From the NCBI GenBank assembly GCA_945874145.1, contig CAMCFN010000018.1, positions 1-64,000 of the forward strand: a DNA stretch of 64,000 nt, in the 5' to 3' direction. The position numbers were made by a program, and so were the translations under genes. Shown piece by piece: positions 1 to 64,000 of the stretch; the first letter of the stretch is position 1; each line of letters starts with the position of its first letter. The stretch comes from Akkermansia muciniphila. Its GTDB lineage: Bacteria > Verrucomicrobiota > Verrucomicrobiia > Limisphaerales > SXTU01. The notes under the pieces are model-generated. The model was given only the letters and a program-made list of their open reading frames with translations. It ran no database searches and was not told where the DNA came from.

Positions 1-168
1 GGCGCATCGTGCGAAGGGCAGGCGAATGTTGCAGGTTCAGAGGACCAAACCCCAGCAAACGTTCAATCTTCACCCCAACATTCGCACCCCCTCAACCCCA
101 CAAAACCCAATGCTGACACTGCTATTCGCCGTTAAGCGGCGGTCACTACGGAGATCCGCTGTCCTCGT
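1..168. other. Window edge, no gene seen
   Basis: This stretch lies downstream of the aminopeptidase gene on the minus strand. It holds only short open frames of low quality, and no clear hairpin terminator or repeat was recognised. Confidence 0.5.
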
Positions 169-1455
169 TCACCCCGCCATCAGGTCCTCGATTTCCTCCG
201 TTTCGACCGGCGTGCCTGCCATCAAGTCCACTGGCCCGTTCGCGGTCACGACGATGTCGTTTTCCAAGCGCACGCCGAAGCCTTCCTTCGGCAGGTAGAT
301 GCCCGGCTCAACGGTCAGCACCCAGCCGGGCGCAAACGGCTCGGTGCTGAAGCCCACGTCATGCACGTCCAGCCCGAGCGGGTGGCCGAGGCCGTGCATG
401 AAATACTTCCGGCACGCTGGTTCGTCCTCGGTCTGCTTCTTGAGGTCGGACTTCTTCAGCAGGCCGAGCGCGAGCAACTCCTCGTTCATCATCGACTGCG
501 ATTCCTTAAGCCAGTCGCGAGAGAGTTTACCGACGGTCGCGCCCGCGATGCTCGCCCGCATGACTCGCAGCACGGCGTTGTAAACCGCCTTCTGGCGGCG
601 GGTAAACTTGCCGTTCACCGGGATGGTGCGCGTGAGATCCGCGTTGTAATTGGCATAGCTCGCCGCCACGTCGAGCAACAGCAGCTCGCCCTTTTTGCAG
701 GGCTGATCGTTCTGGTTGTAGTGCAGCACGCATGCGTTGGCACCGCTGGCGATGATTGGGTTGTAAGCGAACTTGGCGCGGCTGCGGACGAACTCGTGGA
801 TCAGCTCCGCCTCGACTTCACACTCATTCACGCCGGGTTTCACGAATTTGAGCAGCCGGCGAAAGCCTTTCGCGGTGATGTCCACGGCCTGCTGAAGCAG
901 CGCGATCTCCGCGTCGGTCTTCACGACGCGCAGCGGGTGCATCAGCCGCGCGAGCCGGTGGTAGCTGTGCAGCGGGAACCTCGCCTGGCACTCGCGGGCG
1001 AACCGGGCGTCGCGCGATTCGACCTCCACCACGGCGCGCTTGTGCTCATTGGAGTTGAGCCAGACGTGCTCCTGCTCGCACATGATCTGGCGAAAAATAA
1101 CGGGAAACTCGGACAACCACTTGACCTGCTTGATGCCGGAGATTTTCGTTGCCGCGTCCTTCGAGTGCTTGTGGCCCTCCCAGATTTTCAAGTGCTCGTT
1201 CGGCTCGCGGAGGAAGAGGATTTCGCGGTGCTTCGGGTCGAAGGCGTCGGGCGCCAGAAGCAGGATGCTTTCCTCCTGCTCGATGCCGGTCAGATAGAAC
1301 AGGTCGGAATTCGGGTGCATCACCAGCGAGCCGTCGGCATTGGTGGGCAGCACGTCGTTGGCGTTTACGATGGCGAGGGACTTCGGCGGGAGGAGCTTCT
1401 TCAGCCGTTCGCGGTTCTCAGTGAAGAGCTTCGAGTCAATCGGGGTATGGCGCAT
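169..1455 (-). CDS. pepP: Xaa-Pro aminopeptidase (M24B, aminopeptidase P)
   Basis: A 428-residue cytoplasmic metallopeptidase predicted to remove an N-terminal residue that precedes proline. The N-terminal creatinase-type domain covers about residues 1-175 and includes the family motif around DLFYLTGIEQEE. The C-terminal pita-bread domain carries the five expected metal ligands: D262, D273, H358 (in HGLGHPLGLDVHD), E383 (TVEPGIY) and E399 (GVRLEND). The length matches E. coli PepP. The ATG start is followed by a normal N-terminus. The gene lies 53 bp downstream of the DUF455/ATP-grasp gene on the same strand and may be cotranscribed with it. Confidence 0.93.
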   Translation of the reverse strand: MRHTPIDSKLFTENRERLKKLLPPKSLAIVNANDVLPTNADGSLVMHPNSDLFYLTGIEQEESILLLAPDAFDPKHREILFLREPNEHLKIWEGHKHSKDAATKISGIKQVKWLSEFPVIFRQIMCEQEHVWLNSNEHKRAVVEVESRDARFARECQARFPLHSYHRLARLMHPLRVVKTDAEIALLQQAVDITAKGFRRLLKFVKPGVNECEVEAELIHEFVRSRAKFAYNPIIASGANACVLHYNQNDQPCKKGELLLLDVAASYANYNADLTRTIPVNGKFTRRQKAVYNAVLRVMRASIAGATVGKLSRDWLKESQSMMNEELLALGLLKKSDLKKQTEDEPACRKYFMHGLGHPLGLDVHDVGFSTEPFAPGWVLTVEPGIYLPKEGFGVRLENDIVVTANGPVDLMAGTPVETEEIEDLMAG

Positions 1456-1508
1456 GGGTTAATCATGGCAGGGGAGGTGCGGGAAGGGAAGCCGGGCGCG
1501 GACTTCGG

Positions 1509-3761
1509 TCAGAGACCCCTCACGTCGTCTGCTACTTGGAAGATGGCGAGCACAGCCTGCGCCTGCGCCGGATCGTTCAAATAGACCGCGCCGGAGCGGA
1601 TTTTGGGAATGGGTTCGCCTTCCAGTCGGAGCGGGAAACGTTCGTGGAGGCGCTGTGCACAGGCGGAAAAATCAACGAAGCCTTCTGTCCGCAGGGCGGC
1701 GGCATTGACGAGCCGGAACTTTCCGCTTGCTCCCGGGGCGACGCGCTGCATCAGCTCCAAGGTCAACCGCCCCATTGTGTAACGCGGGTTGATTTCGACG
1801 ACGGGCTTGAGCCGTGCGCGCCCTTCGCGGTCGCGATACACGAAGGCGTCCACGCCCACGGGGCCGCGGTAGCCCGCAGATTTCAATTCGGTTTCCAACG
1901 ATTTGAAAAGCGTGGCCAAGAGCTCGCGCAGCAAGCCCGCCGCGCCACGCTGTTCGTGGAAGCAATCCAGCACGGCGGGCGGCAGTGAGCGGGCAAAGTT
2001 CGGCGCGGCGGTGTTGGCGAGGAACTGGCCGCGCCCGTCCGTGACCAGGCCGGTGTAGCCAAGCAGGCGCAGGCCGCTTGGTTCCATTTCAAGTTGCGCC
2101 GAGAAATCCACGAGCCGCTCCAGCCATGGTTCGACCACGAGCTGCCGTCCGCCTTGCAACGACTTTTCCAGCCAGCGGCGTTGCGCGTCCAGCAGCTCCG
2201 GCTCCCACAGCCGGATAGCGTTGTGCCCCGCGAGTCCCAAGGCCTGCTTCACCACGACGCGGTGATGCCCTCGCGCTCGGATGGTGGCGACTGCGTCAAG
2301 TGCCGCGTCGAGTGTGTCCACGGCGATCCCGACTTCATCCAACGGGCAAAGGCAGGGTGCACCTGCCCCGTGCCGGCGGCTTGCCGCCGCCCTTGGTGGC
2401 TCTCGATCGGACGCGTCGTGCGGGGCACGCGCAACGCGGCGGTCGCGGACCGCCGGCACGGGGGTGCCGTCCGCTCTGTCCCCGCTGAGAAATGCCCGCA
2501 GGAAACCCGCGCTCCACGCCTTCGAGTAAAGCCGGGCAATGCCATCGTTGAAAGAGCCTCCTGCGGTGCGTGCCTCGCCGGTGAGGCTGGCAAACAGCGG
2601 CGCGAGCAACTCCACGCTGTCCGGCCCCCATGCCCACGGGCGCAGGCGACCGAGTTTACGCTGCGCGAGCGCCGGAGCGCCGGTCTCGGACCCGGCGTGC
2701 TGCGCGGTCCGAACAACGTCGTGTCGGAGACCGGCGCTCCCCGCCACGAACTCCGGTAGCGGGAAGCCCGCCTGCTTGATGCCGCTGAGGAACTCCACCG
2801 CCGGACGCTTCTCGACGAGCACGATGTCGTCCTGACGACAGAGGAATTGCGGCAAGTTCCCCAAATCGCGCGCAAGCTGCGCCTGATGCTTGACCGGCGT
2901 AAAGGCTCTCCCATGTGCGATGTAGGCTTCGGCAAACGGGTTGAAAACAAACACGCTCGGCGTGCGGCCTTTCGACTGCGCATACACGTCCAGCTCCGCG
3001 ATGAACTGCGCGTCCAGTCCGGCGGCCCGACGGCCTTCGATGTTGAGCGCGAGGCCTTTCGCCCGCTGTGGAGAAAGCGGGAACTTGAGCTGCGCGCAGA
3101 AGGCTTCCCAGTCGCCTTGCCCCGGCTGCTTCCAGCGGCGGAACCACTTCAGCCCGTAGGCGACGTGGGCGATTTCGTCGCGATAGATTTGGTCGAGGAG
3201 CGTCGCTGTGTCCGCGTCGCCCACGGTCGCGAAGCCGCGCGCGAAGTGGCGTGCGAAGTCGAGATTCGCCTGCTCGAAGGTCAGGCTCAGACCGGCGACA
3301 TAATCCATCGGATTGCTCATGCCCGACACCGCGCGCCAGAAGTATCCGCTCACCGGTAGCTCGCCGAACGCGATGCCGCACGCCTGCATCCGCGCGAGGT
3401 AGAGCCGCGTATGCTCCTGCTCGTCGCGCAACGTCTGGAGCACGTCGCGGCGGAAGGCGGCGGGCGCGTCGGGAAAGCGGAGTAGCACGAGCGCCATCAG
3501 CTCCGTGGCGAGCAGCTCGTGGTTCGCGAAGAAATGCAACAACCGCCCGCGCTCGCGTTCGTTGTCGAGGCGGTGGAGACCGGGGAACTCAGCTTTGCTG
3601 GAGCCTTGCACTTTGAATGTTAGTTCCCTCGGTCGGCCCGGTGTCGGCGGCGCAGCGAGCGCGGAACCCGGCCGTCCGTCCGTGACGACGGTGGGGCACT
3701 GGAGCTTTTCCTCCAGTGTCGTCGCGAAGAGCACGCGCTCGGCAAGTTCACGCAGTTCCAT
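1509..3761 (-). CDS. DUF455 ferritin-like / ATP-grasp fusion protein
   Basis: A 750-residue two-part protein. Residues about 1-290 match the DUF455 ferritin-like family, with helices containing ANHELLATELMALVLLRFPD, RDEQEHTRLYLARM and YRDEIAHVAYGLKWF, whose Glu/His residues are typical of a di-iron site. The C-terminal part, from about residue 475, has ATP-grasp features: VVKQALGLAGHN and the metal-binding VVEINPRYTMGR. The substrate is unknown. I chose the ATG at 3761 because MELRELAERVLFATTLEEKL is the usual family N-terminus; the open frame extends upstream only with non-family sequence. Residues about 341-363 and 431-471 are Arg/Ala-rich inserts encoded by palindromes, and the last eight residues come from a dispersed repeat. 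Confidence 0.82.
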   Translation of the reverse strand: MELRELAERVLFATTLEEKLQCPTVVTDGRPGSALAAPPTPGRPRELTFKVQGSSKAEFPGLHRLDNERERGRLLHFFANHELLATELMALVLLRFPDAPAAFRRDVLQTLRDEQEHTRLYLARMQACGIAFGELPVSGYFWRAVSGMSNPMDYVAGLSLTFEQANLDFARHFARGFATVGDADTATLLDQIYRDEIAHVAYGLKWFRRWKQPGQGDWEAFCAQLKFPLSPQRAKGLALNIEGRRAAGLDAQFIAELDVYAQSKGRTPSVFVFNPFAEAYIAHGRAFTPVKHQAQLARDLGNLPQFLCRQDDIVLVEKRPAVEFLSGIKQAGFPLPEFVAGSAGLRHDVVRTAQHAGSETGAPALAQRKLGRLRPWAWGPDSVELLAPLFASLTGEARTAGGSFNDGIARLYSKAWSAGFLRAFLSGDRADGTPVPAVRDRRVARAPHDASDREPPRAAASRRHGAGAPCLCPLDEVGIAVDTLDAALDAVATIRARGHHRVVVKQALGLAGHNAIRLWEPELLDAQRRWLEKSLQGGRQLVVEPWLERLVDFSAQLEMEPSGLRLLGYTGLVTDGRGQFLANTAAPNFARSLPPAVLDCFHEQRGAAGLLRELLATLFKSLETELKSAGYRGPVGVDAFVYRDREGRARLKPVVEINPRYTMGRLTLELMQRVAPGASGKFRLVNAAALRTEGFVDFSACAQRLHERFPLRLEGEPIPKIRSGAVYLNDPAQAQAVLAIFQVADDVRGL
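1512..1535. repeat. Dispersed repeat R1, copy at a gene end
   Basis: The plus strand reads GAGACCCCTCACGTCGTC followed by TGCTAC. This is a near copy of the arms at 20051-20134 and 43879-44114. Read on the minus strand it encodes the last eight residues (VADDVRGL) of the DUF455/ATP-grasp protein, and its outer edge provides part of the TGA stop. No inverted partner arm was found nearby. Confidence 0.75.
2351..2469. repeat. In-frame palindromic insert 1
   Basis: The outer arms CCCCGTGCCGGCGG (2366-2379) and CCGCCGGCACGGGG (2450-2463) are perfect 14-bp reverse complements about 70 bp apart, and the sequence just inside them is also partly complementary. The segment keeps the reading frame open and encodes an Arg/Ala/Pro-rich stretch, about residues 431-471, between the two domains of the DUF455/ATP-grasp protein. 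It resembles REP or palindromic-element inserts into coding sequence. Confidence 0.7.
2674..2740. repeat. In-frame palindromic insert 2
   Basis: The arms at 2674-2691 (GGAGCGCCGGTCTCGGAC) and 2723-2740 (GTCGGAGACCGGCGCTCC) are reverse complements at 17 of 18 positions with a 31-bp centre. The segment encodes about residues 341-363 (GSAGLRHDVVRT..) of the DUF455/ATP-grasp protein, where the family is not otherwise recognisable, and the frame is preserved. Confidence 0.75.
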
Positions 3762-3860
3762 CGCACGATGCGTAGCAGGGCTGGGGAGGCGTGGCGAGTC
3801 GCCAAGTAGGATAGCGCGTCCCGCCTGTCCCTCCATCTTCCGCTCCCCCTAAAATTTAGA

Positions 3861-3884
3861 AGGACAGGCTGGAAGCGCTGTCCT
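3861..3884. repeat. Intergenic hairpin between divergent genes
   Basis: AGGACAG (3861-3867) and CTGTCCT (3878-3884) form a perfect 7-bp stem with a 10-bp loop. It lies in the 161-bp region between the divergent starts of the DUF455 fusion (3761) and glcD (3923). It may be another dispersed hairpin or a regulatory palindrome; the sequence cannot decide. Confidence 0.45.
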
Positions 3885-3922
3885 GCTTTGCAACGCCGCG
3901 CCGCCTCGCTACACTTCGCGCC

Positions 3923-5377
3923 ATGCACAGCCACTCACCCGTTGTCGTTCCGGCCTCCGTCGTCGCCGAACTGCGAGTGCTGGTCGGCGCGGAGAACGTG
4001 CTTTCCCACGGGCACGAGCTGCTGGTTTACGAGTGCGACGCTTACACGCTGGAGAAGCACCTGCCCGGCGTCGTGGTGCTGCCGCGCACGACGGAGGAGG
4101 TCGCCGCTGTCGTAAAACTCTGCGCGCGGCACGAGCTGCCCATCATCCCGCGCGGCGCGGGCACGAGCTTGAGCGGCACCGTGCTCGCCAGCACTGGTGG
4201 CGTGATGATCGCGCTCACCCGGATGAACCGCATCCTGAACATTGATGTGCGCAACCGCCGCGCGCTCGTCGAAGCCGGCGTGGTCAACGCCTGGGTCACC
4301 AACGCCGTGAAGGCCCACGGTCTCTTCTACGCGCCCGACCCTTCGTCCCAAACCGCCTGCACCATCGGGGGAAACGTGGGCACGAACTCGGGTGGCCCCC
4401 ACACGCTCAAGAACGGCGTCACCACCAACCACGTCCTCGGCTGCGAGGTTGTCTTGCCCGATGGCGATGTGGTCTGGCTCGGCACGACGGCGGACGGCGG
4501 CGAAGACGTTCCCGGCTACGACTTGCGCGGCGGATTCATCGGCAGCGAGGGGATGTTCGGCATCACCACGCGAGTGCTGGTCCGCCTTACGCGCGCGCCG
4601 CAAGCCTTCAAGACCCTGCTGGGCATCTTCGAGTCCGTGGATGACGCGAGCCAGACGGTCAGCGACATCATCAGCGCGGGCATCGTGCCGGCGGCGCTGG
4701 AGATGATGGACCAGATGATCACGCAAGCCGTCGAGGCCGCGTATCACTTCGGCTTCCCGACGGACGCGGGGGCGGTGCTGATTGTGGAACTCGATGGCCT
4801 GGCGGCGGGCTTGGAAGAACAGTCCGCGCGCGTGGTCGAGATTTGCCGGCGCAATCAGTCCCGCGAAGTCCGGGTGGCGAAGGACGACGCGGAGCGCGCC
4901 GAGATTTGGAAGTGCCGCAAGCGCGCGTTCGGTGCGATTGGCCGGCTCAGCCCGAACTTCCTCACGCAGGACGGCGTGGTGCCGCGCTCGAAGCTCCCGG
5001 AGATCATGCGCTTCATCCGCGCGACCAGCGAGAAGCACGGCCTGCGTATCCCGAACGTCTTCCACGCGGGCGACGGCAACATCCACCCGCTCATTCTCTA
5101 CGATGAGCGCGACCCGGCGCAGGTCCATCGTGCGGTGCAGGCGGGCGAGGAAATCCTGGAGAAGTGCGTCGCGTTGGGCGGCAGCGTGACGGGGGAGCAC
5201 GGCATCGGCGTGGAAAAGGCAGACATGATGGCGCGGCAGTTCACGCCGGACGACCTGGAGGCGATGAAGATGCTGCGCCGCGTCTTCGACCCCGCGCAGC
5301 GCTGCAACCCGCACAAGATGTTCCCCGGCGCGAAGCGGTGTGCGGACTTCGCGCCCCGGAAGCAGATCGCGGCGTGA
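3923..5377 (+). CDS. glcD: FAD-linked oxidase, GlcD-type (glycolate/D-lactate dehydrogenase)
   Basis: A 484-residue flavoprotein of the vanillyl-alcohol oxidase/PCMH family. The FAD-binding half has PRGAGTSLSGT (about residues 77-87) and the TIGGNVGTNSGGPH loop. The C-terminal oxidase half has HAGDGNIHP and GEHGIGVEKADMM, then FDPAQRCNPHKMFPG near the end, which together are typical of GlcD. It is predicted to oxidise a 2-hydroxy acid such as glycolate or D-lactate. No glcE or glcF gene is adjacent, so partner subunits would have to be elsewhere or the protein acts alone. It is divergent from the DUF455 fusion and convergent with the DUF1501 gene. Confidence 0.88.
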   Translation: MHSHSPVVVPASVVAELRVLVGAENVLSHGHELLVYECDAYTLEKHLPGVVVLPRTTEEVAAVVKLCARHELPIIPRGAGTSLSGTVLASTGGVMIALTRMNRILNIDVRNRRALVEAGVVNAWVTNAVKAHGLFYAPDPSSQTACTIGGNVGTNSGGPHTLKNGVTTNHVLGCEVVLPDGDVVWLGTTADGGEDVPGYDLRGGFIGSEGMFGITTRVLVRLTRAPQAFKTLLGIFESVDDASQTVSDIISAGIVPAALEMMDQMITQAVEAAYHFGFPTDAGAVLIVELDGLAAGLEEQSARVVEICRRNQSREVRVAKDDAERAEIWKCRKRAFGAIGRLSPNFLTQDGVVPRSKLPEIMRFIRATSEKHGLRIPNVFHAGDGNIHPLILYDERDPAQVHRAVQAGEEILEKCVALGGSVTGEHGIGVEKADMMARQFTPDDLEAMKMLRRVFDPAQRCNPHKMFPGAKRCADFAPRKQIAA

Positions 5378-5412
5378 CCAACCCGCTTCCGATCCGTTGT
5401 TGTCCGGCGGGA

Positions 5413-6842
5413 TCAGACCAGCAGTTCTCGAACAATGCGCGCACCGGTGACCGCTGCGTCGGTGAGCGTTTCATTGCGGCCGTTGTGGGGGAACGAAACG
5501 CTTCCGTGGTCAAGGCCGAGCTGGTGCAGCAGCGTCGCGTGCAGGTCGGGCACACTGACGCGGCCTTGCACGGCGCGATAGCCGAAGTCATCCGTTGCGC
5601 CGTGGGTGTGACCGCGCTTGAAGCCGCCCCCGGCCAGCAGGAGGGAGAAGGCGTTGCGGTTGTGGTCGCGGCCCATGCCGTTTTGGGAGACGGGCAGGCG
5701 GCCAAACTCGCCGCTCCACAGGACGATGGTGCTGTCGAGCAGCCCGCGCGCCTTCAAGTCCTGGATCAGGGCTGCGGAAGGTTGGTCGGTCAGGGCGGCG
5801 ATATCGGCGATTTCCGTGTCCACGTTGCGGTGCGTGTCCCACGGCTGGGTGAAGGGCTTGATGGGCGTGAAGACTTGCACGAAGCGCACGCCGGCCTCGA
5901 CCAACCTGCGGGCGGTGAGGCAGCGCTGCCCGTAGCTGCGAGTGACGGGTTGATCCAAGCCGTAAAGCTGGCGCGTGGCCTGGCTTTCCTCTGCTAGGTC
6001 GAACGTGGCGCTGGCCGTGAGCTGCATCCGCGCGGCGAGTTCGTGGTTCTGGATGCGGGCCTCCAGCTCGGAGTCGCCCGGATAAGCCTGCTGATGCTTC
6101 CGGTTCAACTGCGCGAGCAATTCCAACTGATCCGTGCGGGACGCGGGCGCGAGCGCTGTCGGGGGCTGCAAGTTTTGCAACGGCGCGCCCCGGGTGCTGA
6201 ACTCGGTGCCGCGATGGACGGCGGGGAGCCAGCCGTTTTGCCACAGCAACGAACCGCTGGTGCTGTAGCCGTCCGGATCACGGAGCACGACGTAGGCGGG
6301 CAGGTTCTGGTTCTCGGTGCCAAGCGCGTAGCTGATCCACGAGCCGACCGAGGGCCGTCCCAGAAAGATTTTTCCCGTGCTCATCATCACGAGGGCTTCG
6401 GTGTGATTGTTGTGCTCCGTGTGCATGGAGCGGACAAGCGTCAGTTCATCGGCCAGGGCCGCGAGGTGGGGCAGGGCGGTGCTGATTTGCATGCCACATC
6501 GGCCACGCGGAAGGAATTGCCACGGGCTGGCGAGGAGGCGTTGGGCTTCGCTGCCTTTCTGAAAAGTTTCGACGCGCTCGCGGTGCGGCAGGCCATCAAA
6601 GCGCGCCAGCTCCGGCTTGGGATCAAACAGGTCCATCTGGCTGGGCCCGCCAATCTGGCTGAGGAAAATGACCGCCTTGGCCGGCGGCGGAAGGCCGGGT
6701 GCCTTGGCGGTAAATGGCGAGCGGGCGGCGGCGACCTCCCGCTGGAGCAAGGCCTCCAACGCCAGCGTGCCAAAGCCCAACACGCCGGCGCGCAGCAAGG
6801 CGCGGCGGGAGGGTTGGTCGGGTGCGCGTGGGGGCAAATGGT

Positions 6843-6846
<4 letters not shown>
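5413..6846 (-). CDS. DUF1501 domain protein, twin-arginine exported
   Basis: A 477-residue DUF1501 protein of the alkaline-phosphatase/sulfatase-like fold, a family abundant in Planctomycetes and Verrucomicrobia with no settled function. The N-terminus has PSRRALLRAGVLGFGTLALE, a Tat-like signal. Family motifs include IFLSQIGGPSQMDLFDPKPE near residue 65 and WSGEFGRLP with MGRDHNRNAFSLLLAGGG near the C-terminus. Its ATG overlaps the stop of the upstream DUF1549/DUF1553 gene by 4 bp, so the two are translationally coupled, as is usual for this partnership. Confidence 0.9.
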
Positions 6847-9110
<2,264 letters not shown>

Positions 9111-9276
9111 GTTGACCTGAGTTGCGGGCAAGTTTGGTCAGGGCGACGGCGAAAGCAACGGGAGTTTTCCCCAAGGGCGCAGCCTTCAGGTCACTTTCGT
9201 TTCCGAGCGGCTGCCAAGCGAGCCTTGGGCTTTGGGTGGACGAACGATGGAGCGACGTAAGCGCCCCGCGCTGCCG

Positions 9277-9777
9277 TCACTTCCCGCGTCTGGGCGAATG
9301 CTCGGCGGCTTCGCGGCACGCATCTGCGACCGCCGCCAGTTGAGTGAGAAATGGCTCACGCTCAGCTTCCGGCAAGACGTTCAACACCGACGCTTGTAGC
9401 TCGACCGCGAGCTGCCGGAGTTGCAGGTATAGGATTTCGCCGGCGGGCTTCAGCCGGATGCGATAGGCGCGGCGATCCTTTTCATGAGGCCGGCGTTCCA
9501 CCCATCCGGCCGCTGCCATCCGCTCGACCAATGAAGCAATGGTGTTCGGATCGCTGCTCATCATCTGGGTCAACTCGCCTTGGGTAATGCCCAGGGGATC
9601 AACCTCGGTCAGACAGCGCAGCGCGGTGAACTGATCGGGCGTGGCCCCGGTGCTCGCGATCCGGCGGCGAAAGGCCTGGTTCAGGCCATACCAGGCGCGA
9701 CGGAGCAGCGGCGGGAGCCGCCGCCGATCGGGCGAGTCAATCGGTGGGGTGGTGGGTGAATTCTTCCGGGCGGCCAT
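9277..9777 (-). CDS. MarR-family transcriptional regulator
   Basis: A 166-residue winged-helix regulator. The core runs from LRRAWYGLNQAFRRRIASTG, through the recognition region ITQGELTQMMSSDPNTIASL, to the wing GWVERRPHEKDRRAYRIRL, ending with a dimerising helix. MarR proteins bind palindromes as dimers and often release DNA on binding phenolic or carboxylate ligands. The ATG at 9777 lies 23 bp from a perfect palindrome at 9800-9819. The gene is divergent from the run of genes starting at 9944, so both directions may be controlled from this 166-bp region. The ligand is unknown. Confidence 0.88.
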   Translation of the reverse strand: MAARKNSPTTPPIDSPDRRRLPPLLRRAWYGLNQAFRRRIASTGATPDQFTALRCLTEVDPLGITQGELTQMMSSDPNTIASLVERMAAAGWVERRPHEKDRRAYRIRLKPAGEILYLQLRQLAVELQASVLNVLPEAEREPFLTQLAAVADACREAAEHSPRRGK

Positions 9778-9799
9778 GGGTCGGATGCGGTGTGTGCGG

Positions 9800-9819
9800 A
9801 TAATACGTGTTCGTATTAT
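9800..9819. promoter_or_regulatory. Probable MarR operator palindrome
   Basis: ATAATACG and CGTATTAT are perfect 8-bp half-sites separated by TGTT. The AT-rich palindrome stands out in GC-rich surroundings and lies just upstream of the marR start codon and about 125 bp upstream of the beta-propeller gene. Its size and spacing fit a MarR-dimer site for autoregulation. Confidence 0.7.
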
Positions 9820-9943
9820 TTGATTGATTTCCGGTGCGCACTCTGGAAAATCGGCCCGACGCTGGGAAGGAAATTAGTTGCAGCCCGGCGCGCGTTTGCC
9901 AATTTAGCCGCAGTTCGCCAGCCCAACTTAGCAGGCCGTAGCC

Positions 9944-12259
9944 ATGAAATTAAACGTCACTTCGCTCCTTGCCGCAGTCGGCCTCACCCTGTCCCTCGCC
10001 ACCAGTTCCGGCGCTGTTTCGGGCTGGCTCGCCTGGCGTGGGCCGAACCAGAACGGGGCATCCGCCGAGAAGGGATTGCCCAGCTCGATTGACCCGAAGA
10101 AGCCGCTGTGGACCGCCGATTTCCCCGGCCAGTCCGCGCCGGTCATCGCCAACGGGAAGCTTTACATCATGGGCTACCTCGGCGAGGGCGCGGAGTTGCA
10201 GGAAGGTGTGCGTTGCTATGATGCGGAGACCGGCAAGCTGCTGTGGGAAAAGCGTTACACAGACTTTCTCTCGGACACGATTTACCTGCGCTACGCGACC
10301 AGCAGTCCGGCGGTGGACGCGGAGACCGGCAACGTCTACATGCTCGGCACGCAGGGGATGCTCAAGGCGTTCACGGCGGACGGCAAGGAGCTGTGGGGTT
10401 ACTCAATGATGGAGCAGTTCGGGCGGCTCACGTTCCCGAACTCGCGCACGGCGACGCCGCTGATAGACGGCGACCTCGTCATCGTGCGCGGCGTCACCTC
10501 GAACTGGGGCAATCAAGGCGCGGCGGGCGACCGCTTGTATGCCTTCGACAAAAAGACCGGCGAACTCGTGTGGGCCTGCTGGTCCGGCGAACGCCCGCGC
10601 GACAACTCCTTCTCGCACCCGGTGCTCACATGGTTCAAGGGCAAGCGCGTGCTCATTACTGCGACCGGCGACGGCAACGTGTTCTGCGCGAATGCTCGCA
10701 CAGGCGAGGCCATCTGGCGCGTCCCGCTGTTCAAGGCGGGTATCAACTCCACGGCCGTCGTCCACAACAACGACAAGGTCATCGCCATCTTCGGCACGCC
10801 CTACGAGCCGGGCCAGATGGTGTGCATGAAAATTCCGCAGGTGGAACCGACGCATCCGACGAACGCGCCGGTGGTGGTCGAACGACAGGCGGTTGAGCTG
10901 TGGCACACGCCGGAGATTTCCACTTCCACCAGCCACCCGATTCTCGTCGGCGACCGTGTTTACGTCGTCGCGGAGAAGGGCGACCTCTGCTGCGTGGACG
11001 TGAACAACGGGAAGATTCTCTGGCGCGTCAAGCTGGGCATCGAGCAGCGCAACGCCGGCCTCGTCCACGCGGACGGCAAGCTCTACGTGCCGATGCTCGA
11101 CGACCCCGCGAGCAAGGGGACGGGCGAGGGCGACGCGGGCACGACCGGCGCGTTCTACATCATCCAGCCGAGTGACAAGGAAGGGAAGATTCTCAGCCAT
11201 GTGCCGCTCGAAGGCCGCTGCTTCGGCACACCGGCGGTTTACAACGGCAAGGTCTATATGCAGACCACGAAGAAGCTCTACTGCTTCGGCAAGGCGGGTA
11301 ACAACCCCGGCCTCCCGCCCGAGCCCGTCGCCGAGAAGTGGCCCGCGCCCGGCAAGGCCACGCAGCTACAGGTCATCCCCAGCGAAGTGCTGTTGAAGCC
11401 CGGACAAACCGCATCTTTCCGCATCCGCTCACTCGACGCGAATGGCTTTGTGGTGGCGGAGAACATCGATCCGAAGACGGTGAAGTGGGCTGGCTACATC
11501 CCGCCGACCGCAAAGGTCCGCGCGAGCATGAAGGGCGCGTTCAACGCGAACGGCCAGCTCGTCGCCGGGGCGGATGTGGTGCCGAGCGCGGGTGCGTTCG
11601 AGGGGACGAGCGCGGATGGCTTGAAGGGCTACTTACGCGGCCGCGTGCTGCCGGGCCTGCCAATCAAGGAGAACTTCGAGGGCTTCGACATCTCGGTGGT
11701 TCACGAGACGGAAGAGGGCGTGAAGTTCGCCTACCCGCCGCTGCCGTGGATTGGGCCGCGCTTCAAGTTCGAGGTGCGCGAGGCCGGCGACACGAAGGCG
11801 CTGGTGAAGGCGATTGACAACAAATTCTTCCAGCGCGCGACGGTCTTCATGGGCGAGCCTAGCCTCAAGAATTACACCGTGCAGACCGACGTGATGAGCG
11901 AGGGCAAGGCGCGTAAGATGTCCGAGGTCGGCCAAATCAATCAGCGTTACCTCATCGTCCTCCGCGGCAACGCGCAGGAAATTGAAATCAACTCGAACCA
12001 GGAGCGGTTGAAGGTGGCCGTGCCGTTCAAATGGAAGGCGAACGAGTGGATGACCTTGAAGTCCCGCGTGGATGTGAAGCCCGACGGCTCCGGGGTGGTG
12101 CGCGCCAAGGCGTGGAAGCGCGGCGATCCGGAACCAGCCGAGTGGACCATCGAGGTGCCGCACAAGACGGTGCATCAGAATGGCTGCCCCGGCCTCTATG
12201 GTTTCGCACCGCAGGAGATGCGGGTGTTCATTGACAACATCAGCGTGACGGCGAACTGA
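9944..12259 (+). CDS. Secreted PQQ-type beta-propeller protein with C-terminal jelly-roll-like part
   Basis: A 771-residue exported protein with a clear signal peptide (MKLNVTSLLAAVGLTLSLAT, cleaved near SSGA). Residues about 25-450 carry repeated propeller blades with motifs such as VRCYDAETGKLLWEKRY, YAFDKKTGELVWACW and CCVDVNNGKILWRVK, as in PQQ-like/BamB-type propellers. The rest holds an Ig-like segment (SEVLLKPGQTASFRIRSLDA) and a beta-rich domain resembling concanavalin-like folds at the C-terminus. There is no evidence for bound PQQ or enzymatic activity. It is the first gene of a long codirectional run and lies 41 bp before a second propeller. Confidence 0.85.
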   Translation: MKLNVTSLLAAVGLTLSLATSSGAVSGWLAWRGPNQNGASAEKGLPSSIDPKKPLWTADFPGQSAPVIANGKLYIMGYLGEGAELQEGVRCYDAETGKLLWEKRYTDFLSDTIYLRYATSSPAVDAETGNVYMLGTQGMLKAFTADGKELWGYSMMEQFGRLTFPNSRTATPLIDGDLVIVRGVTSNWGNQGAAGDRLYAFDKKTGELVWACWSGERPRDNSFSHPVLTWFKGKRVLITATGDGNVFCANARTGEAIWRVPLFKAGINSTAVVHNNDKVIAIFGTPYEPGQMVCMKIPQVEPTHPTNAPVVVERQAVELWHTPEISTSTSHPILVGDRVYVVAEKGDLCCVDVNNGKILWRVKLGIEQRNAGLVHADGKLYVPMLDDPASKGTGEGDAGTTGAFYIIQPSDKEGKILSHVPLEGRCFGTPAVYNGKVYMQTTKKLYCFGKAGNNPGLPPEPVAEKWPAPGKATQLQVIPSEVLLKPGQTASFRIRSLDANGFVVAENIDPKTVKWAGYIPPTAKVRASMKGAFNANGQLVAGADVVPSAGAFEGTSADGLKGYLRGRVLPGLPIKENFEGFDISVVHETEEGVKFAYPPLPWIGPRFKFEVREAGDTKALVKAIDNKFFQRATVFMGEPSLKNYTVQTDVMSEGKARKMSEVGQINQRYLIVLRGNAQEIEINSNQERLKVAVPFKWKANEWMTLKSRVDVKPDGSGVVRAKAWKRGDPEPAEWTIEVPHKTVHQNGCPGLYGFAPQEMRVFIDNISVTAN

Positions 12260-12300
12260 GACCCTTTCCCGACGACAACTCTGCTCCAATCGAAATCAGC

Positions 12301-13887
12301 ATGAAACATCTCTCCCTCCTGACCGCCGCGTTGCTCGCCGGCGGCCTTATCACTCACGCGCAAGACTGGTCCCAATGGGGCGGCTCGCAATACCGCAACA
12401 TGTATTCCCCCGCGAAGGGCCTGCCCGATCGCTTTGAGCCGGGCAAGCTCGTGAAGGGCACCGAGAACTACGACCCCGCCACGCAGAAGAACGTGAAGTT
12501 CACCGTGAAGCTGGGTTCGCAGAGCTACGGCAATCCGACCATCGCCAACGGCCGCATCTACGTCGGCACCAATAACGACGTGCCGCGCGACAAGCGCCAC
12601 CTCGGCGACCGCTCTATCCTGCTCTGCCTCGATGAGAAGACCGGCGCGCTCAACTGGCAGCTCGTCGTCTCCAAGCTCAAGTCTGGCAAGGTCAACGACT
12701 GGGAAAGCCTCGGCCTGTTCTCCTCCGCCGTCATCGAGGGCAATCGCCTCTACATCGTCACCACCCGTTGCGAAATCCTCTGCCTTGATGTCGAAGGCTT
12801 GGCCAACGGCAACGACGGCCCTTACAAGGACGAGGCCAAATACGTCGTGCAGGACGTGCTTGGCGCAGACGGCAAGCAGGCCCCGCCCATCCCGCCCGGC
12901 CCGAAGGACGCCGACATCATCTGGCGCTACGACATGATGGATGAACTGGGCGTCTTCCCGCACAACGCCTCGAACTGCTCCATTCTCATCATCGGCGACG
13001 TGCTCTACGTCTCGACGTCTAACGGCCAGGACTGGACGCATGTGAACGTCCCTTCGCCGCTCTCGCCCAGCCTCATCGCCGTAAACAAGAAGACCGGCGA
13101 ATTGCTCGGCGAGGACGACGCGAAGATTGGTTCCCGCCTCTTCCACGGCCAGTGGAGCTCGCCTTCGACCGGTAAGGTCAACGGCAAGGACCTCATCTTC
13201 TTCGGCGGCGGCGAGGGCTTCTGCTACGCTTTCGACGCCACACCCAAGAAGGAAGCCGACGGCTCTTTCCTCAAGACGGTTTGGAAATACGACGCCAACC
13301 CGCCGGAATACAAAGCCAAGGACGGCAAGCCCATCAAGTATCCGGCCGCTGAAGGCCCCAGCGAAATCATCGCCACGCCGGTCTTCTGGAAGAACCGCAT
13401 CTACGTCGCCACCGGTCAGGACCCCGAGCACGGCGAAGGCGTCGGCCACCTCGTTTGCCTCGACGCCACCAAGACCGGCGACATCACCAAGACCGGCGTC
13501 ATCTGGGAGTTCAAGGGTATCAACCGTAGCATCTCGACCGTCTCGATTGACCCGACCACCGGACTGCTCTTCGTCGGCGACTTCTCCGGCTTCGTGTATT
13601 GCCTCGATTCCGAGACGGGCAAGCTGCACTGGAAGCACGACATGAAGGCGCACATGTGGGGCAGCACGATGGTCGCCGATGGCAAGGTCTATGTCGGCGA
13701 CGAGGATGGTGACTTGGTGGTGCTGGCTGCCAAGGGCGGACCGAAGGCGGAAGTCCTCAGCGAGTGCAATCTGGGTGCGCCGGTCTATTCCACGCCGGTC
13801 ATCGCCAACGGCGTCATCTACATCGCCAGCAACTCCCACCTCTTCGGCCTGTATGACTCCGCGAAGGCGAAGGCTCCGAAGCCCTAA
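12301..13887 (+). CDS. Secreted PQQ-type beta-propeller protein
   Basis: A 528-residue exported protein with a signal peptide ending near LITHAQ. It opens with DWSQWGGSQYRNMYSPAKGLP, the usual start of the PQQ-like propeller family, and has blade motifs including LLCLDEKTGALNWQLVV, FVYCLDSETGKLHWKHDM and VYVGDEDGDLVVLAAKGG. It lacks the C-terminal extension of the preceding protein. Starts 41 bp after that gene and ends 38 bp before the acyl-adenylating enzyme, so cotranscription is likely. Function is unknown; a scaffold or a periplasmic dehydrogenase-like role are both possible. Confidence 0.85.
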   Translation: MKHLSLLTAALLAGGLITHAQDWSQWGGSQYRNMYSPAKGLPDRFEPGKLVKGTENYDPATQKNVKFTVKLGSQSYGNPTIANGRIYVGTNNDVPRDKRHLGDRSILLCLDEKTGALNWQLVVSKLKSGKVNDWESLGLFSSAVIEGNRLYIVTTRCEILCLDVEGLANGNDGPYKDEAKYVVQDVLGADGKQAPPIPPGPKDADIIWRYDMMDELGVFPHNASNCSILIIGDVLYVSTSNGQDWTHVNVPSPLSPSLIAVNKKTGELLGEDDAKIGSRLFHGQWSSPSTGKVNGKDLIFFGGGEGFCYAFDATPKKEADGSFLKTVWKYDANPPEYKAKDGKPIKYPAAEGPSEIIATPVFWKNRIYVATGQDPEHGEGVGHLVCLDATKTGDITKTGVIWEFKGINRSISTVSIDPTTGLLFVGDFSGFVYCLDSETGKLHWKHDMKAHMWGSTMVADGKVYVGDEDGDLVVLAAKGGPKAEVLSECNLGAPVYSTPVIANGVIYIASNSHLFGLYDSAKAKAPKP

Positions 13888-13925
13888 CTTACCCAGCAAT
13901 CAAAGCCAATTCTTGAACTGATCCC

Positions 13926-15008
13926 ATGCCCATCCCCACCGTTGCCCCCGAACTCGTCGCGAAGGCCAAGGCTGAACTCGACGCCCACCTCCGCGAAATC
14001 ATCTCCTGGCACTTCAGCCCCGAAACCGGCTGCCCCTACTGGCTCGACTGGGCGGGAAAGAACTTTGACCCGCGCAAGGAAGTCACGAAGACCGAAGACC
14101 TCCTGAAGTTCGGCCACTTCGCCGACGAATCCCTCCGCGACCTCCAGCCCGAGGTCTGGGTGCCCGCGCAGTTCAAGGGCAAGCCCTACAACATCTTCGA
14201 GACTGGCGGCACCACCGGCATGCCCAAGCAGCGCATCGGCTGGAACGACTACAAGGTGGATTACTCCGAGTTCAGCGAGAAGATTTCCGATGCCCACTTC
14301 CCGCGCGGCGGCGCGTGGCTGATGATGGGCCCCACCGGTCCCCGCCGCCTCCGTCTCGCCATCGAGCACCTCGCCAATGTGCGCGGCAGCTCCTGCTACT
14401 TCATTGACCTCGACCCGCGCTTCGTGAAGAAGCTCATCACGAACAAGCAGTTCGATGTCGCGAAGCAATACATGGCCCACGTCGTGGACCAGGCCACGCT
14501 CATCCTGAAGAACCGCAAGGTCACCGGCCTCTTCACCACGCCCAAGCTCCTCGAAGCCATCGCCGAGAAGGTCAACCTCTGGGACGCTGGCATTCGCGGC
14601 GTCTTCTGCGGCGGCACCTCTATGAAGCCGCAGGAAGTGCGCTTCATCATCGAAGAGCTGCTCGAGAACCGCATCGGCTTCTACCCGACTTACGGCAACA
14701 CCCTCATGGGCCTAGCCGCCAGCGTCCCGCTCCAGCCCGAGGACAACTACAGCGTCACCTACTACGCCCCGCAGCCCCGCGCCATCCTGCGCGTGGTGAA
14801 CCCGGACCAGACCGACGAGACCGTCGCCTACGACACCTGGGGTCGTGCGGAACTCACCACGCTCACGAAGGAGTTCTTCATGCCGCGCTTCCTTGAGCGC
14901 GACGAAGTCATCCGCCGCGCCCCGCGCCCGCCCTACGCTTGGGATGGCGTCGGCGACGTCCGTCCCTTCGGCGCGATGACCAAAACCATCGTCGAAGGCG
15001 TTTACTGA
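13926..15008 (+). CDS. EhpF/LuxE-like acyl-adenylating enzyme (ANL superfamily, short form)
   Basis: A 360-residue protein of the adenylate-forming superfamily. The ATP-binding P-loop is TGGTTGMPK at residues 93-101. YPTYGNTLMGLA corresponds to the aromatic/adenine motif, and YDTWGRAELTTL to the late core motif. The length is close to EhpF and LuxE, which lack a full C-terminal lid domain, unlike acyl-CoA ligases of about 430-550 residues. In known systems such enzymes activate a carboxylate for reduction by a partner dehydrogenase, and an aldehyde dehydrogenase lies 1.7 kb downstream. The substrate cannot be told. Annotation as phenylacetate-CoA ligase-like is the alternative. Confidence 0.72.
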   Translation: MPIPTVAPELVAKAKAELDAHLREIISWHFSPETGCPYWLDWAGKNFDPRKEVTKTEDLLKFGHFADESLRDLQPEVWVPAQFKGKPYNIFETGGTTGMPKQRIGWNDYKVDYSEFSEKISDAHFPRGGAWLMMGPTGPRRLRLAIEHLANVRGSSCYFIDLDPRFVKKLITNKQFDVAKQYMAHVVDQATLILKNRKVTGLFTTPKLLEAIAEKVNLWDAGIRGVFCGGTSMKPQEVRFIIEELLENRIGFYPTYGNTLMGLAASVPLQPEDNYSVTYYAPQPRAILRVVNPDQTDETVAYDTWGRAELTTLTKEFFMPRFLERDEVIRRAPRPPYAWDGVGDVRPFGAMTKTIVEGVY

Positions 15009-15143
15009 TTCATTTGTTACTTGCTTGTCATCGGGCGTGCCCGTGAGTAGGGGTCCGTCTGATCCGCTTTTCAGGGTGGCCGCCTTGTGCCATCTGCGAT
15101 GAATCGCCTGTGCAAGTCCTGATTTCTCTCATCTGAACATCCC

Positions 15144-15482
15144 ATGGTCTATTTCACCGTCTATCTCAAGAACTTGAACAACGCCACGGGCTACGTTGAT
15201 ACCGCCCTGATGGATGACCAGTTGATGCGGGATTACCTGCAGTTCCTCGACATTGGAGTGAAGGCCCACCGGGCCTATGCCGTGGTGGACCCGGGAGCCA
15301 ACGATGCTCCGGTCGGCATCTTCGCGGTCAATCTGGCGGACGTGGCGGCCATCACCGTCACGGTGCCCCGCCAAGACATCCAGCCGGAGCTTTTCTCCGC
15401 CCCGCCTGCGGCCGCCGCGAAGCCCAGTGCTGCCGACGATTCGGTTGCATCTGAGGTTGAGCCTGACCGCCAGGGGCAGTAG
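15144..15482 (+). CDS. Hypothetical protein, 112 residues
   Basis: No family recognised. The first 75 residues look like a compact alpha/beta domain (MVYFTVYLKNLNNATGYVDT, a conserved-looking DYLQFLDIGVKAHRAYAVVD). The remaining tail is Ala/Pro/Glu-rich and probably disordered. There is no signal peptide or membrane segment. The gene follows the acyl-adenylating enzyme after 135 bp and precedes the next unknown gene by 15 bp, which suggests it belongs to the same transcript. Confidence 0.65.
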   Translation: MVYFTVYLKNLNNATGYVDTALMDDQLMRDYLQFLDIGVKAHRAYAVVDPGANDAPVGIFAVNLADVAAITVTVPRQDIQPELFSAPPAAAAKPSAADDSVASEVEPDRQGQ

Positions 15483-15497
15483 CCTGCGCGACGGGTC

Positions 15498-16700
15498 ATG
15501 AACTCGTCGTCCACGTCACAGACACACTCCCCCACCCATCCGCCGGATGGGCCGGTGCACCCGCTCGCGGCCGCGCTGCTGGTGTTCGTGGATAATCTCT
15601 GGATGCTCGCGGACTGGAACGCGGTCTCCTGGATCCTCACCATCCCGTTGAGCTTTCTCACCGTCGGCGTCATCACCGCCGGCATCCAGCGTTTCCTGCA
15701 TCGCGACAGTTGGGGCAAGTCGCTCGGCAAGGGCCTGCTGCTGGGCTTGCTGGCAGGCATTCCGACTTCCATCACGGGAACTCCCGTGGGCTTCGGCCTG
15801 CTGACCTGGGCCGGCATCATGCGGGCCAAGGGCGCGTCCGCCCCGCAGCCGAGGGTTCAGGAAGTGCGTGCCTCCGCTCACGCGCCGGGGTCGCCCATTC
15901 CGATTGAGGCGCACGTCATCTCCTCCTCGCCGCCCGGCCATCCGCCTCCGCCCCGGGCACCGCCAACGCCGCCCCCGCCCGCTGCCCCAGTTCCTCCCCG
16001 CCGCCTTGAACCTTGGTGGGTGAAGCTCGCCATCGTTCTGCTGCTCTGTGCCACCATCCTCCTAGCGACGAAGATGGTCATCGAGCGCGCCAGTGGCCTC
16101 GCGGAAAAGTTCCGCCAGCAGCACATCACCGAGACGTTCACCTCCGCGCTGCCCACCTTTGCTCGCACCCCCGGCGGCAACCTCGAACTCGCCACCTCCA
16201 CCTCCACCGAGACGCTCACCCGCACGGACGAGCGCACCATCGCATGGGACATGGTTTACCTCGGCCGGACCGTCTCCGAGATTTCCGTGCCCGTGACCTA
16301 CCGCTACCACCTCGTCCTCCGCGACCCATGGAAACTCGACGTGGTGGGCAACACCTGCGTCGTCCGCGCGCCCGCCATCCGGCCCAGCCTCCCGCCGGCA
16401 ATTCACACGGACCGGATGCAAAAGCGCTCCGACGCCGGTTGGGCGCGGTTTGACGCGAAGGAGCAGATGGCCGAGCTGGAGCGCAGCCTGACTCCCCGTC
16501 TCGCCCGGCACGCTGGCGATCCGCGCCGGCTCGCGCTTGTGCGCGAGGAATGCCGCAAGACCGTCGCCGAGTTCGTCCGCGACTGGCTGCTGCGGGAAGA
16601 CCATTGGCGGAGCGACCGCTTCGCCAGCATCAAGGTCATCTTCGCGGACGAGCCGGACGCAAAACCAGAGCTTGCGCCGGTTGTCATCCATCTGAGATAG
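15498..16700 (+). CDS. Hypothetical membrane protein with proline-rich linker
   Basis: A 400-residue protein. Residues about 20-110 include hydrophobic segments (SWILTIPLSFLTVGVITAGI; LLLGLLAGIPTSITGTPVGF), then a long Pro-rich linker at about 140-175, a third membrane segment (WWVKLAIVLLLCATILLAT), and a soluble domain of about 200 residues with GNLELATSTSTETLTRTDE and YHLVLRDPWKLDVVGNTCVV. The last domain resembles DUF4230-like proteins in layout, but I cannot establish homology. It sits between the adenylating enzyme and the aldehyde dehydrogenase with 15- and 18-bp gaps. Confidence 0.72.
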   Translation: MNSSSTSQTHSPTHPPDGPVHPLAAALLVFVDNLWMLADWNAVSWILTIPLSFLTVGVITAGIQRFLHRDSWGKSLGKGLLLGLLAGIPTSITGTPVGFGLLTWAGIMRAKGASAPQPRVQEVRASAHAPGSPIPIEAHVISSSPPGHPPPPRAPPTPPPPAAPVPPRRLEPWWVKLAIVLLLCATILLATKMVIERASGLAEKFRQQHITETFTSALPTFARTPGGNLELATSTSTETLTRTDERTIAWDMVYLGRTVSEISVPVTYRYHLVLRDPWKLDVVGNTCVVRAPAIRPSLPPAIHTDRMQKRSDAGWARFDAKEQMAELERSLTPRLARHAGDPRRLALVREECRKTVAEFVRDWLLREDHWRSDRFASIKVIFADEPDAKPELAPVVIHLR

Positions 16701-16718
16701 TCCGCACACGTAATAAAT

Positions 16719-18155
16719 ATGAGCACTGTTCCGCATCTGCCCGTTCTTCGTCTCGGCCGCAACTACGAGTCGCTCGAAAAGTTCGAGGTCAAGGACCACA
16801 AGACCGGTGAGGTCAAGGCCCTCGTCTCCAACGTCAACGCCGGCATCGTCCGCCGGGATCTCGCGAAGATTGGTTCGGCCCGCGCAGCGTTGAAGAAGTT
16901 CACCTGCTCCCAGCTTATTGAGATGTCGGCCAAGGCCGGCGAGTTCTTCCTCAACGGCACGCTGCCCCTCGGCGACCAGGGCCACACCCAGTCCGCGCAG
17001 CAATACATCGAGACCCTGAGCTGCACCAGCGGCCTGCCGTGGAACATGGTCCAGCGCAACATGGCCAAGGTCCACTTCGCCCTGACGAACATGAAGTTCG
17101 TCCTCAACGGCCTCTCGCGCGGGTTGGACTTGGGCATTCTCGACAAGGGCACGGGCGAGCAGTTCGGCACCAAGCTGAGTTACTTCCCCACGTGCAACGC
17201 GCTCGGTCTCGTCATGCCCAGCAATTCCCCGGCGGTGAATTCGCTGTGGATTCCCGCCATCTCGCTGAAGACACCCGTCGTCATCAAGCCCGGCAAGGAA
17301 GAGCCGTGGACGCCTTACCGGCTCATCCAGGCGTTCATCGCGGCGGGCGTGCCGGCGGAGGCGTTTGGCTTCTACCCGACCGACCACGAAGGGGCAGGGG
17401 AGATTCTCAAGTCCACCGGCCGATCGCTCATCTTCGGCGACAAGAACACGATGGCCCAATACGCCAACAATCCGGCCATCCAGCTCCACGGGCCGGGCTG
17501 GAGCAAGTTCCTCATCGGCGACGACTGCATCGAGAACTGGCGCGACTACATTGACGTGATTGCCGGCGCCATCTCGGACAACGGCGGTCGCTCCTGCATC
17601 AACGCCTCCGCTGTCGTGGTGCCGAAATACGCCGCCGAAATCGCCGCCGCCCTCGCGCAGAAGCTCGGGCCGTTTGCCCCGACGCGCAGCGACGACCCGA
17701 ACGCCCGGCTTTCCGGCTTCGCGAATATCAAGATGGCGGACTTCATTGACGCCCAGATTGATGACGGGCTGAAAGTCCCCGGCGCGACGGACGTGACCGC
17801 GCAGTATCGCAACGGCCCGCGCAAGGCGATCTTCGAGGGCGGCACCTACATGCGGCCGACCATCGTGCTGTGCGATAGTTTCGTGCACCCGCTGGCGAAC
17901 AAGGAATTCCTCTGCCCCTACGCCAGCGTCGTGACCTGTCCGCAGTCGGAGATGCTGCACAAGATCGGCTATACGCTGGCCGCGAGCGTCATCACCAAGG
18001 ATCAAGCGTTCATCGAGGCCGTCACGGACTTTGCCGAGATTGACCGGTTGAACATCGGCCCGGTCTCGACGATGAAGATTTCGTGGGACCAGCCGCACGA
18101 GGGCAACATGTTCGAGTTCCTCTGGCAGCGCCGCAGCATCGAGCGCGCGTGGTGA
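16719..18155 (+). CDS. Aldehyde dehydrogenase / acyl reductase family protein (EhpG/LuxC-like role)
   Basis: A 478-residue member of the ALDH superfamily. The nucleotide-binding half includes GLVMPSNSPAVNSLWIPAIS and TPVVIKPGKEEPWTP, the conserved lysine region. The catalytic cysteine lies in NGGRSCINAS at residue 293. Sequence outside the core differs from ordinary NAD-dependent ALDHs, fitting the acyl-reducing branch. Together with the EhpF/LuxE-like enzyme upstream it could reduce an activated acid to an aldehyde; the opposite direction is equally possible from sequence. The ATG follows the previous gene by 18 bp and the DNA glycosylase follows by 20 bp. Confidence 0.83.
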   Translation: MSTVPHLPVLRLGRNYESLEKFEVKDHKTGEVKALVSNVNAGIVRRDLAKIGSARAALKKFTCSQLIEMSAKAGEFFLNGTLPLGDQGHTQSAQQYIETLSCTSGLPWNMVQRNMAKVHFALTNMKFVLNGLSRGLDLGILDKGTGEQFGTKLSYFPTCNALGLVMPSNSPAVNSLWIPAISLKTPVVIKPGKEEPWTPYRLIQAFIAAGVPAEAFGFYPTDHEGAGEILKSTGRSLIFGDKNTMAQYANNPAIQLHGPGWSKFLIGDDCIENWRDYIDVIAGAISDNGGRSCINASAVVVPKYAAEIAAALAQKLGPFAPTRSDDPNARLSGFANIKMADFIDAQIDDGLKVPGATDVTAQYRNGPRKAIFEGGTYMRPTIVLCDSFVHPLANKEFLCPYASVVTCPQSEMLHKIGYTLAASVITKDQAFIEAVTDFAEIDRLNIGPVSTMKISWDQPHEGNMFEFLWQRRSIERAW

Positions 18156-18175
18156 ACTGAGCCTCCCACTCCTCC

Positions 18176-18793
18176 ATGCACGAGGAAGCCCAGCGCCATC
18201 TGTCCCAGGCTGACCGCGTGCTGGGGCGGGTCATCTGTGACGTGGGTCCCTGCAAGATACGGCCCCGTCGGAACTGCCCGCCGTTTCAATCACTCGTGCA
18301 GGCGGTGGCGCACCAGCAGCTCAACGGCACGGCGGCGCAAACCATTCTCAAGCGCTTCATCGCGCTCTTTCCTGAGCGTAAGTTTCCCCAGCCGGAACAC
18401 ATTCTGGCCGCCTCTGATGAGCAGCTTCGCAGCGCCGGCCTGTCGCGCGCGAAGGCCGCCGCCATCCGGGACATCGCCCACAAGACCACGACCGGCCATG
18501 TGCCGACCCGCCGCGAGGCCGCGCGGTTGAGTGACGAGGAGTTGGTGGCACGGCTCACCGAGATTCGCGGCGTCGGGCCGTGGACCGTCGAGATGTTCCT
18601 CATCTTCACGCTGGGCCGCCGCGATGTGCTGCCGGTGGGGGACTACGGCGTGCGCTGCGGCTTCGCCAAGGCCTACGGGTGGAAGGAGCTGCCCACGCCC
18701 AAGCAACTTCTGGCCGAGGGCGAACGCTGGCGACCGTATCGATCCATCGCGTCGTGGTATATGTGGCGCGTGCTGGATGCGCCGGCCGGATAA
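18176..18793 (+). CDS. DNA-3-methyladenine glycosylase, AlkA type (HhH-GPD)
   Basis: A 205-residue base-excision repair enzyme. The helix-hairpin-helix is LTEIRGVGPWTVEMFLIFTLG (about residues 128-147) and the catalytic aspartate is D156 in VLPVGDYGVR. It lacks the N-terminal domain of E. coli AlkA and matches the shorter single-domain form common in bacteria and yeast MAG. It is expected to excise alkylated purines. Location between the aldehyde dehydrogenase (20 bp upstream) and the alcohol dehydrogenase (42 bp downstream) may simply reflect cotranscription, though repair of aldehyde damage is conceivable. Confidence 0.9.
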   Translation: MHEEAQRHLSQADRVLGRVICDVGPCKIRPRRNCPPFQSLVQAVAHQQLNGTAAQTILKRFIALFPERKFPQPEHILAASDEQLRSAGLSRAKAAAIRDIAHKTTTGHVPTRREAARLSDEELVARLTEIRGVGPWTVEMFLIFTLGRRDVLPVGDYGVRCGFAKAYGWKELPTPKQLLAEGERWRPYRSIASWYMWRVLDAPAG

Positions 18794-18835
18794 ATCCTTG
18801 AACAGTCCCGTTTCCCGGCCAGTCTCTAACCGCAC

Positions 18836-20050
18836 ATGAGTTCAGCAGGCCACGCCACCCCTTCTCCGGGACTGTTCGATTTCGTTCCTCGCACGCGCCT
18901 GGTCTTTGGCGCGAACACGGTGGAGCGCGTCGGCGAACTGGCGGCGGAACTCGGGGGCAAACGCGTCCTGCTCGTGACCGACCCCGGCATCGTCAAGGCT
19001 GGCCACGCCGCGCGCGTGCAGGAGTCGCTGGCCAAGGCCGGCCTGCACGTCAGCCTCTTCGCCCATGCCAAGGAAAACCCCACCACCAAGTGCGTGGATG
19101 AATGCGTGGCGGTGGCAGCGGCAGAAAAAGTGGACCTGCTCATCGGCCTGGGTGGCGGCAGCTCGATGGACACGGCCAAGGGCTGTAACTTCATCTTTAC
19201 CAACGGCGGCCGGATGCAGGACTACTGGGGCGTCGGCAAGGCGAAGCTGCCGATGCTGCCCCTCATCGCCATTCCCACGACTTCCGGCACCGGCAGCGAA
19301 TGCCAGTCCGCTGCGCTCATCGCCGACGAGCAGACGCACCAGAAGATGGCCTGCCTCGACCCGAAGGCCGCTGCGCGCATTGCCATCCTCGACCCGGCAC
19401 TTACCCTTTCGCAGCCGCATCGCGTAACCGCCTGCACCGGCGTGGACGCCATTGCCCACGCCGTTGAGACCGCTGTGACCACCAAGCGCAACCCGCTGTC
19501 GCAGATGTTTTCCCGCGAAGCCTTCCGGCTGTGTGTTACCAGCCTGCCGCAAGTCTTGCAGCACCCGAAGGACCTCGAGGCCCGCGGCCGGATGCTGCTC
19601 GGCGCGGCCTACGCGGGCATTGCGATTGAGAACTCCATGCTCGGCGCAGCGCACTCGGCGGCAAATCCGCTCACCGCGCACTACAACATCGTCCACGGGC
19701 AGGCGGTCGGGATGATGCTGCCGCTCGTCATCCGCTTCAACGCGGACAACCCCGAGGCCCTGCGCGCCTACGCCGAACTCGCCTCCGGCCCGGAGCTGGC
19801 CACGGTGAAGGGCGGCCTGACCACCGCGCTGGAAGCCTTGCTCGCCCGCCTCGAATCGCTCCTCAACCTCGCCGGCTTCCCGCGCTCTCTGGCGGACTGC
19901 GGCGTGGAGCCGGCCAAGATCCAGTTGCTCGCCGAGGAAGCCGCGAAGCAGTGGACCGCGAACTTCAACCCCCGCCGCATCGAGGCGGCGGACTTCGTCG
20001 GCCTCTACGAAGCCGCCTTCAACCGCCGCAGCGACGGGGATCTCGTTTGA
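18836..20050 (+). CDS. Iron-containing alcohol dehydrogenase
   Basis: A 404-residue group III alcohol dehydrogenase. The NAD(P)-binding motif GGGSSMD is at residues 106-112, and PTTSGTGSE follows. The expected metal ligands are D204, H208 (GVDAIAHAVE), H273 (GAAHSAANPL) and H287 (NIVHGQAVG). It should interconvert an alcohol and an aldehyde or ketone. As the last gene of the run that includes the adenylating enzyme and the aldehyde dehydrogenase, it could complete conversion of an acid to an alcohol. The gene ends at the start of an R1 repeat element at 20051. Confidence 0.92.
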   Translation: MSSAGHATPSPGLFDFVPRTRLVFGANTVERVGELAAELGGKRVLLVTDPGIVKAGHAARVQESLAKAGLHVSLFAHAKENPTTKCVDECVAVAAAEKVDLLIGLGGGSSMDTAKGCNFIFTNGGRMQDYWGVGKAKLPMLPLIAIPTTSGTGSECQSAALIADEQTHQKMACLDPKAAARIAILDPALTLSQPHRVTACTGVDAIAHAVETAVTTKRNPLSQMFSREAFRLCVTSLPQVLQHPKDLEARGRMLLGAAYAGIAIENSMLGAAHSAANPLTAHYNIVHGQAVGMMLPLVIRFNADNPEALRAYAELASGPELATVKGGLTTALEALLARLESLLNLAGFPRSLADCGVEPAKIQLLAEEAAKQWTANFNPRRIEAADFVGLYEAAFNRRSDGDLV

Positions 20051-20134
20051 GTAGGAGACGAGGTGACGAGTCTCTGACTGGATTGTCAGTTCTGCTGCTT
20101 GCAAGAAAGTGAGACTCCTCACGTCGTCTCCTAC
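20051..20134. repeat. Dispersed repeat R1, paired-arm element
   Basis: The left arm at 20051-20074 begins GTAGGAGACGAGGTGACG and the right arm at 20111-20134 begins GAGACTCCTCACGTCGTC. They are reverse complements at 22 of 24 positions around a 36-bp centre. The element starts at the base immediately following the alcohol dehydrogenase stop codon and lies in front of the PPC protein gene. The same arm occurs at 1512-1535 and 43879-44114. Confidence 0.85.
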
Positions 20135-20188
20135 GATATGCCGGCACTTGGTTTGATTACGTCCGCGCTTGCCGCAGTCCGTTTCCCC

Positions 20189-21877
20189 ATGTCTCTGTCG
20201 TTCGGGCGCTTTGCGGTGGGGTTGCTTTCGCTGTCAGCCGTGGTGTCGCTGAGTCAGGCGGCGGCGCCGGCACCGGATGCGTTGTTTCCCGCTGGCGGAC
20301 AGGTGGGCAGCACCCAGGGCGTGAAGGCGGGCGGCAAGCTGGACGGCTGGCCGGTGGGGGCTTGGACCGACCACCCGGGACTCACTTTTACCACCACGAC
20401 GAACAGCGGGCTTTATATGGTGAAGGTCGGTGCGGACGTGCCGCCAGGACCGCACCAAGTCCGCCTGTTCAACTCGGAGGGATCGGCCGAGCCGCGCACG
20501 TTTGTCGTGGGTCGGCGTGAGGAGTTGAACGAGGTGGAGCCCAACGATGACTATCGCAAGGCGCAGTCCGTCTCCCCGGTCGGCGCGGTGATCAATGGCC
20601 GGTTGGACAAGGCCGGCGACGTGGATTCCTTCGCCATCCAAGTCGAGGCGGGCAAATGGGTCGTCGCCGCCGTGGATGCCTACGCGCTGGGCAGTTCGGT
20701 GGACCCGGTGGTGCAAATCCTGGATGACCAGGGCGTGCGGGTGGCCTTCAGTCATGACACCCATAATCTGGACCCGCTGACGGCGTGGCGCGCCGAACGC
20801 AGCGGCACTTACTACGTGCAGGTGCTCGGCTTCGTGCATCCACCCGGCACCGCCGTGGCCATGCAGGGTAGCGCGGCGCATGTGTATCGGCTTACGGTGA
20901 CGAGCGGGCCGTTCGCCCGCTTCGCTCAACCTTTGGGCGTGAAGCGCGGAACCGGTGCGACTTTGAAGCTGCTGGGTTGGAATCTGCCTCCCGGTGCGGC
21001 CAGCAACCAGCCAGTGGACGCCACGCGGTCCGTGGCGGCGGAAACCAACCTCGTCGTCCCCGCCGCGCTCACCGGAGACACGCTTTGGCTGGGCGTTGGC
21101 GATGCGCCTGAACTCGTGGAAGCCGAGCCCAACAACACGTCGCGGAAGGCGCAGCCCGTCAGCTTCCCGGTGACGCTCAACGGCTGCATCGGCACCCCGG
21201 GCGACGTGGACCGCTTTGGGTTCACCGCCAAGAAAGGGGATCGTTTCAGTTTCCGGGCGCGCGCTGTTGGACTGCATTCCCCGCTGGCAGCGCGGATTCG
21301 GGTGGAGGACACCAACGGAGTCGCCCTGGTCAGTGCGGAAGGCGGCGACAACACCGACCCACGGCTGGCGTGGAACGCGCCCTCCGACGGGCAGTTCGTG
21401 CTGGCGGTGACCGACATGTTCGGCAACGGCGGCTGGGACCACGTTTACCGGATTGAGACCGCTCCGCCGCCGCCGCACTTTACGGCCTCGATCCCGACCC
21501 ACGCGTTCTTCGTCGAGAACGGCAAGACCAACGAGATCAAGGTCACGGTGACGCGGGTGGAAGGCTTCAAGGAGAAGCTCAGCCTTAGTGTGAAGGGCCT
21601 GCCCCCGGGCGTCACCGCGAAGGCGGGCGAGATCACGGACAAGGGCGGGGAAGTCAAAGTGCTGCTCACCGCCGCCGCCGATGCTCCGCCAGCGAACGTG
21701 CCGCTGGAGTTCCTGATTTCCGCGCCGGAGGTCCGACCGCCGATGAGCGTGGCAGCGAGGTTCAGCCTGCTGGGGGTGGAGCCTCGGGGAGAGCGCTTGA
21801 TCAGCAGCGGCCATGTGGCCTGGCTCACGGTGGCGAACAAGCCCGCGCCGCCGCCGCCCCCGAAGAAAAAGAAGTAG
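20189..21877 (+). CDS. Secreted protein with two pre-peptidase C-terminal (PPC) domains
   Basis: A 562-residue exported protein. I chose the ATG at 20189 because it gives a clean signal peptide (MSLSFGRFAVGLLSLSAVVS); the longer frame upstream runs into an R1 repeat. An Ig/TIG-like segment is followed by PPC domain 1 (NEVEPNDDYRKAQSV, GDVDSFAIQVEAGKW) at about 135-240 and PPC domain 2 (VEAEPNNTSRKAQPV, GDVDRFGFTAKKGDR) at about 310-425. A later Ig-like segment has LSLSVKGLPPGVTAKAGE, and the protein ends in a Pro/Lys tail. No protease or other catalytic domain is visible, so it probably works in binding or surface assembly. Confidence 0.82.
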   Translation: MSLSFGRFAVGLLSLSAVVSLSQAAAPAPDALFPAGGQVGSTQGVKAGGKLDGWPVGAWTDHPGLTFTTTTNSGLYMVKVGADVPPGPHQVRLFNSEGSAEPRTFVVGRREELNEVEPNDDYRKAQSVSPVGAVINGRLDKAGDVDSFAIQVEAGKWVVAAVDAYALGSSVDPVVQILDDQGVRVAFSHDTHNLDPLTAWRAERSGTYYVQVLGFVHPPGTAVAMQGSAAHVYRLTVTSGPFARFAQPLGVKRGTGATLKLLGWNLPPGAASNQPVDATRSVAAETNLVVPAALTGDTLWLGVGDAPELVEAEPNNTSRKAQPVSFPVTLNGCIGTPGDVDRFGFTAKKGDRFSFRARAVGLHSPLAARIRVEDTNGVALVSAEGGDNTDPRLAWNAPSDGQFVLAVTDMFGNGGWDHVYRIETAPPPPHFTASIPTHAFFVENGKTNEIKVTVTRVEGFKEKLSLSVKGLPPGVTAKAGEITDKGGEVKVLLTAAADAPPANVPLEFLISAPEVRPPMSVAARFSLLGVEPRGERLISSGHVAWLTVANKPAPPPPPKKKK

Positions 21878-21916
21878 TTGCTGAAGTGGCCGCGTGTTTA
21901 CCAAGGGATTGAAGCC

Positions 21917-22813
21917 TCAAGCCGATCGCTTCTGGGGAGCCTGCCCGCCGGGCTTCGCATACAGCCCGATGACCAGACCGGCGATGATGGCCACGCTGCC
22001 CCAGAGGTGTCCGGCGTGGAGTTTCTCCCCCAGCCACAATACCGCGACGGGCACGCCCGCGACCGGTTGGACCATGATGGTCATGGCCGTGAGATTCACG
22101 TCCGTCTCATGGATGACGACCAGCCACAACCCGTAGCCGATGCTGGTGCAGATGATGGCGAGGTAAGCCACCCAGAGCCAGGCACTGAGGGGCATCCGCC
22201 GGGCGGCGGCGAAGGTGGTTGGGCCATCAATGGCGAGATTGGCCAGGGTTCCAGCCACCAGCGAGACGGTCAGGATTTTCATCGCCCCGGCCCGGTTCAG
22301 GATGGGCTTGCTCATGATGGAATAGGCGGCTTCGCACAGGAACGACGCCATGAAAACGACGCTGGCGGTCAGTCCCGCCCACTGGAAGTCATCGGCCCAG
22401 ACGCGGTTCAGCAGCGCCACGCCGACGATGCCCAGGCTGAAGCCCAGCCAGCGCTGCGGCGCAATCTGTTCGCGGAGGAAAATCGCTGCGGCCACGGCCG
22501 TGAGGAGTGGTTCCACGGCCATGAGAATGGAGCAATTGCCCGCCGAGCCGAGGAGATTGCCGCCCACTTGGAGCCGATGCCCCAGCGTGAAGACAGTCAC
22601 GCCCATGAGCAGGGACATCCAGAGGTCCTTGCCGCGGGGTGTCGCCCCGGGCAGCCAGGGCCACAGAACCAGCAGGCTCACGGCCGCACCGCCGAAGCGC
22701 AGGGTGGCAATGCCGCCGTAATCAAGATGCGGCTTGAGCGCCTGAATCGCCGAGAGCGAGACCGCCCAGAAGACGTTGAACAGGAGCAGCAGGGCTAGGT
22801 GGACCGGTTTCAT
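21917..22813 (-). CDS. EamA-family (DMT superfamily) transporter
   Basis: A 298-residue integral membrane protein with about ten hydrophobic helices in two EamA repeats. The first repeat starts MKPVHLALLLLFNVFWAVSL and contains ATLRFGGAAVSLLVLWPWLP. The second contains LSAWLWVAYLAIICTSIGYG and ends LWGSVAIIAGLVIGLYAKPG. The family exports or imports amino acids, nucleotides or other small metabolites, and the substrate cannot be inferred. It is convergent with the PPC gene and divergent from serS, with an imperfect inverted repeat in the serS-side gap. Confidence 0.88.
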   Translation of the reverse strand: MKPVHLALLLLFNVFWAVSLSAIQALKPHLDYGGIATLRFGGAAVSLLVLWPWLPGATPRGKDLWMSLLMGVTVFTLGHRLQVGGNLLGSAGNCSILMAVEPLLTAVAAAIFLREQIAPQRWLGFSLGIVGVALLNRVWADDFQWAGLTASVVFMASFLCEAAYSIMSKPILNRAGAMKILTVSLVAGTLANLAIDGPTTFAAARRMPLSAWLWVAYLAIICTSIGYGLWLVVIHETDVNLTAMTIMVQPVAGVPVAVLWLGEKLHAGHLWGSVAIIAGLVIGLYAKPGGQAPQKRSA

Positions 22814-22860
22814 CGGGCGGCGGGGAGTGTTGGCAACGGTCGGTGAAGGGGCGAGGGGAA

Positions 22861-22957
22861 AGTGATCAGTAATTAGTGCTCAGTGGGCAACACGTCTTCC
22901 CACTCTGGCGGTGGCCGGCACGCTGCCCCAACTTATTACGAATCACTAACCACTTTT
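22861..22957. repeat. Dispersed repeat R5, imperfect inverted pair
   Basis: The arm at 22861-22884 (AGTGATCAGTAATTAGTG..) matches the reverse complement of the region at about 22931-22957 at roughly 17 of 24 positions. A related single arm is present at 49184-49214. The element fills the region between the EamA gene and serS. Confidence 0.5.
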
Positions 22958-23016
22958 CCACTGCCTTCCCCACTCGCGCCTTGCCGCTCCGCATTGCCTT
23001 CCCTACAACAAGCCGC

Positions 23017-24321
23017 GTGATTGACATCAAATGGATTCGGGAGCAGCCGGAATTGGTGAAACAGCGGCTCGCTGCCCGCAACGGCGGGGACGACGCGAAG
23101 ATTGACGAGGTGCTCAAGCTCGACGAGCAGCGGCGCGCGGCGCTCAAGCAGGTCGAGGATCTGAAGGCCCTGCGCAACAAGGTTTCCAAAGAGATCGGGG
23201 CCTTGATGGGCCAAAAGAAGCTGGCCGAGGCGGAAGCCAAGAAGGCCGAGACCCGCACGCTCGGCGACCAGATTGCCGCGCTCGACAAGTCCGCCGTGGA
23301 AGCCGAGACCGCGCGCGACGCCATCCTCATCCGCCTGCCGAACCCCCCGCACGCCAGCGTGCCGCTGGGCACCTCCGCCGCCGACAACCCGGAGGTGAAG
23401 CATTGGGGCGCGAAGCCCGAGTTCGCCTTCAAGCCCAAGTCACACGTCGAGCTGTGCGAGTCGCTCAAGCTCGTGGACTTTGCGCGCGGCGCGAAGCTCT
23501 CCGGCAGCGGCTTCCTGCTCTACACAAACTGGGGCGCACGGTTGGAACGGGCCTTGATCCAGTTCCTCCTCGACTTGCACACGACCCAGCACGGCTACAC
23601 GGAGGTCGCGCCGCCGCACATCGTCAGCCGCGACTGCATGGTTGGCGTCGGGCAGTTCCCGAAGTTCGAGGACCAAGCCTACGCGGTTCGCGAGGGGCTG
23701 GACGAGTCCACCTTGGGCAAGTTGTATTTGCTCCCGACGGCCGAGGCCCCGGTGGCAAACATCCATCGCGAGGAGATTCTCCCGGCCAGCCAGCTCCCCG
23801 TTTACTACTGCGCCTACAGCCCGTGCTTCCGCGCGGAAGCGGGCGCGGCGGGCGTGGGCACGCGCGGGATGATTCGCGTGCATCAATTTGACAAGGTCGA
23901 GTTGGTGAAAATCGTGAAGCCAGAGCATGGCTACTACGAGTTGGAGAAGATGCTCGCGAACGCGGAGAAGGTGCTGCAACTCCTCGGCCTGCACTACCGC
24001 ATCGTGCTGCTCTGCACCGGCGACATGGGCTTTGCCAGCGCGAAGACCTACGACATCGAAGTCTGGGCACCGGGGCAGGGGGCGTATCTCGAAGTGTCGA
24101 GCTGCTCGAACACGGACGAATACCAGGCCCGCCGCATGAACCTGCGCTTCAAGGACGAAAAGGGGGATAACAAGTTCCCCCACCTGCTCAACGGCTCCGG
24201 CACCGCGCTGGCCCGGCTCTTCGTGGCGCTCATCGAGACGTATCAGCAGGCGGATGGGAGCGTGTTCATTCCAGAGCCGCTGCGGCCGTATTTGCGTGGC
24301 GCGGAAAAAATCACGGCTTAA
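23017..24321 (+). CDS. serS: Seryl-tRNA synthetase
   Basis: A 434-residue class II synthetase. The open frame extends 47 codons upstream, but that part is encoded by repeat-containing intergenic DNA. The GTG at 23017 gives M-I-D-I-K-W-I-R-E, the standard SerRS N-terminus, so I start there. Residues about 30-105 form the Lys/Glu/Ala-rich coiled-coil arm that binds tRNA-Ser. Class II motif 2 is in CFRAEAGAAGVGTRGMIRVH and motif 3 in NGSGTALARLFVALIE. It charges tRNA-Ser (and tRNA-Sec) in the cytoplasm. An inverted-repeat element separates it from glgA. Confidence 0.95.
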   Translation: MIDIKWIREQPELVKQRLAARNGGDDAKIDEVLKLDEQRRAALKQVEDLKALRNKVSKEIGALMGQKKLAEAEAKKAETRTLGDQIAALDKSAVEAETARDAILIRLPNPPHASVPLGTSAADNPEVKHWGAKPEFAFKPKSHVELCESLKLVDFARGAKLSGSGFLLYTNWGARLERALIQFLLDLHTTQHGYTEVAPPHIVSRDCMVGVGQFPKFEDQAYAVREGLDESTLGKLYLLPTAEAPVANIHREEILPASQLPVYYCAYSPCFRAEAGAAGVGTRGMIRVHQFDKVELVKIVKPEHGYYELEKMLANAEKVLQLLGLHYRIVLLCTGDMGFASAKTYDIEVWAPGQGAYLEVSSCSNTDEYQARRMNLRFKDEKGDNKFPHLLNGSGTALARLFVALIETYQQADGSVFIPEPLRPYLRGAEKITA

Positions 24322-24327
24322 GCCTTG

Positions 24328-24411
24328 ACCACGAATGGACACGAATAGGCACGAATCGGGAGGTCCTTCAGGGCCACTTTGCATTCGTGTTCATTCGTGT
24401 TCATTCGTGGT
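24328..24411. repeat. Dispersed repeat R2 in the serS-glgA gap
   Basis: The left arm at 24328-24356 has three ACGAAT repeats (ACCACGAATGGACACGAAT..). The right arm at 24383-24411 reads ATTCGTGTTCATTCGTGT.. and matches its reverse complement at 25 of 29 positions, separated by 26 bp. The element occupies nearly the whole 99-bp gap and ends 9 bp before the glgA start codon, so a transcript from serS into glgA would carry a long hairpin. Confidence 0.85.
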
Positions 24412-24420
24412 TTCCTCAGA

Positions 24421-25866
24421 ATGAAAATCCTCCTAGCCAGCAGCGAAGTCCACCCGTTTTCCAAGACGGGCGGGCTCGCGGACATGGTCGGTGCGCTCGG
24501 CAAGGCGCTGGCTGCCGCCGGCCACGAGGTCGCCATCGTCACGCCGTTGTATCGCGGCATCCGCGAGCGCTTCACCAATATCCAGCCGACGGAGTATCGC
24601 GTGGACGTGCCCCTGGGTGCGACGCGTGTGCAGGCGGGTGTCATGGAGCTGAAGCTCGGACCACGGCTCACGGTGCTCTTCGTGGATCAGCGCGAGTTCT
24701 TCCACCGGCTCGCGCTCTACGGGGAGAACAACTCGGAGTATCTGGACAATCCCCAGCGCTTCATCTTCTTCTCCAAGGCCGTCGTCCACCTGGCGCGGTA
24801 TCATCCTTGGGGCCTGCCGGACATTGTCCACGTCCACGACTGGCCGGTCGGCTTGGTGCCGGTCTTGTTGCAACACGAGCAGCATTCGACCGGTTGGCAG
24901 GCCCCGCGGAGCGTGATGACCATCCACAACCTGGCGTATCAAGGGCGGTTCGCCGGGGCCACCTTTGCCCTGACCGGGCTGCCCCGGAATCATTTCACCC
25001 CGGCGGGCGTTGAGTATTTCGGTGACGTGAACTGCCTTAAGGCGGCCATCAACTACGCGGACTTTCTCACGACCGTCAGCCCGCGCTATGCCCGCGAGAT
25101 TTGCACGGAGGCTTACGGCTGCGGGCTGGACGACGTCTTGCGCGCCCGGCAAAGCCGCCTGGCCGGCATCTTGAATGGCGTGGATTACGACGAGTGGAAC
25201 ACCCACCGGAACATTCACCTCCGCCACGCGTATTCCTTCCGCAAGATGGCGGGCAAGGCCGAGAACAAGCGTGACTTGCAGCGCGAACTCGGACTGCCAG
25301 CGCGGGCGGACGTGCCGTTGTTCGCCACCGTCACCCGGCTGGCGGACCAGAAGGGCATGGACCTGCTGCTGGCCGCGCTGGAGGAAATGCTGGCGACGGA
25401 CATTCAGTTCGTTCTGCTGGGCAGCGGCGACCCCGCCCTCCAAGGTGGATACCAACGACTGGGTCAGCGGCATCCCGGCAAGGTGGTGGCGCGGATCGGT
25501 TACGACCACGCGCTCTCCCATCGAATTGAAGCCGGCTGCGACTTTTTCGTGATGCCCTCACGCTTTGAGCCCTGTGGCCTGAACCAGATGTATTCGCTGC
25601 GCTACGGTGCGATTCCCATCGTGCGCCGCACCGGCGGCCTGGACGATTCAGTGGTGGATTTGACAGACGATCCTGAACACGCGGACGGCATCAAGTTCAC
25701 TGAGCTGAGAACCCGTGCCCTCGCCATGGCCATCCGTAAGGCCATAGTGCTCTACCAGACGCCCCAACTGCTGGCCACCATGCGCCACAATGGGATGACG
25801 GCGGATTTTTCCTGGAGCCGGACAACGGAGGCTTACACCAAGGTTTTTCAGCGGGCCTTGAGTTAA
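24421..25866 (+). CDS. glgA: Glycogen synthase (ADP-glucose)
   Basis: A 481-residue GT5 glycosyltransferase. The start at 24421 gives MKILLASSEVHPFSKTGGLADM, with the ADP-binding K-x-G-G motif as KTGGL at residues 15-19. Other family motifs are VHVHDWPVGLVPVLL, ILNGVDYDEWN, FATVTRLADQKGMDLLLAAL and the C-terminal PSRFEPCGLNQMYSLRYG with RRTGGLDDSV. It extends alpha-1,4-glucan chains from ADP-glucose for glycogen storage. No other glg gene is nearby. The preceding 14 codons of open frame belong to repeat R2. Confidence 0.95.
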   Translation: MKILLASSEVHPFSKTGGLADMVGALGKALAAAGHEVAIVTPLYRGIRERFTNIQPTEYRVDVPLGATRVQAGVMELKLGPRLTVLFVDQREFFHRLALYGENNSEYLDNPQRFIFFSKAVVHLARYHPWGLPDIVHVHDWPVGLVPVLLQHEQHSTGWQAPRSVMTIHNLAYQGRFAGATFALTGLPRNHFTPAGVEYFGDVNCLKAAINYADFLTTVSPRYAREICTEAYGCGLDDVLRARQSRLAGILNGVDYDEWNTHRNIHLRHAYSFRKMAGKAENKRDLQRELGLPARADVPLFATVTRLADQKGMDLLLAALEEMLATDIQFVLLGSGDPALQGGYQRLGQRHPGKVVARIGYDHALSHRIEAGCDFFVMPSRFEPCGLNQMYSLRYGAIPIVRRTGGLDDSVVDLTDDPEHADGIKFTELRTRALAMAIRKAIVLYQTPQLLATMRHNGMTADFSWSRTTEAYTKVFQRALS

Positions 25867-25998
25867 TCCAGGTCAGCAGGTCGTGCCGTTGCACGGAAAG
25901 CTCATCGGGTGTCTCGTAAAACTCAGGCTTTGTCTTGCATCCCGCGTCGTCACGAGAACTAATTCGCCCTGTCCTTTGCCCAACTGCACTTACTAACC

Positions 25999-27015
25999 AT
26001 GCTCTTTCGTCGTCTCACATTACTTGTTGTCACCGTCGCATCCCTGACTGCCGCCGCCATCGGGCAGGCGGAGATACTGCCCAAGAGCGGTCAGAAGATC
26101 GCCTTCATGGGTGATTCCATCACTGCCGGCGGCTGGGGCAGTCCGGGCGGCTATGTGCGATTGGTGGTCGCCGGGCTTGAGGCCAATGGCGTCACCATCA
26201 CGCCCATCCCCGCCGGCATTGGCGGCCACAAATCCGACCAGATGCTCGCCCGGCTCAAGAAGGACGCACTCGACAAGAAGCCCGACTGGATGACCCTGAG
26301 CTGCGGCGTCAACGACGTGTGGCACGGCGCGCGCGGCATTCCGCTCGACCAATACAAGGCCAACATCAAGGCCATTCTGGACCAGTGCCAGGCGGCGGAC
26401 ACGAAGGTGGTCGTGCTGACCGCGACGGTCATCAATGAGGAGCTCGACGGTGACAACAACAAGAAGCTGGAGACTTACAACGATTTCCTCCGCAACCTCG
26501 CCAAGGAGCGCAAAGCCCCGCTCGCTGACCTCTACTCCCTGTTCGCCGCCGCCATCAAGGCCCACCCCAACACCACGGGCAAGCCGGGGCGTCAGCTCAC
26601 CTCCGATGGCGTCCACATGAACCCCGCTGGCGACCAGCTCATGGCCCGGGGCGTCCTCCAAGCCTTCGGACTGGATGCCGCGCAGATCAAGAAAGCCGAG
26701 GCGGCGTGGCTAGAGATTCCCGGAGCGGGCAGCGTGCGGGTGCGCTTTGATGCCGGCCAGGGCAAGTCTCTTCAGGCCACCGCCAAGCTTTCCATTCGTC
26801 AGCGGGAACAGTTGGCCGCCCAGGCCACGAAATCAGGCAAGTCCCTCGACGCGCTGCTCTCCGCCGCTTTTGCCGAGGACGTGAAGGCCTTCTTGAAGCC
26901 CGCCGGAGAATTTGAAAACGCCGCCGGGATCTTCGCAGCGAAGAAAGAGCGCGAGGTCGGCACCAAGCTTCAGGAAAAGCTGGACCAGCGCGTCACCGAG
27001 CTGCTCAAGCAGTAA
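25999..27015 (+). CDS. Secreted SGNH/GDSL hydrolase
   Basis: A 338-residue exported esterase/lipase-like protein. The signal peptide is MLFRRLTLLVVTVASLTAAA. The SGNH blocks are present: FMGDSITAGGWG with catalytic S40, a Gly in block II (PIPAGIGGHKSDQMLARL), CGVNDVWHG with the block III Asn, and DGVHMNP with D203 and H206. Residues after about 230 form an additional Lys/Ala-rich helical region. The family deacetylates or cleaves esters on polysaccharides and lipids; the substrate is unknown. Its last 11 bp overlap the end of a convergent small gene. Confidence 0.85.
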   Translation: MLFRRLTLLVVTVASLTAAAIGQAEILPKSGQKIAFMGDSITAGGWGSPGGYVRLVVAGLEANGVTITPIPAGIGGHKSDQMLARLKKDALDKKPDWMTLSCGVNDVWHGARGIPLDQYKANIKAILDQCQAADTKVVVLTATVINEELDGDNNKKLETYNDFLRNLAKERKAPLADLYSLFAAAIKAHPNTTGKPGRQLTSDGVHMNPAGDQLMARGVLQAFGLDAAQIKKAEAAWLEIPGAGSVRVRFDAGQGKSLQATAKLSIRQREQLAAQATKSGKSLDALLSAAFAEDVKAFLKPAGEFENAAGIFAAKKEREVGTKLQEKLDQRVTELLKQ

Positions 27016-27277
27016 CGGTCCGCGATGAAGTGCGCGTCGTGGTCCGCGTCGCCGGTTGCGGCGCGGCCAACACGGCCTTGTTCTTCACCAGATACTCCGA
27101 GAGCACCGTCTTGCTGGCCAGCGAGAGCGAGGCGCGGGGGCAGGTGCCCTTGTAGTGCTTGTAGTGGACCAGCGTCTTGCCGATGAGTCCGATACGAAGG
27201 CTGGAGTTCGGCATTTCCCAGATCTGACCGGTGACCAGGACGAGCGCGGAAGACGGGGTCGATTGTTGAGCAGGCAT
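27005..27277 (-). CDS. Small conserved protein of unknown function, 90 residues
   Basis: The ATG at 27277 gives a 90-residue protein whose core VLVTGQIWEMPNSSLRIGLI followed by GKTLVHYKHYKGTCPRASLS looks like a compact beta-rich domain that I associate with uncharacterised verrucomicrobial proteins. The Thr/Ala/Arg-rich tail is probably disordered. No catalytic motif, signal peptide or membrane segment is seen. It is convergent with and overlaps the GDSL hydrolase gene by 11 bp, and is divergent from the esterase gene at 27410. Confidence 0.6.
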   Translation of the reverse strand: MPAQQSTPSSALVLVTGQIWEMPNSSLRIGLIGKTLVHYKHYKGTCPRASLSLASKTVLSEYLVKNKAVLAAPQPATRTTTRTSSRTVTA

Positions 27278-27409
27278 CGGAACAGCAGAGTGCCATACCT
27301 GTGGCTGGTTCCGAAGCAGATTCGCAAGAAATCTTGAGGTCTGGCGAACAATCACCCCAGCGGGCGAGTTCCCGCTTGCCTCGGTAGGGCTGCCGACTAG
27401 CTTCGGCGC

Positions 27410-28165
27410 ATGAACCATTTCAGTTTGCGTGCCCTCGCCTTAGCCCTGCTGTTTGCCACCGTCTCGCTTTCAGCGGCTGAACCGCTGGCCCGCGGGTTTC
27501 AGCAGCGCACCCTGACCGATTCGGAAGGCCGGCAGCATCCGTTTGTTATCTATGTGCCAGCCAAGTTTGAGCCCGGCAGCCAGCCGCCGGTGCTGCTCTT
27601 CCTCCATGGTGCGGGCGAGCGCGGCACGAACAACATCGATCAGATCATGGTCGGGCTTGGCCCGGCCATCTGGAAGCGGAAGCCCTCGTTCCCCTTCGTC
27701 ACCGTCATTCCACAGTGCCGCACCGGCTCGAACTGGCTCGCGGACGGTCCAGACGCGCAGTGGGCGATGGCCATGTTGCGCCAGACGCAAAAGGAGTTCG
27801 GCACCGATCCTGATCGCGTGTATCTGACCGGCCTTTCCATGGGGGGCAGCGGCACTTGGAGCCTCGCGGCAAAGGACCCTTCTGCCTGGGCGGCCATTGT
27901 GCCAATGTGCTCGGGACCGGATGCGGCGAATGCAGCGAAGTTTGCCATCGCGCGTTTGCCTATCTGGAACTTCTGCGGCGACAAGGACCGCCCGCAGACC
28001 GTGCAGGCCAACCGCACCATGCACGAAGCCCTCACCAAGGCTGGAGCGAATGCCAAATACACCGAGTATCCCGGCGTGGGCCACAACTGCTGGGACGACG
28101 CCTACGCCACCGATGCGCTTTACGCGTGGCTGCTGGAACAGGCGCGCAGCAAGAACAAGAAGTGA
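27410..28165 (+). CDS. Secreted alpha/beta-hydrolase (esterase, PHB-depolymerase/prolyl-oligopeptidase-like)
   Basis: A 251-residue exported hydrolase with signal peptide MNHFSLRALALALLFATVSLSA. The oxyanion motif is LLFLHGAGERG (about 62-72), the nucleophile is S143 in GLSMGGSGTW, the acid is probably D191 or D193 (FCGDKDR), and the histidine is H225 in PGVGHNCWDDA. This pattern is typical of predicted carboxylesterases related to feruloyl or acetylxylan esterases. With the GDSL hydrolase close by, a role in polysaccharide de-esterification is a reasonable inference. Confidence 0.87.
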   Translation: MNHFSLRALALALLFATVSLSAAEPLARGFQQRTLTDSEGRQHPFVIYVPAKFEPGSQPPVLLFLHGAGERGTNNIDQIMVGLGPAIWKRKPSFPFVTVIPQCRTGSNWLADGPDAQWAMAMLRQTQKEFGTDPDRVYLTGLSMGGSGTWSLAAKDPSAWAAIVPMCSGPDAANAAKFAIARLPIWNFCGDKDRPQTVQANRTMHEALTKAGANAKYTEYPGVGHNCWDDAYATDALYAWLLEQARSKNKK

Positions 28166-28311
28166 ACCTTGAGGCGAACCCTCCTGTCCACCGCCAGCCA
28201 GTCTCGATTGGCATCGCGACCGGGGTGTTCCCGCTGCGCGCCACCGAACTTCTGGTTGACCCCTCCTTCGCTTTGTTGGCTCAATGCCCCCGCTCTAACC
28301 CAACACGCCAC

Positions 28312-30633
28312 ATGGCCATCAACACCGCAGGGAGTGGCTGGTTCCGGTATCTCAGGACTTCGCTCGTCCGCAGCCTGTCGAGGCTGGGATGGCTGACGGC
28401 TCTGGCCCTTGGACTAGTCTCCTCCGCCTACGGTGCCGAACGCTTCGACGACATTTCCGTTTCCCCGCAGGTGTTCTTTCAAGGCCAGACCTACCATGGC
28501 TACGTCGAGATGCGGTTCGCGGTGGAGAACGCCTCTACCGACCGCACGCGTAAGGTCACGCTCGCCACGCCGCACACGGCGCACGGCTGGGGTAACAACC
28601 TCCGGCGTGTCGAGCGCACGGTGACTGTGAGCCCCGGTGCGACGGTGAATGTCACGCTCTGGCAGCCGCCGCTCATGCTCAACGGTGACAACCAGGTCGA
28701 AGTCTTCGTGGACGGTCGTTATCGTGGGGCCATCCCGCGCGGCGGCAACAACCAGCACATGCAGCGCAACGCCAGCATCCCCGGAGGCCCGCGCAGCGTG
28801 CTCGTGAGCCGCAGCTTGAACAGCGATGACTTGGACAAGGCGTTTCGGGGTGGCGTCACCGCGAAGGGGCCGACAGGGCATTATTCCGCCGACCAAGCCA
28901 CGGGCGCGCCGAACGTGCCGCGCGGCGCGGCCGGGCTGAACCAGTTCGCCTGGACGCCGGACCGCGCTGGCTTCAGCAGCCCCGATTGGCTCGAACTCGA
29001 CTTCAATCCCGCCCGGACCAATCCGACCACGCTGCGCATCCACAAGCTGGCGTGGGACGCCGCTTTCAAAACTGTCGTGCTCAAGGGCGCGGACGGCTCG
29101 GTCATCGCCACCCTCGCAGTCACGAACCACGTGGACCGCAGCCAGAGCTTGAGCGTGCTGACCGTCCCCTTGCCTCCGCTGACGAACGCGATTCGCACCG
29201 TGCGGCTGGAGATGGACACGCGCACTGCCGGTGGCCAGGTGAACGTGGACGCGGTGGAGCTGACGGATGGCTCGACGCCCAGTTTCGCCACCGACGCCCG
29301 CGCCAGTCGCACCTGGGCGATGGGCACGACCGGCATTTCCTCCTCCACGGCGTATCAAGGTCCCACCGTCCTCCGCTGCGAACTGGAGGCCAGCGGCTGG
29401 AGCGAGTCGTGGCTGGCCTTCACGCCGTTCGACCTCGTCGTGCTCTCCCGCACCGACCTCGCCGCGATGACGGCGGCGCAGCAGAGCGCGCTGTGGAGCT
29501 ACATCGAGGCCGGGGGTGGACTGGCGGTGTTGGGGCTGACGGAACTGCCCAAGCTGTGGCAGCCCGCTGCGACTCCCAACCCCTCTCCGTTCCGGCCCAG
29601 CGGCATGAGCCGGCACTACCTCGGCTTCGGCCAGTGCATGGTGACGGAGGGGGTGAGCATCACCGCATTGAACCGCGTCCAGACCGACCTGATGCGCGAG
29701 ATGGCCCGCGAGTGCGGCCAGGTCTGGCAATCCATGCCCACCGAGGGCAACGCCAACAGCGAGTTTCCAGTGGTCGAGGATGCGCGAATTCCGGTGCGCG
29801 GCATTGTCTTCATCATGCTGGCGTTCATCCTCGCGGTCGGGCCGCTGAACATCTTCTTCTGCGCCCGGGCCAACCGTCGCACGGCGATGCTCTGCACCAT
29901 CCCGCTGATTTCCTTCATCACCTGCGCCATCGTCTTCGGCTACTCGCTCGTGAGCGAAGGCATCACGCCCACCACCCGCACGGAGGCTGTGACTGTCCTC
30001 GACCAGGTTTCGCACCGCGCCACGACGCTTGCGCGGCAGGCGTTCTACACGCCGCTCACTCCCGGCGACGGCCTCCGCTACAGCCACGACACCGAGGTAA
30101 CGCCGCTGCTGGACGTGAACCGCTACGACGGCGGCAACTCTCGTGAACTGGAGCTGTCGCAAGCGCAACACCTCACGCGCGGCTGGGTCACGGCGCGCGT
30201 CCCCGCGCACTTCGCGTTGCGCAAGTCCGAGACGCGCCGCGAGCGCATCACGATGCAGAAGCTGCCGGATGGGCGGGTGACAGTGGTCAACGGGCTGGGC
30301 GCAGATATCCAGGCGTTGTGGCTGCGGGATGACAAAGGGCGCTTGTTCAAGGGCCAAGCGCTCAAGGCCGGACAGAATTCGGCCCTGTTCGCTGATCCGG
30401 GAAGCACCGTGTCGGTCGCCCCGCCGGTCAACAAGATATCCGGCCTATACCAAGGTTCCTGGGTGGCAGCGCATGAGGCTTTGACGACGGCCCGAGACAC
30501 CTATCTCGCGCCGGGTAACTATCTGGCGGTGATGGATGAAACCCCGTTCATCGAAACCGGCCTCGCCAAACCCGGCAAGTCCCGCTCCCGCCAAACCATC
30601 ATCGGCCTGCTCGGCCCGGAGGACGTGAAATGA
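28312..30633 (+). CDS. Membrane protein with GATase-like region, partner of ABC-2 transporter
   Basis: A 773-residue protein. The ATG at 28312 gives an N-terminal hydrophobic signal or anchor (SRLGWLTALALGLVSSAYGA); the long upstream frame overlaps the esterase gene and is not used. The N-terminal half is beta-rich. A glutamine-amidotransferase-like segment has FTPFDLVVLSRTDLAAM and YIEAGGGLAVLGLTEL. Two membrane helices follow (GIVFIMLAFILAVGPLNIFF; LCTIPLISFITCAIVFGYSL), and then a C-terminal beta-rich domain. The stop overlaps the ABC ATPase start by 4 bp, so it belongs to that operon. Function unknown. Confidence 0.8.
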   Translation: MAINTAGSGWFRYLRTSLVRSLSRLGWLTALALGLVSSAYGAERFDDISVSPQVFFQGQTYHGYVEMRFAVENASTDRTRKVTLATPHTAHGWGNNLRRVERTVTVSPGATVNVTLWQPPLMLNGDNQVEVFVDGRYRGAIPRGGNNQHMQRNASIPGGPRSVLVSRSLNSDDLDKAFRGGVTAKGPTGHYSADQATGAPNVPRGAAGLNQFAWTPDRAGFSSPDWLELDFNPARTNPTTLRIHKLAWDAAFKTVVLKGADGSVIATLAVTNHVDRSQSLSVLTVPLPPLTNAIRTVRLEMDTRTAGGQVNVDAVELTDGSTPSFATDARASRTWAMGTTGISSSTAYQGPTVLRCELEASGWSESWLAFTPFDLVVLSRTDLAAMTAAQQSALWSYIEAGGGLAVLGLTELPKLWQPAATPNPSPFRPSGMSRHYLGFGQCMVTEGVSITALNRVQTDLMREMARECGQVWQSMPTEGNANSEFPVVEDARIPVRGIVFIMLAFILAVGPLNIFFCARANRRTAMLCTIPLISFITCAIVFGYSLVSEGITPTTRTEAVTVLDQVSHRATTLARQAFYTPLTPGDGLRYSHDTEVTPLLDVNRYDGGNSRELELSQAQHLTRGWVTARVPAHFALRKSETRRERITMQKLPDGRVTVVNGLGADIQALWLRDDKGRLFKGQALKAGQNSALFADPGSTVSVAPPVNKISGLYQGSWVAAHEALTTARDTYLAPGNYLAVMDETPFIETGLAKPGKSRSRQTIIGLLGPEDVK

Positions 30634-31559
30634 AAGTTCAAGTGCGCGGCCTCCACAAACGCTTCGGCAAAACCATTGCCGTGGACAACTTCACGTTCTC
30701 CTTCGACAACGGGCATGTCTTCGGCTTCGTCGGCCCGAACGGCGCGGGCAAGACCACGACGATGCGCGTCATCGCCACTCTCGAGGAGCCGACCGAGGGC
30801 GACGTGCTCATCAACGGCGTCTCCGTCCGCGAGGAGCCGGAGTATGCGCGCCGCTGTGTCGGCTACGTGCCCGACTCGTTGCCCGCGCATAACGACGTGA
30901 CGGTCCACGAGTATCTGGATTTCTACGCTCGGGCTTACGGCTTGCAGGGCGCGAAGCGGCGCGAGGCGGTCGGGGCGGTGGAGGAGTTCACCGGCGTCAC
31001 GGGTATCCTCGACAAGCATCTCAAGGCGCTCTCCAAGGGCATGAAGCAGCGCGTCACGCTGGGCCGCGCGCTCATCCACAACCCCGACGTGCTCATCCTC
31101 GACGAACCCGCCGCCGGCCTCGATCCGCGCGCGCGCGTTGAACTGCGCGAGCTGCTGATGGTGCTGGCCACGCAGAACAAGGCCATCCTCATCAGCTCGC
31201 ACATCCTCACCGAGCTGACGGAGATTTGTAACGGCGTGGTCATCGTCGAGCGCGGCAGGCTGCTGGAGTCCGGCACGGTCGCGGAAGTGTTGAAGAAGAG
31301 CACGCCGCATCGCGCCTTCGCCATCCGCGTGCTGGGTGAGGCCTCGGCGCTGGTGAAGGAGTTGCTCCAAACCCCGCACGTCATCAATGCTCGCGAGGTA
31401 AGCGGCGAGGTGCTGCTCGAACTTGAAGGCGAGGAATCCGCCGGCTGCGAACTCCTTGCGACGCTCATCAGCAAGGGCTTCAAAATCGCCGAGTTCAAGC
31501 AGAGCAAGGCGAACTTGGAGGACATCTTCATGAACGTGACGAAGGGAGGAGTGCAGTGA
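30630..31559 (+). CDS. ABC transporter ATP-binding protein
   Basis: A 309-residue ATPase of the ABC-2/NatA-like type. Walker A is GPNGAGKTTT (residues 35-44), the signature is LSKGMKQR (134-141), Walker B is VLILDEP (154-160) with the D-loop AAGLDPRA. The last about 90 residues form the usual C-terminal extension. It powers the adjacent permease. Start and stop both overlap neighbouring genes (ATGA at 30630, GTGA at 31556), which indicates tight translational coupling. Confidence 0.93.
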   Translation: MKVQVRGLHKRFGKTIAVDNFTFSFDNGHVFGFVGPNGAGKTTTMRVIATLEEPTEGDVLINGVSVREEPEYARRCVGYVPDSLPAHNDVTVHEYLDFYARAYGLQGAKRREAVGAVEEFTGVTGILDKHLKALSKGMKQRVTLGRALIHNPDVLILDEPAAGLDPRARVELRELLMVLATQNKAILISSHILTELTEICNGVVIVERGRLLESGTVAEVLKKSTPHRAFAIRVLGEASALVKELLQTPHVINAREVSGEVLLELEGEESAGCELLATLISKGFKIAEFKQSKANLEDIFMNVTKGGVQ

Positions 31560-33118
31560 ACGTTCCCACGCTCAAGAACTGGCGCACGTGGGAACCCAAT
31601 CCCATCGTCGTCAAGGAGCTTCGCCAGGCCGTGCGGAGCTGGGCGGTCACAGGGATGTTGCTCGGTTTCCTCGTTGTGCTTTTCCTCGTCACCGTAGGTT
31701 TCTTGTTGGGCCAGAGCTTCCACATCAGTCCGAACCAGGCGCTGGGCCGAGAGATTTTCCAGTTTTTTCTGCCGGTGTTGAGCCTCGTCGGCTTCGTGTT
31801 CATCCCGGTCTATGTCGGCGGACGGCTCACGGCGGAGCGCCAGGATGGCAACGTGGACATGCTCTACATCACCACGCTGTCGGCGGCCCGCATCATTCGG
31901 GGCAAGCTGCTCTGTGGTATCTACCTGCTGGTTCTTTTCTTTAGCGTGTGCGCGCCGTTCATGGTGTTTACGAACCTCCTGCGCGGCATTGACCTGCCGA
32001 CCGTTTTCGTGCTGCTTGTCGTGGCGTTCCTGCTGTCCGTGCTCTCGCTGCAAACCGCCATCTTCCTCTCGTGCCTGCCCGCGAGCAAGGGACTCAAGCT
32101 CCTCGTCGGTCTCCCGGCCGGCGGCTTCATGATGGCCCTCGTGGGCATGATGACCGCGATGTCCATGGAGATGATGCGCGAAGGCATCGGCAGCCGGCTG
32201 GGGACGTGGATCTTCTGGGGGCCGGCGTTGAGCGCGACCTTCATCGGCCTGCTGTTGTTTGGGTTCATGCACCTCGCCGCCATCGCGCTCGTGTCGCCCG
32301 CCTCGGCGAACCGCGCCTTGCCGCTGCGCAGTTACGCCACGGGGGTATGGTTGCTCACACTGTTGCTCACCGTGGGGTGGGCAGCTTGGGGGGGGACGCT
32401 TGAACCCATCGCTGCCTGGACCTCGTTCGCAACGGGCATTCTCATCGCCGCGTTGCTCATCTCCGTCAGCGAAGGGGATGAGCAGAGTGCCCGCATCCGC
32501 CGCACCATCCCCGAGTCCGGCCCCAAGCGCGCGCTGGCCTTCTTCTTCTACAGCGGCTCGGCTGGCGGTCTGGCGTGGACGTTCCTGCTCGCCGTCGCCA
32601 CGGCGCTCTGGGCGAGTCTTTCCCTGGATGTGAAGCTGCTCGATTCGCTCTCGATGGCTTGGAGCGGGCGGGCGGCTTCGGCTCGCTCCTTCGGCGCGTT
32701 CTCAGGCGAGCTGGAAATGACCCTGTCCACCCTCTTCCTCTACGCGCTGGCCTACTGTCTCTACGGCCTCTTCATCCACCGCCGGTTCCAGCCGCATCGC
32801 CCGGCCATCTTCGCCGGCCTGTGCAGCATCGCGCTCCCCGCGCTCTGGGCCATCGTGCCGAACCTCGTGCTCTTCTTCCTGAACAAGCTCTCGTGGGACG
32901 CTCTGCAAGAACGCCAGCTCGGCAACATCTTCAACATCATCGCGATGAAGGACCGCAGCTTCACGCTCGACCACCAGATGTGCGCCCTCGTGATGGTCGT
33001 CATCGGCGTGGGGTTGAACTTCCGCTGGTTCCTCGCCCAACGCCGCGCCTTCGTGCCGCTCGTGCGCGAAGCCGCCGCCGTCCCGCCCGCAACCGCCACT
33101 CCACCGCCACTGTCATGA
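31556..33118 (+). CDS. ABC-2 type transporter permease
   Basis: A 520-residue polytopic membrane protein beginning with a GTG inside the ATPase stop (GTGA), preceded by a GGGAGGAG ribosome-binding site. The N-terminus has the NPIVVKELRQAVRSWAV motif typical of gliding/ABC-2 permeases, then about ten to twelve hydrophobic helices, for example GMLLGFLVVLFLVTVGFLLG and SLVGFVFIPVYVGGRLTAER. It has a Pro/Ala-rich cytoplasmic end. With the ATPase it forms an exporter of unknown substrate. The 161-bp gap to the DUF58 gene is mostly occupied by repeat R3. Confidence 0.85.
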   Translation: MNVPTLKNWRTWEPNPIVVKELRQAVRSWAVTGMLLGFLVVLFLVTVGFLLGQSFHISPNQALGREIFQFFLPVLSLVGFVFIPVYVGGRLTAERQDGNVDMLYITTLSAARIIRGKLLCGIYLLVLFFSVCAPFMVFTNLLRGIDLPTVFVLLVVAFLLSVLSLQTAIFLSCLPASKGLKLLVGLPAGGFMMALVGMMTAMSMEMMREGIGSRLGTWIFWGPALSATFIGLLLFGFMHLAAIALVSPASANRALPLRSYATGVWLLTLLLTVGWAAWGGTLEPIAAWTSFATGILIAALLISVSEGDEQSARIRRTIPESGPKRALAFFFYSGSAGGLAWTFLLAVATALWASLSLDVKLLDSLSMAWSGRAASARSFGAFSGELEMTLSTLFLYALAYCLYGLFIHRRFQPHRPAIFAGLCSIALPALWAIVPNLVLFFLNKLSWDALQERQLGNIFNIIAMKDRSFTLDHQMCALVMVVIGVGLNFRWFLAQRRAFVPLVREAAAVPPATATPPPLS

Positions 33119-33129
33119 GTGGAGCCACT

Positions 33130-33274
33130 TTCAACGCAAGGACGCACAGGCGCATAGGCGTGGAGAGCCAGGGAGGCAAAGGCAATTCGCCCCGTTGGAA
33201 GTTGAGTGTTGAGCGTTGGACGTTGGACGCTTCCCCCTCTTTGCGTCTCCGCGCCTTTGCGCCTTGGCGTTGAA
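33130..33274. repeat. Dispersed repeat R3 inside the ABC/DUF58 gene run
   Basis: The left end at 33130 reads TTCAACGCAAGGACGCACAG and the right end, 33241-33274, closes with CGCCTTTGCGCCTTGGCGTT GAA; the ends are imperfect inverted repeats. The centre has short direct repeats (GTTGAG, GTTGGA). The element is about 145 bp and ends 5 bp before the DUF58 start codon, so it forms nearly all of that gene's leader. Confidence 0.8.
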
Positions 33275-33279
33275 CCCCC

Positions 33280-34140
33280 ATGTCCCCCCGCGAGCATCTC
33301 CTCTCCGGCGAAGCCCTCGGCCAGCGTTACGCGCTCGCCGTGCCGCAGACCGCGCTCGCGGGCATGACCGGCAGCCAGCTTGGCCGCCGCGCGGGCAACT
33401 CCATCGATTTCCAAGACTATCGCGAATACCAGCCCGGCGACGACCTCCGCACGATTGACTGGAACGTCTTCGCCCGCACCGACCGGCTCACCATCAAACT
33501 CTTCCGCGAAGAGGTGAACCCGCACCTCGACCTCCTCCTCGACGCCTCGCGCTCGATGGACCTGGAGAACTCGCCGAAGTCCGCCGCCACCCTGCGTCTC
33601 GCCGCGCTGCTCGGCACGGCGGCGGAGAACGGCCATTGCACGCACGCCACCTGGCTGGCGGGCGATGGCTTCCATCGCGCCGCCAACGACACGCTGCTCC
33701 CCTCCGCGTGGGACGGCCTCGCCTTCACCAGCCGCCGCCCGCTCGACGAAGCCTTCGCCATCCTTCCGCCGCGCCTGCGCCGCCTCGGCATCCGCGTGCT
33801 CATCAGCGACCTCATGTGGCCCGTCGAGCCGCTGTCCATCCTGCGTCGCCTTGCCGACGGAGCCGCCGCCGTCTTCGTCGTGCAACTTCTCGCCCAAGCC
33901 GACACCGAGCCGCCTGAGCACGGCAACATCCAGCTCGTGGACAGCGAGACCGGCGAGGAACGCGAAATCTTCGTGGATGCCACGGTCGCCGCGCAGTTCC
34001 GCGATGCGCTCGCCCGCCATCGCGAAGGCTGGGACGCCGCCTGCCGCCAGACCGGCGCGCGCTTCGTCTCGCTCGTCGCGGAAAAGCTGGATGCGTCGTT
34101 GCCCGCGTTGGAAGAGGCGCAACTGATAGTGCCGGCTTGA
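33280..34140 (+). CDS. DUF58 domain protein (VWA-like)
   Basis: A 286-residue DUF58 protein. The defining segment RRAGNSIDFQDYREYQPGDD is followed by LRTIDWNVFARTDRLTIKLF. A VWA-like core starts with LLLDASRSMDL, which retains a D-x-S-x-S MIDAS pattern. DUF58 proteins usually sit with MoxR ATPases and BatA/BatB-like proteins and are thought to help envelope protein maturation. No moxR gene is within the window. The next gene starts 6 bp after the stop. The leader is formed by repeat R3. Confidence 0.9.
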   Translation: MSPREHLLSGEALGQRYALAVPQTALAGMTGSQLGRRAGNSIDFQDYREYQPGDDLRTIDWNVFARTDRLTIKLFREEVNPHLDLLLDASRSMDLENSPKSAATLRLAALLGTAAENGHCTHATWLAGDGFHRAANDTLLPSAWDGLAFTSRRPLDEAFAILPPRLRRLGIRVLISDLMWPVEPLSILRRLADGAAAVFVVQLLAQADTEPPEHGNIQLVDSETGEEREIFVDATVAAQFRDALARHREGWDAACRQTGARFVSLVAEKLDASLPALEEAQLIVPA

Positions 34141-34146
34141 AGTGCA

Positions 34147-35913
34147 ATGCCCTTCCTGACCTACCCACTCGCGCTCCTGGCCGCCGCCGCGCTTCCCGCG
34201 CTGGCCGCCATCTACATCATGCGCAACCGCTACCGGCGGCGCGAGGTGTCGAGCCTGATGCTGTGGCAGTTCGCCGTCCTCTCGCGCGAGGGCGGCGCGA
34301 AGGTCAACCGGCTACAGCTCCCCCTCGTCTTCTTCCTCGAACTCCTCGCCCTCGCCCTCCTCGTCACCGCCGCCACCGGCCCGCGCTGGCAACTCCCCGC
34401 CCACGCCCGCCCGCTCGTCGTCATCCTCGACGACTCCGCCTCCATGCTCGCGAGTGCGGTTGCGAACAGCACGGACTCCCCCCGCTTCAAAGCCGCCGCC
34501 GCCCTCGATGACCTCCTCAAGTCCCGCAAATTCCTCTCCATCCGCCTCGTCCTCGCCGGCCCGAAGCCCCGCGTCCTCGGCAGCGCCGTGACCACCGCCA
34601 CCGAAGTCCGCGAGTCCCTTGCCCAATGGACCTGCCAGTTTCCCGACGCCGCCCTCGACGCCGCCGTCGCCCTCGCCAACGACCTCGGCGGACCGCAATC
34701 CCAACTCCTCGTCCTCACCGACCGCGCGTCCCCCGGCCGCGAGTTCACCGGCAATCGAATCCAGTGGCAGTCGTTCGGCACGTCACAACCGAACCTCGCC
34801 TTCGTCAACGCCACCCGCACCACGCACGGCGAGAGCGACCGCGTGCTGCTCGAAGTCGCGAACTTCTCCGCCAGCGCGAGCGCGAGTGCCGCCTACCGCA
34901 TCACGAGCGGGAGCAACTTGCTCCGCAGCGCCACGCTCACCTTGGAGCCACGCGCCCGGCAGCGTCTCATCCTGAACCTCCCCGCCAACACGCCCGCCAT
35001 CGAAGCCACGCTCGCCGCCGACGCCCTCGCCGCCGACAACCGCGTCACCCTCCTGCCCGCCGTCCGCAAACGCATCCGCGTGCAAAACTCGCTCGAAGAC
35101 GCCGCCCTTCGTTCACTCGTGGACAAAGCCCTCGACTCCACCGGCCTGCGCAGCTCCCTCGCCGCCGCGCCGGAACTCATCCTCCACAACGCCCGCGCCA
35201 CGCCCGCCGGCACGAACGCTTGGGGCCTCCGCCTCCTCACCGACACCAACAACCTCGCCGCCCACACCGGCCCCTTCATCGTGGACACCGCGCATCCGCT
35301 CGCGCGCGGCCTCGCCCTCGACGGCGTCGTGTGGACCGCCGGTGCGCCCGGCACGAATCAGTTCGGCCTGCCCATCGTCACCGCCGGCAACACGCCGCTG
35401 CTCTCCGCGACCGAGGACGCGCTGGGCCGCCAGCAAGTCACGCTGCATCTCATTCCCGACCGCTCGACACTCACCGCCACGCCGAACTGGCCCATCTTCT
35501 TCTGGAACCTCCTCACCTGGCGCGCGCGCGAAACGGCGGGCCTCACAGAGAGCAACTTCCGCCTCGGCTCCGAAGTCTCCATCCGCGCCCCGACGAACTC
35601 CGCGCAACTCACATTGCCCAGCGGCGCCACGCGCACGCTCACAAAGTCAGCGGAGGAATTCGTCCTCGAACCCGACACCACCGGCCTTTACATGGTCACC
35701 GCCGGCGCGAGCCGTTGGCAATTCGCCGTGAACCTCCTTGCCCCCGAGGAGTCCGACCTCGCCAATGCCAAGACCGGCAAGTGGGGCGAGTGGGAGCGCC
35801 CGGAAGAAACGCGTCGCGAATACTCTAGCGTGCTTTGGTTGTTTGTCCTCGGCGCACTCGTGGTGATGGTCATGCACCTGTTTCTCGTGACGCACAGCAA
35901 GGGGAGGGTTTGA
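34147..35913 (+). CDS. BatA-like membrane protein
   Basis: A 588-residue protein with an N-terminal BatA domain of two helices (MPFLTYPLALLAAAALPALA; LPLVFFLELLALALLVTAAT) around RYRRREVSSLMLWQF. A VWA-like domain follows (LVVILDDSASMLAS, MIDAS pattern D-x-S-x-S) to about residue 215, then a long beta-rich periplasmic section, and a final helix (VLWLFVLGALVVMVMHLFLV). The stop shares one base with the start of the following gene. It is probably a structural member of a MoxR-associated envelope complex. Confidence 0.85.
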   Translation: MPFLTYPLALLAAAALPALAAIYIMRNRYRRREVSSLMLWQFAVLSREGGAKVNRLQLPLVFFLELLALALLVTAATGPRWQLPAHARPLVVILDDSASMLASAVANSTDSPRFKAAAALDDLLKSRKFLSIRLVLAGPKPRVLGSAVTTATEVRESLAQWTCQFPDAALDAAVALANDLGGPQSQLLVLTDRASPGREFTGNRIQWQSFGTSQPNLAFVNATRTTHGESDRVLLEVANFSASASASAAYRITSGSNLLRSATLTLEPRARQRLILNLPANTPAIEATLAADALAADNRVTLLPAVRKRIRVQNSLEDAALRSLVDKALDSTGLRSSLAAAPELILHNARATPAGTNAWGLRLLTDTNNLAAHTGPFIVDTAHPLARGLALDGVVWTAGAPGTNQFGLPIVTAGNTPLLSATEDALGRQQVTLHLIPDRSTLTATPNWPIFFWNLLTWRARETAGLTESNFRLGSEVSIRAPTNSAQLTLPSGATRTLTKSAEEFVLEPDTTGLYMVTAGASRWQFAVNLLAPEESDLANAKTGKWGEWERPEETRREYSSVLWLFVLGALVVMVMHLFLVTHSKGRV

Positions 35914-38759
35914 TGTTCACCCTCTCCCAACCCGTCTGGCTCGCCCTGCTCATCCCGCTCGGCATCCTCTGGGCCTTCTGGCCGATGCCCACGCGCCTGC
36001 TCCGCGTGCTACGCGCCGTGACGCTCATTACGCTCGTCCTCGCGATGGCGCAGCCTGCCATCAAGCTCCCCGACCGCGCCGGAACCGTCGTCGTGGTCGC
36101 GGACCGCAGCGATTCCATGCCCGCCGGCGCGAGCACGCAGGCGAAGGAAGCCGTGGACCTCATCCAACGTGGCATGGGCGCGCGCGACCAATTGGCCGTC
36201 GTCAGTTTCGGCCAGCAAACCGCCGTCGAGCGCCCGCCGCAGCGCGGTGAGTTCCCCGGTTTCACCGCGCAAGTCGGCGCGGATGCTTCCAATCTCGCCG
36301 ACGCCCTCGACTCCGCGCTCGCGCTTATCCCGCCCGACGCACCCGGCCGCATCCTCATCGTCTCCGATGGCAAGTGGACTGGGCGCGACCCGCTCGCCGC
36401 CGCCGCGCGCGCTGCCGGTCGTGGCATCGCGATGGACCACCGCCTCCTCACGCGCCCCAGCGTCAACGACCTCGCCATTCAGTCCTTCCACACGCCGGAG
36501 ACGGTGCTGCCCGGCCAAGCTTACATCATGACCGCGTGGGTGCAGTCGCCGGTGGAGCAAACCATCGAGTATCAGCTCACGCGCGGCACGGCGGTCATCG
36601 CGTCTGGGAAGAAGGAAGTCCCCGCCGGCCGTTCGCGCCTGCTCTTCCGCGACCGCGCCACGGTGCCCGGCACGACGCAGTATCAACTCACGCTCAAGTC
36701 CGCCGCCACGGACCCGCTGCCCGAGAACAACCTCGCGCGCGCACTCGTCGGCGTGCGCGGCCCGAAGCCCATTCTCGTCCTCTCGCAGTCCGCCGACTCC
36801 GGCTACGTGCAGCTCTTGCGCAAAGGCCGCGTGGACCTCGACGCGCGCACGCCCGCCGAGACGCGGTGGACCTTGGAGGAACTCTCGCGCTACTCCGCCG
36901 TCGTCCTCGAAAACGTCATGGCCAGCCAGGTCGGCAGCGCGGGCATGGAGACGCTCGCCGCGTGGGTGGAGACGACCGGCAGCGGCTTGATGCTTACCGG
37001 CGGACGCAAGTCCTACGGCCCCGGCGGCTACTTCGGTTCGCCGCTCGACCGCGTGCTTCCGGTCTCGATGGAGATGCGGAAGGAGCACCGCAAGTTGCAG
37101 TTGGCAATCGTCGTCGCGCTCGACCGCTCCGGCTCCATGTCCGCGCCGGCGGGTGGCGGGAAGAAGAAAATTGACCTCGCCAACATCGGCACCGTGCAAG
37201 TCCTCGACCTGCTCGGGCCGACCGACGAGTTAGGCGTCATCGCCGTGGACTCGACCGCGCACACGATGGTGGACCTTGCGCCCGTCGACGCCGTGCGCGG
37301 CCAGCGCAGCCGCATCCTCGGCATCGAGAGCATGGGTGGCGGCATCTTCATCTACGAGGCGCTCGCCGCCGCGTCCCAGATGGTCATGAAGGCCAAGGCC
37401 GAGACGAAGCACATCATCCTCTTCGCCGATGCCGCCGATTCCGAGGAGCCGGGCCAATACGTCAACTTGCTCGCAAAGGTCCGCGAGGCCGGCATCACCG
37501 TCAGCGTCATCGGCATGGGCACGGAAGCCGACGTGGATGCGAACTTGCTCAAGGACATCGCGGCGCGCGGTGGCGGGCAAATCTACTTCAGCAACTCGCC
37601 CGAGGAGTTCCCGCGCATCTTTGCGCAGGACACGTTCACCGTCGCGCGCAGCACGTTCATCGAAGACAGCACGCCGCTCAAAGTCACCGGCGGCTTCAGC
37701 ACGCTCGGCGGGCAGGGCGACTGGCAGCCGCCCGCGCTCGGCGGCTACAACCTCACCTACCTGAAGCCCGAGGCGAACCTCGCGCTCGTCACAACCGACG
37801 AATACGCCGCGCCCGTCGTGGCCGCGTGGCAAGTGGGGAGCGGCCGCGCGCTCGCCTTCACCGGCGAGGCGGACGGCAAGCACGCCGGCGACCTCGCCAA
37901 GTGGCCGAGCGTTGGCGACTTCCACGCCACGCTCGCGCGCTGGACCGCCGGCGAGCAGCCCACGCTGCCGGAGAACATGCTGCTCACGCAGGAAGTCCGC
38001 GACGGCGCGTGCTTCGTGCAGCTCCACCTCGATCCCGAGCGCACCAACGAACCCTTTGCCACGCCGCCGCGCGTGAAGGTCCTGCACGGCCTGCCCGGCG
38101 CGCCGCCCGCGAAGCTCAACCTCCCGATGCAGTGGAAGTCTGCCGACCTGCTCGAAGCCGTCGTTTCCATTCGCGGCCGCGAGACCGCGCTGAACACGGT
38201 GGAAATCCCCGGCCTCAACCCCGTTTCCCTCCCGCCCGTCTGCCTGCTTTACTCGCCCGAGTTCGCCCCCGAGCAAGCGGGCCGAGGCCGCGTGACCTTG
38301 GAGAAACTCAGCGCCACCACGACCGGCGAAGCCCGCGTGGATCTGCCAGGCATTTGGAAATCGCTGCCGAGCAAACCGCAGTTCGTGGACCTCGCCGTGT
38401 GGCTGGTCATTTTCGCGTTGCTCGTTTACCTCGTGGAAATCTTCGAGCGCCGCACCGGCTGGCTCGGCGCACGGAGCCGCCGAGGTCAGGAGGCGGAACT
38501 CGCGATGAATCAGAGTGCCGAGCAGATCACGCCGTCAGCTCCGAAGAAATCGCTCTCTGCTTTCGATCAGATCGCGTGGCGGCGCCAGCAGAAGCCTAAG
38601 ACGGACGTGCAGCAGGGCGTCGCTGCCGCGACTGGTGGGGGCAACCTGCCGGCCGGCCAACCCGCCCCGTCCGCCGAGAGTTCCGCTGCCCCTACCGACC
38701 AACTCGAAGCCCTCCGCCTCGCCCGCAAGCGCGCGCAGGACCGGCGGGGAAAGGAGTGA
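35913..38759 (+). CDS. Membrane protein with two VWA domains and a GATase-like region
   Basis: A 948-residue protein starting in TGATG with the previous stop. Two N-terminal helices (VWLALLIPLGILWAFWPM; VLRAVTLITLVLAMAQPAI) precede VWA domain 1, whose MIDAS is D64-x-S66-x-S68. A GATase-like module follows (PILVLSQSADSGYVQLL, LTGGRKSYGPGGYFG) without the catalytic Cys. VWA domain 2 has MIDAS D404-x-S406-x-S408 (LDRSGSM) and a full metal site. A C-terminal helix (LAVWLVIFALLVYLVEIFER) and a basic, Pro-rich cytoplasmic tail end the protein. A likely partner of the BatA-like and DUF58 proteins. Confidence 0.87.
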   Translation: MFTLSQPVWLALLIPLGILWAFWPMPTRLLRVLRAVTLITLVLAMAQPAIKLPDRAGTVVVVADRSDSMPAGASTQAKEAVDLIQRGMGARDQLAVVSFGQQTAVERPPQRGEFPGFTAQVGADASNLADALDSALALIPPDAPGRILIVSDGKWTGRDPLAAAARAAGRGIAMDHRLLTRPSVNDLAIQSFHTPETVLPGQAYIMTAWVQSPVEQTIEYQLTRGTAVIASGKKEVPAGRSRLLFRDRATVPGTTQYQLTLKSAATDPLPENNLARALVGVRGPKPILVLSQSADSGYVQLLRKGRVDLDARTPAETRWTLEELSRYSAVVLENVMASQVGSAGMETLAAWVETTGSGLMLTGGRKSYGPGGYFGSPLDRVLPVSMEMRKEHRKLQLAIVVALDRSGSMSAPAGGGKKKIDLANIGTVQVLDLLGPTDELGVIAVDSTAHTMVDLAPVDAVRGQRSRILGIESMGGGIFIYEALAAASQMVMKAKAETKHIILFADAADSEEPGQYVNLLAKVREAGITVSVIGMGTEADVDANLLKDIAARGGGQIYFSNSPEEFPRIFAQDTFTVARSTFIEDSTPLKVTGGFSTLGGQGDWQPPALGGYNLTYLKPEANLALVTTDEYAAPVVAAWQVGSGRALAFTGEADGKHAGDLAKWPSVGDFHATLARWTAGEQPTLPENMLLTQEVRDGACFVQLHLDPERTNEPFATPPRVKVLHGLPGAPPAKLNLPMQWKSADLLEAVVSIRGRETALNTVEIPGLNPVSLPPVCLLYSPEFAPEQAGRGRVTLEKLSATTTGEARVDLPGIWKSLPSKPQFVDLAVWLVIFALLVYLVEIFERRTGWLGARSRRGQEAELAMNQSAEQITPSAPKKSLSAFDQIAWRRQQKPKTDVQQGVAAATGGGNLPAGQPAPSAESSAAPTDQLEALRLARKRAQDRRGKE

Positions 38760-38771
38760 ACATCGAAAATC

Positions 38772-39269
38772 ATGGAATCCAATCCGGACACCATTTACGA
38801 AAGCTACCGCATGGCGGTCGACGAGTATTTTGCCAAGTGCAGCACGGCACCTGAGCGGAGGCACCAGCCCGATTGGGAGCGCTTTTCAGAGTTGCGAAGG
38901 CAACTTGTGCCACATGCGGAGGCCGGCCACGCGAACTGCCAGTATGCACTGGCAATCATCGCTTGGTGGGGGCTGTGCTGCAAAACGGAAGAGGAGTATG
39001 AAGCCGGCTATGCTCAGGGAACAGAAGAGGCGACGCGCTGGTGGGTGGCCGCTGGCCGGCAAGGTTGCTCATGGGCGGTGGATAATTTACTCACTTTAGG
39101 AACAGGACCGGAAGCGGAACGGGCACGCTCGGTGTCCCAGGAGGTGAAGCGCGATTGCCCGCACCTAATTGGGCACGACAAACCGACGGGCATGCCGATA
39201 ATTGGGCCTGACTTCATGCGGGAAGTGACTCGCCGACTCTTCGGGGTGGTTCGGTCTGGCAATGAGTAG
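38772..39269 (+). CDS. Sel1-repeat-like protein
   Basis: A 165-residue soluble protein. AEAGHANCQYALAIIAWWG and EATRWWVAAGRQGCSWAVDN have the spacing and residues of Sel1/TPR-like helix pairs, about residues 48-115. The C-terminal about 45 residues are not recognised. Sel1 repeats mediate protein-protein contacts. It lies 12 bp after the double-VWA gene and may be its last operon member. Base composition appears slightly less GC-rich than its neighbours. Confidence 0.62.
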   Translation: MESNPDTIYESYRMAVDEYFAKCSTAPERRHQPDWERFSELRRQLVPHAEAGHANCQYALAIIAWWGLCCKTEEEYEAGYAQGTEEATRWWVAAGRQGCSWAVDNLLTLGTGPEAERARSVSQEVKRDCPHLIGHDKPTGMPIIGPDFMREVTRRLFGVVRSGNE

Positions 39270-39381
39270 AGCGACGGCCATCCTAAACCGCGCAGGAGCA
39301 GGGGTAATAAGCGGGGTTTGCCATTCACAGATTGAATCCAGTCCCTGCCTCGCCGTCTGTCTCTTCGACACGATACGCAAC

Positions 39382-40728
39382 ATGAGCCAATCTCGTTACA
39401 ACTGCGCGGGCCTCGGGCGCCGCGACTTCCTTCAGCTTGGCCTGGGTGCCGGCGCGGGCTTGGGCTTCGCCGACCTGCTGCGGCTTCGGGCAGGAGCTGC
39501 AGAATCCGCCAAAGCAATCGGCCAGCCGGGCGGCAAGCGCGTCAATGTCATCATGATCTGGCAGGATGGCGGCCCAAGCCACTACGAGAGCTTCGACCCA
39601 AAGCCGGAGGCGCCCTCGGAGATTCGCGGGGAATTCAAGACCATCAAGACGAGTGTTCCCGGTGTCCACTTTTCCGACTGTGTTCCGGAACTGGCCAAGG
39701 TCGCGGACCGCTGTTCCATCCTTCGCTCGCTGGCTCACAAAGATCCCAATCACGGTGGAGGCAACCATTACTTGATGACCGGCGCACCGACGCCCGTGCC
39801 GGTGGGCTGCGGTGCCTTCGTGACCTTTCATCCGTCGTTTGGTTCCGTGGTTTCCTACAAGCGCGGAGTGCAGAAGGGCATGCCGCCCTACATGACCATG
39901 CCGAGCATGTCGCGCTCCGGCGGGCCGAATTTCCTCGGCGCGGAGCATGCGCCGTTCGTCGTGGGCGGATCTCCCCAAACGGAGGGTTTCAAGGTCCGTG
40001 ACGTGGTGCTGCCCCCTGACATCAGTGAGGGCCGGGGAGTCTCCCGCCAAGACCTGCGGAAATCCTTGGACCGGCTGGCGCGCATCGCGGATGCGGCAGC
40101 GGAAGACCCGACCGTGGGTTTTGACAAGTTTTATGCCCAGGGCGTGGACCTCATCACGAGCCCCCAAGCACAAGCGGCCTTCGACATCGGCAAGGAGGAC
40201 CCGAAGACACGGGAGATGTATGGCATGACGGATTTTGGCCAGCGCTGCCTGCTGGCCCGCCGACTCGTCGAGGCGGGGGTTTCCTGGGTGACGGTTTACA
40301 CCGGTGGCTGGGACCATCACACGACGATTTTTGAGACGCTCAAGGGCGACTTTGGCAAGAAGTTCGATCGCGGTGTGGCGGCGCTCATCGCCGATCTGGA
40401 TCGGCGCGGGTCGCTGGAAAACACGCTGGTCCTCGCCTTGGGCGAGTTCGGTCGCACGCCCAAGGTGAACGCCCGCGCCGGACGTGACCACTGGCCTTTC
40501 GCGATGAGTGTGCTCTTCGCTGGCGCAGGGGTGCCGCGCGGACAGGTGATTGGCGCGACCGATCCAAAGGGCTACTACGCCGCCGACAATGTGTATGCGC
40601 CCGAGGATTTTGCCGTGACCCTCTACACGAAGCTGGGCATCGACGCCCACCAGACGCTGCATACCAACACCGGCCGGCCGATGCAGCTCGTGAACGGTGG
40701 TCGTCCGATCAAGGAATTGTTCGCCTGA
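39382..40728 (+). CDS. DUF1501 domain protein, twin-arginine exported
   Basis: A 448-residue DUF1501 protein. I start at 39382 (MSQSRYNCAGLGRRDFLQLG), which places the twin-arginine motif GRRDFLQLG and a hydrophobic stretch in normal signal positions; an earlier in-frame ATG at 39262 adds 40 residues that overlap the previous gene. Family motifs are NVIMIWQDGGPSHYESFDPK and LALGEFGRTPKVN with GRDHWPFAMSVLFAGAGVP. The DUF1549/DUF1553 partner is not adjacent here, unlike the pair at 5.4-9.1 kb. Confidence 0.9.
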   Translation: MSQSRYNCAGLGRRDFLQLGLGAGAGLGFADLLRLRAGAAESAKAIGQPGGKRVNVIMIWQDGGPSHYESFDPKPEAPSEIRGEFKTIKTSVPGVHFSDCVPELAKVADRCSILRSLAHKDPNHGGGNHYLMTGAPTPVPVGCGAFVTFHPSFGSVVSYKRGVQKGMPPYMTMPSMSRSGGPNFLGAEHAPFVVGGSPQTEGFKVRDVVLPPDISEGRGVSRQDLRKSLDRLARIADAAAEDPTVGFDKFYAQGVDLITSPQAQAAFDIGKEDPKTREMYGMTDFGQRCLLARRLVEAGVSWVTVYTGGWDHHTTIFETLKGDFGKKFDRGVAALIADLDRRGSLENTLVLALGEFGRTPKVNARAGRDHWPFAMSVLFAGAGVPRGQVIGATDPKGYYAADNVYAPEDFAVTLYTKLGIDAHQTLHTNTGRPMQLVNGGRPIKELFA

Positions 40729-40743
40729 GGGGCGAGCGCCCCT
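40728..40743. terminator. Short hairpin between convergent genes
   Basis: AGGGGC-GAGC-GCCCCT is a perfect 6-bp stem in the 21-bp gap between the DUF1501 stop (40728) and the der stop (40750). No U-rich run follows on either strand, so intrinsic termination is only a possibility. Confidence 0.4.
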
Positions 40744-40749
40744 GCTGGT

Positions 40750-42567
40750 TCAACGAGCGGCCGCAGCGCGGGCGGCGCGGGCTTTTCCCGAGAGGCGCTT
40801 TTTCACTTTCACAAACGGCCGGCGCGGGCGGGACGATTGCGGAGGTTTTTGACTAGCCTGACGACCTGAAGGCACGTATGCCCCACGAACAGGCTTTTGG
40901 CGGGAAGGTCTTCCGTCATCCTGTTCGTAGGTCGTCTGTTTGGGGCGGCGTTGCTCCTGCCTAGGCTCCGTCTGGGCAGGTTTCTCCGTGCGCGGCAGAT
41001 CGCGACGGGGCGACTGCGCCCGGTCCTTGAACTTCCTTAGCGGCTCGATGGTTTTGGGCCTGGCCTTGGGCACAAGGACGATGGGGCAACCTTCATAGCC
41101 GAACGCCTTGCGTAGATCGCCCGCAAGGTGCTTCATGTATTGGGGCGAAAACAATTCGTCGCGATTCACGAACAGCAGGAAGGTGGGTGGGGCCAACCTC
41201 ACTTGGGTGGCGTAGTAGAACTTCAACAAGTGGCCGGTCGCGCTGATGGGTTGGCGACGTTCGATGGCGTCATTCAGCGTGCGGTTCAGAATGCCGGTGG
41301 GAACTTTCTGCTGAAGCTGGGCGGCGACGTAGCGCACCGCCTCCAGCAGGCGATCCAGTTGGAAGCCCGACTTGGCCGAGGTGAAAATCACGGGCGCGTA
41401 ATCAAGGAAGAACAGCTTCTCCTGCACCCACGCACCAAACTCGGCCAGCGTGGTCATCTTGTTGGCCTGACCTTCGCGGTGCTGCTTGTTCAGGCTTGTT
41501 CGCCGGGCGATCTCCTCCTCGCGCGCGGTGCGGACGGCATCGGCCATCAAGTCCCATTTGTTGATGACCACAATGCAGCCTTTCCGGGCGGTTACGATGA
41601 GGTCGGCAACCTTCTTGTCCTGCTCGATGATGCCGGACTCGGCGTCGAGCACGAGCACCACGATGTCGGCCCGCTCGATGGATTCCTCGGTGCGCTGCAC
41701 ACTGAAGAATTCAACGGTGTTGTCCACGCGCCGGGACTTGCGCAGACCGGCGGTGTCAATGAGCACATACTTCTGATGCACGCCTTCGGTCACGACCTCG
41801 AACGGCACATCCACCGCGTCGCGCGTGGTGCCGGGAATGGGGCTGACGATCACGCGCTCCGATTTGGTGAGCGCATTGATGATGGAGGATTTGCCCACGT
41901 TCGGGCGGCCCACAATGGCCAGTTTGAGCGGCCCAGTAGGGCGGGGAAGCCGTTTCGGATTTTTGGCGATTTCTTCCTCGATAATCGGCTCAGCCTCATC
42001 AGTGGCAGTCTTGGCTGCGTCGTAGGGGGCGTCACTGTCATCGTCGTCGTCCGGGCTGGCTTCAGGCAGATGGCCGGCGGCCTTGTTCATCAGCATTTCG
42101 ATGCCGCGTCCATGAATGGCCGTGACGGGGAAGATTTGCTTGAAACCCAGCACGGCGAACTCGGTGACGCCGGCCTCCGATTTGTAATTGTCCACCTTGT
42201 TGACCGCCACGAGGACGGGCTTGCCCGAGTGATGCAGGCGTTGGGCCACCTCACGGTCGAGCGGGACAACGCCTTCCTGAACGTTGACGACGAGGATGAT
42301 GCAATCTGCCGCTTGCACAGCCATCTCGACCTGCTCGAGAGCGGCATTGATGATTACGTCTTCCACCTTCTCGCCGCGCAGGAGGCCGATGCCGCCGGTG
42401 TCCACGAGCGTGAAGGGCCGGCCGCGCCACTCGGCCTCGGCCGTCACGCGGTCACGGGTGACGCCCGGCATGTCATGCACAATGGCGATGCGCCGGCCGG
42501 CGATGCGGTTGAAGAGCGCGGACTTGCCGACATTAGGGCGACCGACGATGGCGATGATTCCTGACAT
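40750..42567 (-). CDS. der: Ribosome-associated GTPase Der (EngA) with extended basic tail
   Basis: A 605-residue tandem GTPase needed for 50S ribosome assembly. The ATG at 42567 gives MSGIIAIVGRPNVGKSALFN. The first G1 motif is residues 9-16, the second GRPNVGKSS is near residue 216-224, separated by an acidic linker with DDDDDSD. NKVD and NKWD are G4 motifs, and a KH-like domain follows (FLLFVNRDELFSPQYMKHL). Der is usually about 440-500 residues; here about 100 extra residues after the KH domain are rich in Arg, Lys, Pro and Gln and probably bind RNA. The gene is read away from the methyltransferase gene, 110 bp apart. Confidence 0.94.
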   Translation of the reverse strand: MSGIIAIVGRPNVGKSALFNRIAGRRIAIVHDMPGVTRDRVTAEAEWRGRPFTLVDTGGIGLLRGEKVEDVIINAALEQVEMAVQAADCIILVVNVQEGVVPLDREVAQRLHHSGKPVLVAVNKVDNYKSEAGVTEFAVLGFKQIFPVTAIHGRGIEMLMNKAAGHLPEASPDDDDDSDAPYDAAKTATDEAEPIIEEEIAKNPKRLPRPTGPLKLAIVGRPNVGKSSIINALTKSERVIVSPIPGTTRDAVDVPFEVVTEGVHQKYVLIDTAGLRKSRRVDNTVEFFSVQRTEESIERADIVVLVLDAESGIIEQDKKVADLIVTARKGCIVVINKWDLMADAVRTAREEEIARRTSLNKQHREGQANKMTTLAEFGAWVQEKLFFLDYAPVIFTSAKSGFQLDRLLEAVRYVAAQLQQKVPTGILNRTLNDAIERRQPISATGHLLKFYYATQVRLAPPTFLLFVNRDELFSPQYMKHLAGDLRKAFGYEGCPIVLVPKARPKTIEPLRKFKDRAQSPRRDLPRTEKPAQTEPRQEQRRPKQTTYEQDDGRPSRQKPVRGAYVPSGRQASQKPPQSSRPRRPFVKVKKRLSGKARAARAAAAR

Positions 42568-42676
42568 AACAGAAGGGCAGGGTGGAGCAGAACGCCTCTC
42601 AAGGCGATACATTTGAATGGGAAACGGACACCGGAGGAGTGCTGGAACTTCGTGTGCTCGCGCATTATACCGCCGC

Positions 42677-43831
42677 TCAGGCGGCCCCTTGCCAGCGTAA
42701 ATCCGCCACACATTCCACATGCTGCGTCTGCGGGAACATGTCGTGCGGCGTCACCTTCACCAAGCGATAACCACCCTCGGCGCAGAGAATTTGCAGATCT
42801 CGCGCCAGCGTGGCGGGATGGCACGAAACGTAAATCACCTGCGCCGGGCGTGCTGCCCGGATGCGCTGCAACGCCGCGGGTGGCACGCCGGTCCGCGGCG
42901 GATCTATGACCAGTGTGGTCGGTGTGCCGGGATGCCGTTGGAGGAGTCCGCCCAGATAATCTTCCGCCGGCCCGCGCACAAATTGGCCATTCTGCACTGC
43001 GCGCCGCCGCATGTTCTCCTTCGCGGCCGTGATGGCGGCCGCGTCATACTCCACGCCCACGAAGCTTTCGACCAAGTCCGCCAGTTCCAGAGCGAAGAAG
43101 CCCACGCCGCAGTAAGCGTCGATCAAGTGCCGCGAGCCGGCCTCGCGCAGTCGCTCACGAACGGTCTCCACGAGCTTGGGCAGCAGGAAGAAGTTGTTCT
43201 GGAAGAACGAATCATTCGGCACCACCCAGCCCTCGGGCGGCACTCGGAGCGTCACCTTGAGGCCGCCTCGCTGAGGCGGATTGGCGCGGACCTCCTTCAA
43301 TCGCTCATTCAACACTGGCTCGGCCAGAAGGCATTCATTGATGTCCACCACGAACTCGTTATCGAACCCCAGAAAGCCCAGCTCAAGTCGTTGCTGCCGT
43401 TTGTTCCACTGGCTCCGGACCATGATGCGGTTGCGGTAGCCAAATGGCTCAGGGCAGGGGACCACCGGATCAATTGTGACTTGGCCCAATCCGCCAATCC
43501 GCTGGAACAGGTCGGCGATCTGCTTGTGCTTAAGCCGCAACTGGGCGGCGTAGCCCACGTGCTGATACTGGCAGCCGCCGCACTGGCCGAAATACTGGCA
43601 ACGGGGCGTCACTCGGTCAGGTGAAGGCGTTACCACCCGCACCAGCCGCGCCCGGGCGAACTTGCGCCGCACCTCAGTCACTTCGACTTCAACTTCTTCC
43701 CCGAGGCAGACGAACGGGACGAAAATGACCAGTTCGTTGAGCCGCGCAACGCCTTCGCCCCCAAACGCGATGTCGTGGATGACGACCTTAACTTGTGTGC
43801 CCGCAACCAAGGCGGGAGTTTCACTTGCCAT
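42677..43831 (-). CDS. TrmA/RumA-family 23S rRNA or tRNA (uracil-5-)-methyltransferase
   Basis: A 384-residue enzyme that methylates C5 of a uridine in RNA. Residues about 5-66 form a TRAM domain. The four cysteines for a 4Fe-4S cluster are C78, C84, C87 (CQYFGQCGGCQ) and C126 (VVPCPEPFGYRNR). The SAM motif is IDAYCGVGFFALELA; IDPPRTGVPP and the catalytic region VIYVSCHPATLARDL follow. I start at 43831; the open frame upstream enters a repeat element. rRNA U1939 or U747 or tRNA U54 are the possible targets and cannot be told apart here. Confidence 0.9.
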   Translation of the reverse strand: MASETPALVAGTQVKVVIHDIAFGGEGVARLNELVIFVPFVCLGEEVEVEVTEVRRKFARARLVRVVTPSPDRVTPRCQYFGQCGGCQYQHVGYAAQLRLKHKQIADLFQRIGGLGQVTIDPVVPCPEPFGYRNRIMVRSQWNKRQQRLELGFLGFDNEFVVDINECLLAEPVLNERLKEVRANPPQRGGLKVTLRVPPEGWVVPNDSFFQNNFFLLPKLVETVRERLREAGSRHLIDAYCGVGFFALELADLVESFVGVEYDAAAITAAKENMRRRAVQNGQFVRGPAEDYLGGLLQRHPGTPTTLVIDPPRTGVPPAALQRIRAARPAQVIYVSCHPATLARDLQILCAEGGYRLVKVTPHDMFPQTQHVECVADLRWQGAA

Positions 43832-43878
43832 GCACTGAGCATCGCGCACGGCAGGCAGCGGAAGCAATGCGAGACAAG

Positions 43879-44114
43879 GTAGGTGACGACGTGATGAGTC
43901 TGTCACCGGCATTTCCTTCTCCCTTCGCGAAGCGAGGGGAGGAGGTGGCCGAAGGCCGCATGAGGGGGCCACCAACGGCGCCGCATGTAACCCCTCTCCC
44001 CGGCCTCTCCCCTCTCCGATGAAGGGAGAGGGGGGGAAAAGAATGCAGCGGCCAGTTGGAGATTCCGCAGGGTCTCGTTCGGAATTGAAGTGAGACTCCT
44101 CACGTCGTCCCTAC
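43879..44114. repeat. Composite repeat: R1 arms enclosing GC-rich hairpins
   Basis: The R1 arms at 43879-43902 (GTAGGTGACGACGTGATG..) and 44092-44114 (GAGACTCCTCACGTCGTC..) are inverted. Inside are GGTGGCC...GGCCACC and a stem between CCCCTCTCC (near 44001 and again near 44010) and GGAGAGGGG near 44028, so a second hairpin element appears nested in the first. The composite fills most of the 291-bp gap between the methyltransferase start and the end of the envelope-protein gene at 44123. Confidence 0.78.
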
Positions 44115-44122
44115 GAGGGGCT

Positions 44123-45118
44123 TCACTTCACCGTCAGCGTCATGTCCTCCATCAACGCGAGGGCGACGGCTTCGGTTATTTCGCGCACGTCGAAGTTCGT
44201 GATGATGCGGCCGGCGTAGCGGTCGCGACCGAGGATGTCGGAGGCGCTGGCCTGGCCAAGGATGGCGGCGTCTTTCAGGCGGATGGCGGAGACTTGGATG
44301 TCGGGGACTTGATAGACCTTGTCGCCGGAGACTTCGCGGATGACGAGCTGGCGGCTGGAGATGAGGACTTCGAGCGCCACGTCGGCAATCTTCGCGAGCG
44401 CTTCGCGGTCCTTGCGGGCGGCCTCGCCGTTGGTGTCCTTGAGAATCGCGTCGAGCGAGCGGCTCGGAATGAGCTGCGTGGCGATGCGCTGGTCGGCGAG
44501 CGACGCGCCGCCCATGCGCAGCGGGCGACCGAAGAGGCGCTCGACATCGCGGGCGGTCTGCTTGTCGGCGAGCGTGAGCTCGGGGCGGGCGCTGTCGGCG
44601 AAGCGGTTGTCGCGGGTCTGGCGCTCGTTGGTGGTGGTGATTTTGCCGGGGCCTTGGGGAACTTGGTTCTGCAAAGTGCCCGCCGGGAGCGTGACCGCGC
44701 CGCCGGCGTTGATGGTGACAGTGTTGATGGGCTGCGCGGCGTTCGCGGGAGCGGCGATGGTGGAGTCAATCGTCGTGCGCGTGGTGTCGGTGCGCTCGTT
44801 GCGGGAGGCGAGGCGCGCGCCGGACTTTTCGTCCACGAGGTCGCGATTCACGTGGATGAGAATACGCGGGCTGCCGAGCTTGGGGTAGGCGGCCTTGAAC
44901 TTCTCGATGACGGTCTGCGCCTGTTGCGGGGTGATGAGCTGCGGCAAGCCGGTGATGGGCTTCTGCTCATACACGTAGGTGCCGGGCGGCGCGCCGGGCA
45001 CGGCGGGCGCGGTGGTGACGGGCACGGGGGCATTCGCGGGCGGGGCGGCGGGCTTCTGCGCCTGCGCGAACGCGCCGAGCGGGAGGGTGAGCGCGGTGAG
45101 GAGGAGTGTGTTTTTCAT
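44123..45118 (-). CDS. Secreted protein, possibly CsgG/LpoB-like
   Basis: A 331-residue exported protein. The ATG at 45118 gives the signal peptide MKNTLLLTALTLPLGAFAQA; the frame upstream is not signal-like. A Pro/Ala-rich stretch (about 20-55) is followed by SPRILIHVNRDLVDEKSGAR and, near the end, KIADVALEVLISSRQLVIRE, QVPDIQVSAIRLKDAAILG and IITNFDVREITEAVALALME. The alternating strands resemble CsgG or LpoB-type lipoprotein folds, but I cannot prove homology. It lies 22 bp after a small anchored protein in a run of envelope genes. Confidence 0.68.
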   Translation of the reverse strand: MKNTLLLTALTLPLGAFAQAQKPAAPPANAPVPVTTAPAVPGAPPGTYVYEQKPITGLPQLITPQQAQTVIEKFKAAYPKLGSPRILIHVNRDLVDEKSGARLASRNERTDTTRTTIDSTIAAPANAAQPINTVTINAGGAVTLPAGTLQNQVPQGPGKITTTNERQTRDNRFADSARPELTLADKQTARDVERLFGRPLRMGGASLADQRIATQLIPSRSLDAILKDTNGEAARKDREALAKIADVALEVLISSRQLVIREVSGDKVYQVPDIQVSAIRLKDAAILGQASASDILGRDRYAGRIITNFDVREITEAVALALMEDMTLTVK

Positions 45119-45140
45119 AGTGTAACAGGAGTTCAACCAA

Positions 45141-45512
45141 TCAGAATCCGGGAGGAAAGAGTCTTGGCCGATAGTCAGCGGTGATGAGCTTGGGCGGTTG
45201 GCCATTTCCAAGCCAGATGAGCGTGCCGTTCGTCGTCTGGGCCAGCGTCCCCTCGTTGTAGAACTTGTGGACTTGAATCATGAGCTGGCAGCCGTGGTTT
45301 GTCCCACCAACGCTCACGAGATTCGTGCTCACCCAGACCTTGTAGCTGTCGCTGTGGTTTGTGACGGAGCCAGTTTTGGCTAGGTCATTATTGGCGAGCT
45401 TCAGGAGGGCACGAGCCTCGACGAGGCCGGCGAAGCGAAGGGAGCGCATATTGAGTTGGCCGTAAATCACTACGGCCAAAGCCAGAATCAAGATGGCTCC
45501 GACGGTTTTCAC
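45141..45512 (-). CDS. Small membrane-anchored hypothetical protein
   Basis: A 123-residue protein with an N-terminal hydrophobic anchor (VGAILILALAVVIYG). The start is a GTG at 45512 with GAGGAG just upstream and 10 bp after the YcfL-like gene; an ATG four bases earlier is followed at once by a stop codon. The rest includes VWVSTNLVSVGGTNHGCQLM and looks beta-rich. No family recognised. Its GC content looks lower than that of the neighbours. Confidence 0.6.
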   Translation of the reverse strand: MKTVGAILILALAVVIYGQLNMRSLRFAGLVEARALLKLANNDLAKTGSVTNHSDSYKVWVSTNLVSVGGTNHGCQLMIQVHKFYNEGTLAQTTNGTLIWLGNGQPPKLITADYRPRLFPPGF

Positions 45513-45522
45513 ATGACACTCC

Positions 45523-45933
45523 TCAATGCGCTTGCCGCACGCGGATGGTGAAGTTCTTGGCCATGCTGTTCATCGAGACGAACTCGACGGCTTCCTGCGC
45601 GCTCTCGGTGAGGATGAGGTTGGTCCACGGGGTTTCGTCGCCGGTGGCCACCATGTTCTCGTCCTTGAACACGCAGCTAATCTGCACCTGGATGCGGCGG
45701 GCCTCGCGGTTGCGCACGTTGGCGACGACGCGCAGGCGGCCGTCTTCCAAGGTCTGCTTCTGGATGCCGGAGCTGGTCACGGAGCGCTGGACCTGGGCGT
45801 CCATGAGGGCGAAGGGCGCTTTGTTTTCGAGGTCGTAGCGCTGGGCGTTGCGGGCTTCATAAGCGCCGCCGGATTGGCAGCCGGTGAGGGCGAACGTCGC
45901 CGCGAGGAGTGACAGGGTGAGGATGGTTTTCAT
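45523..45933 (-). CDS. YcfL-like (DUF1425) outer-membrane lipoprotein
   Basis: A 136-residue lipoprotein. The ATG at 45933 gives MKTILTLSLLAATFALTGCQ, a lipobox with Cys19. The mature part has LRVVANVRNREARRIQVQIS and PWTNLILTESAQEAVEFVSM, characteristic of YcfL/DUF1425. In gamma-proteobacteria YcfL is encoded next to lpoB, the activator of PBP1b, and an LpoB-like gene lies 1.4 kb upstream here. The frame continues upstream of 45933 only through repeat R4. Confidence 0.8.
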   Translation of the reverse strand: MKTILTLSLLAATFALTGCQSGGAYEARNAQRYDLENKAPFALMDAQVQRSVTSSGIQKQTLEDGRLRVVANVRNREARRIQVQISCVFKDENMVATGDETPWTNLILTESAQEAVEFVSMNSMAKNFTIRVRQAH

Positions 45934-45954
45934 TGGTTTGCTTTGTGATTTAGT

Positions 45955-46017
45955 CGCGAAAGGGCGCAGAGAGCACAAAGAGGGATTTCCCTTCTGCGTT
46001 CTTTGCGTTCTTTCGCG
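45955..46017. repeat. Dispersed repeat R4 between lipoprotein genes
   Basis: The left arm 45955-45985 (CGCGAAAGGGCGCAGAGAGC..) and the right arm 45988-46017 (..GCGTTCTTTCGCG) form an imperfect inverted repeat with almost no loop. The element lies in the 98-bp gap between the COG3014-like gene stop (46032) and the YcfL-like start (45933), within an otherwise tight gene run. Confidence 0.75.
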
Positions 46018-46031
46018 GCAAAAGTTCATGG

Positions 46032-47255
46032 CTAGTGGTCGGAGAGAAAGACGACGGTGTCGCGGCCCGGTTGCACGGTGAAGGTGGCGGTCTTCACGCG
46101 GTGCGGGGTGCCGGCGGCGTTGAGGAACTCGACGGTGGCGATGTGCTGGCCGGGCGGGAGTTCGGCGGCGGCGAAGCTGAGGTGGCCGGGGAGGTTCTCC
46201 CAGCAGCGCGTGTCGGCAGTCGGGTTGGTCGCGCCAGAGATGAGCTTGCTGGCGAGGCCGAAGAGCAGCAGTCCCGCGCCGATTTCGTCGCCGGCGTTGT
46301 GCCGCCGCTGTTGTGTGCTGGCCAGCACGGCCCCGCTGATAATCGCTGCGTCGCCGACTGAATTTGCACCGGACTTGAACTGCGCCTTGCCGGCGAGGAT
46401 GTGGTCCATCACGCGCCCGCCGCGCGTGGTGGCTTGGAAGTAGAGGTCGTCGTAGGCGGGGGCGGGGAGCGCTTGGCCGGCGACTTTGACGACGGCGGAT
46501 TTCGCGCTCGAACTACCTGCGCGGAAGCGGAGCTGCTCGCGGAACTGGCCGCTGGCGTATTTGAGCGGGCCGTTGCCGAACTCGACGAAGAAAAGGACGT
46601 TCGCGCGCGGGGCGTAGGGCGGGAGCGGCGTGCTGCGCGTGTGGCTCTGCGCGCGGGCGAGTGCGTCGGAGCCGTCGGCAGCGAGCTTCACGGAGGCGAG
46701 GCCGTCGAGGTAATCGAGCAGCGTCCAGTCGCCGGCGTAGGTCTTGTTCTCGGCGTCGCTGTCGAGGAGCTGGCCGGTGCGGAAGCAGGCACGGGCGTTG
46801 TCCGGCTCGCCGTCCATCCAGTAGAGGATGCCGCGATAGAAGTAGGCCATCACGCGCTCGTAAGGCTCGCCGATGAAGTTCTTCTTGGCCTCCTCGTTGA
46901 AGAGGCGGCGGGCGCTGGAGGCGGCTTTGTCGGGACCGTAAATACCGCCGAGGCGGGCAAGGGCGTCCTCAAGCTCGACCTTGGCCTGGTCGAAGCGGCC
47001 CGCGCGCATGGCGAGCGCGGCGTTGCGGTAGCTCCAGAGGACTTGGTCGCGGCGGGAGGCTTGGGGAGCGGAGCCGGTGGCGGAAGCAGCGTTGGAGGCT
47101 GGGCCTTCGGAGTAGGTGGCGCAGCCGGTGGAGAAAACCAGCATCACGGCTGGTAGCCACATTGCCAGCGGAGCGCGGGCCTTAGACTGCTTCAGCGTGG
47201 AATTCCCCAAGGGCAGAACCTCGCCGTTGCGCTGAGTTGGAAGCACTTTGGACAT
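46032..47255 (-). CDS. COG3014-like tetratricopeptide lipoprotein
   Basis: A protein of up to 407 residues. The lipobox VMLVFSTGCATYSEG lies at about residues 37-51, so the mature protein is a lipoprotein whichever start is used (47255, or the ATG at 47162 that lacks basic residues). TPR-like helices follow (SYRNAALAMRAGRFDQAKVE, ERVMAYFYRGILYWMDGEPD NARACFRT). The C-terminal half is beta-rich, with SGQFREQLRFRAG and FTVQPGRDTVVFLSDH. COG3014 genes are often next to YcfL and LpoB genes, as here. Role probably in outer-membrane or peptidoglycan maintenance. Confidence 0.78.
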   Translation of the reverse strand: MSKVLPTQRNGEVLPLGNSTLKQSKARAPLAMWLPAVMLVFSTGCATYSEGPASNAASATGSAPQASRRDQVLWSYRNAALAMRAGRFDQAKVELEDALARLGGIYGPDKAASSARRLFNEEAKKNFIGEPYERVMAYFYRGILYWMDGEPDNARACFRTGQLLDSDAENKTYAGDWTLLDYLDGLASVKLAADGSDALARAQSHTRSTPLPPYAPRANVLFFVEFGNGPLKYASGQFREQLRFRAGSSSAKSAVVKVAGQALPAPAYDDLYFQATTRGGRVMDHILAGKAQFKSGANSVGDAAIISGAVLASTQQRRHNAGDEIGAGLLLFGLASKLISGATNPTADTRCWENLPGHLSFAAAELPPGQHIATVEFLNAAGTPHRVKTATFTVQPGRDTVVFLSDH

Positions 47256-47267
47256 ACGGATGTTGAA

Positions 47268-47283
47268 GCGGACTGAAGTCCGC
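47268..47283. repeat. Dispersed repeat R6 hairpin
   Basis: GCGGACT-GA-AGTCCGC is a perfect 7-bp palindrome in the 39-bp gap between the LpoB-like gene stop (47295) and the COG3014-like start (47255). A related hairpin (GCGGACA...TGTCCGC) is at 58113-58130. Confidence 0.6.
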
Positions 47284-47294
47284 GCTCCGTTGGC

Positions 47295-47927
47295 TTACCG
47301 ATACACCGCGTCTTCCAGCCCTTGCTTCTTAATCTCCTCGAAGCCTTCCCAGATGATGTCGCTGGTGCGCGCGTCAATGAGCTGGAAGGTATAGAGGATG
47401 TAGTCGCTCACGCCCTTCGAGGTGCGGGTGGTGAGGCTGGAGAGCTTGCCGGTGAGGAAAAAGTCCGCGCCCTTGAACTCCACTACGTTCGGGTCGGCGC
47501 CGCTGGTTACCTGGCCGGAGCGCTTGAGATCGCGTTCGCGTTCGAGGGCGGTCATGCGGTCGCGGGCGAGGAAGATGACTTTGCCGGACGCCTGCGAGTT
47601 GAGCTGCGCGCGGATGCGGGTGAGAAAGATGTCCTTGTTGATGGGGAAGCGGGTCTCGTTGACCACCGGGTCGAGGACAACCCGCGGGGTGCCTTGCGCG
47701 CGGGTGACCTGCGGGACGCCAATGATGCCACGCGCCATCTTGTCGGCGACGCGCACGAGGTCTTGCGACTCGACGCCCGTGCCGGCGACGAAGCCGCGTT
47801 CGTCGGCCTTCATCTCGGTGACGGAGACGCCGCGGGGGTTTTGGACGCCGCTGGCGCAACCAGCCAGCAGGCCGGCGACGAGGGCGAGACTCAGGGACAC
47901 ACTCCAACGGGGGAAGTTCATATTCAT
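47295..47927 (-). CDS. LpoB-like penicillin-binding-protein activator lipoprotein
   Basis: A 210-residue lipoprotein. Adjacent ATGs at 47927 and 47921 both give a signal peptide ending LALVAGLLAGCAS, a lipobox. The mature part matches the COG3417/LpoB type: VADKMARGIIGVPQVTRAQG, VVLDPVVNETRFPINKDIFL, and VSDYILYTFQLIDARTSDII WEGFEEIKKQG. LpoB in E. coli crosses the periplasm to activate PBP1b. Here a neighbouring YcfL-like and COG3014-like gene supports an outer-membrane role, though the precise function in this organism is inferred. Confidence 0.82.
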   Translation of the reverse strand: MNMNFPRWSVSLSLALVAGLLAGCASGVQNPRGVSVTEMKADERGFVAGTGVESQDLVRVADKMARGIIGVPQVTRAQGTPRVVLDPVVNETRFPINKDIFLTRIRAQLNSQASGKVIFLARDRMTALERERDLKRSGQVTSGADPNVVEFKGADFFLTGKLSSLTTRTSKGVSDYILYTFQLIDARTSDIIWEGFEEIKKQGLEDAVYR

Positions 47928-47979
47928 AAGCGGGTGAATGTTGGGCGGATTCCTCCGCCGAAGCAATAGGGGTGAACGC

Positions 47980-48648
47980 CTAGCGGCCGAACATTGAGTT
48001 CGCGCTGCCCATCTGACCGCCACCGCCGTAGTAGTTGTTGATGATGACGGTCTGGGCTTGGATGGGCGCAGTGCCCGTAGTCGCCGCAGGCGCAACGTAG
48101 CCGCTCGCGATGGGAGTAGTCACGAAAGCGGGTTCTGCCACCACGGTCCGGACAAACGCGGGGTGCTGGTGATGATGTCGGAAGGGCGCTGAACCATAGG
48201 CAACCGGTGCGTGGTAGTAGTTCGCCTGACGATGCAAACTCTGGTCGGCGATATGGCCTAGCACTAGGCCCGAGGCCGCTCCGATGGCGACGCCTTCCGC
48301 CGTCCGACGCCCGTTGTTGTGCCCAATCACGCCGCCCGTGATGCCGCCCAGCACCGCGCCGGTCGTGGAATAACGGTATTGGTTGCCGCCGTAAAACGCC
48401 GGTTCCGACGAGTATGCGGGCTGGTAGCCGGCTTGGCGCCTGTAGTCATTCGAAAGCGCGCCGAGCAGCAGGCCCGCGCCCGCGCCGATGCCGATGCCTT
48501 CGGCGGTCTTGCGGCCGCTGTTGTGACCGATAACCCCGCCGAGGATGCCGCCCACGACCGCCGAGCCGAGGTTGTCGCGGCTGAAGAGCTGGGCTTGGGA
48601 GGGCAGGGTGGTGGCCAAGGATAGACCGAGTATCAGAAGCGTTTTCAT
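47980..48648 (-). CDS. Secreted protein with two glycine-zipper domains
   Basis: A 222-residue exported protein with signal peptide MKTLLILGLSLATTLPSQAQ. Two almost identical glycine-zipper blocks occur at about residues 29-67 (VVGGILGGVIGHNSGRKTAE) and 96-134 (VLGGITGGVIGHNNGRRTAE). They suggest a tandem duplication giving a membrane-inserting or oligomerising hairpin. A Tyr/His-rich linker and an INNYYGGGGQ tail follow. It is the promoter-proximal gene of the envelope run, 52 bp before the LpoB-like gene. Confidence 0.78.
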   Translation of the reverse strand: MKTLLILGLSLATTLPSQAQLFSRDNLGSAVVGGILGGVIGHNSGRKTAEGIGIGAGAGLLLGALSNDYRRQAGYQPAYSSEPAFYGGNQYRYSTTGAVLGGITGGVIGHNNGRRTAEGVAIGAASGLVLGHIADQSLHRQANYYHAPVAYGSAPFRHHHQHPAFVRTVVAEPAFVTTPIASGYVAPAATTGTAPIQAQTVIINNYYGGGGQMGSANSMFGR

Positions 48649-48771
48649 GTTCGTGTCTTTCGTTTCGACTCCGACGTTCCCGTCGTATTCGTGTGTATAC
48701 GTATCATCGGCCCATGGGGAGGGGAAATCAAATGACTTGATACGAGCATCGGGAAAAACCGATGGACGATT

Positions 48772-49182
48772 TCAGAGCCTTGCAACCGGCAGTTCTAGCA
48801 GCGGCTTTTTCCAAATCGGCACGACACGTTTCATCTCATCAATGAGCCACTGGCAGGCGGCAAAGGCTTCGCTCCGGTGCGGTGCGACGATTTCTACCCA
48901 AAGCGAGGCTTCGCCCGCCTTCACCACTCCGATGCGGTGGACGAGGCGGACGGAAGCAATGGGCCAGCGGCGCTCCAATTCGTCGAACAGTCGGTGAAAC
49001 TGGTGTTCAGCCATGGGACGGAAACACTCGTATTCCAAGGCAGAAATGGATTGGGCGGCCTCGCTCCCACGCACGATGCCGCTGAAATATCCCGCTGCGC
49101 CCATCGTTGTGGAACTGGCACGGGCGGCGACGAGGGCGGCTTCGTCAATCGGGGCAGGGGAGATGGTGAGGGAGCGGTGCAA
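48772..49182 (-). CDS. moaE: Molybdopterin synthase catalytic subunit MoaE
   Basis: A 136-residue MoaE. The family core GAAGYFSGIVRGSEAAQSIS, then LEYECFRPMAEHQFHRLFDE, VRLVHRIGVVKAGEASLWVE and the C-terminal VVPIWKK with the conserved lysines are present. It transfers sulfur from MoaD to precursor Z in molybdenum cofactor synthesis. The start is a TTG at 49182; the 36-bp gap from moaD is taken up by a repeat R5 arm. Confidence 0.9.
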   Translation of the reverse strand: MHRSLTISPAPIDEAALVAARASSTTMGAAGYFSGIVRGSEAAQSISALEYECFRPMAEHQFHRLFDELERRWPIASVRLVHRIGVVKAGEASLWVEIVAPHRSEAFAACQWLIDEMKRVVPIWKKPLLELPVARL

Positions 49183-49183
49183 G

Positions 49184-49214
49184 CGGTCAGTAACCAGTGT
49201 TCAGTTTTCAGTGG
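49184..49214. repeat. Dispersed repeat R5, single arm
   Basis: CGGTCAGTAACCAGTGTTCAG followed by TTTTCAGTGG is related to the arm at 22861-22888. It occupies the 36-bp gap between the moaD stop and the moaE start. Confidence 0.5.
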
Positions 49215-49218
49215 GGAA

Positions 49219-49464
49219 TCAGCCGCCTTGCACGGGCGGGAACAGGCTGACTTCATCACCGGGCTTTAGCACATAGTCCCGGCCCTGATACTCCACGCCG
49301 ACGGCGATGAGCGTCGAGTTATGCATGGACACGAGCTTCGGAAAGCGGGCATGGAGGCGCTGAAGCAAGTCTGCAATGGTGGCTTCATCAACAAGTTCCT
49401 CAGTGGCCTGCGAGCAGCCCGTGAGCTCCCTGAAGTAGGACCAGAATTGGACTCGAATCTGCAT
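49219..49464 (-). CDS. moaD: Molybdopterin synthase sulfur carrier subunit MoaD
   Basis: An 81-residue ubiquitin-like protein ending in the Gly-Gly needed for thiocarboxylation. It has the family motif LLQRLHARFPKL and DEVSLFPPVQGG at the C-terminus. It is 36 bp upstream of moaE, so the two make molybdopterin synthase. No other moa, mog or mod gene is in the window. Confidence 0.9.
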   Translation of the reverse strand: MQIRVQFWSYFRELTGCSQATEELVDEATIADLLQRLHARFPKLVSMHNSTLIAVGVEYQGRDYVLKPGDEVSLFPPVQGG

Positions 49465-49492
49465 GCTCGATAGAAGCGTCGCGGCTCTTAGT

Positions 49493-50077
49493 TCAGTTTC
49501 GATACATTTCTGGCTTCAGCACACCGACAAAGGGCAGGTTGCGGTAGCGCTCCGCATAGTCCAAGCCATAGCCGACGACGAAGAGGTCGGGAATCTCGAA
49601 GCCCACGTAGTCAGCCTGCACGGCTTCGACGCGGCGGGCGGCTTTGTCCAGCAGCACACAGGTCCTGATTTGGCGTGGACGGAGCTGCTGGAGTTTGGTC
49701 ATGACGGATTTGAGAGTCTTGCCGGTGTCGAGGATGTCGTCCACCAGCAGCACATCGCGGTCACGCACATCCAGCCGAAGTTCTTTGGTGTAAACCAGCT
49801 CACGGGAAACGGTGCCGCTGCCGTAGCTGGAAACCCCCATGAAATCGAGGCGCAGCGGCAAGTTCAGGCTGCGGATGAGATCCGCCAAAAACATCACCGT
49901 GCCATTCAGGAGAGAGACGACGACGAGGTCGCGCCCAGCAAAGTCGTGCTCAATCTGCTTAGCCATTTCCTGCACACGACGATGGAGTTGGCTGCGGCTG
50001 ATGAGCACACACTCAAGCTCCTTGCGCAGGCGAGGGGGAGCGCGGCGGACGAGCGTTGACGGCGCGGTGGACTTCAC
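49493..50077 (-). CDS. hpt: Hypoxanthine phosphoribosyltransferase
   Basis: A 194-residue purine salvage enzyme converting hypoxanthine (or guanine) and PRPP to the nucleotide. The PRPP-binding loop is VLLVDDILDTGKTL, preceded by FMGVSSYGSGTVS, the flexible loop; the C-terminal region has VVGYGLDYAERYRNLPFVGV. The start is a GTG inside the GTGA overlap with the stop of the upstream YfhO-like gene, so translation is coupled. An N-terminal basic extension of about 25 residues precedes the core. Confidence 0.92.
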   Translation of the reverse strand: MKSTAPSTLVRRAPPRLRKELECVLISRSQLHRRVQEMAKQIEHDFAGRDLVVVSLLNGTVMFLADLIRSLNLPLRLDFMGVSSYGSGTVSRELVYTKELRLDVRDRDVLLVDDILDTGKTLKSVMTKLQQLRPRQIRTCVLLDKAARRVEAVQADYVGFEIPDLFVVGYGLDYAERYRNLPFVGVLKPEMYRN

Positions 50078-52728
50078 GTTGAGGCGGTCTTGGCAGCGGC
50101 TGCCTTGGGTGGTGTGCCGCTGCCATTCCGGGTGAGGAGGACAACACCCAGCAGACAGAAGGCAATGCCACCGGCGGCTCCGGTCACGTAAAGGCCAGTG
50201 ATGGAAGGCTGGTATCGGAACTCCACGACGTGCTTGCCGGCGGGCACCTGCACGCCGCGCATGAGGTAATTGCAGCGGAGCAGGGTGCCAAGCTGGCCAT
50301 CCACGGTGACTTGCCAGTTGGGGGAGTGCTTGTCGTTGAGCAGCAAAACCGAGGGCGCGGTAGCGTTGGCTTCGAGCCGGATGTGCTTTGGTTCGTAGGA
50401 GAGGAATTTCACCTCCCCGGCATTCGTGGTGGGGCCACTGGAAGGAGGAAGCGTTGCGGAGACGATGACCGCGTCGTGCGGTTTGAAGGCGCTGTTGGTC
50501 AGCAGGCTCAGGACTTCGGCGTCATTGGTGGTGCTCAGCCATTGGGTGAAGAGCTTGGCCCGAGGCAAGGCCCCAGTGAATTCGATGAGGGCAAACTGAC
50601 CGGGAACATTTGTCGCCACCGTGATTTGGTCTGGACGGGTGGCTTGGGTGACTCCGGGCTTGGGCACCAGTTCAAATGGCGTATGGATGCGGAAGCGGTT
50701 TTGGCCCCGGTCGAGCTGGGCGGAGAGAGAGTTCAGAAAATTGGTGTCGTTCAGGCCGAAGATGAACCGGGTGTTGGTCAACTCCCAAAGGCGGGCAATC
50801 GTGTCGGCCCGACCAAGCAGCGCTTCCCGGTAGGACTTGTTCTCCGCCGTGGAACGCGGTTCCTGAGTGATGTCCAGACACTGGACGTTGTTGTAGAGAA
50901 ACAGGTGCTGGGTCCACTCCATCCCGTAAAGCTGCTGGAAGGCGGCGAAGCCTTTGCTGAGTTGGAACGGCAGGGACTGCACGCGGTGCTCGTGGGGCGC
51001 TTGCTTGAGCAGCTCAATGATGGGGTTAGTCGCGTATTTCTCGTGGTAGTTCCAGTAGATGATCCACGGGGTATTCGCCCGCGCCAAATCCACGACCACG
51101 AGCAATCCCAGCGTGAGCCCTGCCCAGCGGGCGCGTCGGCCAGACCAATAGCCGCTCATGAGCACCGCGACCGCACCCGCGGCGAGGGCGAGGAAAACCA
51201 CAAACCAGCCAACCTCGCCGATGCTATGCGAGGCAATGCGGCGGGCGGTGTCCTCGTCGAACGCCACTGATACCAAGTGTTTCTCCAGGTCCTTTCGCCC
51301 GGAACTGTAGAGGAGCAATCCCAAGACCCCGGCGGCCACGCAGCCGCCCGTGGCCCAGCCCCAGCCCCGCTCAAAACCGCGCACGCCCTGCCACCAGTGC
51401 GAGAGGTGCTCGATGAGCTTACGGTCACCGGCGACGGCGGGCTTGATAAACTGCCGCGCCAAGGCGTGCAGACCGTAGCCGAAGAGGATGACCAAGGCCA
51501 TGTGAAACGGGTGCATGAACTTGACCGGGTTCCGGATGGTCGAGGCGTAGGGCAGCGAGTAAAACAACTTGTAGAAGGGCGCGTGTTTGCCGAAAGCGAA
51601 CAGGAGAGAAATCAAGGCTACGCCGGCCCAGAACCACACGATGCGCCGCTCCATTTCCGTGAAGGCCCCACCTTGCTTGCGGCACGCTTGGGCCAGCGCC
51701 CAGGCGGCCACGAGCACCACGAGCATGCCTGCGTATTCGCCGGAGCCGGAGTGGCGCGGGGTGCCTTGCTTGTGCTGCTCCCAGCCCGGGGTGCGCCCCA
51801 CGGTGCCCCAATAGGCGCCGCCGTCGGACGTGTCCATGCGATACCCAAACAACCCCGGGATCAGCACGCGCAGCACCTCGACTTTGGGCAGGCTCCATAT
51901 CGTCGCCTCCACGTAACGTCGTTCGCGGGTTTCCTTGTCCTGCCCCATGCCTACAATGCCCTTGACCTGCGTGTTGATGAGCGTGCCGAGCGTGTAAGTG
52001 GCGATGAAGCCTGCGCACATGGCCACCACGGCAACGCGCCCCAGCCCCTGGGCCAAGCGAACTCTTGGTGAGCCTTGGCCAGTCACCCACGCTAGAAACA
52101 CGGCGAAGGCCGCTACGACGAGACTGAAAATCGCCCCGGTGTCGAAGCCCTCCATTACGCCCAATCCAGTGGCGAAGCCCGCGAGCCCAACCAACATCCA
52201 GCTGCGCCTCCGGGTCGCCGCCAGCAAGGCTGCGAGCGCGAGGAAAATTGCCGCCGTGCCCATCACCCAAATGGACAAGCCCCACGCCGCCACGGAGAAA
52301 CGGTCCCCATTCAGCCCCGCCGCCAAGGCTCCGACGGTGCAAACCCAGGGCGGAAAGCCACATTGGCGAAAGAAAACCCAGGCCGAACAACCCAGCAGGA
52401 GCAGCGACAACGGAACAATGAGCTTGGCGAACGTAACCGGACTCAAGAACAAGGTGATGAGATTAGACAAGTTTGGCGCGGAGACGACGCCCTCGTTGCC
52501 CACCCAGTTGAGGTCCAACCACACGCCGAGCATGGCCTCGGGCATCCGGCCGCAGGCGGCGGCGACTGCGCCCAGCGGGCCGTCATTGGCGAAGACGATG
52601 TATCCCGGTTGGAAACTCTGGGCAAACAAGAGCGCCAGCACGCCTGCCAGCGATGCCAGCAGCGCCAGAAAAGCGGCGCGTCCGTTGGTTGCCGCTGGCG
52701 CAGCCTGAGGAGGGATCGGGTTCGACAT
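50074..52728 (-). CDS. YfhO-like polytopic membrane protein
   Basis: An 884-residue protein. I chose the ATG at 52728 (MSNPIPPQAAPAATNGRAAF, then a hydrophobic helix LALLASLAGVLALLFAQSF); the longer frame is basic non-family sequence. There are about ten helices in the first 560 residues and one near the C-terminus, with large extracytoplasmic loops. A C-terminal segment IRLEANATAPSVLLLNDKHS with YQPSITGLYVTG resembles YfhO, thought to act in glycosylation or lipoteichoic-acid modification. Its stop overlaps hpt by 4 bp. Precise role here unknown. Confidence 0.8.
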   Translation of the reverse strand: MSNPIPPQAAPAATNGRAAFLALLASLAGVLALLFAQSFQPGYIVFANDGPLGAVAAACGRMPEAMLGVWLDLNWVGNEGVVSAPNLSNLITLFLSPVTFAKLIVPLSLLLLGCSAWVFFRQCGFPPWVCTVGALAAGLNGDRFSVAAWGLSIWVMGTAAIFLALAALLAATRRRSWMLVGLAGFATGLGVMEGFDTGAIFSLVVAAFAVFLAWVTGQGSPRVRLAQGLGRVAVVAMCAGFIATYTLGTLINTQVKGIVGMGQDKETRERRYVEATIWSLPKVEVLRVLIPGLFGYRMDTSDGGAYWGTVGRTPGWEQHKQGTPRHSGSGEYAGMLVVLVAAWALAQACRKQGGAFTEMERRIVWFWAGVALISLLFAFGKHAPFYKLFYSLPYASTIRNPVKFMHPFHMALVILFGYGLHALARQFIKPAVAGDRKLIEHLSHWWQGVRGFERGWGWATGGCVAAGVLGLLLYSSGRKDLEKHLVSVAFDEDTARRIASHSIGEVGWFVVFLALAAGAVAVLMSGYWSGRRARWAGLTLGLLVVVDLARANTPWIIYWNYHEKYATNPIIELLKQAPHEHRVQSLPFQLSKGFAAFQQLYGMEWTQHLFLYNNVQCLDITQEPRSTAENKSYREALLGRADTIARLWELTNTRFIFGLNDTNFLNSLSAQLDRGQNRFRIHTPFELVPKPGVTQATRPDQITVATNVPGQFALIEFTGALPRAKLFTQWLSTTNDAEVLSLLTNSAFKPHDAVIVSATLPPSSGPTTNAGEVKFLSYEPKHIRLEANATAPSVLLLNDKHSPNWQVTVDGQLGTLLRCNYLMRGVQVPAGKHVVEFRYQPSITGLYVTGAAGGIAFCLLGVVLLTRNGSGTPPKAAAAKTAST

Positions 52729-52816
52729 AGACAATCCAGTTGGCCAAGCCGCCAACCGTGGGCGGGACGGTAGCGAAAGTGACTCCGCTTCCAAGCGGAA
52801 TCTCCGCTTGTTCGCG

Positions 52817-54427
52817 CTACCAATCCGTCGGCTGATAGTCCTTGAGGAACTTGCCCCAGATGTGTTCGCCCGTGTTGAAGCCCGCGATGATGGGGTCCAC
52901 GATCCGCGCCGCGCCATCCACGATGTCCAGCGGCGGATGGAAACGGTGCTCGGCGGTCTTGCGCTCGGCGAGGTGGACAGGGTCTTCATCGGTCACCCAG
53001 CCGGTGTCCACGCTGTTCATGTGGATGCCGTCCGCCTGATAATCCGCAGCGGCCGTGCGGGTCATCATGTTCAAGGCGGCCTTGGCCATGTTCGTGTGCG
53101 GGTGGCGGGTGGTCTTGCAGAGGCGGTAGAACTGGCCCTCGACGGCGGAGACGTTGACGATGTGTTTGTCGCGCTCCGGGGTGCGCAGCATCAGCGGTTT
53201 GAGCCGGGCATCAAGCAGGAACGGGGCGACGGCGTTCACCAGATGAACTTCCAGCAGCTCGACCGTGGGCACGTCCGCCAGCCGCAGCCGCCAGGAGTTG
53301 TTCTCCCGCAGATCCACCTGCTGCAGGTCCTGATCGAGCCGGCCCTCGGGGAAGAGCGCCTGCTGGGCGGTTAGCTCCTCAGGGAGCAACGGGACTTGGG
53401 AGAGCTGCGCGGCGTGCGTGAGCCCGGCGATTGATGCGGCCTGCTGAGCCAGCGCCGTTTCGCCCTCGGGTAGCAGATGATAGCCGCGCAGGCCTTCGTA
53501 AGCGCCGACCAGTTTGCGCACTGCCGGGGTGAGTTCCTGCAGAGCGGTGGTCTCCGCCGCCATCATGTGCTGATAAAAATCCGGGGGCCGGCGCACGGTC
53601 TGGCACGCGTTGTTGATGATGAAGTCCAGCCGGTCGCGGGTGGCTAGCAGGTGGCGGCAGAAGGCCTCGACGCTCGGCGTATGGCGCAGATCGAGGCCGA
53701 AGATCTCCAGTCGGTGGCCCCACTTCGCGAAGTCAGGCTCCTGCGCGTAACGCTTCGCCGAATCGCGGGGAAAGCGCGTGGTGACGATCAGGTGTGCGCC
53801 GCAGCGCAGGAGCTTGATGCCGGCCTGGTAGCCAATCTTCACGCGCCCGCCGGTAAGCAGCGCCACGCGGCCGCGCAGGTCCGCGATTTCGGTGCGCTTG
53901 CGGAAGTTTACCTCGGCGCACGGTGGGCAAAGCTGGTCGTAAAAGTGGTGGATATGGATGTAATCCTGTTTGCAGATGTAGCAGTTCTGCGGCTCGACCA
54001 CCTCGCGGAATTCCGGGTCTTCCTTGACCGTCTGGCCGTCGCCGATTTCGGGGGGGAAGACATTGGGGGTGGTGAAGACGGGCTTTTGCCGCAGTTGGCG
54101 GATGCCGGTTTTCGTGAGCACGGTCTCGTCGCGTTCGATCTTGGCGGCCTTGCGTTGGCGTTGCTGGGCCTTGACCAGCCGACGACGCTCGCTGGTGTCG
54201 GGGCAGAAGACCGCGCCGGCGGATTGTATGAGCCGGTTGTAGTCGGGGGCGGAAAGGATCTTGAGCAAACCGCGATCCTTCGCCGCCGCCTCCAACACCT
54301 CAATCGCCTGCCGGAGCTGCTCGGGGGACGGCGCGTTGGCCACTTTGGAAGTGGGAGCTGGGCGCGGGTTAATGGGAAGATGTCCTTCTTGCCCCGGCGG
54401 GACGCGCCGGGCGGTTGTGTTGGCCAA
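52817..54427 (-). CDS. SDR-family protein with internal CxxC-CxxC zinc knuckle
   Basis: A 536-residue protein. Residues about 1-145 form an Arg/Lys-rich helical N-terminus. C149-x2-C152 and C167-x2-C170 form a likely zinc-binding knuckle. A short-chain dehydrogenase follows: [12 protein letters not shown] is the cofactor loop (from residue 192), INNA lies near 271-274, and the active-site block reads [12 protein letters not shown]...[11 protein letters not shown]427 and K449 are present, but the residue four before K449 is Thr rather than the usual catalytic Tyr. An insertion of about 75 residues lies before the second helix region. The substrate is unknown and activity is uncertain. Confidence 0.78.
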
Positions 54428-54523
54428 AAATCACGGCGGCGAACGTATCTGGCTGCCACTGCGCGTCAAGGGGCGCTTCCGGGCTTGGCCAATGGCGGGA
54501 CGTCATGTAAAACGCCCCCGCTT
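54428..54523. promoter_or_regulatory. Divergent intergenic region SDR / pyc
   Basis: The 96-bp gap between the SDR start (54427) and the pyc start (54524) must hold both promoters. No clear -10/-35 pair or ribosome-binding site was recognised. Confidence 0.35.
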
Positions 54524-57500
54524 ATGAGTAAACGCAGCAGCACGGGCAAGTCTTCCAGCGACAAACACGCCGAACCCCCGGCGGCCCCGAAGACATTTAT
54601 GAAGCTGATGGCGGCGAATCGGTCCGAGATCGCCATCCGCATTTTCCGCGCCGCGACCGAACTGAGCTTGCGCACCGTCGCAGTTTACGCGCAGGAGGAC
54701 CGCTTCTGTGTGCATCGCTTCAAGGCCGACGAGGCGTATCTGGTGGGGCAGGGGAAGGGGCCGGTCGGCGCCTACTTGGACATTGAGAGCATCGTCGCGC
54801 TGGCGAAGGAACGCGGCGTGGATTTGATCCATCCCGGTTACGGCTTTCTTTCGGAGAACCCCGCCTTCGCGCGCGCCTGTGCGGCCGCGGGCATCACGTT
54901 CGTCGGCCCCCGGCCCGAGCTGCTGGAGATGATGGGCGACAAAACGGCGGCCCGGGCGCTGGCGCAAAAGATCGGGGTGCCCACGCTGCCGGGCACCGAG
55001 GACCCCATCAGCGACCGCGCTGATGCGCTGAAGGTGGCGAAAGAGATCGGTTTCCCGCTCATCATCAAGGCGGCCTTCGGTGGCGGTGGTCGCGGGATGC
55101 GCGTGGTCCACAAGGCGGCGGACTTGAGCAACTTGCTCGACGAGGCGCAGGCGGAGGCGGGCCGGGCGTTTGGCAATCCGGCGGTGTTCTTGGAGAAATA
55201 CATCCCCAACGCGAAGCACATCGAGGTGCAGATTCTTGGCGACCAGCATGGCAATGTGATCCACCTGCACGAGCGCGATTGCTCGGTGCAACGGCGGCAT
55301 CAAAAGGTTGTTGAGGTCGCGCCGTCCTTCGGCCTGCCCGAGCACGTCATCAAGGAGCTGTGCGCTGCGGCGGCGCGGATGGCCAGCGAGATTCGCTACG
55401 ATAACGCGGGCACCATTGAGTTCCTCTACGATCTCGACCGGCACGAGTGGTTCTTCATTGAGATGAATCCGCGCATCCAGGTCGAGCACACGGTCACGGA
55501 GGTCATCACGGGCCTGGATCTGGTGCGCGCGCAAATCCTCATCGCCCAAGGCCACCGCCTGCACGGCCCCGAGGTCGGGATGCCGCCGCAGAATCAAATT
55601 CCCCGCAACGGTTACGCCGTGCAGTGCCGCGTCACGACTGAGGATCCGGAAAGCAAGTTCACGCCGGACTACGGCAAGATCCTCACCTATCGCAGCGCGG
55701 GCGGCTTTGGGGTGCGGCTGGATGGCGGGATGGGCTTTGCTGGCGCGGTGATCACGCCGTTCTACGACTCTATGCTCGTGAAGGTCACCAGCTCGGGGCA
55801 GACCTATGAGATGGCGCTTCAGCGGACGGACCGCGCGCTGCGAGAATTCCGCATTCGCGGGGTGAAGACCAACATTCCGTTCCTCGAAAACCTGATCCAC
55901 AACCCCGTGTTCCGCAGCGGGCAGGCGACGACTACCTTGATTGACAACACGCCGGAGCTGTTCGCCTTCAAGCACCGCCGGGACCGCGCCACGAAGCTCC
56001 TGAACTTCCTCGGCAACGTCATTGTGAATGGCAATCCGCACGCCAAGGGATTCAAGCCGGAGAAGCCCTTCGCCCCGGCCGTGGCGCCGAACTACGACCA
56101 CCGGCAGGCACCTGCGCCCGGAACACGCGACTTGCTGCTCAAACTGGGGGCGAAAAAGTTCGCCGACTGGACCCGCAAGCAGAAGCGGTTGCTCGTCACA
56201 GACACGACCTTTCGCGATGCGCACCAAAGCCTGATGGCCACGCGGGTCCGCAGCGCCGACATGCTCACGGTGGCCGATGCGCTCGCGCGCCGCGCGCCGG
56301 GGCTGTTCTCGCTGGAGATGTGGGGCGGCGCGACCTTCGACACCGCGATGCGCTTTCTGCACGAGGATCCGTGGGAGCGTCTGCGCGAGTTGCGCGGCAA
56401 GATTCCGAACGTCTGCTTCCAAATGCTGTTCCGCGGCAGCAACGCCGTCGGATACACCAACTATCCGGACAATGTCGTGGCCGGCTTCGTGAAGCACGCT
56501 GCCGCGTCCGGCATGGACATCTTCCGGGTGTTCGACTCGCTGAACTACACGCCGAATCTCCGCGTGGCGATGGCGGCCGTGAATGATACCCACGCCATCT
56601 GTGAAGCTGCCATCTGCTACACGGGCGACATCCTTGATCCAAAGCGCGACAAGTATTCCCTCAAATACTACGTCGCTTTGGCCAAGGAGCTGGAAAAGCT
56701 GGGCGCGCACATGATCGCCATCAAGGACATGGCCGGCTTGTGCCGTCCCTTCGCCGCGAAGAAGCTGGTCAAGGCGTTGAAAGAGGAGATTGGCCTGCCC
56801 ATCCACTTCCACACGCACGACACCAGCGGCGTGCAATCCGCTGCCATCCTCAACGCCTCCGAGGCGGGCGTGGACATAGTGGATCTCGCACTCGCCAGCA
56901 TGAGCGGCAGCACGAGCCAGCCGAACTTGAACAGCATCGTGGCCGCGCTCCAGAACACGCCGCGCGACACCGGGTTGGACCTTGAGGCGTTGAATGAGTT
57001 CTCCGACTACTGGGAGGCGGTGCGTGAATATTACCGCCCGTTCGACACCGCGCCCAAGACAGGTTCCGCCGAGGTTTATCTGCACGAAATGCCCGGCGGC
57101 CAATACACCAACCTCAAGGAGCAGGCCGCCAGCATGGGGCTCGCAGGCCGCTGGCGTGAAATCGCCCGCACCTACGCCGAGGTCAACGAACTCTTCGGCG
57201 ACATCGTCAAGGTCACGCCCAGCAGCAAGGTCGTGGGTGACATGACCATGTTCCTCATCACGCGCGGCATCAAACCCGCTGACGTGGTGAACCTTGAACC
57301 GGGCAGTGTGCCATTCCCGGCCAGCGTCATCGACATGCTTTCCGGCGGACTTGGCCAGCCCATGAGCGGATGGCCGGCGCAGTTGCAGAAAGTCGTCCTC
57401 GGCAAGCAGAAGCCCATCACCATCCGGCCCGGCGAGGACATGCCGGCGGTGAACTTGAAGAAAGTGCGCGAGGAGTTGGCTACCAAGCTGAAGCGGGATG

Positions 57501-58036
57501 CCACGGACGACGACCTTTACAGCCACCTGATGTATCCCGAGGTCTATGCTGACTTCGCCAAGGTCCAGCGCGATTTCGGCGAGGTGAGCTTGCTGCCCAC
57601 CAACGCCTTTTTCTACGGGCTCAAGCCGGACGAGGAAATCAGCGTGAGCATTGAGGAGGGCAAGACGCTCTTCATCAAGCTCGTGAACATCGGCGCTCCG
57701 GACAAGGACGGGCGGCGCACCGTCACGTTCGAGTTGAACGGCATGACGCGCGAGACCCACATCCAGGACAAAAGTGTCGCGCCCAAGGCCAAGAGCCGCG
57801 TGAAGGCCGACCCTGCCAATCCGCTGGAAGTGGCCGCACCCATTCCCGGCATCATCACCAGCCTCGCGGTGGGCGTCGGGGCGAAGGTCGCCAAGGACGA
57901 CAAGCTCGTAACGATGGAGGCGATGAAGATGCAAACCACCATCTACGCGCAAGCGGATGGCGTAGTGTCCGAGATCAGCGCCCAGGTTGGCGAAACCGTG
58001 GAGAGCAAGGATCTGCTCATCAGGCTCAAGGCGTGA
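54524..58036 (+). CDS. pyc: Pyruvate carboxylase, single-chain
   Basis: A 1170-residue biotin enzyme that carboxylates pyruvate to oxaloacetate for anaplerosis and gluconeogenesis. The start at 54524 is followed by a short Ser/Lys-rich leader. The biotin carboxylase domain has FGGGGRGMRVV for ATP binding and RDCSVQRRHQKVVEVAPS. The carboxyltransferase domain has TTFRDAHQSLMATRVR, IAIKDMAGLCRP with the carboxylated-lysine motif, and HFHTHDTSG metal ligands. The biotinyl lysine is K1135 in MEAMKM, close to the C-terminus. Length and domain order match the alpha4-type enzyme. Divergent from the SDR gene by 96 bp. Confidence 0.95.
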   Translation: MSKRSSTGKSSSDKHAEPPAAPKTFMKLMAANRSEIAIRIFRAATELSLRTVAVYAQEDRFCVHRFKADEAYLVGQGKGPVGAYLDIESIVALAKERGVDLIHPGYGFLSENPAFARACAAAGITFVGPRPELLEMMGDKTAARALAQKIGVPTLPGTEDPISDRADALKVAKEIGFPLIIKAAFGGGGRGMRVVHKAADLSNLLDEAQAEAGRAFGNPAVFLEKYIPNAKHIEVQILGDQHGNVIHLHERDCSVQRRHQKVVEVAPSFGLPEHVIKELCAAAARMASEIRYDNAGTIEFLYDLDRHEWFFIEMNPRIQVEHTVTEVITGLDLVRAQILIAQGHRLHGPEVGMPPQNQIPRNGYAVQCRVTTEDPESKFTPDYGKILTYRSAGGFGVRLDGGMGFAGAVITPFYDSMLVKVTSSGQTYEMALQRTDRALREFRIRGVKTNIPFLENLIHNPVFRSGQATTTLIDNTPELFAFKHRRDRATKLLNFLGNVIVNGNPHAKGFKPEKPFAPAVAPNYDHRQAPAPGTRDLLLKLGAKKFADWTRKQKRLLVTDTTFRDAHQSLMATRVRSADMLTVADALARRAPGLFSLEMWGGATFDTAMRFLHEDPWERLRELRGKIPNVCFQMLFRGSNAVGYTNYPDNVVAGFVKHAAASGMDIFRVFDSLNYTPNLRVAMAAVNDTHAICEAAICYTGDILDPKRDKYSLKYYVALAKELEKLGAHMIAIKDMAGLCRPFAAKKLVKALKEEIGLPIHFHTHDTSGVQSAAILNASEAGVDIVDLALASMSGSTSQPNLNSIVAALQNTPRDTGLDLEALNEFSDYWEAVREYYRPFDTAPKTGSAEVYLHEMPGGQYTNLKEQAASMGLAGRWREIARTYAEVNELFGDIVKVTPSSKVVGDMTMFLITRGIKPADVVNLEPGSVPFPASVIDMLSGGLGQPMSGWPAQLQKVVLGKQKPITIRPGEDMPAVNLKKVREELATKLKRDATDDDLYSHLMYPEVYADFAKVQRDFGEVSLLPTNAFFYGLKPDEEISVSIEEGKTLFIKLVNIGAPDKDGRRTVTFELNGMTRETHIQDKSVAPKAKSRVKADPANPLEVAAPIPGIITSLAVGVGAKVAKDDKLVTMEAMKMQTTIYAQADGVVSEISAQVGETVESKDLLIRLKA

Positions 58037-58112
58037 GGGGAGGGCTGTAGCGGCCGGTCTGTCACCGCCGTCCCGGTCTCGCCCCGAGATGCGGCGGGCT
58101 GTCAAAACCACA

Positions 58113-58130
58113 GCGGACAGGAGTGTCCGC
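58113..58130. repeat. Dispersed repeat R6 hairpin between pyc and dapF
   Basis: GCGGACA-GGAG-TGTCCGC is a perfect 7-bp stem in the 117-bp gap between the convergent pyc and dapF genes. It is related to the palindrome at 47268-47283. A terminator role is possible but no T-rich run follows. Confidence 0.5.
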
Positions 58131-58153
58131 CTCACGGTGCCGCCATCGGTGAA

Positions 58154-58963
58154 CTAAATTTCCGTCCGCCCTTCAAAGGCGAAATCCGCCGGCCCGTTCA
58201 GCCGCACGTTGGCAAAACCTTCGCTGGCCGATTCGAAGCTGACTTCGAGCGTGTCGCCGCCCTGCACCTGCACTTTGACCGGCGAGGAAAAACCGTGGAC
58301 GCGCGAGGCGATCATCGCTGCCGCGCTAACCCCCGTGCCGCAGGCGAGCGTCTCGCCTTCCACGCCGCGCTCATAAGTGCGCACGCGGATGTGGTTCGGG
58401 CCGAGCACCTGGGCGAAGTTCACATTGGTGCCTTTGGGCTTGAAGTGGGCGTGGTAACGCACTTCGGAGCCGATTTGGTTGACCATGGCCTTATCGGCGT
58501 CCGGCACAAAGATGACTGCGTGGGGCACGCCGGTGTTGAGCGAGTGAATGGGCGTGGTGCCGATGGAGAGGGGAACCTGTTCACCGAGGCGGAGGCTGTG
58601 CGGCGGCGTGAGATTCACCGTCACGCGCTCGCCTTGGAAGCTGGCGGTGATGACGCCGGCCACGGTCTCAAACGTCACGCTGCCGGCTGCTCCCGTGAGG
58701 CGCTGGATGTAGCGGGCGAAGCAGCGTGCCCCGTTGCCACACATCTCGGCGCAGCTCCCGTCGCTGTTCCAGAACTCCCAAGCCCAGTCGGCCTTGCCTG
58801 ACTGGCAGGGGACCAAAAGCATCAACCCATCCGCGCCAATTCCGCGCTGGCGGTGGCAAAGCCGGGTAACTTGCTGCGGGGAGAGGCTGATCCCACCCGA
58901 GCGGTTGTCGGCGAGGATGAAGTCATTGCCCGCCCCGTTCATCTTTGTGAATTCCAAAATCAT
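58154..58963 (-). CDS. dapF: Diaminopimelate epimerase
   Basis: A 269-residue PLP-independent epimerase that makes meso-diaminopimelate for lysine and peptidoglycan. The ATG at 58963 gives MILEFTKMNGAGNDFILADN, the standard N-terminus. The two catalytic cysteines are C75 in MCGNGARC and the second in LACGTGVSAA. A symmetric two-lobe fold is expected. The gene is convergent with pyc. The frame upstream is not family-like. Confidence 0.95.
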   Translation of the reverse strand: MILEFTKMNGAGNDFILADNRSGGISLSPQQVTRLCHRQRGIGADGLMLLVPCQSGKADWAWEFWNSDGSCAEMCGNGARCFARYIQRLTGAAGSVTFETVAGVITASFQGERVTVNLTPPHSLRLGEQVPLSIGTTPIHSLNTGVPHAVIFVPDADKAMVNQIGSEVRYHAHFKPKGTNVNFAQVLGPNHIRVRTYERGVEGETLACGTGVSAAAMIASRVHGFSSPVKVQVQGGDTLEVSFESASEGFANVRLNGPADFAFEGRTEI

Positions 58964-59316
58964 GGGGCCGGAAACTAGCGGGACCAACGGGTGGTGCAAG
59001 CGGCAATGAACGACCGTCCAGTCGGGAGCTGAGTTCAGGGACGGTCGGTGCGGCATGACACGGGGTTGTCGCGGGCAACTCTTGCGCATCTTCGGCAGGC
59101 CTGTCGCGCACTGTTTGCCCAAGCTGCTATTGGCACCGTCACATTGTCCACGCCAATGAGGCTATTCGTCTCTGGCGCGGTGATTGCTAAGTGCTGCTCA
59201 GTTTTGTTCGTTCAATCTAGGGCCAAGCTTAGATGCCCTTCAAATCCCGGCTGCCCGATTAGGCTGTTGGGCGATTAAGCACGCGACAGGACGGTATTAA
59301 ATCAAAGGAACCAAAG
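58964..59316. other. Intergenic region dapF / unknown membrane protein
   Basis: A 353-bp gap between divergent genes. It contains a perfect 9-bp inverted repeat (59011-59019 with 59039-59047; CGACCGTCC and GGACGGTCG) and a lower-GC section from about 59150 to 59300 that may hold promoters. An AAGGAA ribosome-binding site lies just before the ATG at 59317. No gene is recognised. Confidence 0.55.
59011..59047. repeat. Hairpin upstream of dapF
   Basis: CGACCGTCC (59011-59019) and GGACGGTCG (59039-59047) are perfect reverse complements with a 19-bp loop. It lies about 50 bp upstream of dapF and could be an operator, a leader hairpin or another repeat. Confidence 0.45.
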
Positions 59317-60633
59317 ATGGCAGCCAAGGGTAGCGGCGGCGACCTTGCTCAGGAAGCGAAGGTTGCCTCCCATTCCACTGGAGAAGACGCGGATCCCGAA
59401 GAGAGACAAGGGGAGCCAGTTCGATTCCTGACGCCTCGTCTGCTCTGGCTGCTTCCCTTGCTGCTGCTTTCCATAGTGTTGGGCGGGTGGTTCCTGCGCA
59501 CCCAAAAGGTAAACCCCACTGCTACTGGTCCGGGAGCGGTCAGCTATCGGGTGGCGTTACCCACGGGACCTTGGGGAGAGCTCGATTACGTGCCCATCAG
59601 CATTGAGCCGCCCGAGGAATTTCTCACGGTGTCCGTGCAGATGAGCCATCCGCTGGTTTGGACCTTCAAAGGCTACTCGGTGGCGGCGTTGAACGAATTG
59701 ATTGCCGCCAGCAAGCTGAAAGGCGTGGAGCGAGACTGGCTGATGGACCAGCGCAACTGGGAAATCACGCCGGAGAAAATCGTGGTGCGCCCGCCGCCTG
59801 ACTTGGTGGTGGGGATGGACACGGCGGCCCGACGGCACATTTACGGTGGACTGTCGGAATGTGGGGACAACGCGCTCCAAGAGGCTCCCCTTAGCTTTCG
59901 GGTTGGCGGGGCCACGGATTGGTTTCGTGAATCGGCCCTGCCACTTTCCGCTCTGGATTTGACCAGGCGTTTGATCTACCCACGCGGGAATGCCCTTTGC
60001 CTGTCAGACTGGCCGGTTATTTTGCAGTCCATTGATTCACTGGAGGAACGGCGGCGGTTTTTGAAAGTCACCAGCCGGCAGGCGAGCATTCTGCTCCGGC
60101 TGCAAATGAACCAGGACTCGGATGTGGACGCGCTCGTGGCCTATTGGGGGCGAGGTGGGCGGAACAAGGATATCCGGCCGTTGTTGCAGTCCCTCAAGCA
60201 AGTCGAGGGCGGGGTGACCGTGGATGTCTCCCATCTGCTGCCGCGCTTTGTGCGGGCACGCATCTACAACTATCCCTATCCCATCGAAAAAGGGGCCAAG
60301 ACGGTCACGCCCAATTGCTTTTGGACAGCCATGAATTTCTTCAACGACACGCCGGTGGACAAATACGTGGACCCGGAGCAGATGCGGACCAAACTGGCCA
60401 AGGACTACTTCCCGGTGGAGGAGCCGTTGCTCATGGGTGACGTGCTGCTCTTGAGCCGAGCCAACGGGACGCTTGTGCATGCCGCCAACTACATCGCCGC
60501 CGATGTGGTGCTGACGAAGAACGGGGCGCTCCACACCCAGCCGTGGATTTACACCAAGATGGAGGATCTGGCCGCCTGTTATCCCTCGGATGAGCCGCTC
60601 AAGCTCCGCTCCTATCGGCGGAAGGGATTTTAG
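59317..60633 (+). CDS. Membrane-anchored protein with possible NlpC/P60-like domain
   Basis: A 438-residue protein with a Ser/Gly/Glu-rich start, one membrane helix (LLWLLPLLLLSIVLGGWFL, about residues 41-60) and a long extracytoplasmic part. The C-terminal 100 residues contain TPNCFWTAMNFFND, then DVLLLSRANGTLVHAANYIA, with a Cys and a later His spaced as in papain-like NlpC/P60 folds, but the match is partial. An AAGGAA site precedes the ATG. It may act on the cell wall or be a structural protein. Confidence 0.6.
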   Translation: MAAKGSGGDLAQEAKVASHSTGEDADPEERQGEPVRFLTPRLLWLLPLLLLSIVLGGWFLRTQKVNPTATGPGAVSYRVALPTGPWGELDYVPISIEPPEEFLTVSVQMSHPLVWTFKGYSVAALNELIAASKLKGVERDWLMDQRNWEITPEKIVVRPPPDLVVGMDTAARRHIYGGLSECGDNALQEAPLSFRVGGATDWFRESALPLSALDLTRRLIYPRGNALCLSDWPVILQSIDSLEERRRFLKVTSRQASILLRLQMNQDSDVDALVAYWGRGGRNKDIRPLLQSLKQVEGGVTVDVSHLLPRFVRARIYNYPYPIEKGAKTVTPNCFWTAMNFFNDTPVDKYVDPEQMRTKLAKDYFPVEEPLLMGDVLLLSRANGTLVHAANYIAADVVLTKNGALHTQPWIYTKMEDLAACYPSDEPLKLRSYRRKGF

Positions 60634-60771
60634 CGGCGGCGCGCAAAAATGAGCGGGGTCGGTGAATGTCCAGCTCAAGCTCTTGCTGGGCTACTCCCCG
60701 TCCGCTCCCGCTCAGCTTGCCAAGCAGCTTGCCACACCCTACAACCTCCGCACTGATTGCGTTCCAACCGT

Positions 60772-62601
60772 ATGAAACTCCCTGCCTGTCTATCACTCCT
60801 CGCGGTTGCGCTAAGCTTGCTTCCTTGTTGGCCCGCGTGCGCTGCCGTGCCGCCAGCGGAGAAGCTGCTGCCAGCAGACACGCTGGTCATGACGACCGTT
60901 CCAGACTGGGACAAGGCGGCGGCTTCCATGAAGGATTTCCCGCTCGCCCAACTCTGGCGCGACCCGGCCATGAAGCCTTTCGCCGACAAGTTTGAGAAGC
61001 AGTTGCGCGCCCTGTTTGCTGCGGAGGACAAGGACTTTGAGGCCGAGTGGGCGGAGTTCAAGCCGCTGATCGGCGGGCAGGTCACGCTGGCGCTCCTCCA
61101 GAATGATTGGGCCGGAAAGCCCAGCTCTTCGCCCGACCTCGTGGTCCTCATTGATGTGAAGGACAAGGCCAAGCAACTCAAGGACTTCATCGAGAAGTGC
61201 GAGAAGCGTGACGCTGCCGCCGGCAAAACCATCCAGCATGAGACCGTGCGGGGCGTGAAGTTTGCCCGCACGCAAGGCAAGGCCGGCCAGAAGGACGATG
61301 ACCTGGCGAAGAAGAAGAGTGATCAGTATGCCGGGCAGTCGGGCTCGTTGCTGCTTGTGGGCGAGAATCTCAAGAGCTTGGAGAAGGTGCTGGCCCGGCT
61401 GGATGGCGCGGGCGCGGGGTTGGACGAGGTGCCAGATTTTGAACGCGCGCGCAGCGCGATGGGGCGCGACGCGCATCTCTTCGGCTGGCTGAACGTCAAG
61501 GCCTTCGTCGGCGTGATCGCCAAGCTGCCGGTGGAGCCGCAGGGTGGGGATGCCAATCCGCTTGCGATGGCACCTGGACGCATGCTCGACGCCCTTGGCA
61601 TTGGTGGTCTGGATGGCCTGGCGCTGACCGTTCGGCAGAGTTCGGAGGGAACGCAGGTCGAATTGTTTCTCCAGTCCCCCCAAGCTCGCCGCAAAGGGAT
61701 ATTGGGAATCATCACCCCCGAGATGAAGGAAGCCGGACCGCTGCCTTCGGTGGCGGGTGACGTTGCGAAGTTCACGCGCATGCGTTTGGACGGGCAGAAA
61801 GCCTTTGCCGCGATTGAGCGCATTGTCACCGATTTGAACCCGCAGATGGCCGGCCTGCTCACGCTGATGTTGGAAAACGTGGGCAAGGACAAGAACCCGA
61901 ACTTCGATCTGCGCAAGGAACTCTTTGGCAATCTGGGGGCGGACTTCATCACGATTCAAAAAGCTCCTCGAGGCGCGGCCGTTGAGGACTTAAAAGCACC
62001 GCCGATGCTTTACCTGATTGGCTCACCCCGGCCCGAGGCGCTGGTGCAGGCGCTCCGCACGCTGAGCCCGGTGCCGCCGAAGGAGCGCGAGTTTCTGGGC
62101 CGCAAAGTCTATAGCCTCTCCGTCCTGCCGGGCATGGTCCAAGCCCCGGCCGGCCGTGGGCAGTTGAATGTGTCCACGACGGGCGGTTATCTGGCGGTGG
62201 CCACCGATGTAGCTATGCTGGAAGAACTCCTGCGCGCCGCGGAGGGGCAGGGGAAGCCCTTGAGCGCGGTGCCGGGCTTGTCGGAGGCCGCGCACAAGAT
62301 TGGCGGTTTCAATACGGGTTGGTTCGCTTATGAGAACCAGACCGAGACCCTGCGTATCTTGTTGGACACGCTCCGCAAGGATCCTGATGCCTTGGACAAG
62401 ATGCTTGCCGCGCCGATTCCGATGGCCGGGGCAGCGTTGCCTTCGCTCAAGCCACTGAAAGACTTGGCCGATTTCAGCCTGCTACCTCCGTTCGAGGCCA
62501 TTGCCAAGTATCTCGGCTACTCGGTGCAGACCACCGCTGGCACACCGGACGGCATTAGCTTCAAGACGTTCGTGCCCGTGCCAAAGGGGCTGAAGCAGTA
62601 G
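60772..62601 (+). CDS. Secreted DUF3352-like protein
   Basis: A 609-residue exported protein. The start at 60772 gives a signal peptide (MKLPACLSLLAVALSLLPCW) and then PPAEKLLPADTLVMTTVPDW, a typical beginning for DUF3352-like proteins of Planctomycetes and Verrucomicrobia. The body is made of repeated mixed alpha/beta units such as LLVGENLKSLEKVLARLDG and GGYLAVATDVAMLEELLRA. No catalytic residues stand out. It ends just before a strong terminator shared with the convergent peroxiredoxin gene. Confidence 0.75.
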   Translation: MKLPACLSLLAVALSLLPCWPACAAVPPAEKLLPADTLVMTTVPDWDKAAASMKDFPLAQLWRDPAMKPFADKFEKQLRALFAAEDKDFEAEWAEFKPLIGGQVTLALLQNDWAGKPSSSPDLVVLIDVKDKAKQLKDFIEKCEKRDAAAGKTIQHETVRGVKFARTQGKAGQKDDDLAKKKSDQYAGQSGSLLLVGENLKSLEKVLARLDGAGAGLDEVPDFERARSAMGRDAHLFGWLNVKAFVGVIAKLPVEPQGGDANPLAMAPGRMLDALGIGGLDGLALTVRQSSEGTQVELFLQSPQARRKGILGIITPEMKEAGPLPSVAGDVAKFTRMRLDGQKAFAAIERIVTDLNPQMAGLLTLMLENVGKDKNPNFDLRKELFGNLGADFITIQKAPRGAAVEDLKAPPMLYLIGSPRPEALVQALRTLSPVPPKEREFLGRKVYSLSVLPGMVQAPAGRGQLNVSTTGGYLAVATDVAMLEELLRAAEGQGKPLSAVPGLSEAAHKIGGFNTGWFAYENQTETLRILLDTLRKDPDALDKMLAAPIPMAGAALPSLKPLKDLADFSLLPPFEAIAKYLGYSVQTTAGTPDGISFKTFVPVPKGLKQ

Positions 62602-62626
62602 CGGTCTGCCGGAAACCCGGAAACGA

Positions 62627-62658
62627 AAATCCCCGTCCGCTCGCGAGGACGGGGATTT
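62627..62658. terminator. Bidirectional intrinsic terminator
   Basis: AAATCCCCGTCC and GGACGGGGATTT form a perfect 12-bp stem with the loop GCTCGCGA. It lies in the 77-bp gap between the convergent DUF3352-like and peroxiredoxin genes. The A/T ends can act as the U-tract in both directions. Confidence 0.8.
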
Positions 62659-62678
62659 CAGTAATGGTTTGCGGTGGC

Positions 62679-63218
62679 TTACTTTTTCTCCGCCACGCCC
62701 AGCTCCTTGAGCTTGGCGGCGATGTCCATCGCATGGGTGGCGGGCTTCACGGCCTTGTCCACATGGAGAATCTTACCGTCCTTGCCGATGTAGTAGGTCC
62801 AGCGCGAGGCCATGCCTTTTTCATTCAGCACGCCAAGGGCCTTGGCCGTGTCCTTCTTCGGGTCGCTCAGGATAGGGTAATCAAGGTCGAGCGATTTGGC
62901 GAAGGCGGCGTTGCCCTTCTCGCCGTCCACGGAGTCAACGCTGGCAGTGAAGTAGGCCACGTCGAACTTCCGGATGGCCGCGCCGTCGGCCCGCATGGCT
63001 TTACACTCGGCCGTGCAGCCGCCGGTGAAAGCTTTGGGGAACCAAGCGATGACCACGGCCTGTTTGCCTTTGAAGCTGGCGAGGCTGTAGGTCTTGCCGT
63101 CGCTGCCTTGGAGTTTGAAGTCCGGGGCGGGGTCGCCGGCCTTGAGTTCAGCAGCGGCCGCCACGCCCGTGAGGGCAAGGCTGGCGACGGCAGCACAGAG
63201 GAGTGAAAGGGTTTTCAT
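62679..63218 (-). CDS. Periplasmic peroxiredoxin (BCP/PrxQ-like)
   Basis: A 179-residue thioredoxin-fold peroxidase with signal peptide [20 protein letters not shown]. The active site [13 protein letters not shown] has the peroxidatic Cys68 and a second Cys72, the spacing used by PrxQ/BCP proteins for an intramolecular disulfide. It should reduce hydroperoxides outside the cytoplasm. It is read towards a strong terminator and begins 34 bp after the second peroxiredoxin gene. Confidence 0.9.
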
Positions 63219-63252
63219 ATTGCTGTCTTGGACGGGACAGAATTGGGGCCGG

Positions 63253-63732
63253 TTACTGGAGCTTGGCCAACACTTCCTTCACAGCGGCGAAGTTGGGCAA
63301 CTCCTTGGGGGTCGGGGTCTGCTCGCTGTATTGGACGATGCCATTCTTGTCCACGACGAAGGCCGCACGGGCGCTGGTGGCCCCGAAGCCGGCGAGATCA
63401 GCCAGCAGCACGCCGTAGTCAGCGGCGGTCTTCTTGTTCAAGTCGCTGGCGATGGTGATGCCGATTTTGTGCTGGTTGGCCCAGGCTTCCTGCGCAAAGG
63501 GGCTGTCCACGCTGATGGCGATGACCTCCGCATTCAGGCCAGCGTAAGCCGAGAGGCCGGCCGTGATATCGCACATTTCCGTGGTGCAGACACCGGTGAA
63601 GGCGAGGGGGAAGAAGAGGATGACCGTGTTCTTCTGGCCGAGGTTGGCGGAAAGCTTCACGTCGCTCACGCCGCTGGCGTTCTTGCTTTTGAGGGAGAAA
63701 TCAGGGGCTTTGGTTCCGACTGCGATGGGCAT
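63253..63732 (-). CDS. Cytoplasmic peroxiredoxin
   Basis: A 159-residue peroxiredoxin without signal peptide. The active site [14 protein letters not shown] has the peroxidatic Cys49 and a second Cys54. The remainder ([38 protein letters not shown]) fits the AhpE-like or Prx5-like branch. It lies 34 bp upstream of the periplasmic peroxiredoxin, so the two may be transcribed together as an oxidative-stress pair. Confidence 0.88.
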
Positions 63733-64000
63733 AGTTTTTTCGGGTTTTGGGTTTTACGACTGACGCGCGGACATATAAGGCCGGGCTGCGGACGTGTCAA
63801 ACGACGATTCAAGCGGCTGCGGATTTGACTTCCTGAGACGGCTGTCACCGCTGCTTTTGTCCGCTCTCCACATGGCCGGGCAAATTTTCGTTGGCAGCCT
63901 TTGCTGCCGTGGAGCCGGTAGGGATTTTACGTTCCGGCCTGGGAAACTCCCTTTTTAATCGTGGGCACGAACTTCCTCCTGCGCGGCGTGAAGGACGTAG
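63733..64000. other. Intergenic region and window end
   Basis: This is the leader of the peroxiredoxin pair and further intergenic DNA. No complete gene is visible. A GTG at 63961 opens 13 codons to the window end (VGTNFLLRGVKDV) and might start a gene that continues outside; this cannot be confirmed. Confidence 0.3.

Follow-up and report, generated by a model that had tools for sequence, protein, structure and literature searches.

The window (the whole stretch of DNA that was analysed, 64,000 nucleotides) carries near its start a gene whose coding sequence holds two palindromic elements. The features of this region are as follows.

1509..3836, minus strand: host gene, 775 aa, DUF455 domain plus a C-terminal domain (from the open reading frame, Pfam and 80 named orthologues)
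2366..2463, no strand: family-A palindromic element, in frame, site 1, residues about 458-491 (from arms, copies and orthologues)
2366..2391, plus strand: outer arm of the family-A element, with foot CCGTGC and its own hairpin GGCGGC-TT-GCCGCC
2392..2437, no strand: spacer of the family-A element, which varies among genome copies and is alignable among orthologues
2438..2463, minus strand: inverted arm of the family-A element, with coding-strand hairpin GGCGGTC-CGC-GACCGCC and compensatory changes among orthologues
2674..2740, no strand: family-B palindromic element, in frame, site 2, residues about 366-388, arms GGAGCGCCGGTCTCGGACCCGGCGT / ACGTCGTGTCGGAGACCGGCGCTCC

The first-pass annotation had described a DUF455/ATP-grasp gene containing perfect 14-bp inverted arms about 70 bp apart. 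The DUF455 domain is well supported (residues 53-279, Pfam, E 1e-48), whereas the C-terminal part of the protein matches ATP-grasp weakly (PF02655, E 0.17, below the cut-off), and ATP-grasp is a possible, not a significant, assignment for this domain. The arms are exact: CCCCGTGCCGGCGG at 2366-2379 and CCGCCGGCACGGGG at 2450-2463, separated by 70 bp. When mismatches are allowed they extend to 26 nt with 81% complementarity (2366-2391 / 2438-2463), giving an element of about 98 bp across which the reading frame stays open and which adds some 35 amino acids. Perfect inverted repeats of at least 14 bp with a gap of at most 150 bp occur at two places in the whole window, 2366-2463 and 2674-2740, both in the host gene. 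The second of these, which had been overlooked, belongs to a different sequence family from the first. Windows simulated with an order-3 Markov model contained on average 0.2 such pairs, as against the 2 observed; taken by itself, this makes the site-1 pair unusual without being decisive. Further palindromes in the window are of the GTAG type (20051-20134), the ACCACGAATGGACACGAAT type (24328-24411), the GGAGCGCGGGC..GCGCTCC type (47164-47294) and the GTAGGATAGCGCGTCCCGCC type (3798-3894).

Dispersed copies of the two families

We searched for copies of the family-A consensus arm, CGTGCCGGCGGCTTGCAGCCGCCG, in the window's own genome (G000) and 10 congeners, allowing up to three mismatches and using the reversed pattern as control. 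The own genome contains 61 family-A arms, and larger numbers are present in G005 (179), G007 (114), G001 (107) and a fourth congener (76); two other congeners have them rarely. Family-A-like arms were found in the own genome and in all 10 congeners, and the control pattern was found in none of them. Because its arms form a dispersed family, the palindrome is judged to be real. An order-wide scan showed that family A is almost absent outside the genus. The family-B consensus arm, GGAGCGCCGGTCTCCGACCCGGCG, occurs 50 times in the own genome and 119 times in G004, many of the latter being identical (control, 0). Full copies of either family within the own genome agree in their arms and differ in their spacers, and each arm folds into a small stem of its own. 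As read from the sequence, all six frames of both consensus arms are free of stop codons.

Genome-wide palindrome statistics were obtained from an 864-kb sample of the own genome. This sample contains 62 strong palindromes, as against none in the simulated sequence tested; most of the 62 are intergenic, and according to a codon model 8 lie in frame in predicted coding sequence. Palindrome-carrying genes, named by sequence inspection, include an exonuclease-like gene with two elements, an MFS-type transporter and cytochrome-type genes. Different genes translate family B in at least three frames (GAPVSDPAR, SAGLRPGA, ERRSPTRRV), so that no single family-B peptide is conserved.

Some copies have particular structures. 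G004 shows a burst of identical family-B arms, and many of its family-B pairs combine, at a uniform distance of 46-48 bp, one arm that has a GGTC/GACC stem with another that has GATC/GATC. This suggests a subfamily that was active recently and whose left and right ends differ. Nested elements, in which a palindrome lies inside the spacer of another family, were seen in L193, L194 and G000:C6:7372-7505 (in L114). Long-spaced family-B arm pairs in G004 and G005 were considered as candidates for an autonomous element and rejected: they contain nested palindromes or host sequence, and no transposase.

Repeated occupation of two linkers and covariation of the stems

The orthologue set comprised 80 named orthologues, mostly from metagenome assemblies of Limisphaerales / Verrucomicrobia subdivision 3, and 82 proteins were scored. 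Eight of the records (L304, L305, L309, L329, L356, L357, L364, L375) bear titles naming Klebsiella pneumoniae, Proteobacteria or Akkermansia muciniphila; their gene groups with Limisphaerales, and they are probably mislabelled metagenome assemblies. The full family-A element is present at the same place in four species of the genus, the window's own and three congeners. G002 holds half of it, the remaining members lack it, and G010 carries a GTAG-tagged sibling, family D, in the same host gene. Twenty-four of the 27 palindromes scoring at least 13 lie at two linkers, near residues 363-389 and 448-494. At a score of at least 10, palindromes were found in 21/82 proteins at site 1 and 15/82 at site 2, a total of 36 as against 2 of 164 shuffled sites. 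The first-pass annotation had proposed an insertion that relatives should in part lack, and the alignment bears this out: site 1 is bimodal in length, empty sites mostly measuring about 28-33 aa and filled ones mostly 46-68 aa, and in place of one conserved segment many orthologues have an empty site or an unrelated palindrome. The families at the two linkers vary by lineage, and include A, B, GTAG-tagged, GGTAGGGC, GGAGCGCGGCTG, GTGGGACAGGCG and others. The gene tree requires a minimum of 16 state changes at site 1 and of 15 at site 2; these tallies are rough because family labels were assigned by eye and many tree forks are weak. Since the linker itself diverges too fast, the base-level junction and a target duplication could not be placed in close orthologue pairs. 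In the sister species L315 and L333 a common CACGCATCACGCATCACG stretch occupies site 1, and palindrome arms flank it in L315 only; either arms were lost, or they may have enclosed pre-existing sequence.

These data bear on the simplest alternative, that the segment is a conserved Arg/Ala-rich protein linker whose GC-rich codons are palindromic by chance. The region is indeed a linker, with a peptide similar to the one found in four congeners. However, the segment is absent from most orthologues, the same arm DNA occurs at tens of unrelated places, and the stems covary at the expense of the amino acids. The orthologue site scores and the dispersed arm counts led us to reject this reading, which is hardly credible. 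A chance origin of the palindrome was likewise rejected on the basis of the family-A arm counts, the orthologue sites and the simulated windows.

In family-A stems, 46 of 49 both-sided changes are Watson-Crick, compared with 3 of 10 when the partner is slid by one base; for family B the values are 30 of 44 and 3 of 12, all of these figures counting copies and not independent events. Among orthologous family-A copies, changes in the inner stem recode the host-gene peptide (VPAVRDRR, VPATCSRR, VPAVCNRR, VTAASSRR). Thus, among these copies the nucleic-acid stem is preserved and the protein sequence is not.

Compensatory changes that maintain stems would also be expected of an mRNA hairpin, of whatever origin, that selection keeps because it pauses translation or aids folding between the two domains. 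The fold energy, about 2 sd below that of shuffles, and the recurrence of unrelated families at the same spots are in line with such a role. Most orthologues do without the hairpin, however, G002 keeps only half an element, and the same stems covary across dispersed copies, which places the constraint on the element rather than on the host gene; we regard selection for an mRNA hairpin as very unlikely. Alternatively, the covariation could result from quasipalindrome correction, in which imperfect palindromes are repaired against a template as the DNA replicates, acting on old, immobile copies. This process would yield perfect compensatory changes within single stems, as seen in the host gene, and it may contribute to stem maintenance. 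As a full account it is unlikely, since it explains neither how the same arms came to be dispersed nor why G004 has a burst of identical family-B arms and sister species have different families.

RAYT transposases beside palindromes and inside genes

Y1-type tyrosine transposases are encoded in 8 of the 11 genus genomes, and two tested proteins exceed the cut-off of NF047646 (NCBIfam, REP-associated tyrosine transposase, RAYT). The first congener RAYT loci had no family-A or family-B arms nearby, which was initially counted against a link with RAYTs. This doubt was dropped because the flanks show that each RAYT has its own palindrome family, as is the case for several of these genes; the GTAG family next to a genus RAYT, for instance, is the one found in the G010 host gene and at 20051-20134 of the window. 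Of the RAYTs, 9/11 in the genus and 46/66 in the order have a strong palindrome no more than about 400 bp away, compared with 30/400 random places in the own genome. In G103, which belongs to another genus, exact family-B arms at positions 1425 and 2283 of locus L240 bracket a RAYT. Searches with PF01797, a RAYT alignment and NF047646 found no RAYT in the own genome (82% complete), and no family-A-bracketed RAYT was found in the 11 genus genomes or at the about 100 RAYT loci examined at order level. Two of the loci have unusual arrangements. A family-B element is inserted in frame inside the family-B-bracketed RAYT gene itself (L240:1425-2306), and at L082 / L381 (G005:C27:164999-165682) a RAYT flanked by family-B-like arms is in the same open frame as a proline-racemase-like gene upstream of it.

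Together, these results argue that the site-1 segment is a REPIN-like element that was inserted in frame in the linker in an ancestor of several species of the genus, a reading to which we give a probability of about 0.8. Its arms belong to a dispersed family and are conserved relative to the spacers, the element is absent, half-deleted or replaced in relatives, and its stems covary; sibling families flank RAYT genes, one of which is exactly bracketed by family B. That the element is mobile is suggested by its distribution.

The first-pass annotation had interpreted the segment as a Rickettsia-type event, that is, a separate mobile palindrome that is selected for its coding ability and is not moved by a RAYT. 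The in-frame mobile hairpin is upheld by the orthologues and the family, and a Rickettsia palindromic element would account for in-frame copies in ordinary protein genes, for several families per genome and for two elements in one gene. The anatomy and the genomic company of the element, however, point to REPINs and RAYTs rather than to the Rickettsia elements: the arms are REP-like hairpins with conserved feet, sibling families flank RAYTs, most copies are intergenic, the reading of family B in several frames leaves no one peptide conserved, and the CGTC tag was not seen, by eye, at the ends of A or B arms. An element of the Rickettsia type is therefore improbable. The element is Rickettsia-palindromic-element-like in effect and REPIN/RAYT-like in kind.

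By analogy with TnpAREP and REPINs, a RAYT (an HUH/Y1 transposase) would recognise the single-stranded arm hairpins, handle the paired arms as single-stranded DNA, and copy or move the element in trans, thereby spreading the unit. We infer that family A is moved in this way. Insertion would probably be frame-blind; copies that shift the frame or fall in structured parts of a protein would be lost and those in tolerant linkers would persist, selection retaining copies that are stop-free, a multiple of three in length and situated in such linkers. The absence of stop codons from all six frames of the A and B arms would help the retention of in-frame copies. This scheme needs no role for the added peptide, most likely a neutral ballast without a selected function.

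The order-wide search also returned many RAYT matches within open frames of 600-1560 aa. In the frames that were opened, Pfam places the transposase domain inside DNA polymerase III alpha (dnaE), PriA, a DinG-type helicase, a type I restriction subunit (hsdR), ClpB, a UDP-sugar pyrophosphorylase-like protein, threonyl-tRNA synthetase (thrS) and alanyl-tRNA synthetase (alaS). The Y1_Tnp domain lies in frame in genes at L399, L401, L402, L405, L411, L412, L416 and L417, and further embedded-RAYT loci are L200, L079, L241-L244, L400, L404, L406, L407, L414, L415 and L418. The alaS genes of L414 and L416 each contain two RAYT copies. A RAYT within alaS was also found in G006 and G007, which belong to the window's own genus, and in G106, whose assembly is a single 4.7-Mb contig. 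The peptides flanking the embedded RAYTs look palindrome-encoded. An earlier RAYT survey left out proteins that were longer than expected, taking them for gene fusions or annotation errors (PMC6006769). We lean slightly towards the view that the RAYT/REPIN system of this order, including whole RAYT genes in housekeeping genes, lives inside genes and yields one long polypeptide, intein-like but without splicing.

Relation to known elements and significance

In REPINs, two REP-like hairpins in inverted orientation enclose a spacer that is less conserved than they are, and copy numbers run from tens to hundreds (Bertels and Rainey 2011, PMC3116915); TnpAREP recognises single-stranded REP hairpins (PMC8266576). 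Families A and B resemble REPINs in having two inverted, hairpin-forming arms that are more conserved than the spacer, many dispersed copies, and sibling families that adjoin cognate RAYTs, the RAYT flanked by exact family-B arms (L240, G103, another genus) being the closest parallel. They differ in that a partner RAYT was found for family B only, in another genus, and none for family A, and in that a notable share of A/B-type copies lies in frame inside genes. Moreover, they begin with CCGTGC and GGAG, and because the GTAG tetranucleotide is missing beside the hairpin we do not file them as classical GTAG REPs. With MITEs they share a short, non-autonomous form and terminal inverted repeats; in contrast to MITEs, the arms are themselves hairpins and the likely partner is a Y1 HUH enzyme rather than a DDE transposase. 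The linker is too divergent for a target duplication to be demonstrated.

Rickettsia palindromic elements are mobile palindromes that add an in-frame peptide to unrelated proteins (PMC10969869, PMC3733652); they are about 150 bp long or CGTC-tagged, come in several families per genome and have no known dedicated transposase. The present families share with them the in-frame insertion in protein-coding genes and the number of families per genome, but are associated with RAYTs, and family B has no one preferred frame, being read in several. Di Nocera 2013 (PMC3733652) describes GTAG and CGTC palindromic repeats, REPtrons, TIRtrons and RAYT genes that have long terminal inverted repeats on either side. 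It also reports that genes of the verrucomicrobium O. terrae (Opitutus) contain GTAG REPs in frame, with double insertions in uvrA. Given the in-frame palindromes of Rickettsia (PMC10969869) and the GTAG REPs in O. terrae genes (PMC3733652), the kind of event is already known. Families A and B, the invasion of the same two linkers across the order and the RAYTs inside housekeeping genes are not described by Di Nocera 2013, as far as the text consulted shows. Within the searched literature, three findings are new: families that lack the tag, two linkers of one protein invaded repeatedly across an order, and RAYTs embedded in other genes.

This free-living lineage thus combines frequent insertion of mobile hairpins into protein-coding sequence with many independent families and identifiable transposases, and here random insertion followed by selective filtering can be told by direct counting from insertion targeted to tolerant sites. 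RAYT genes embedded in essential genes are seen in these data as well. If these are indeed translated as single polypeptides, this would give the transposase both expression and protection from deletion.
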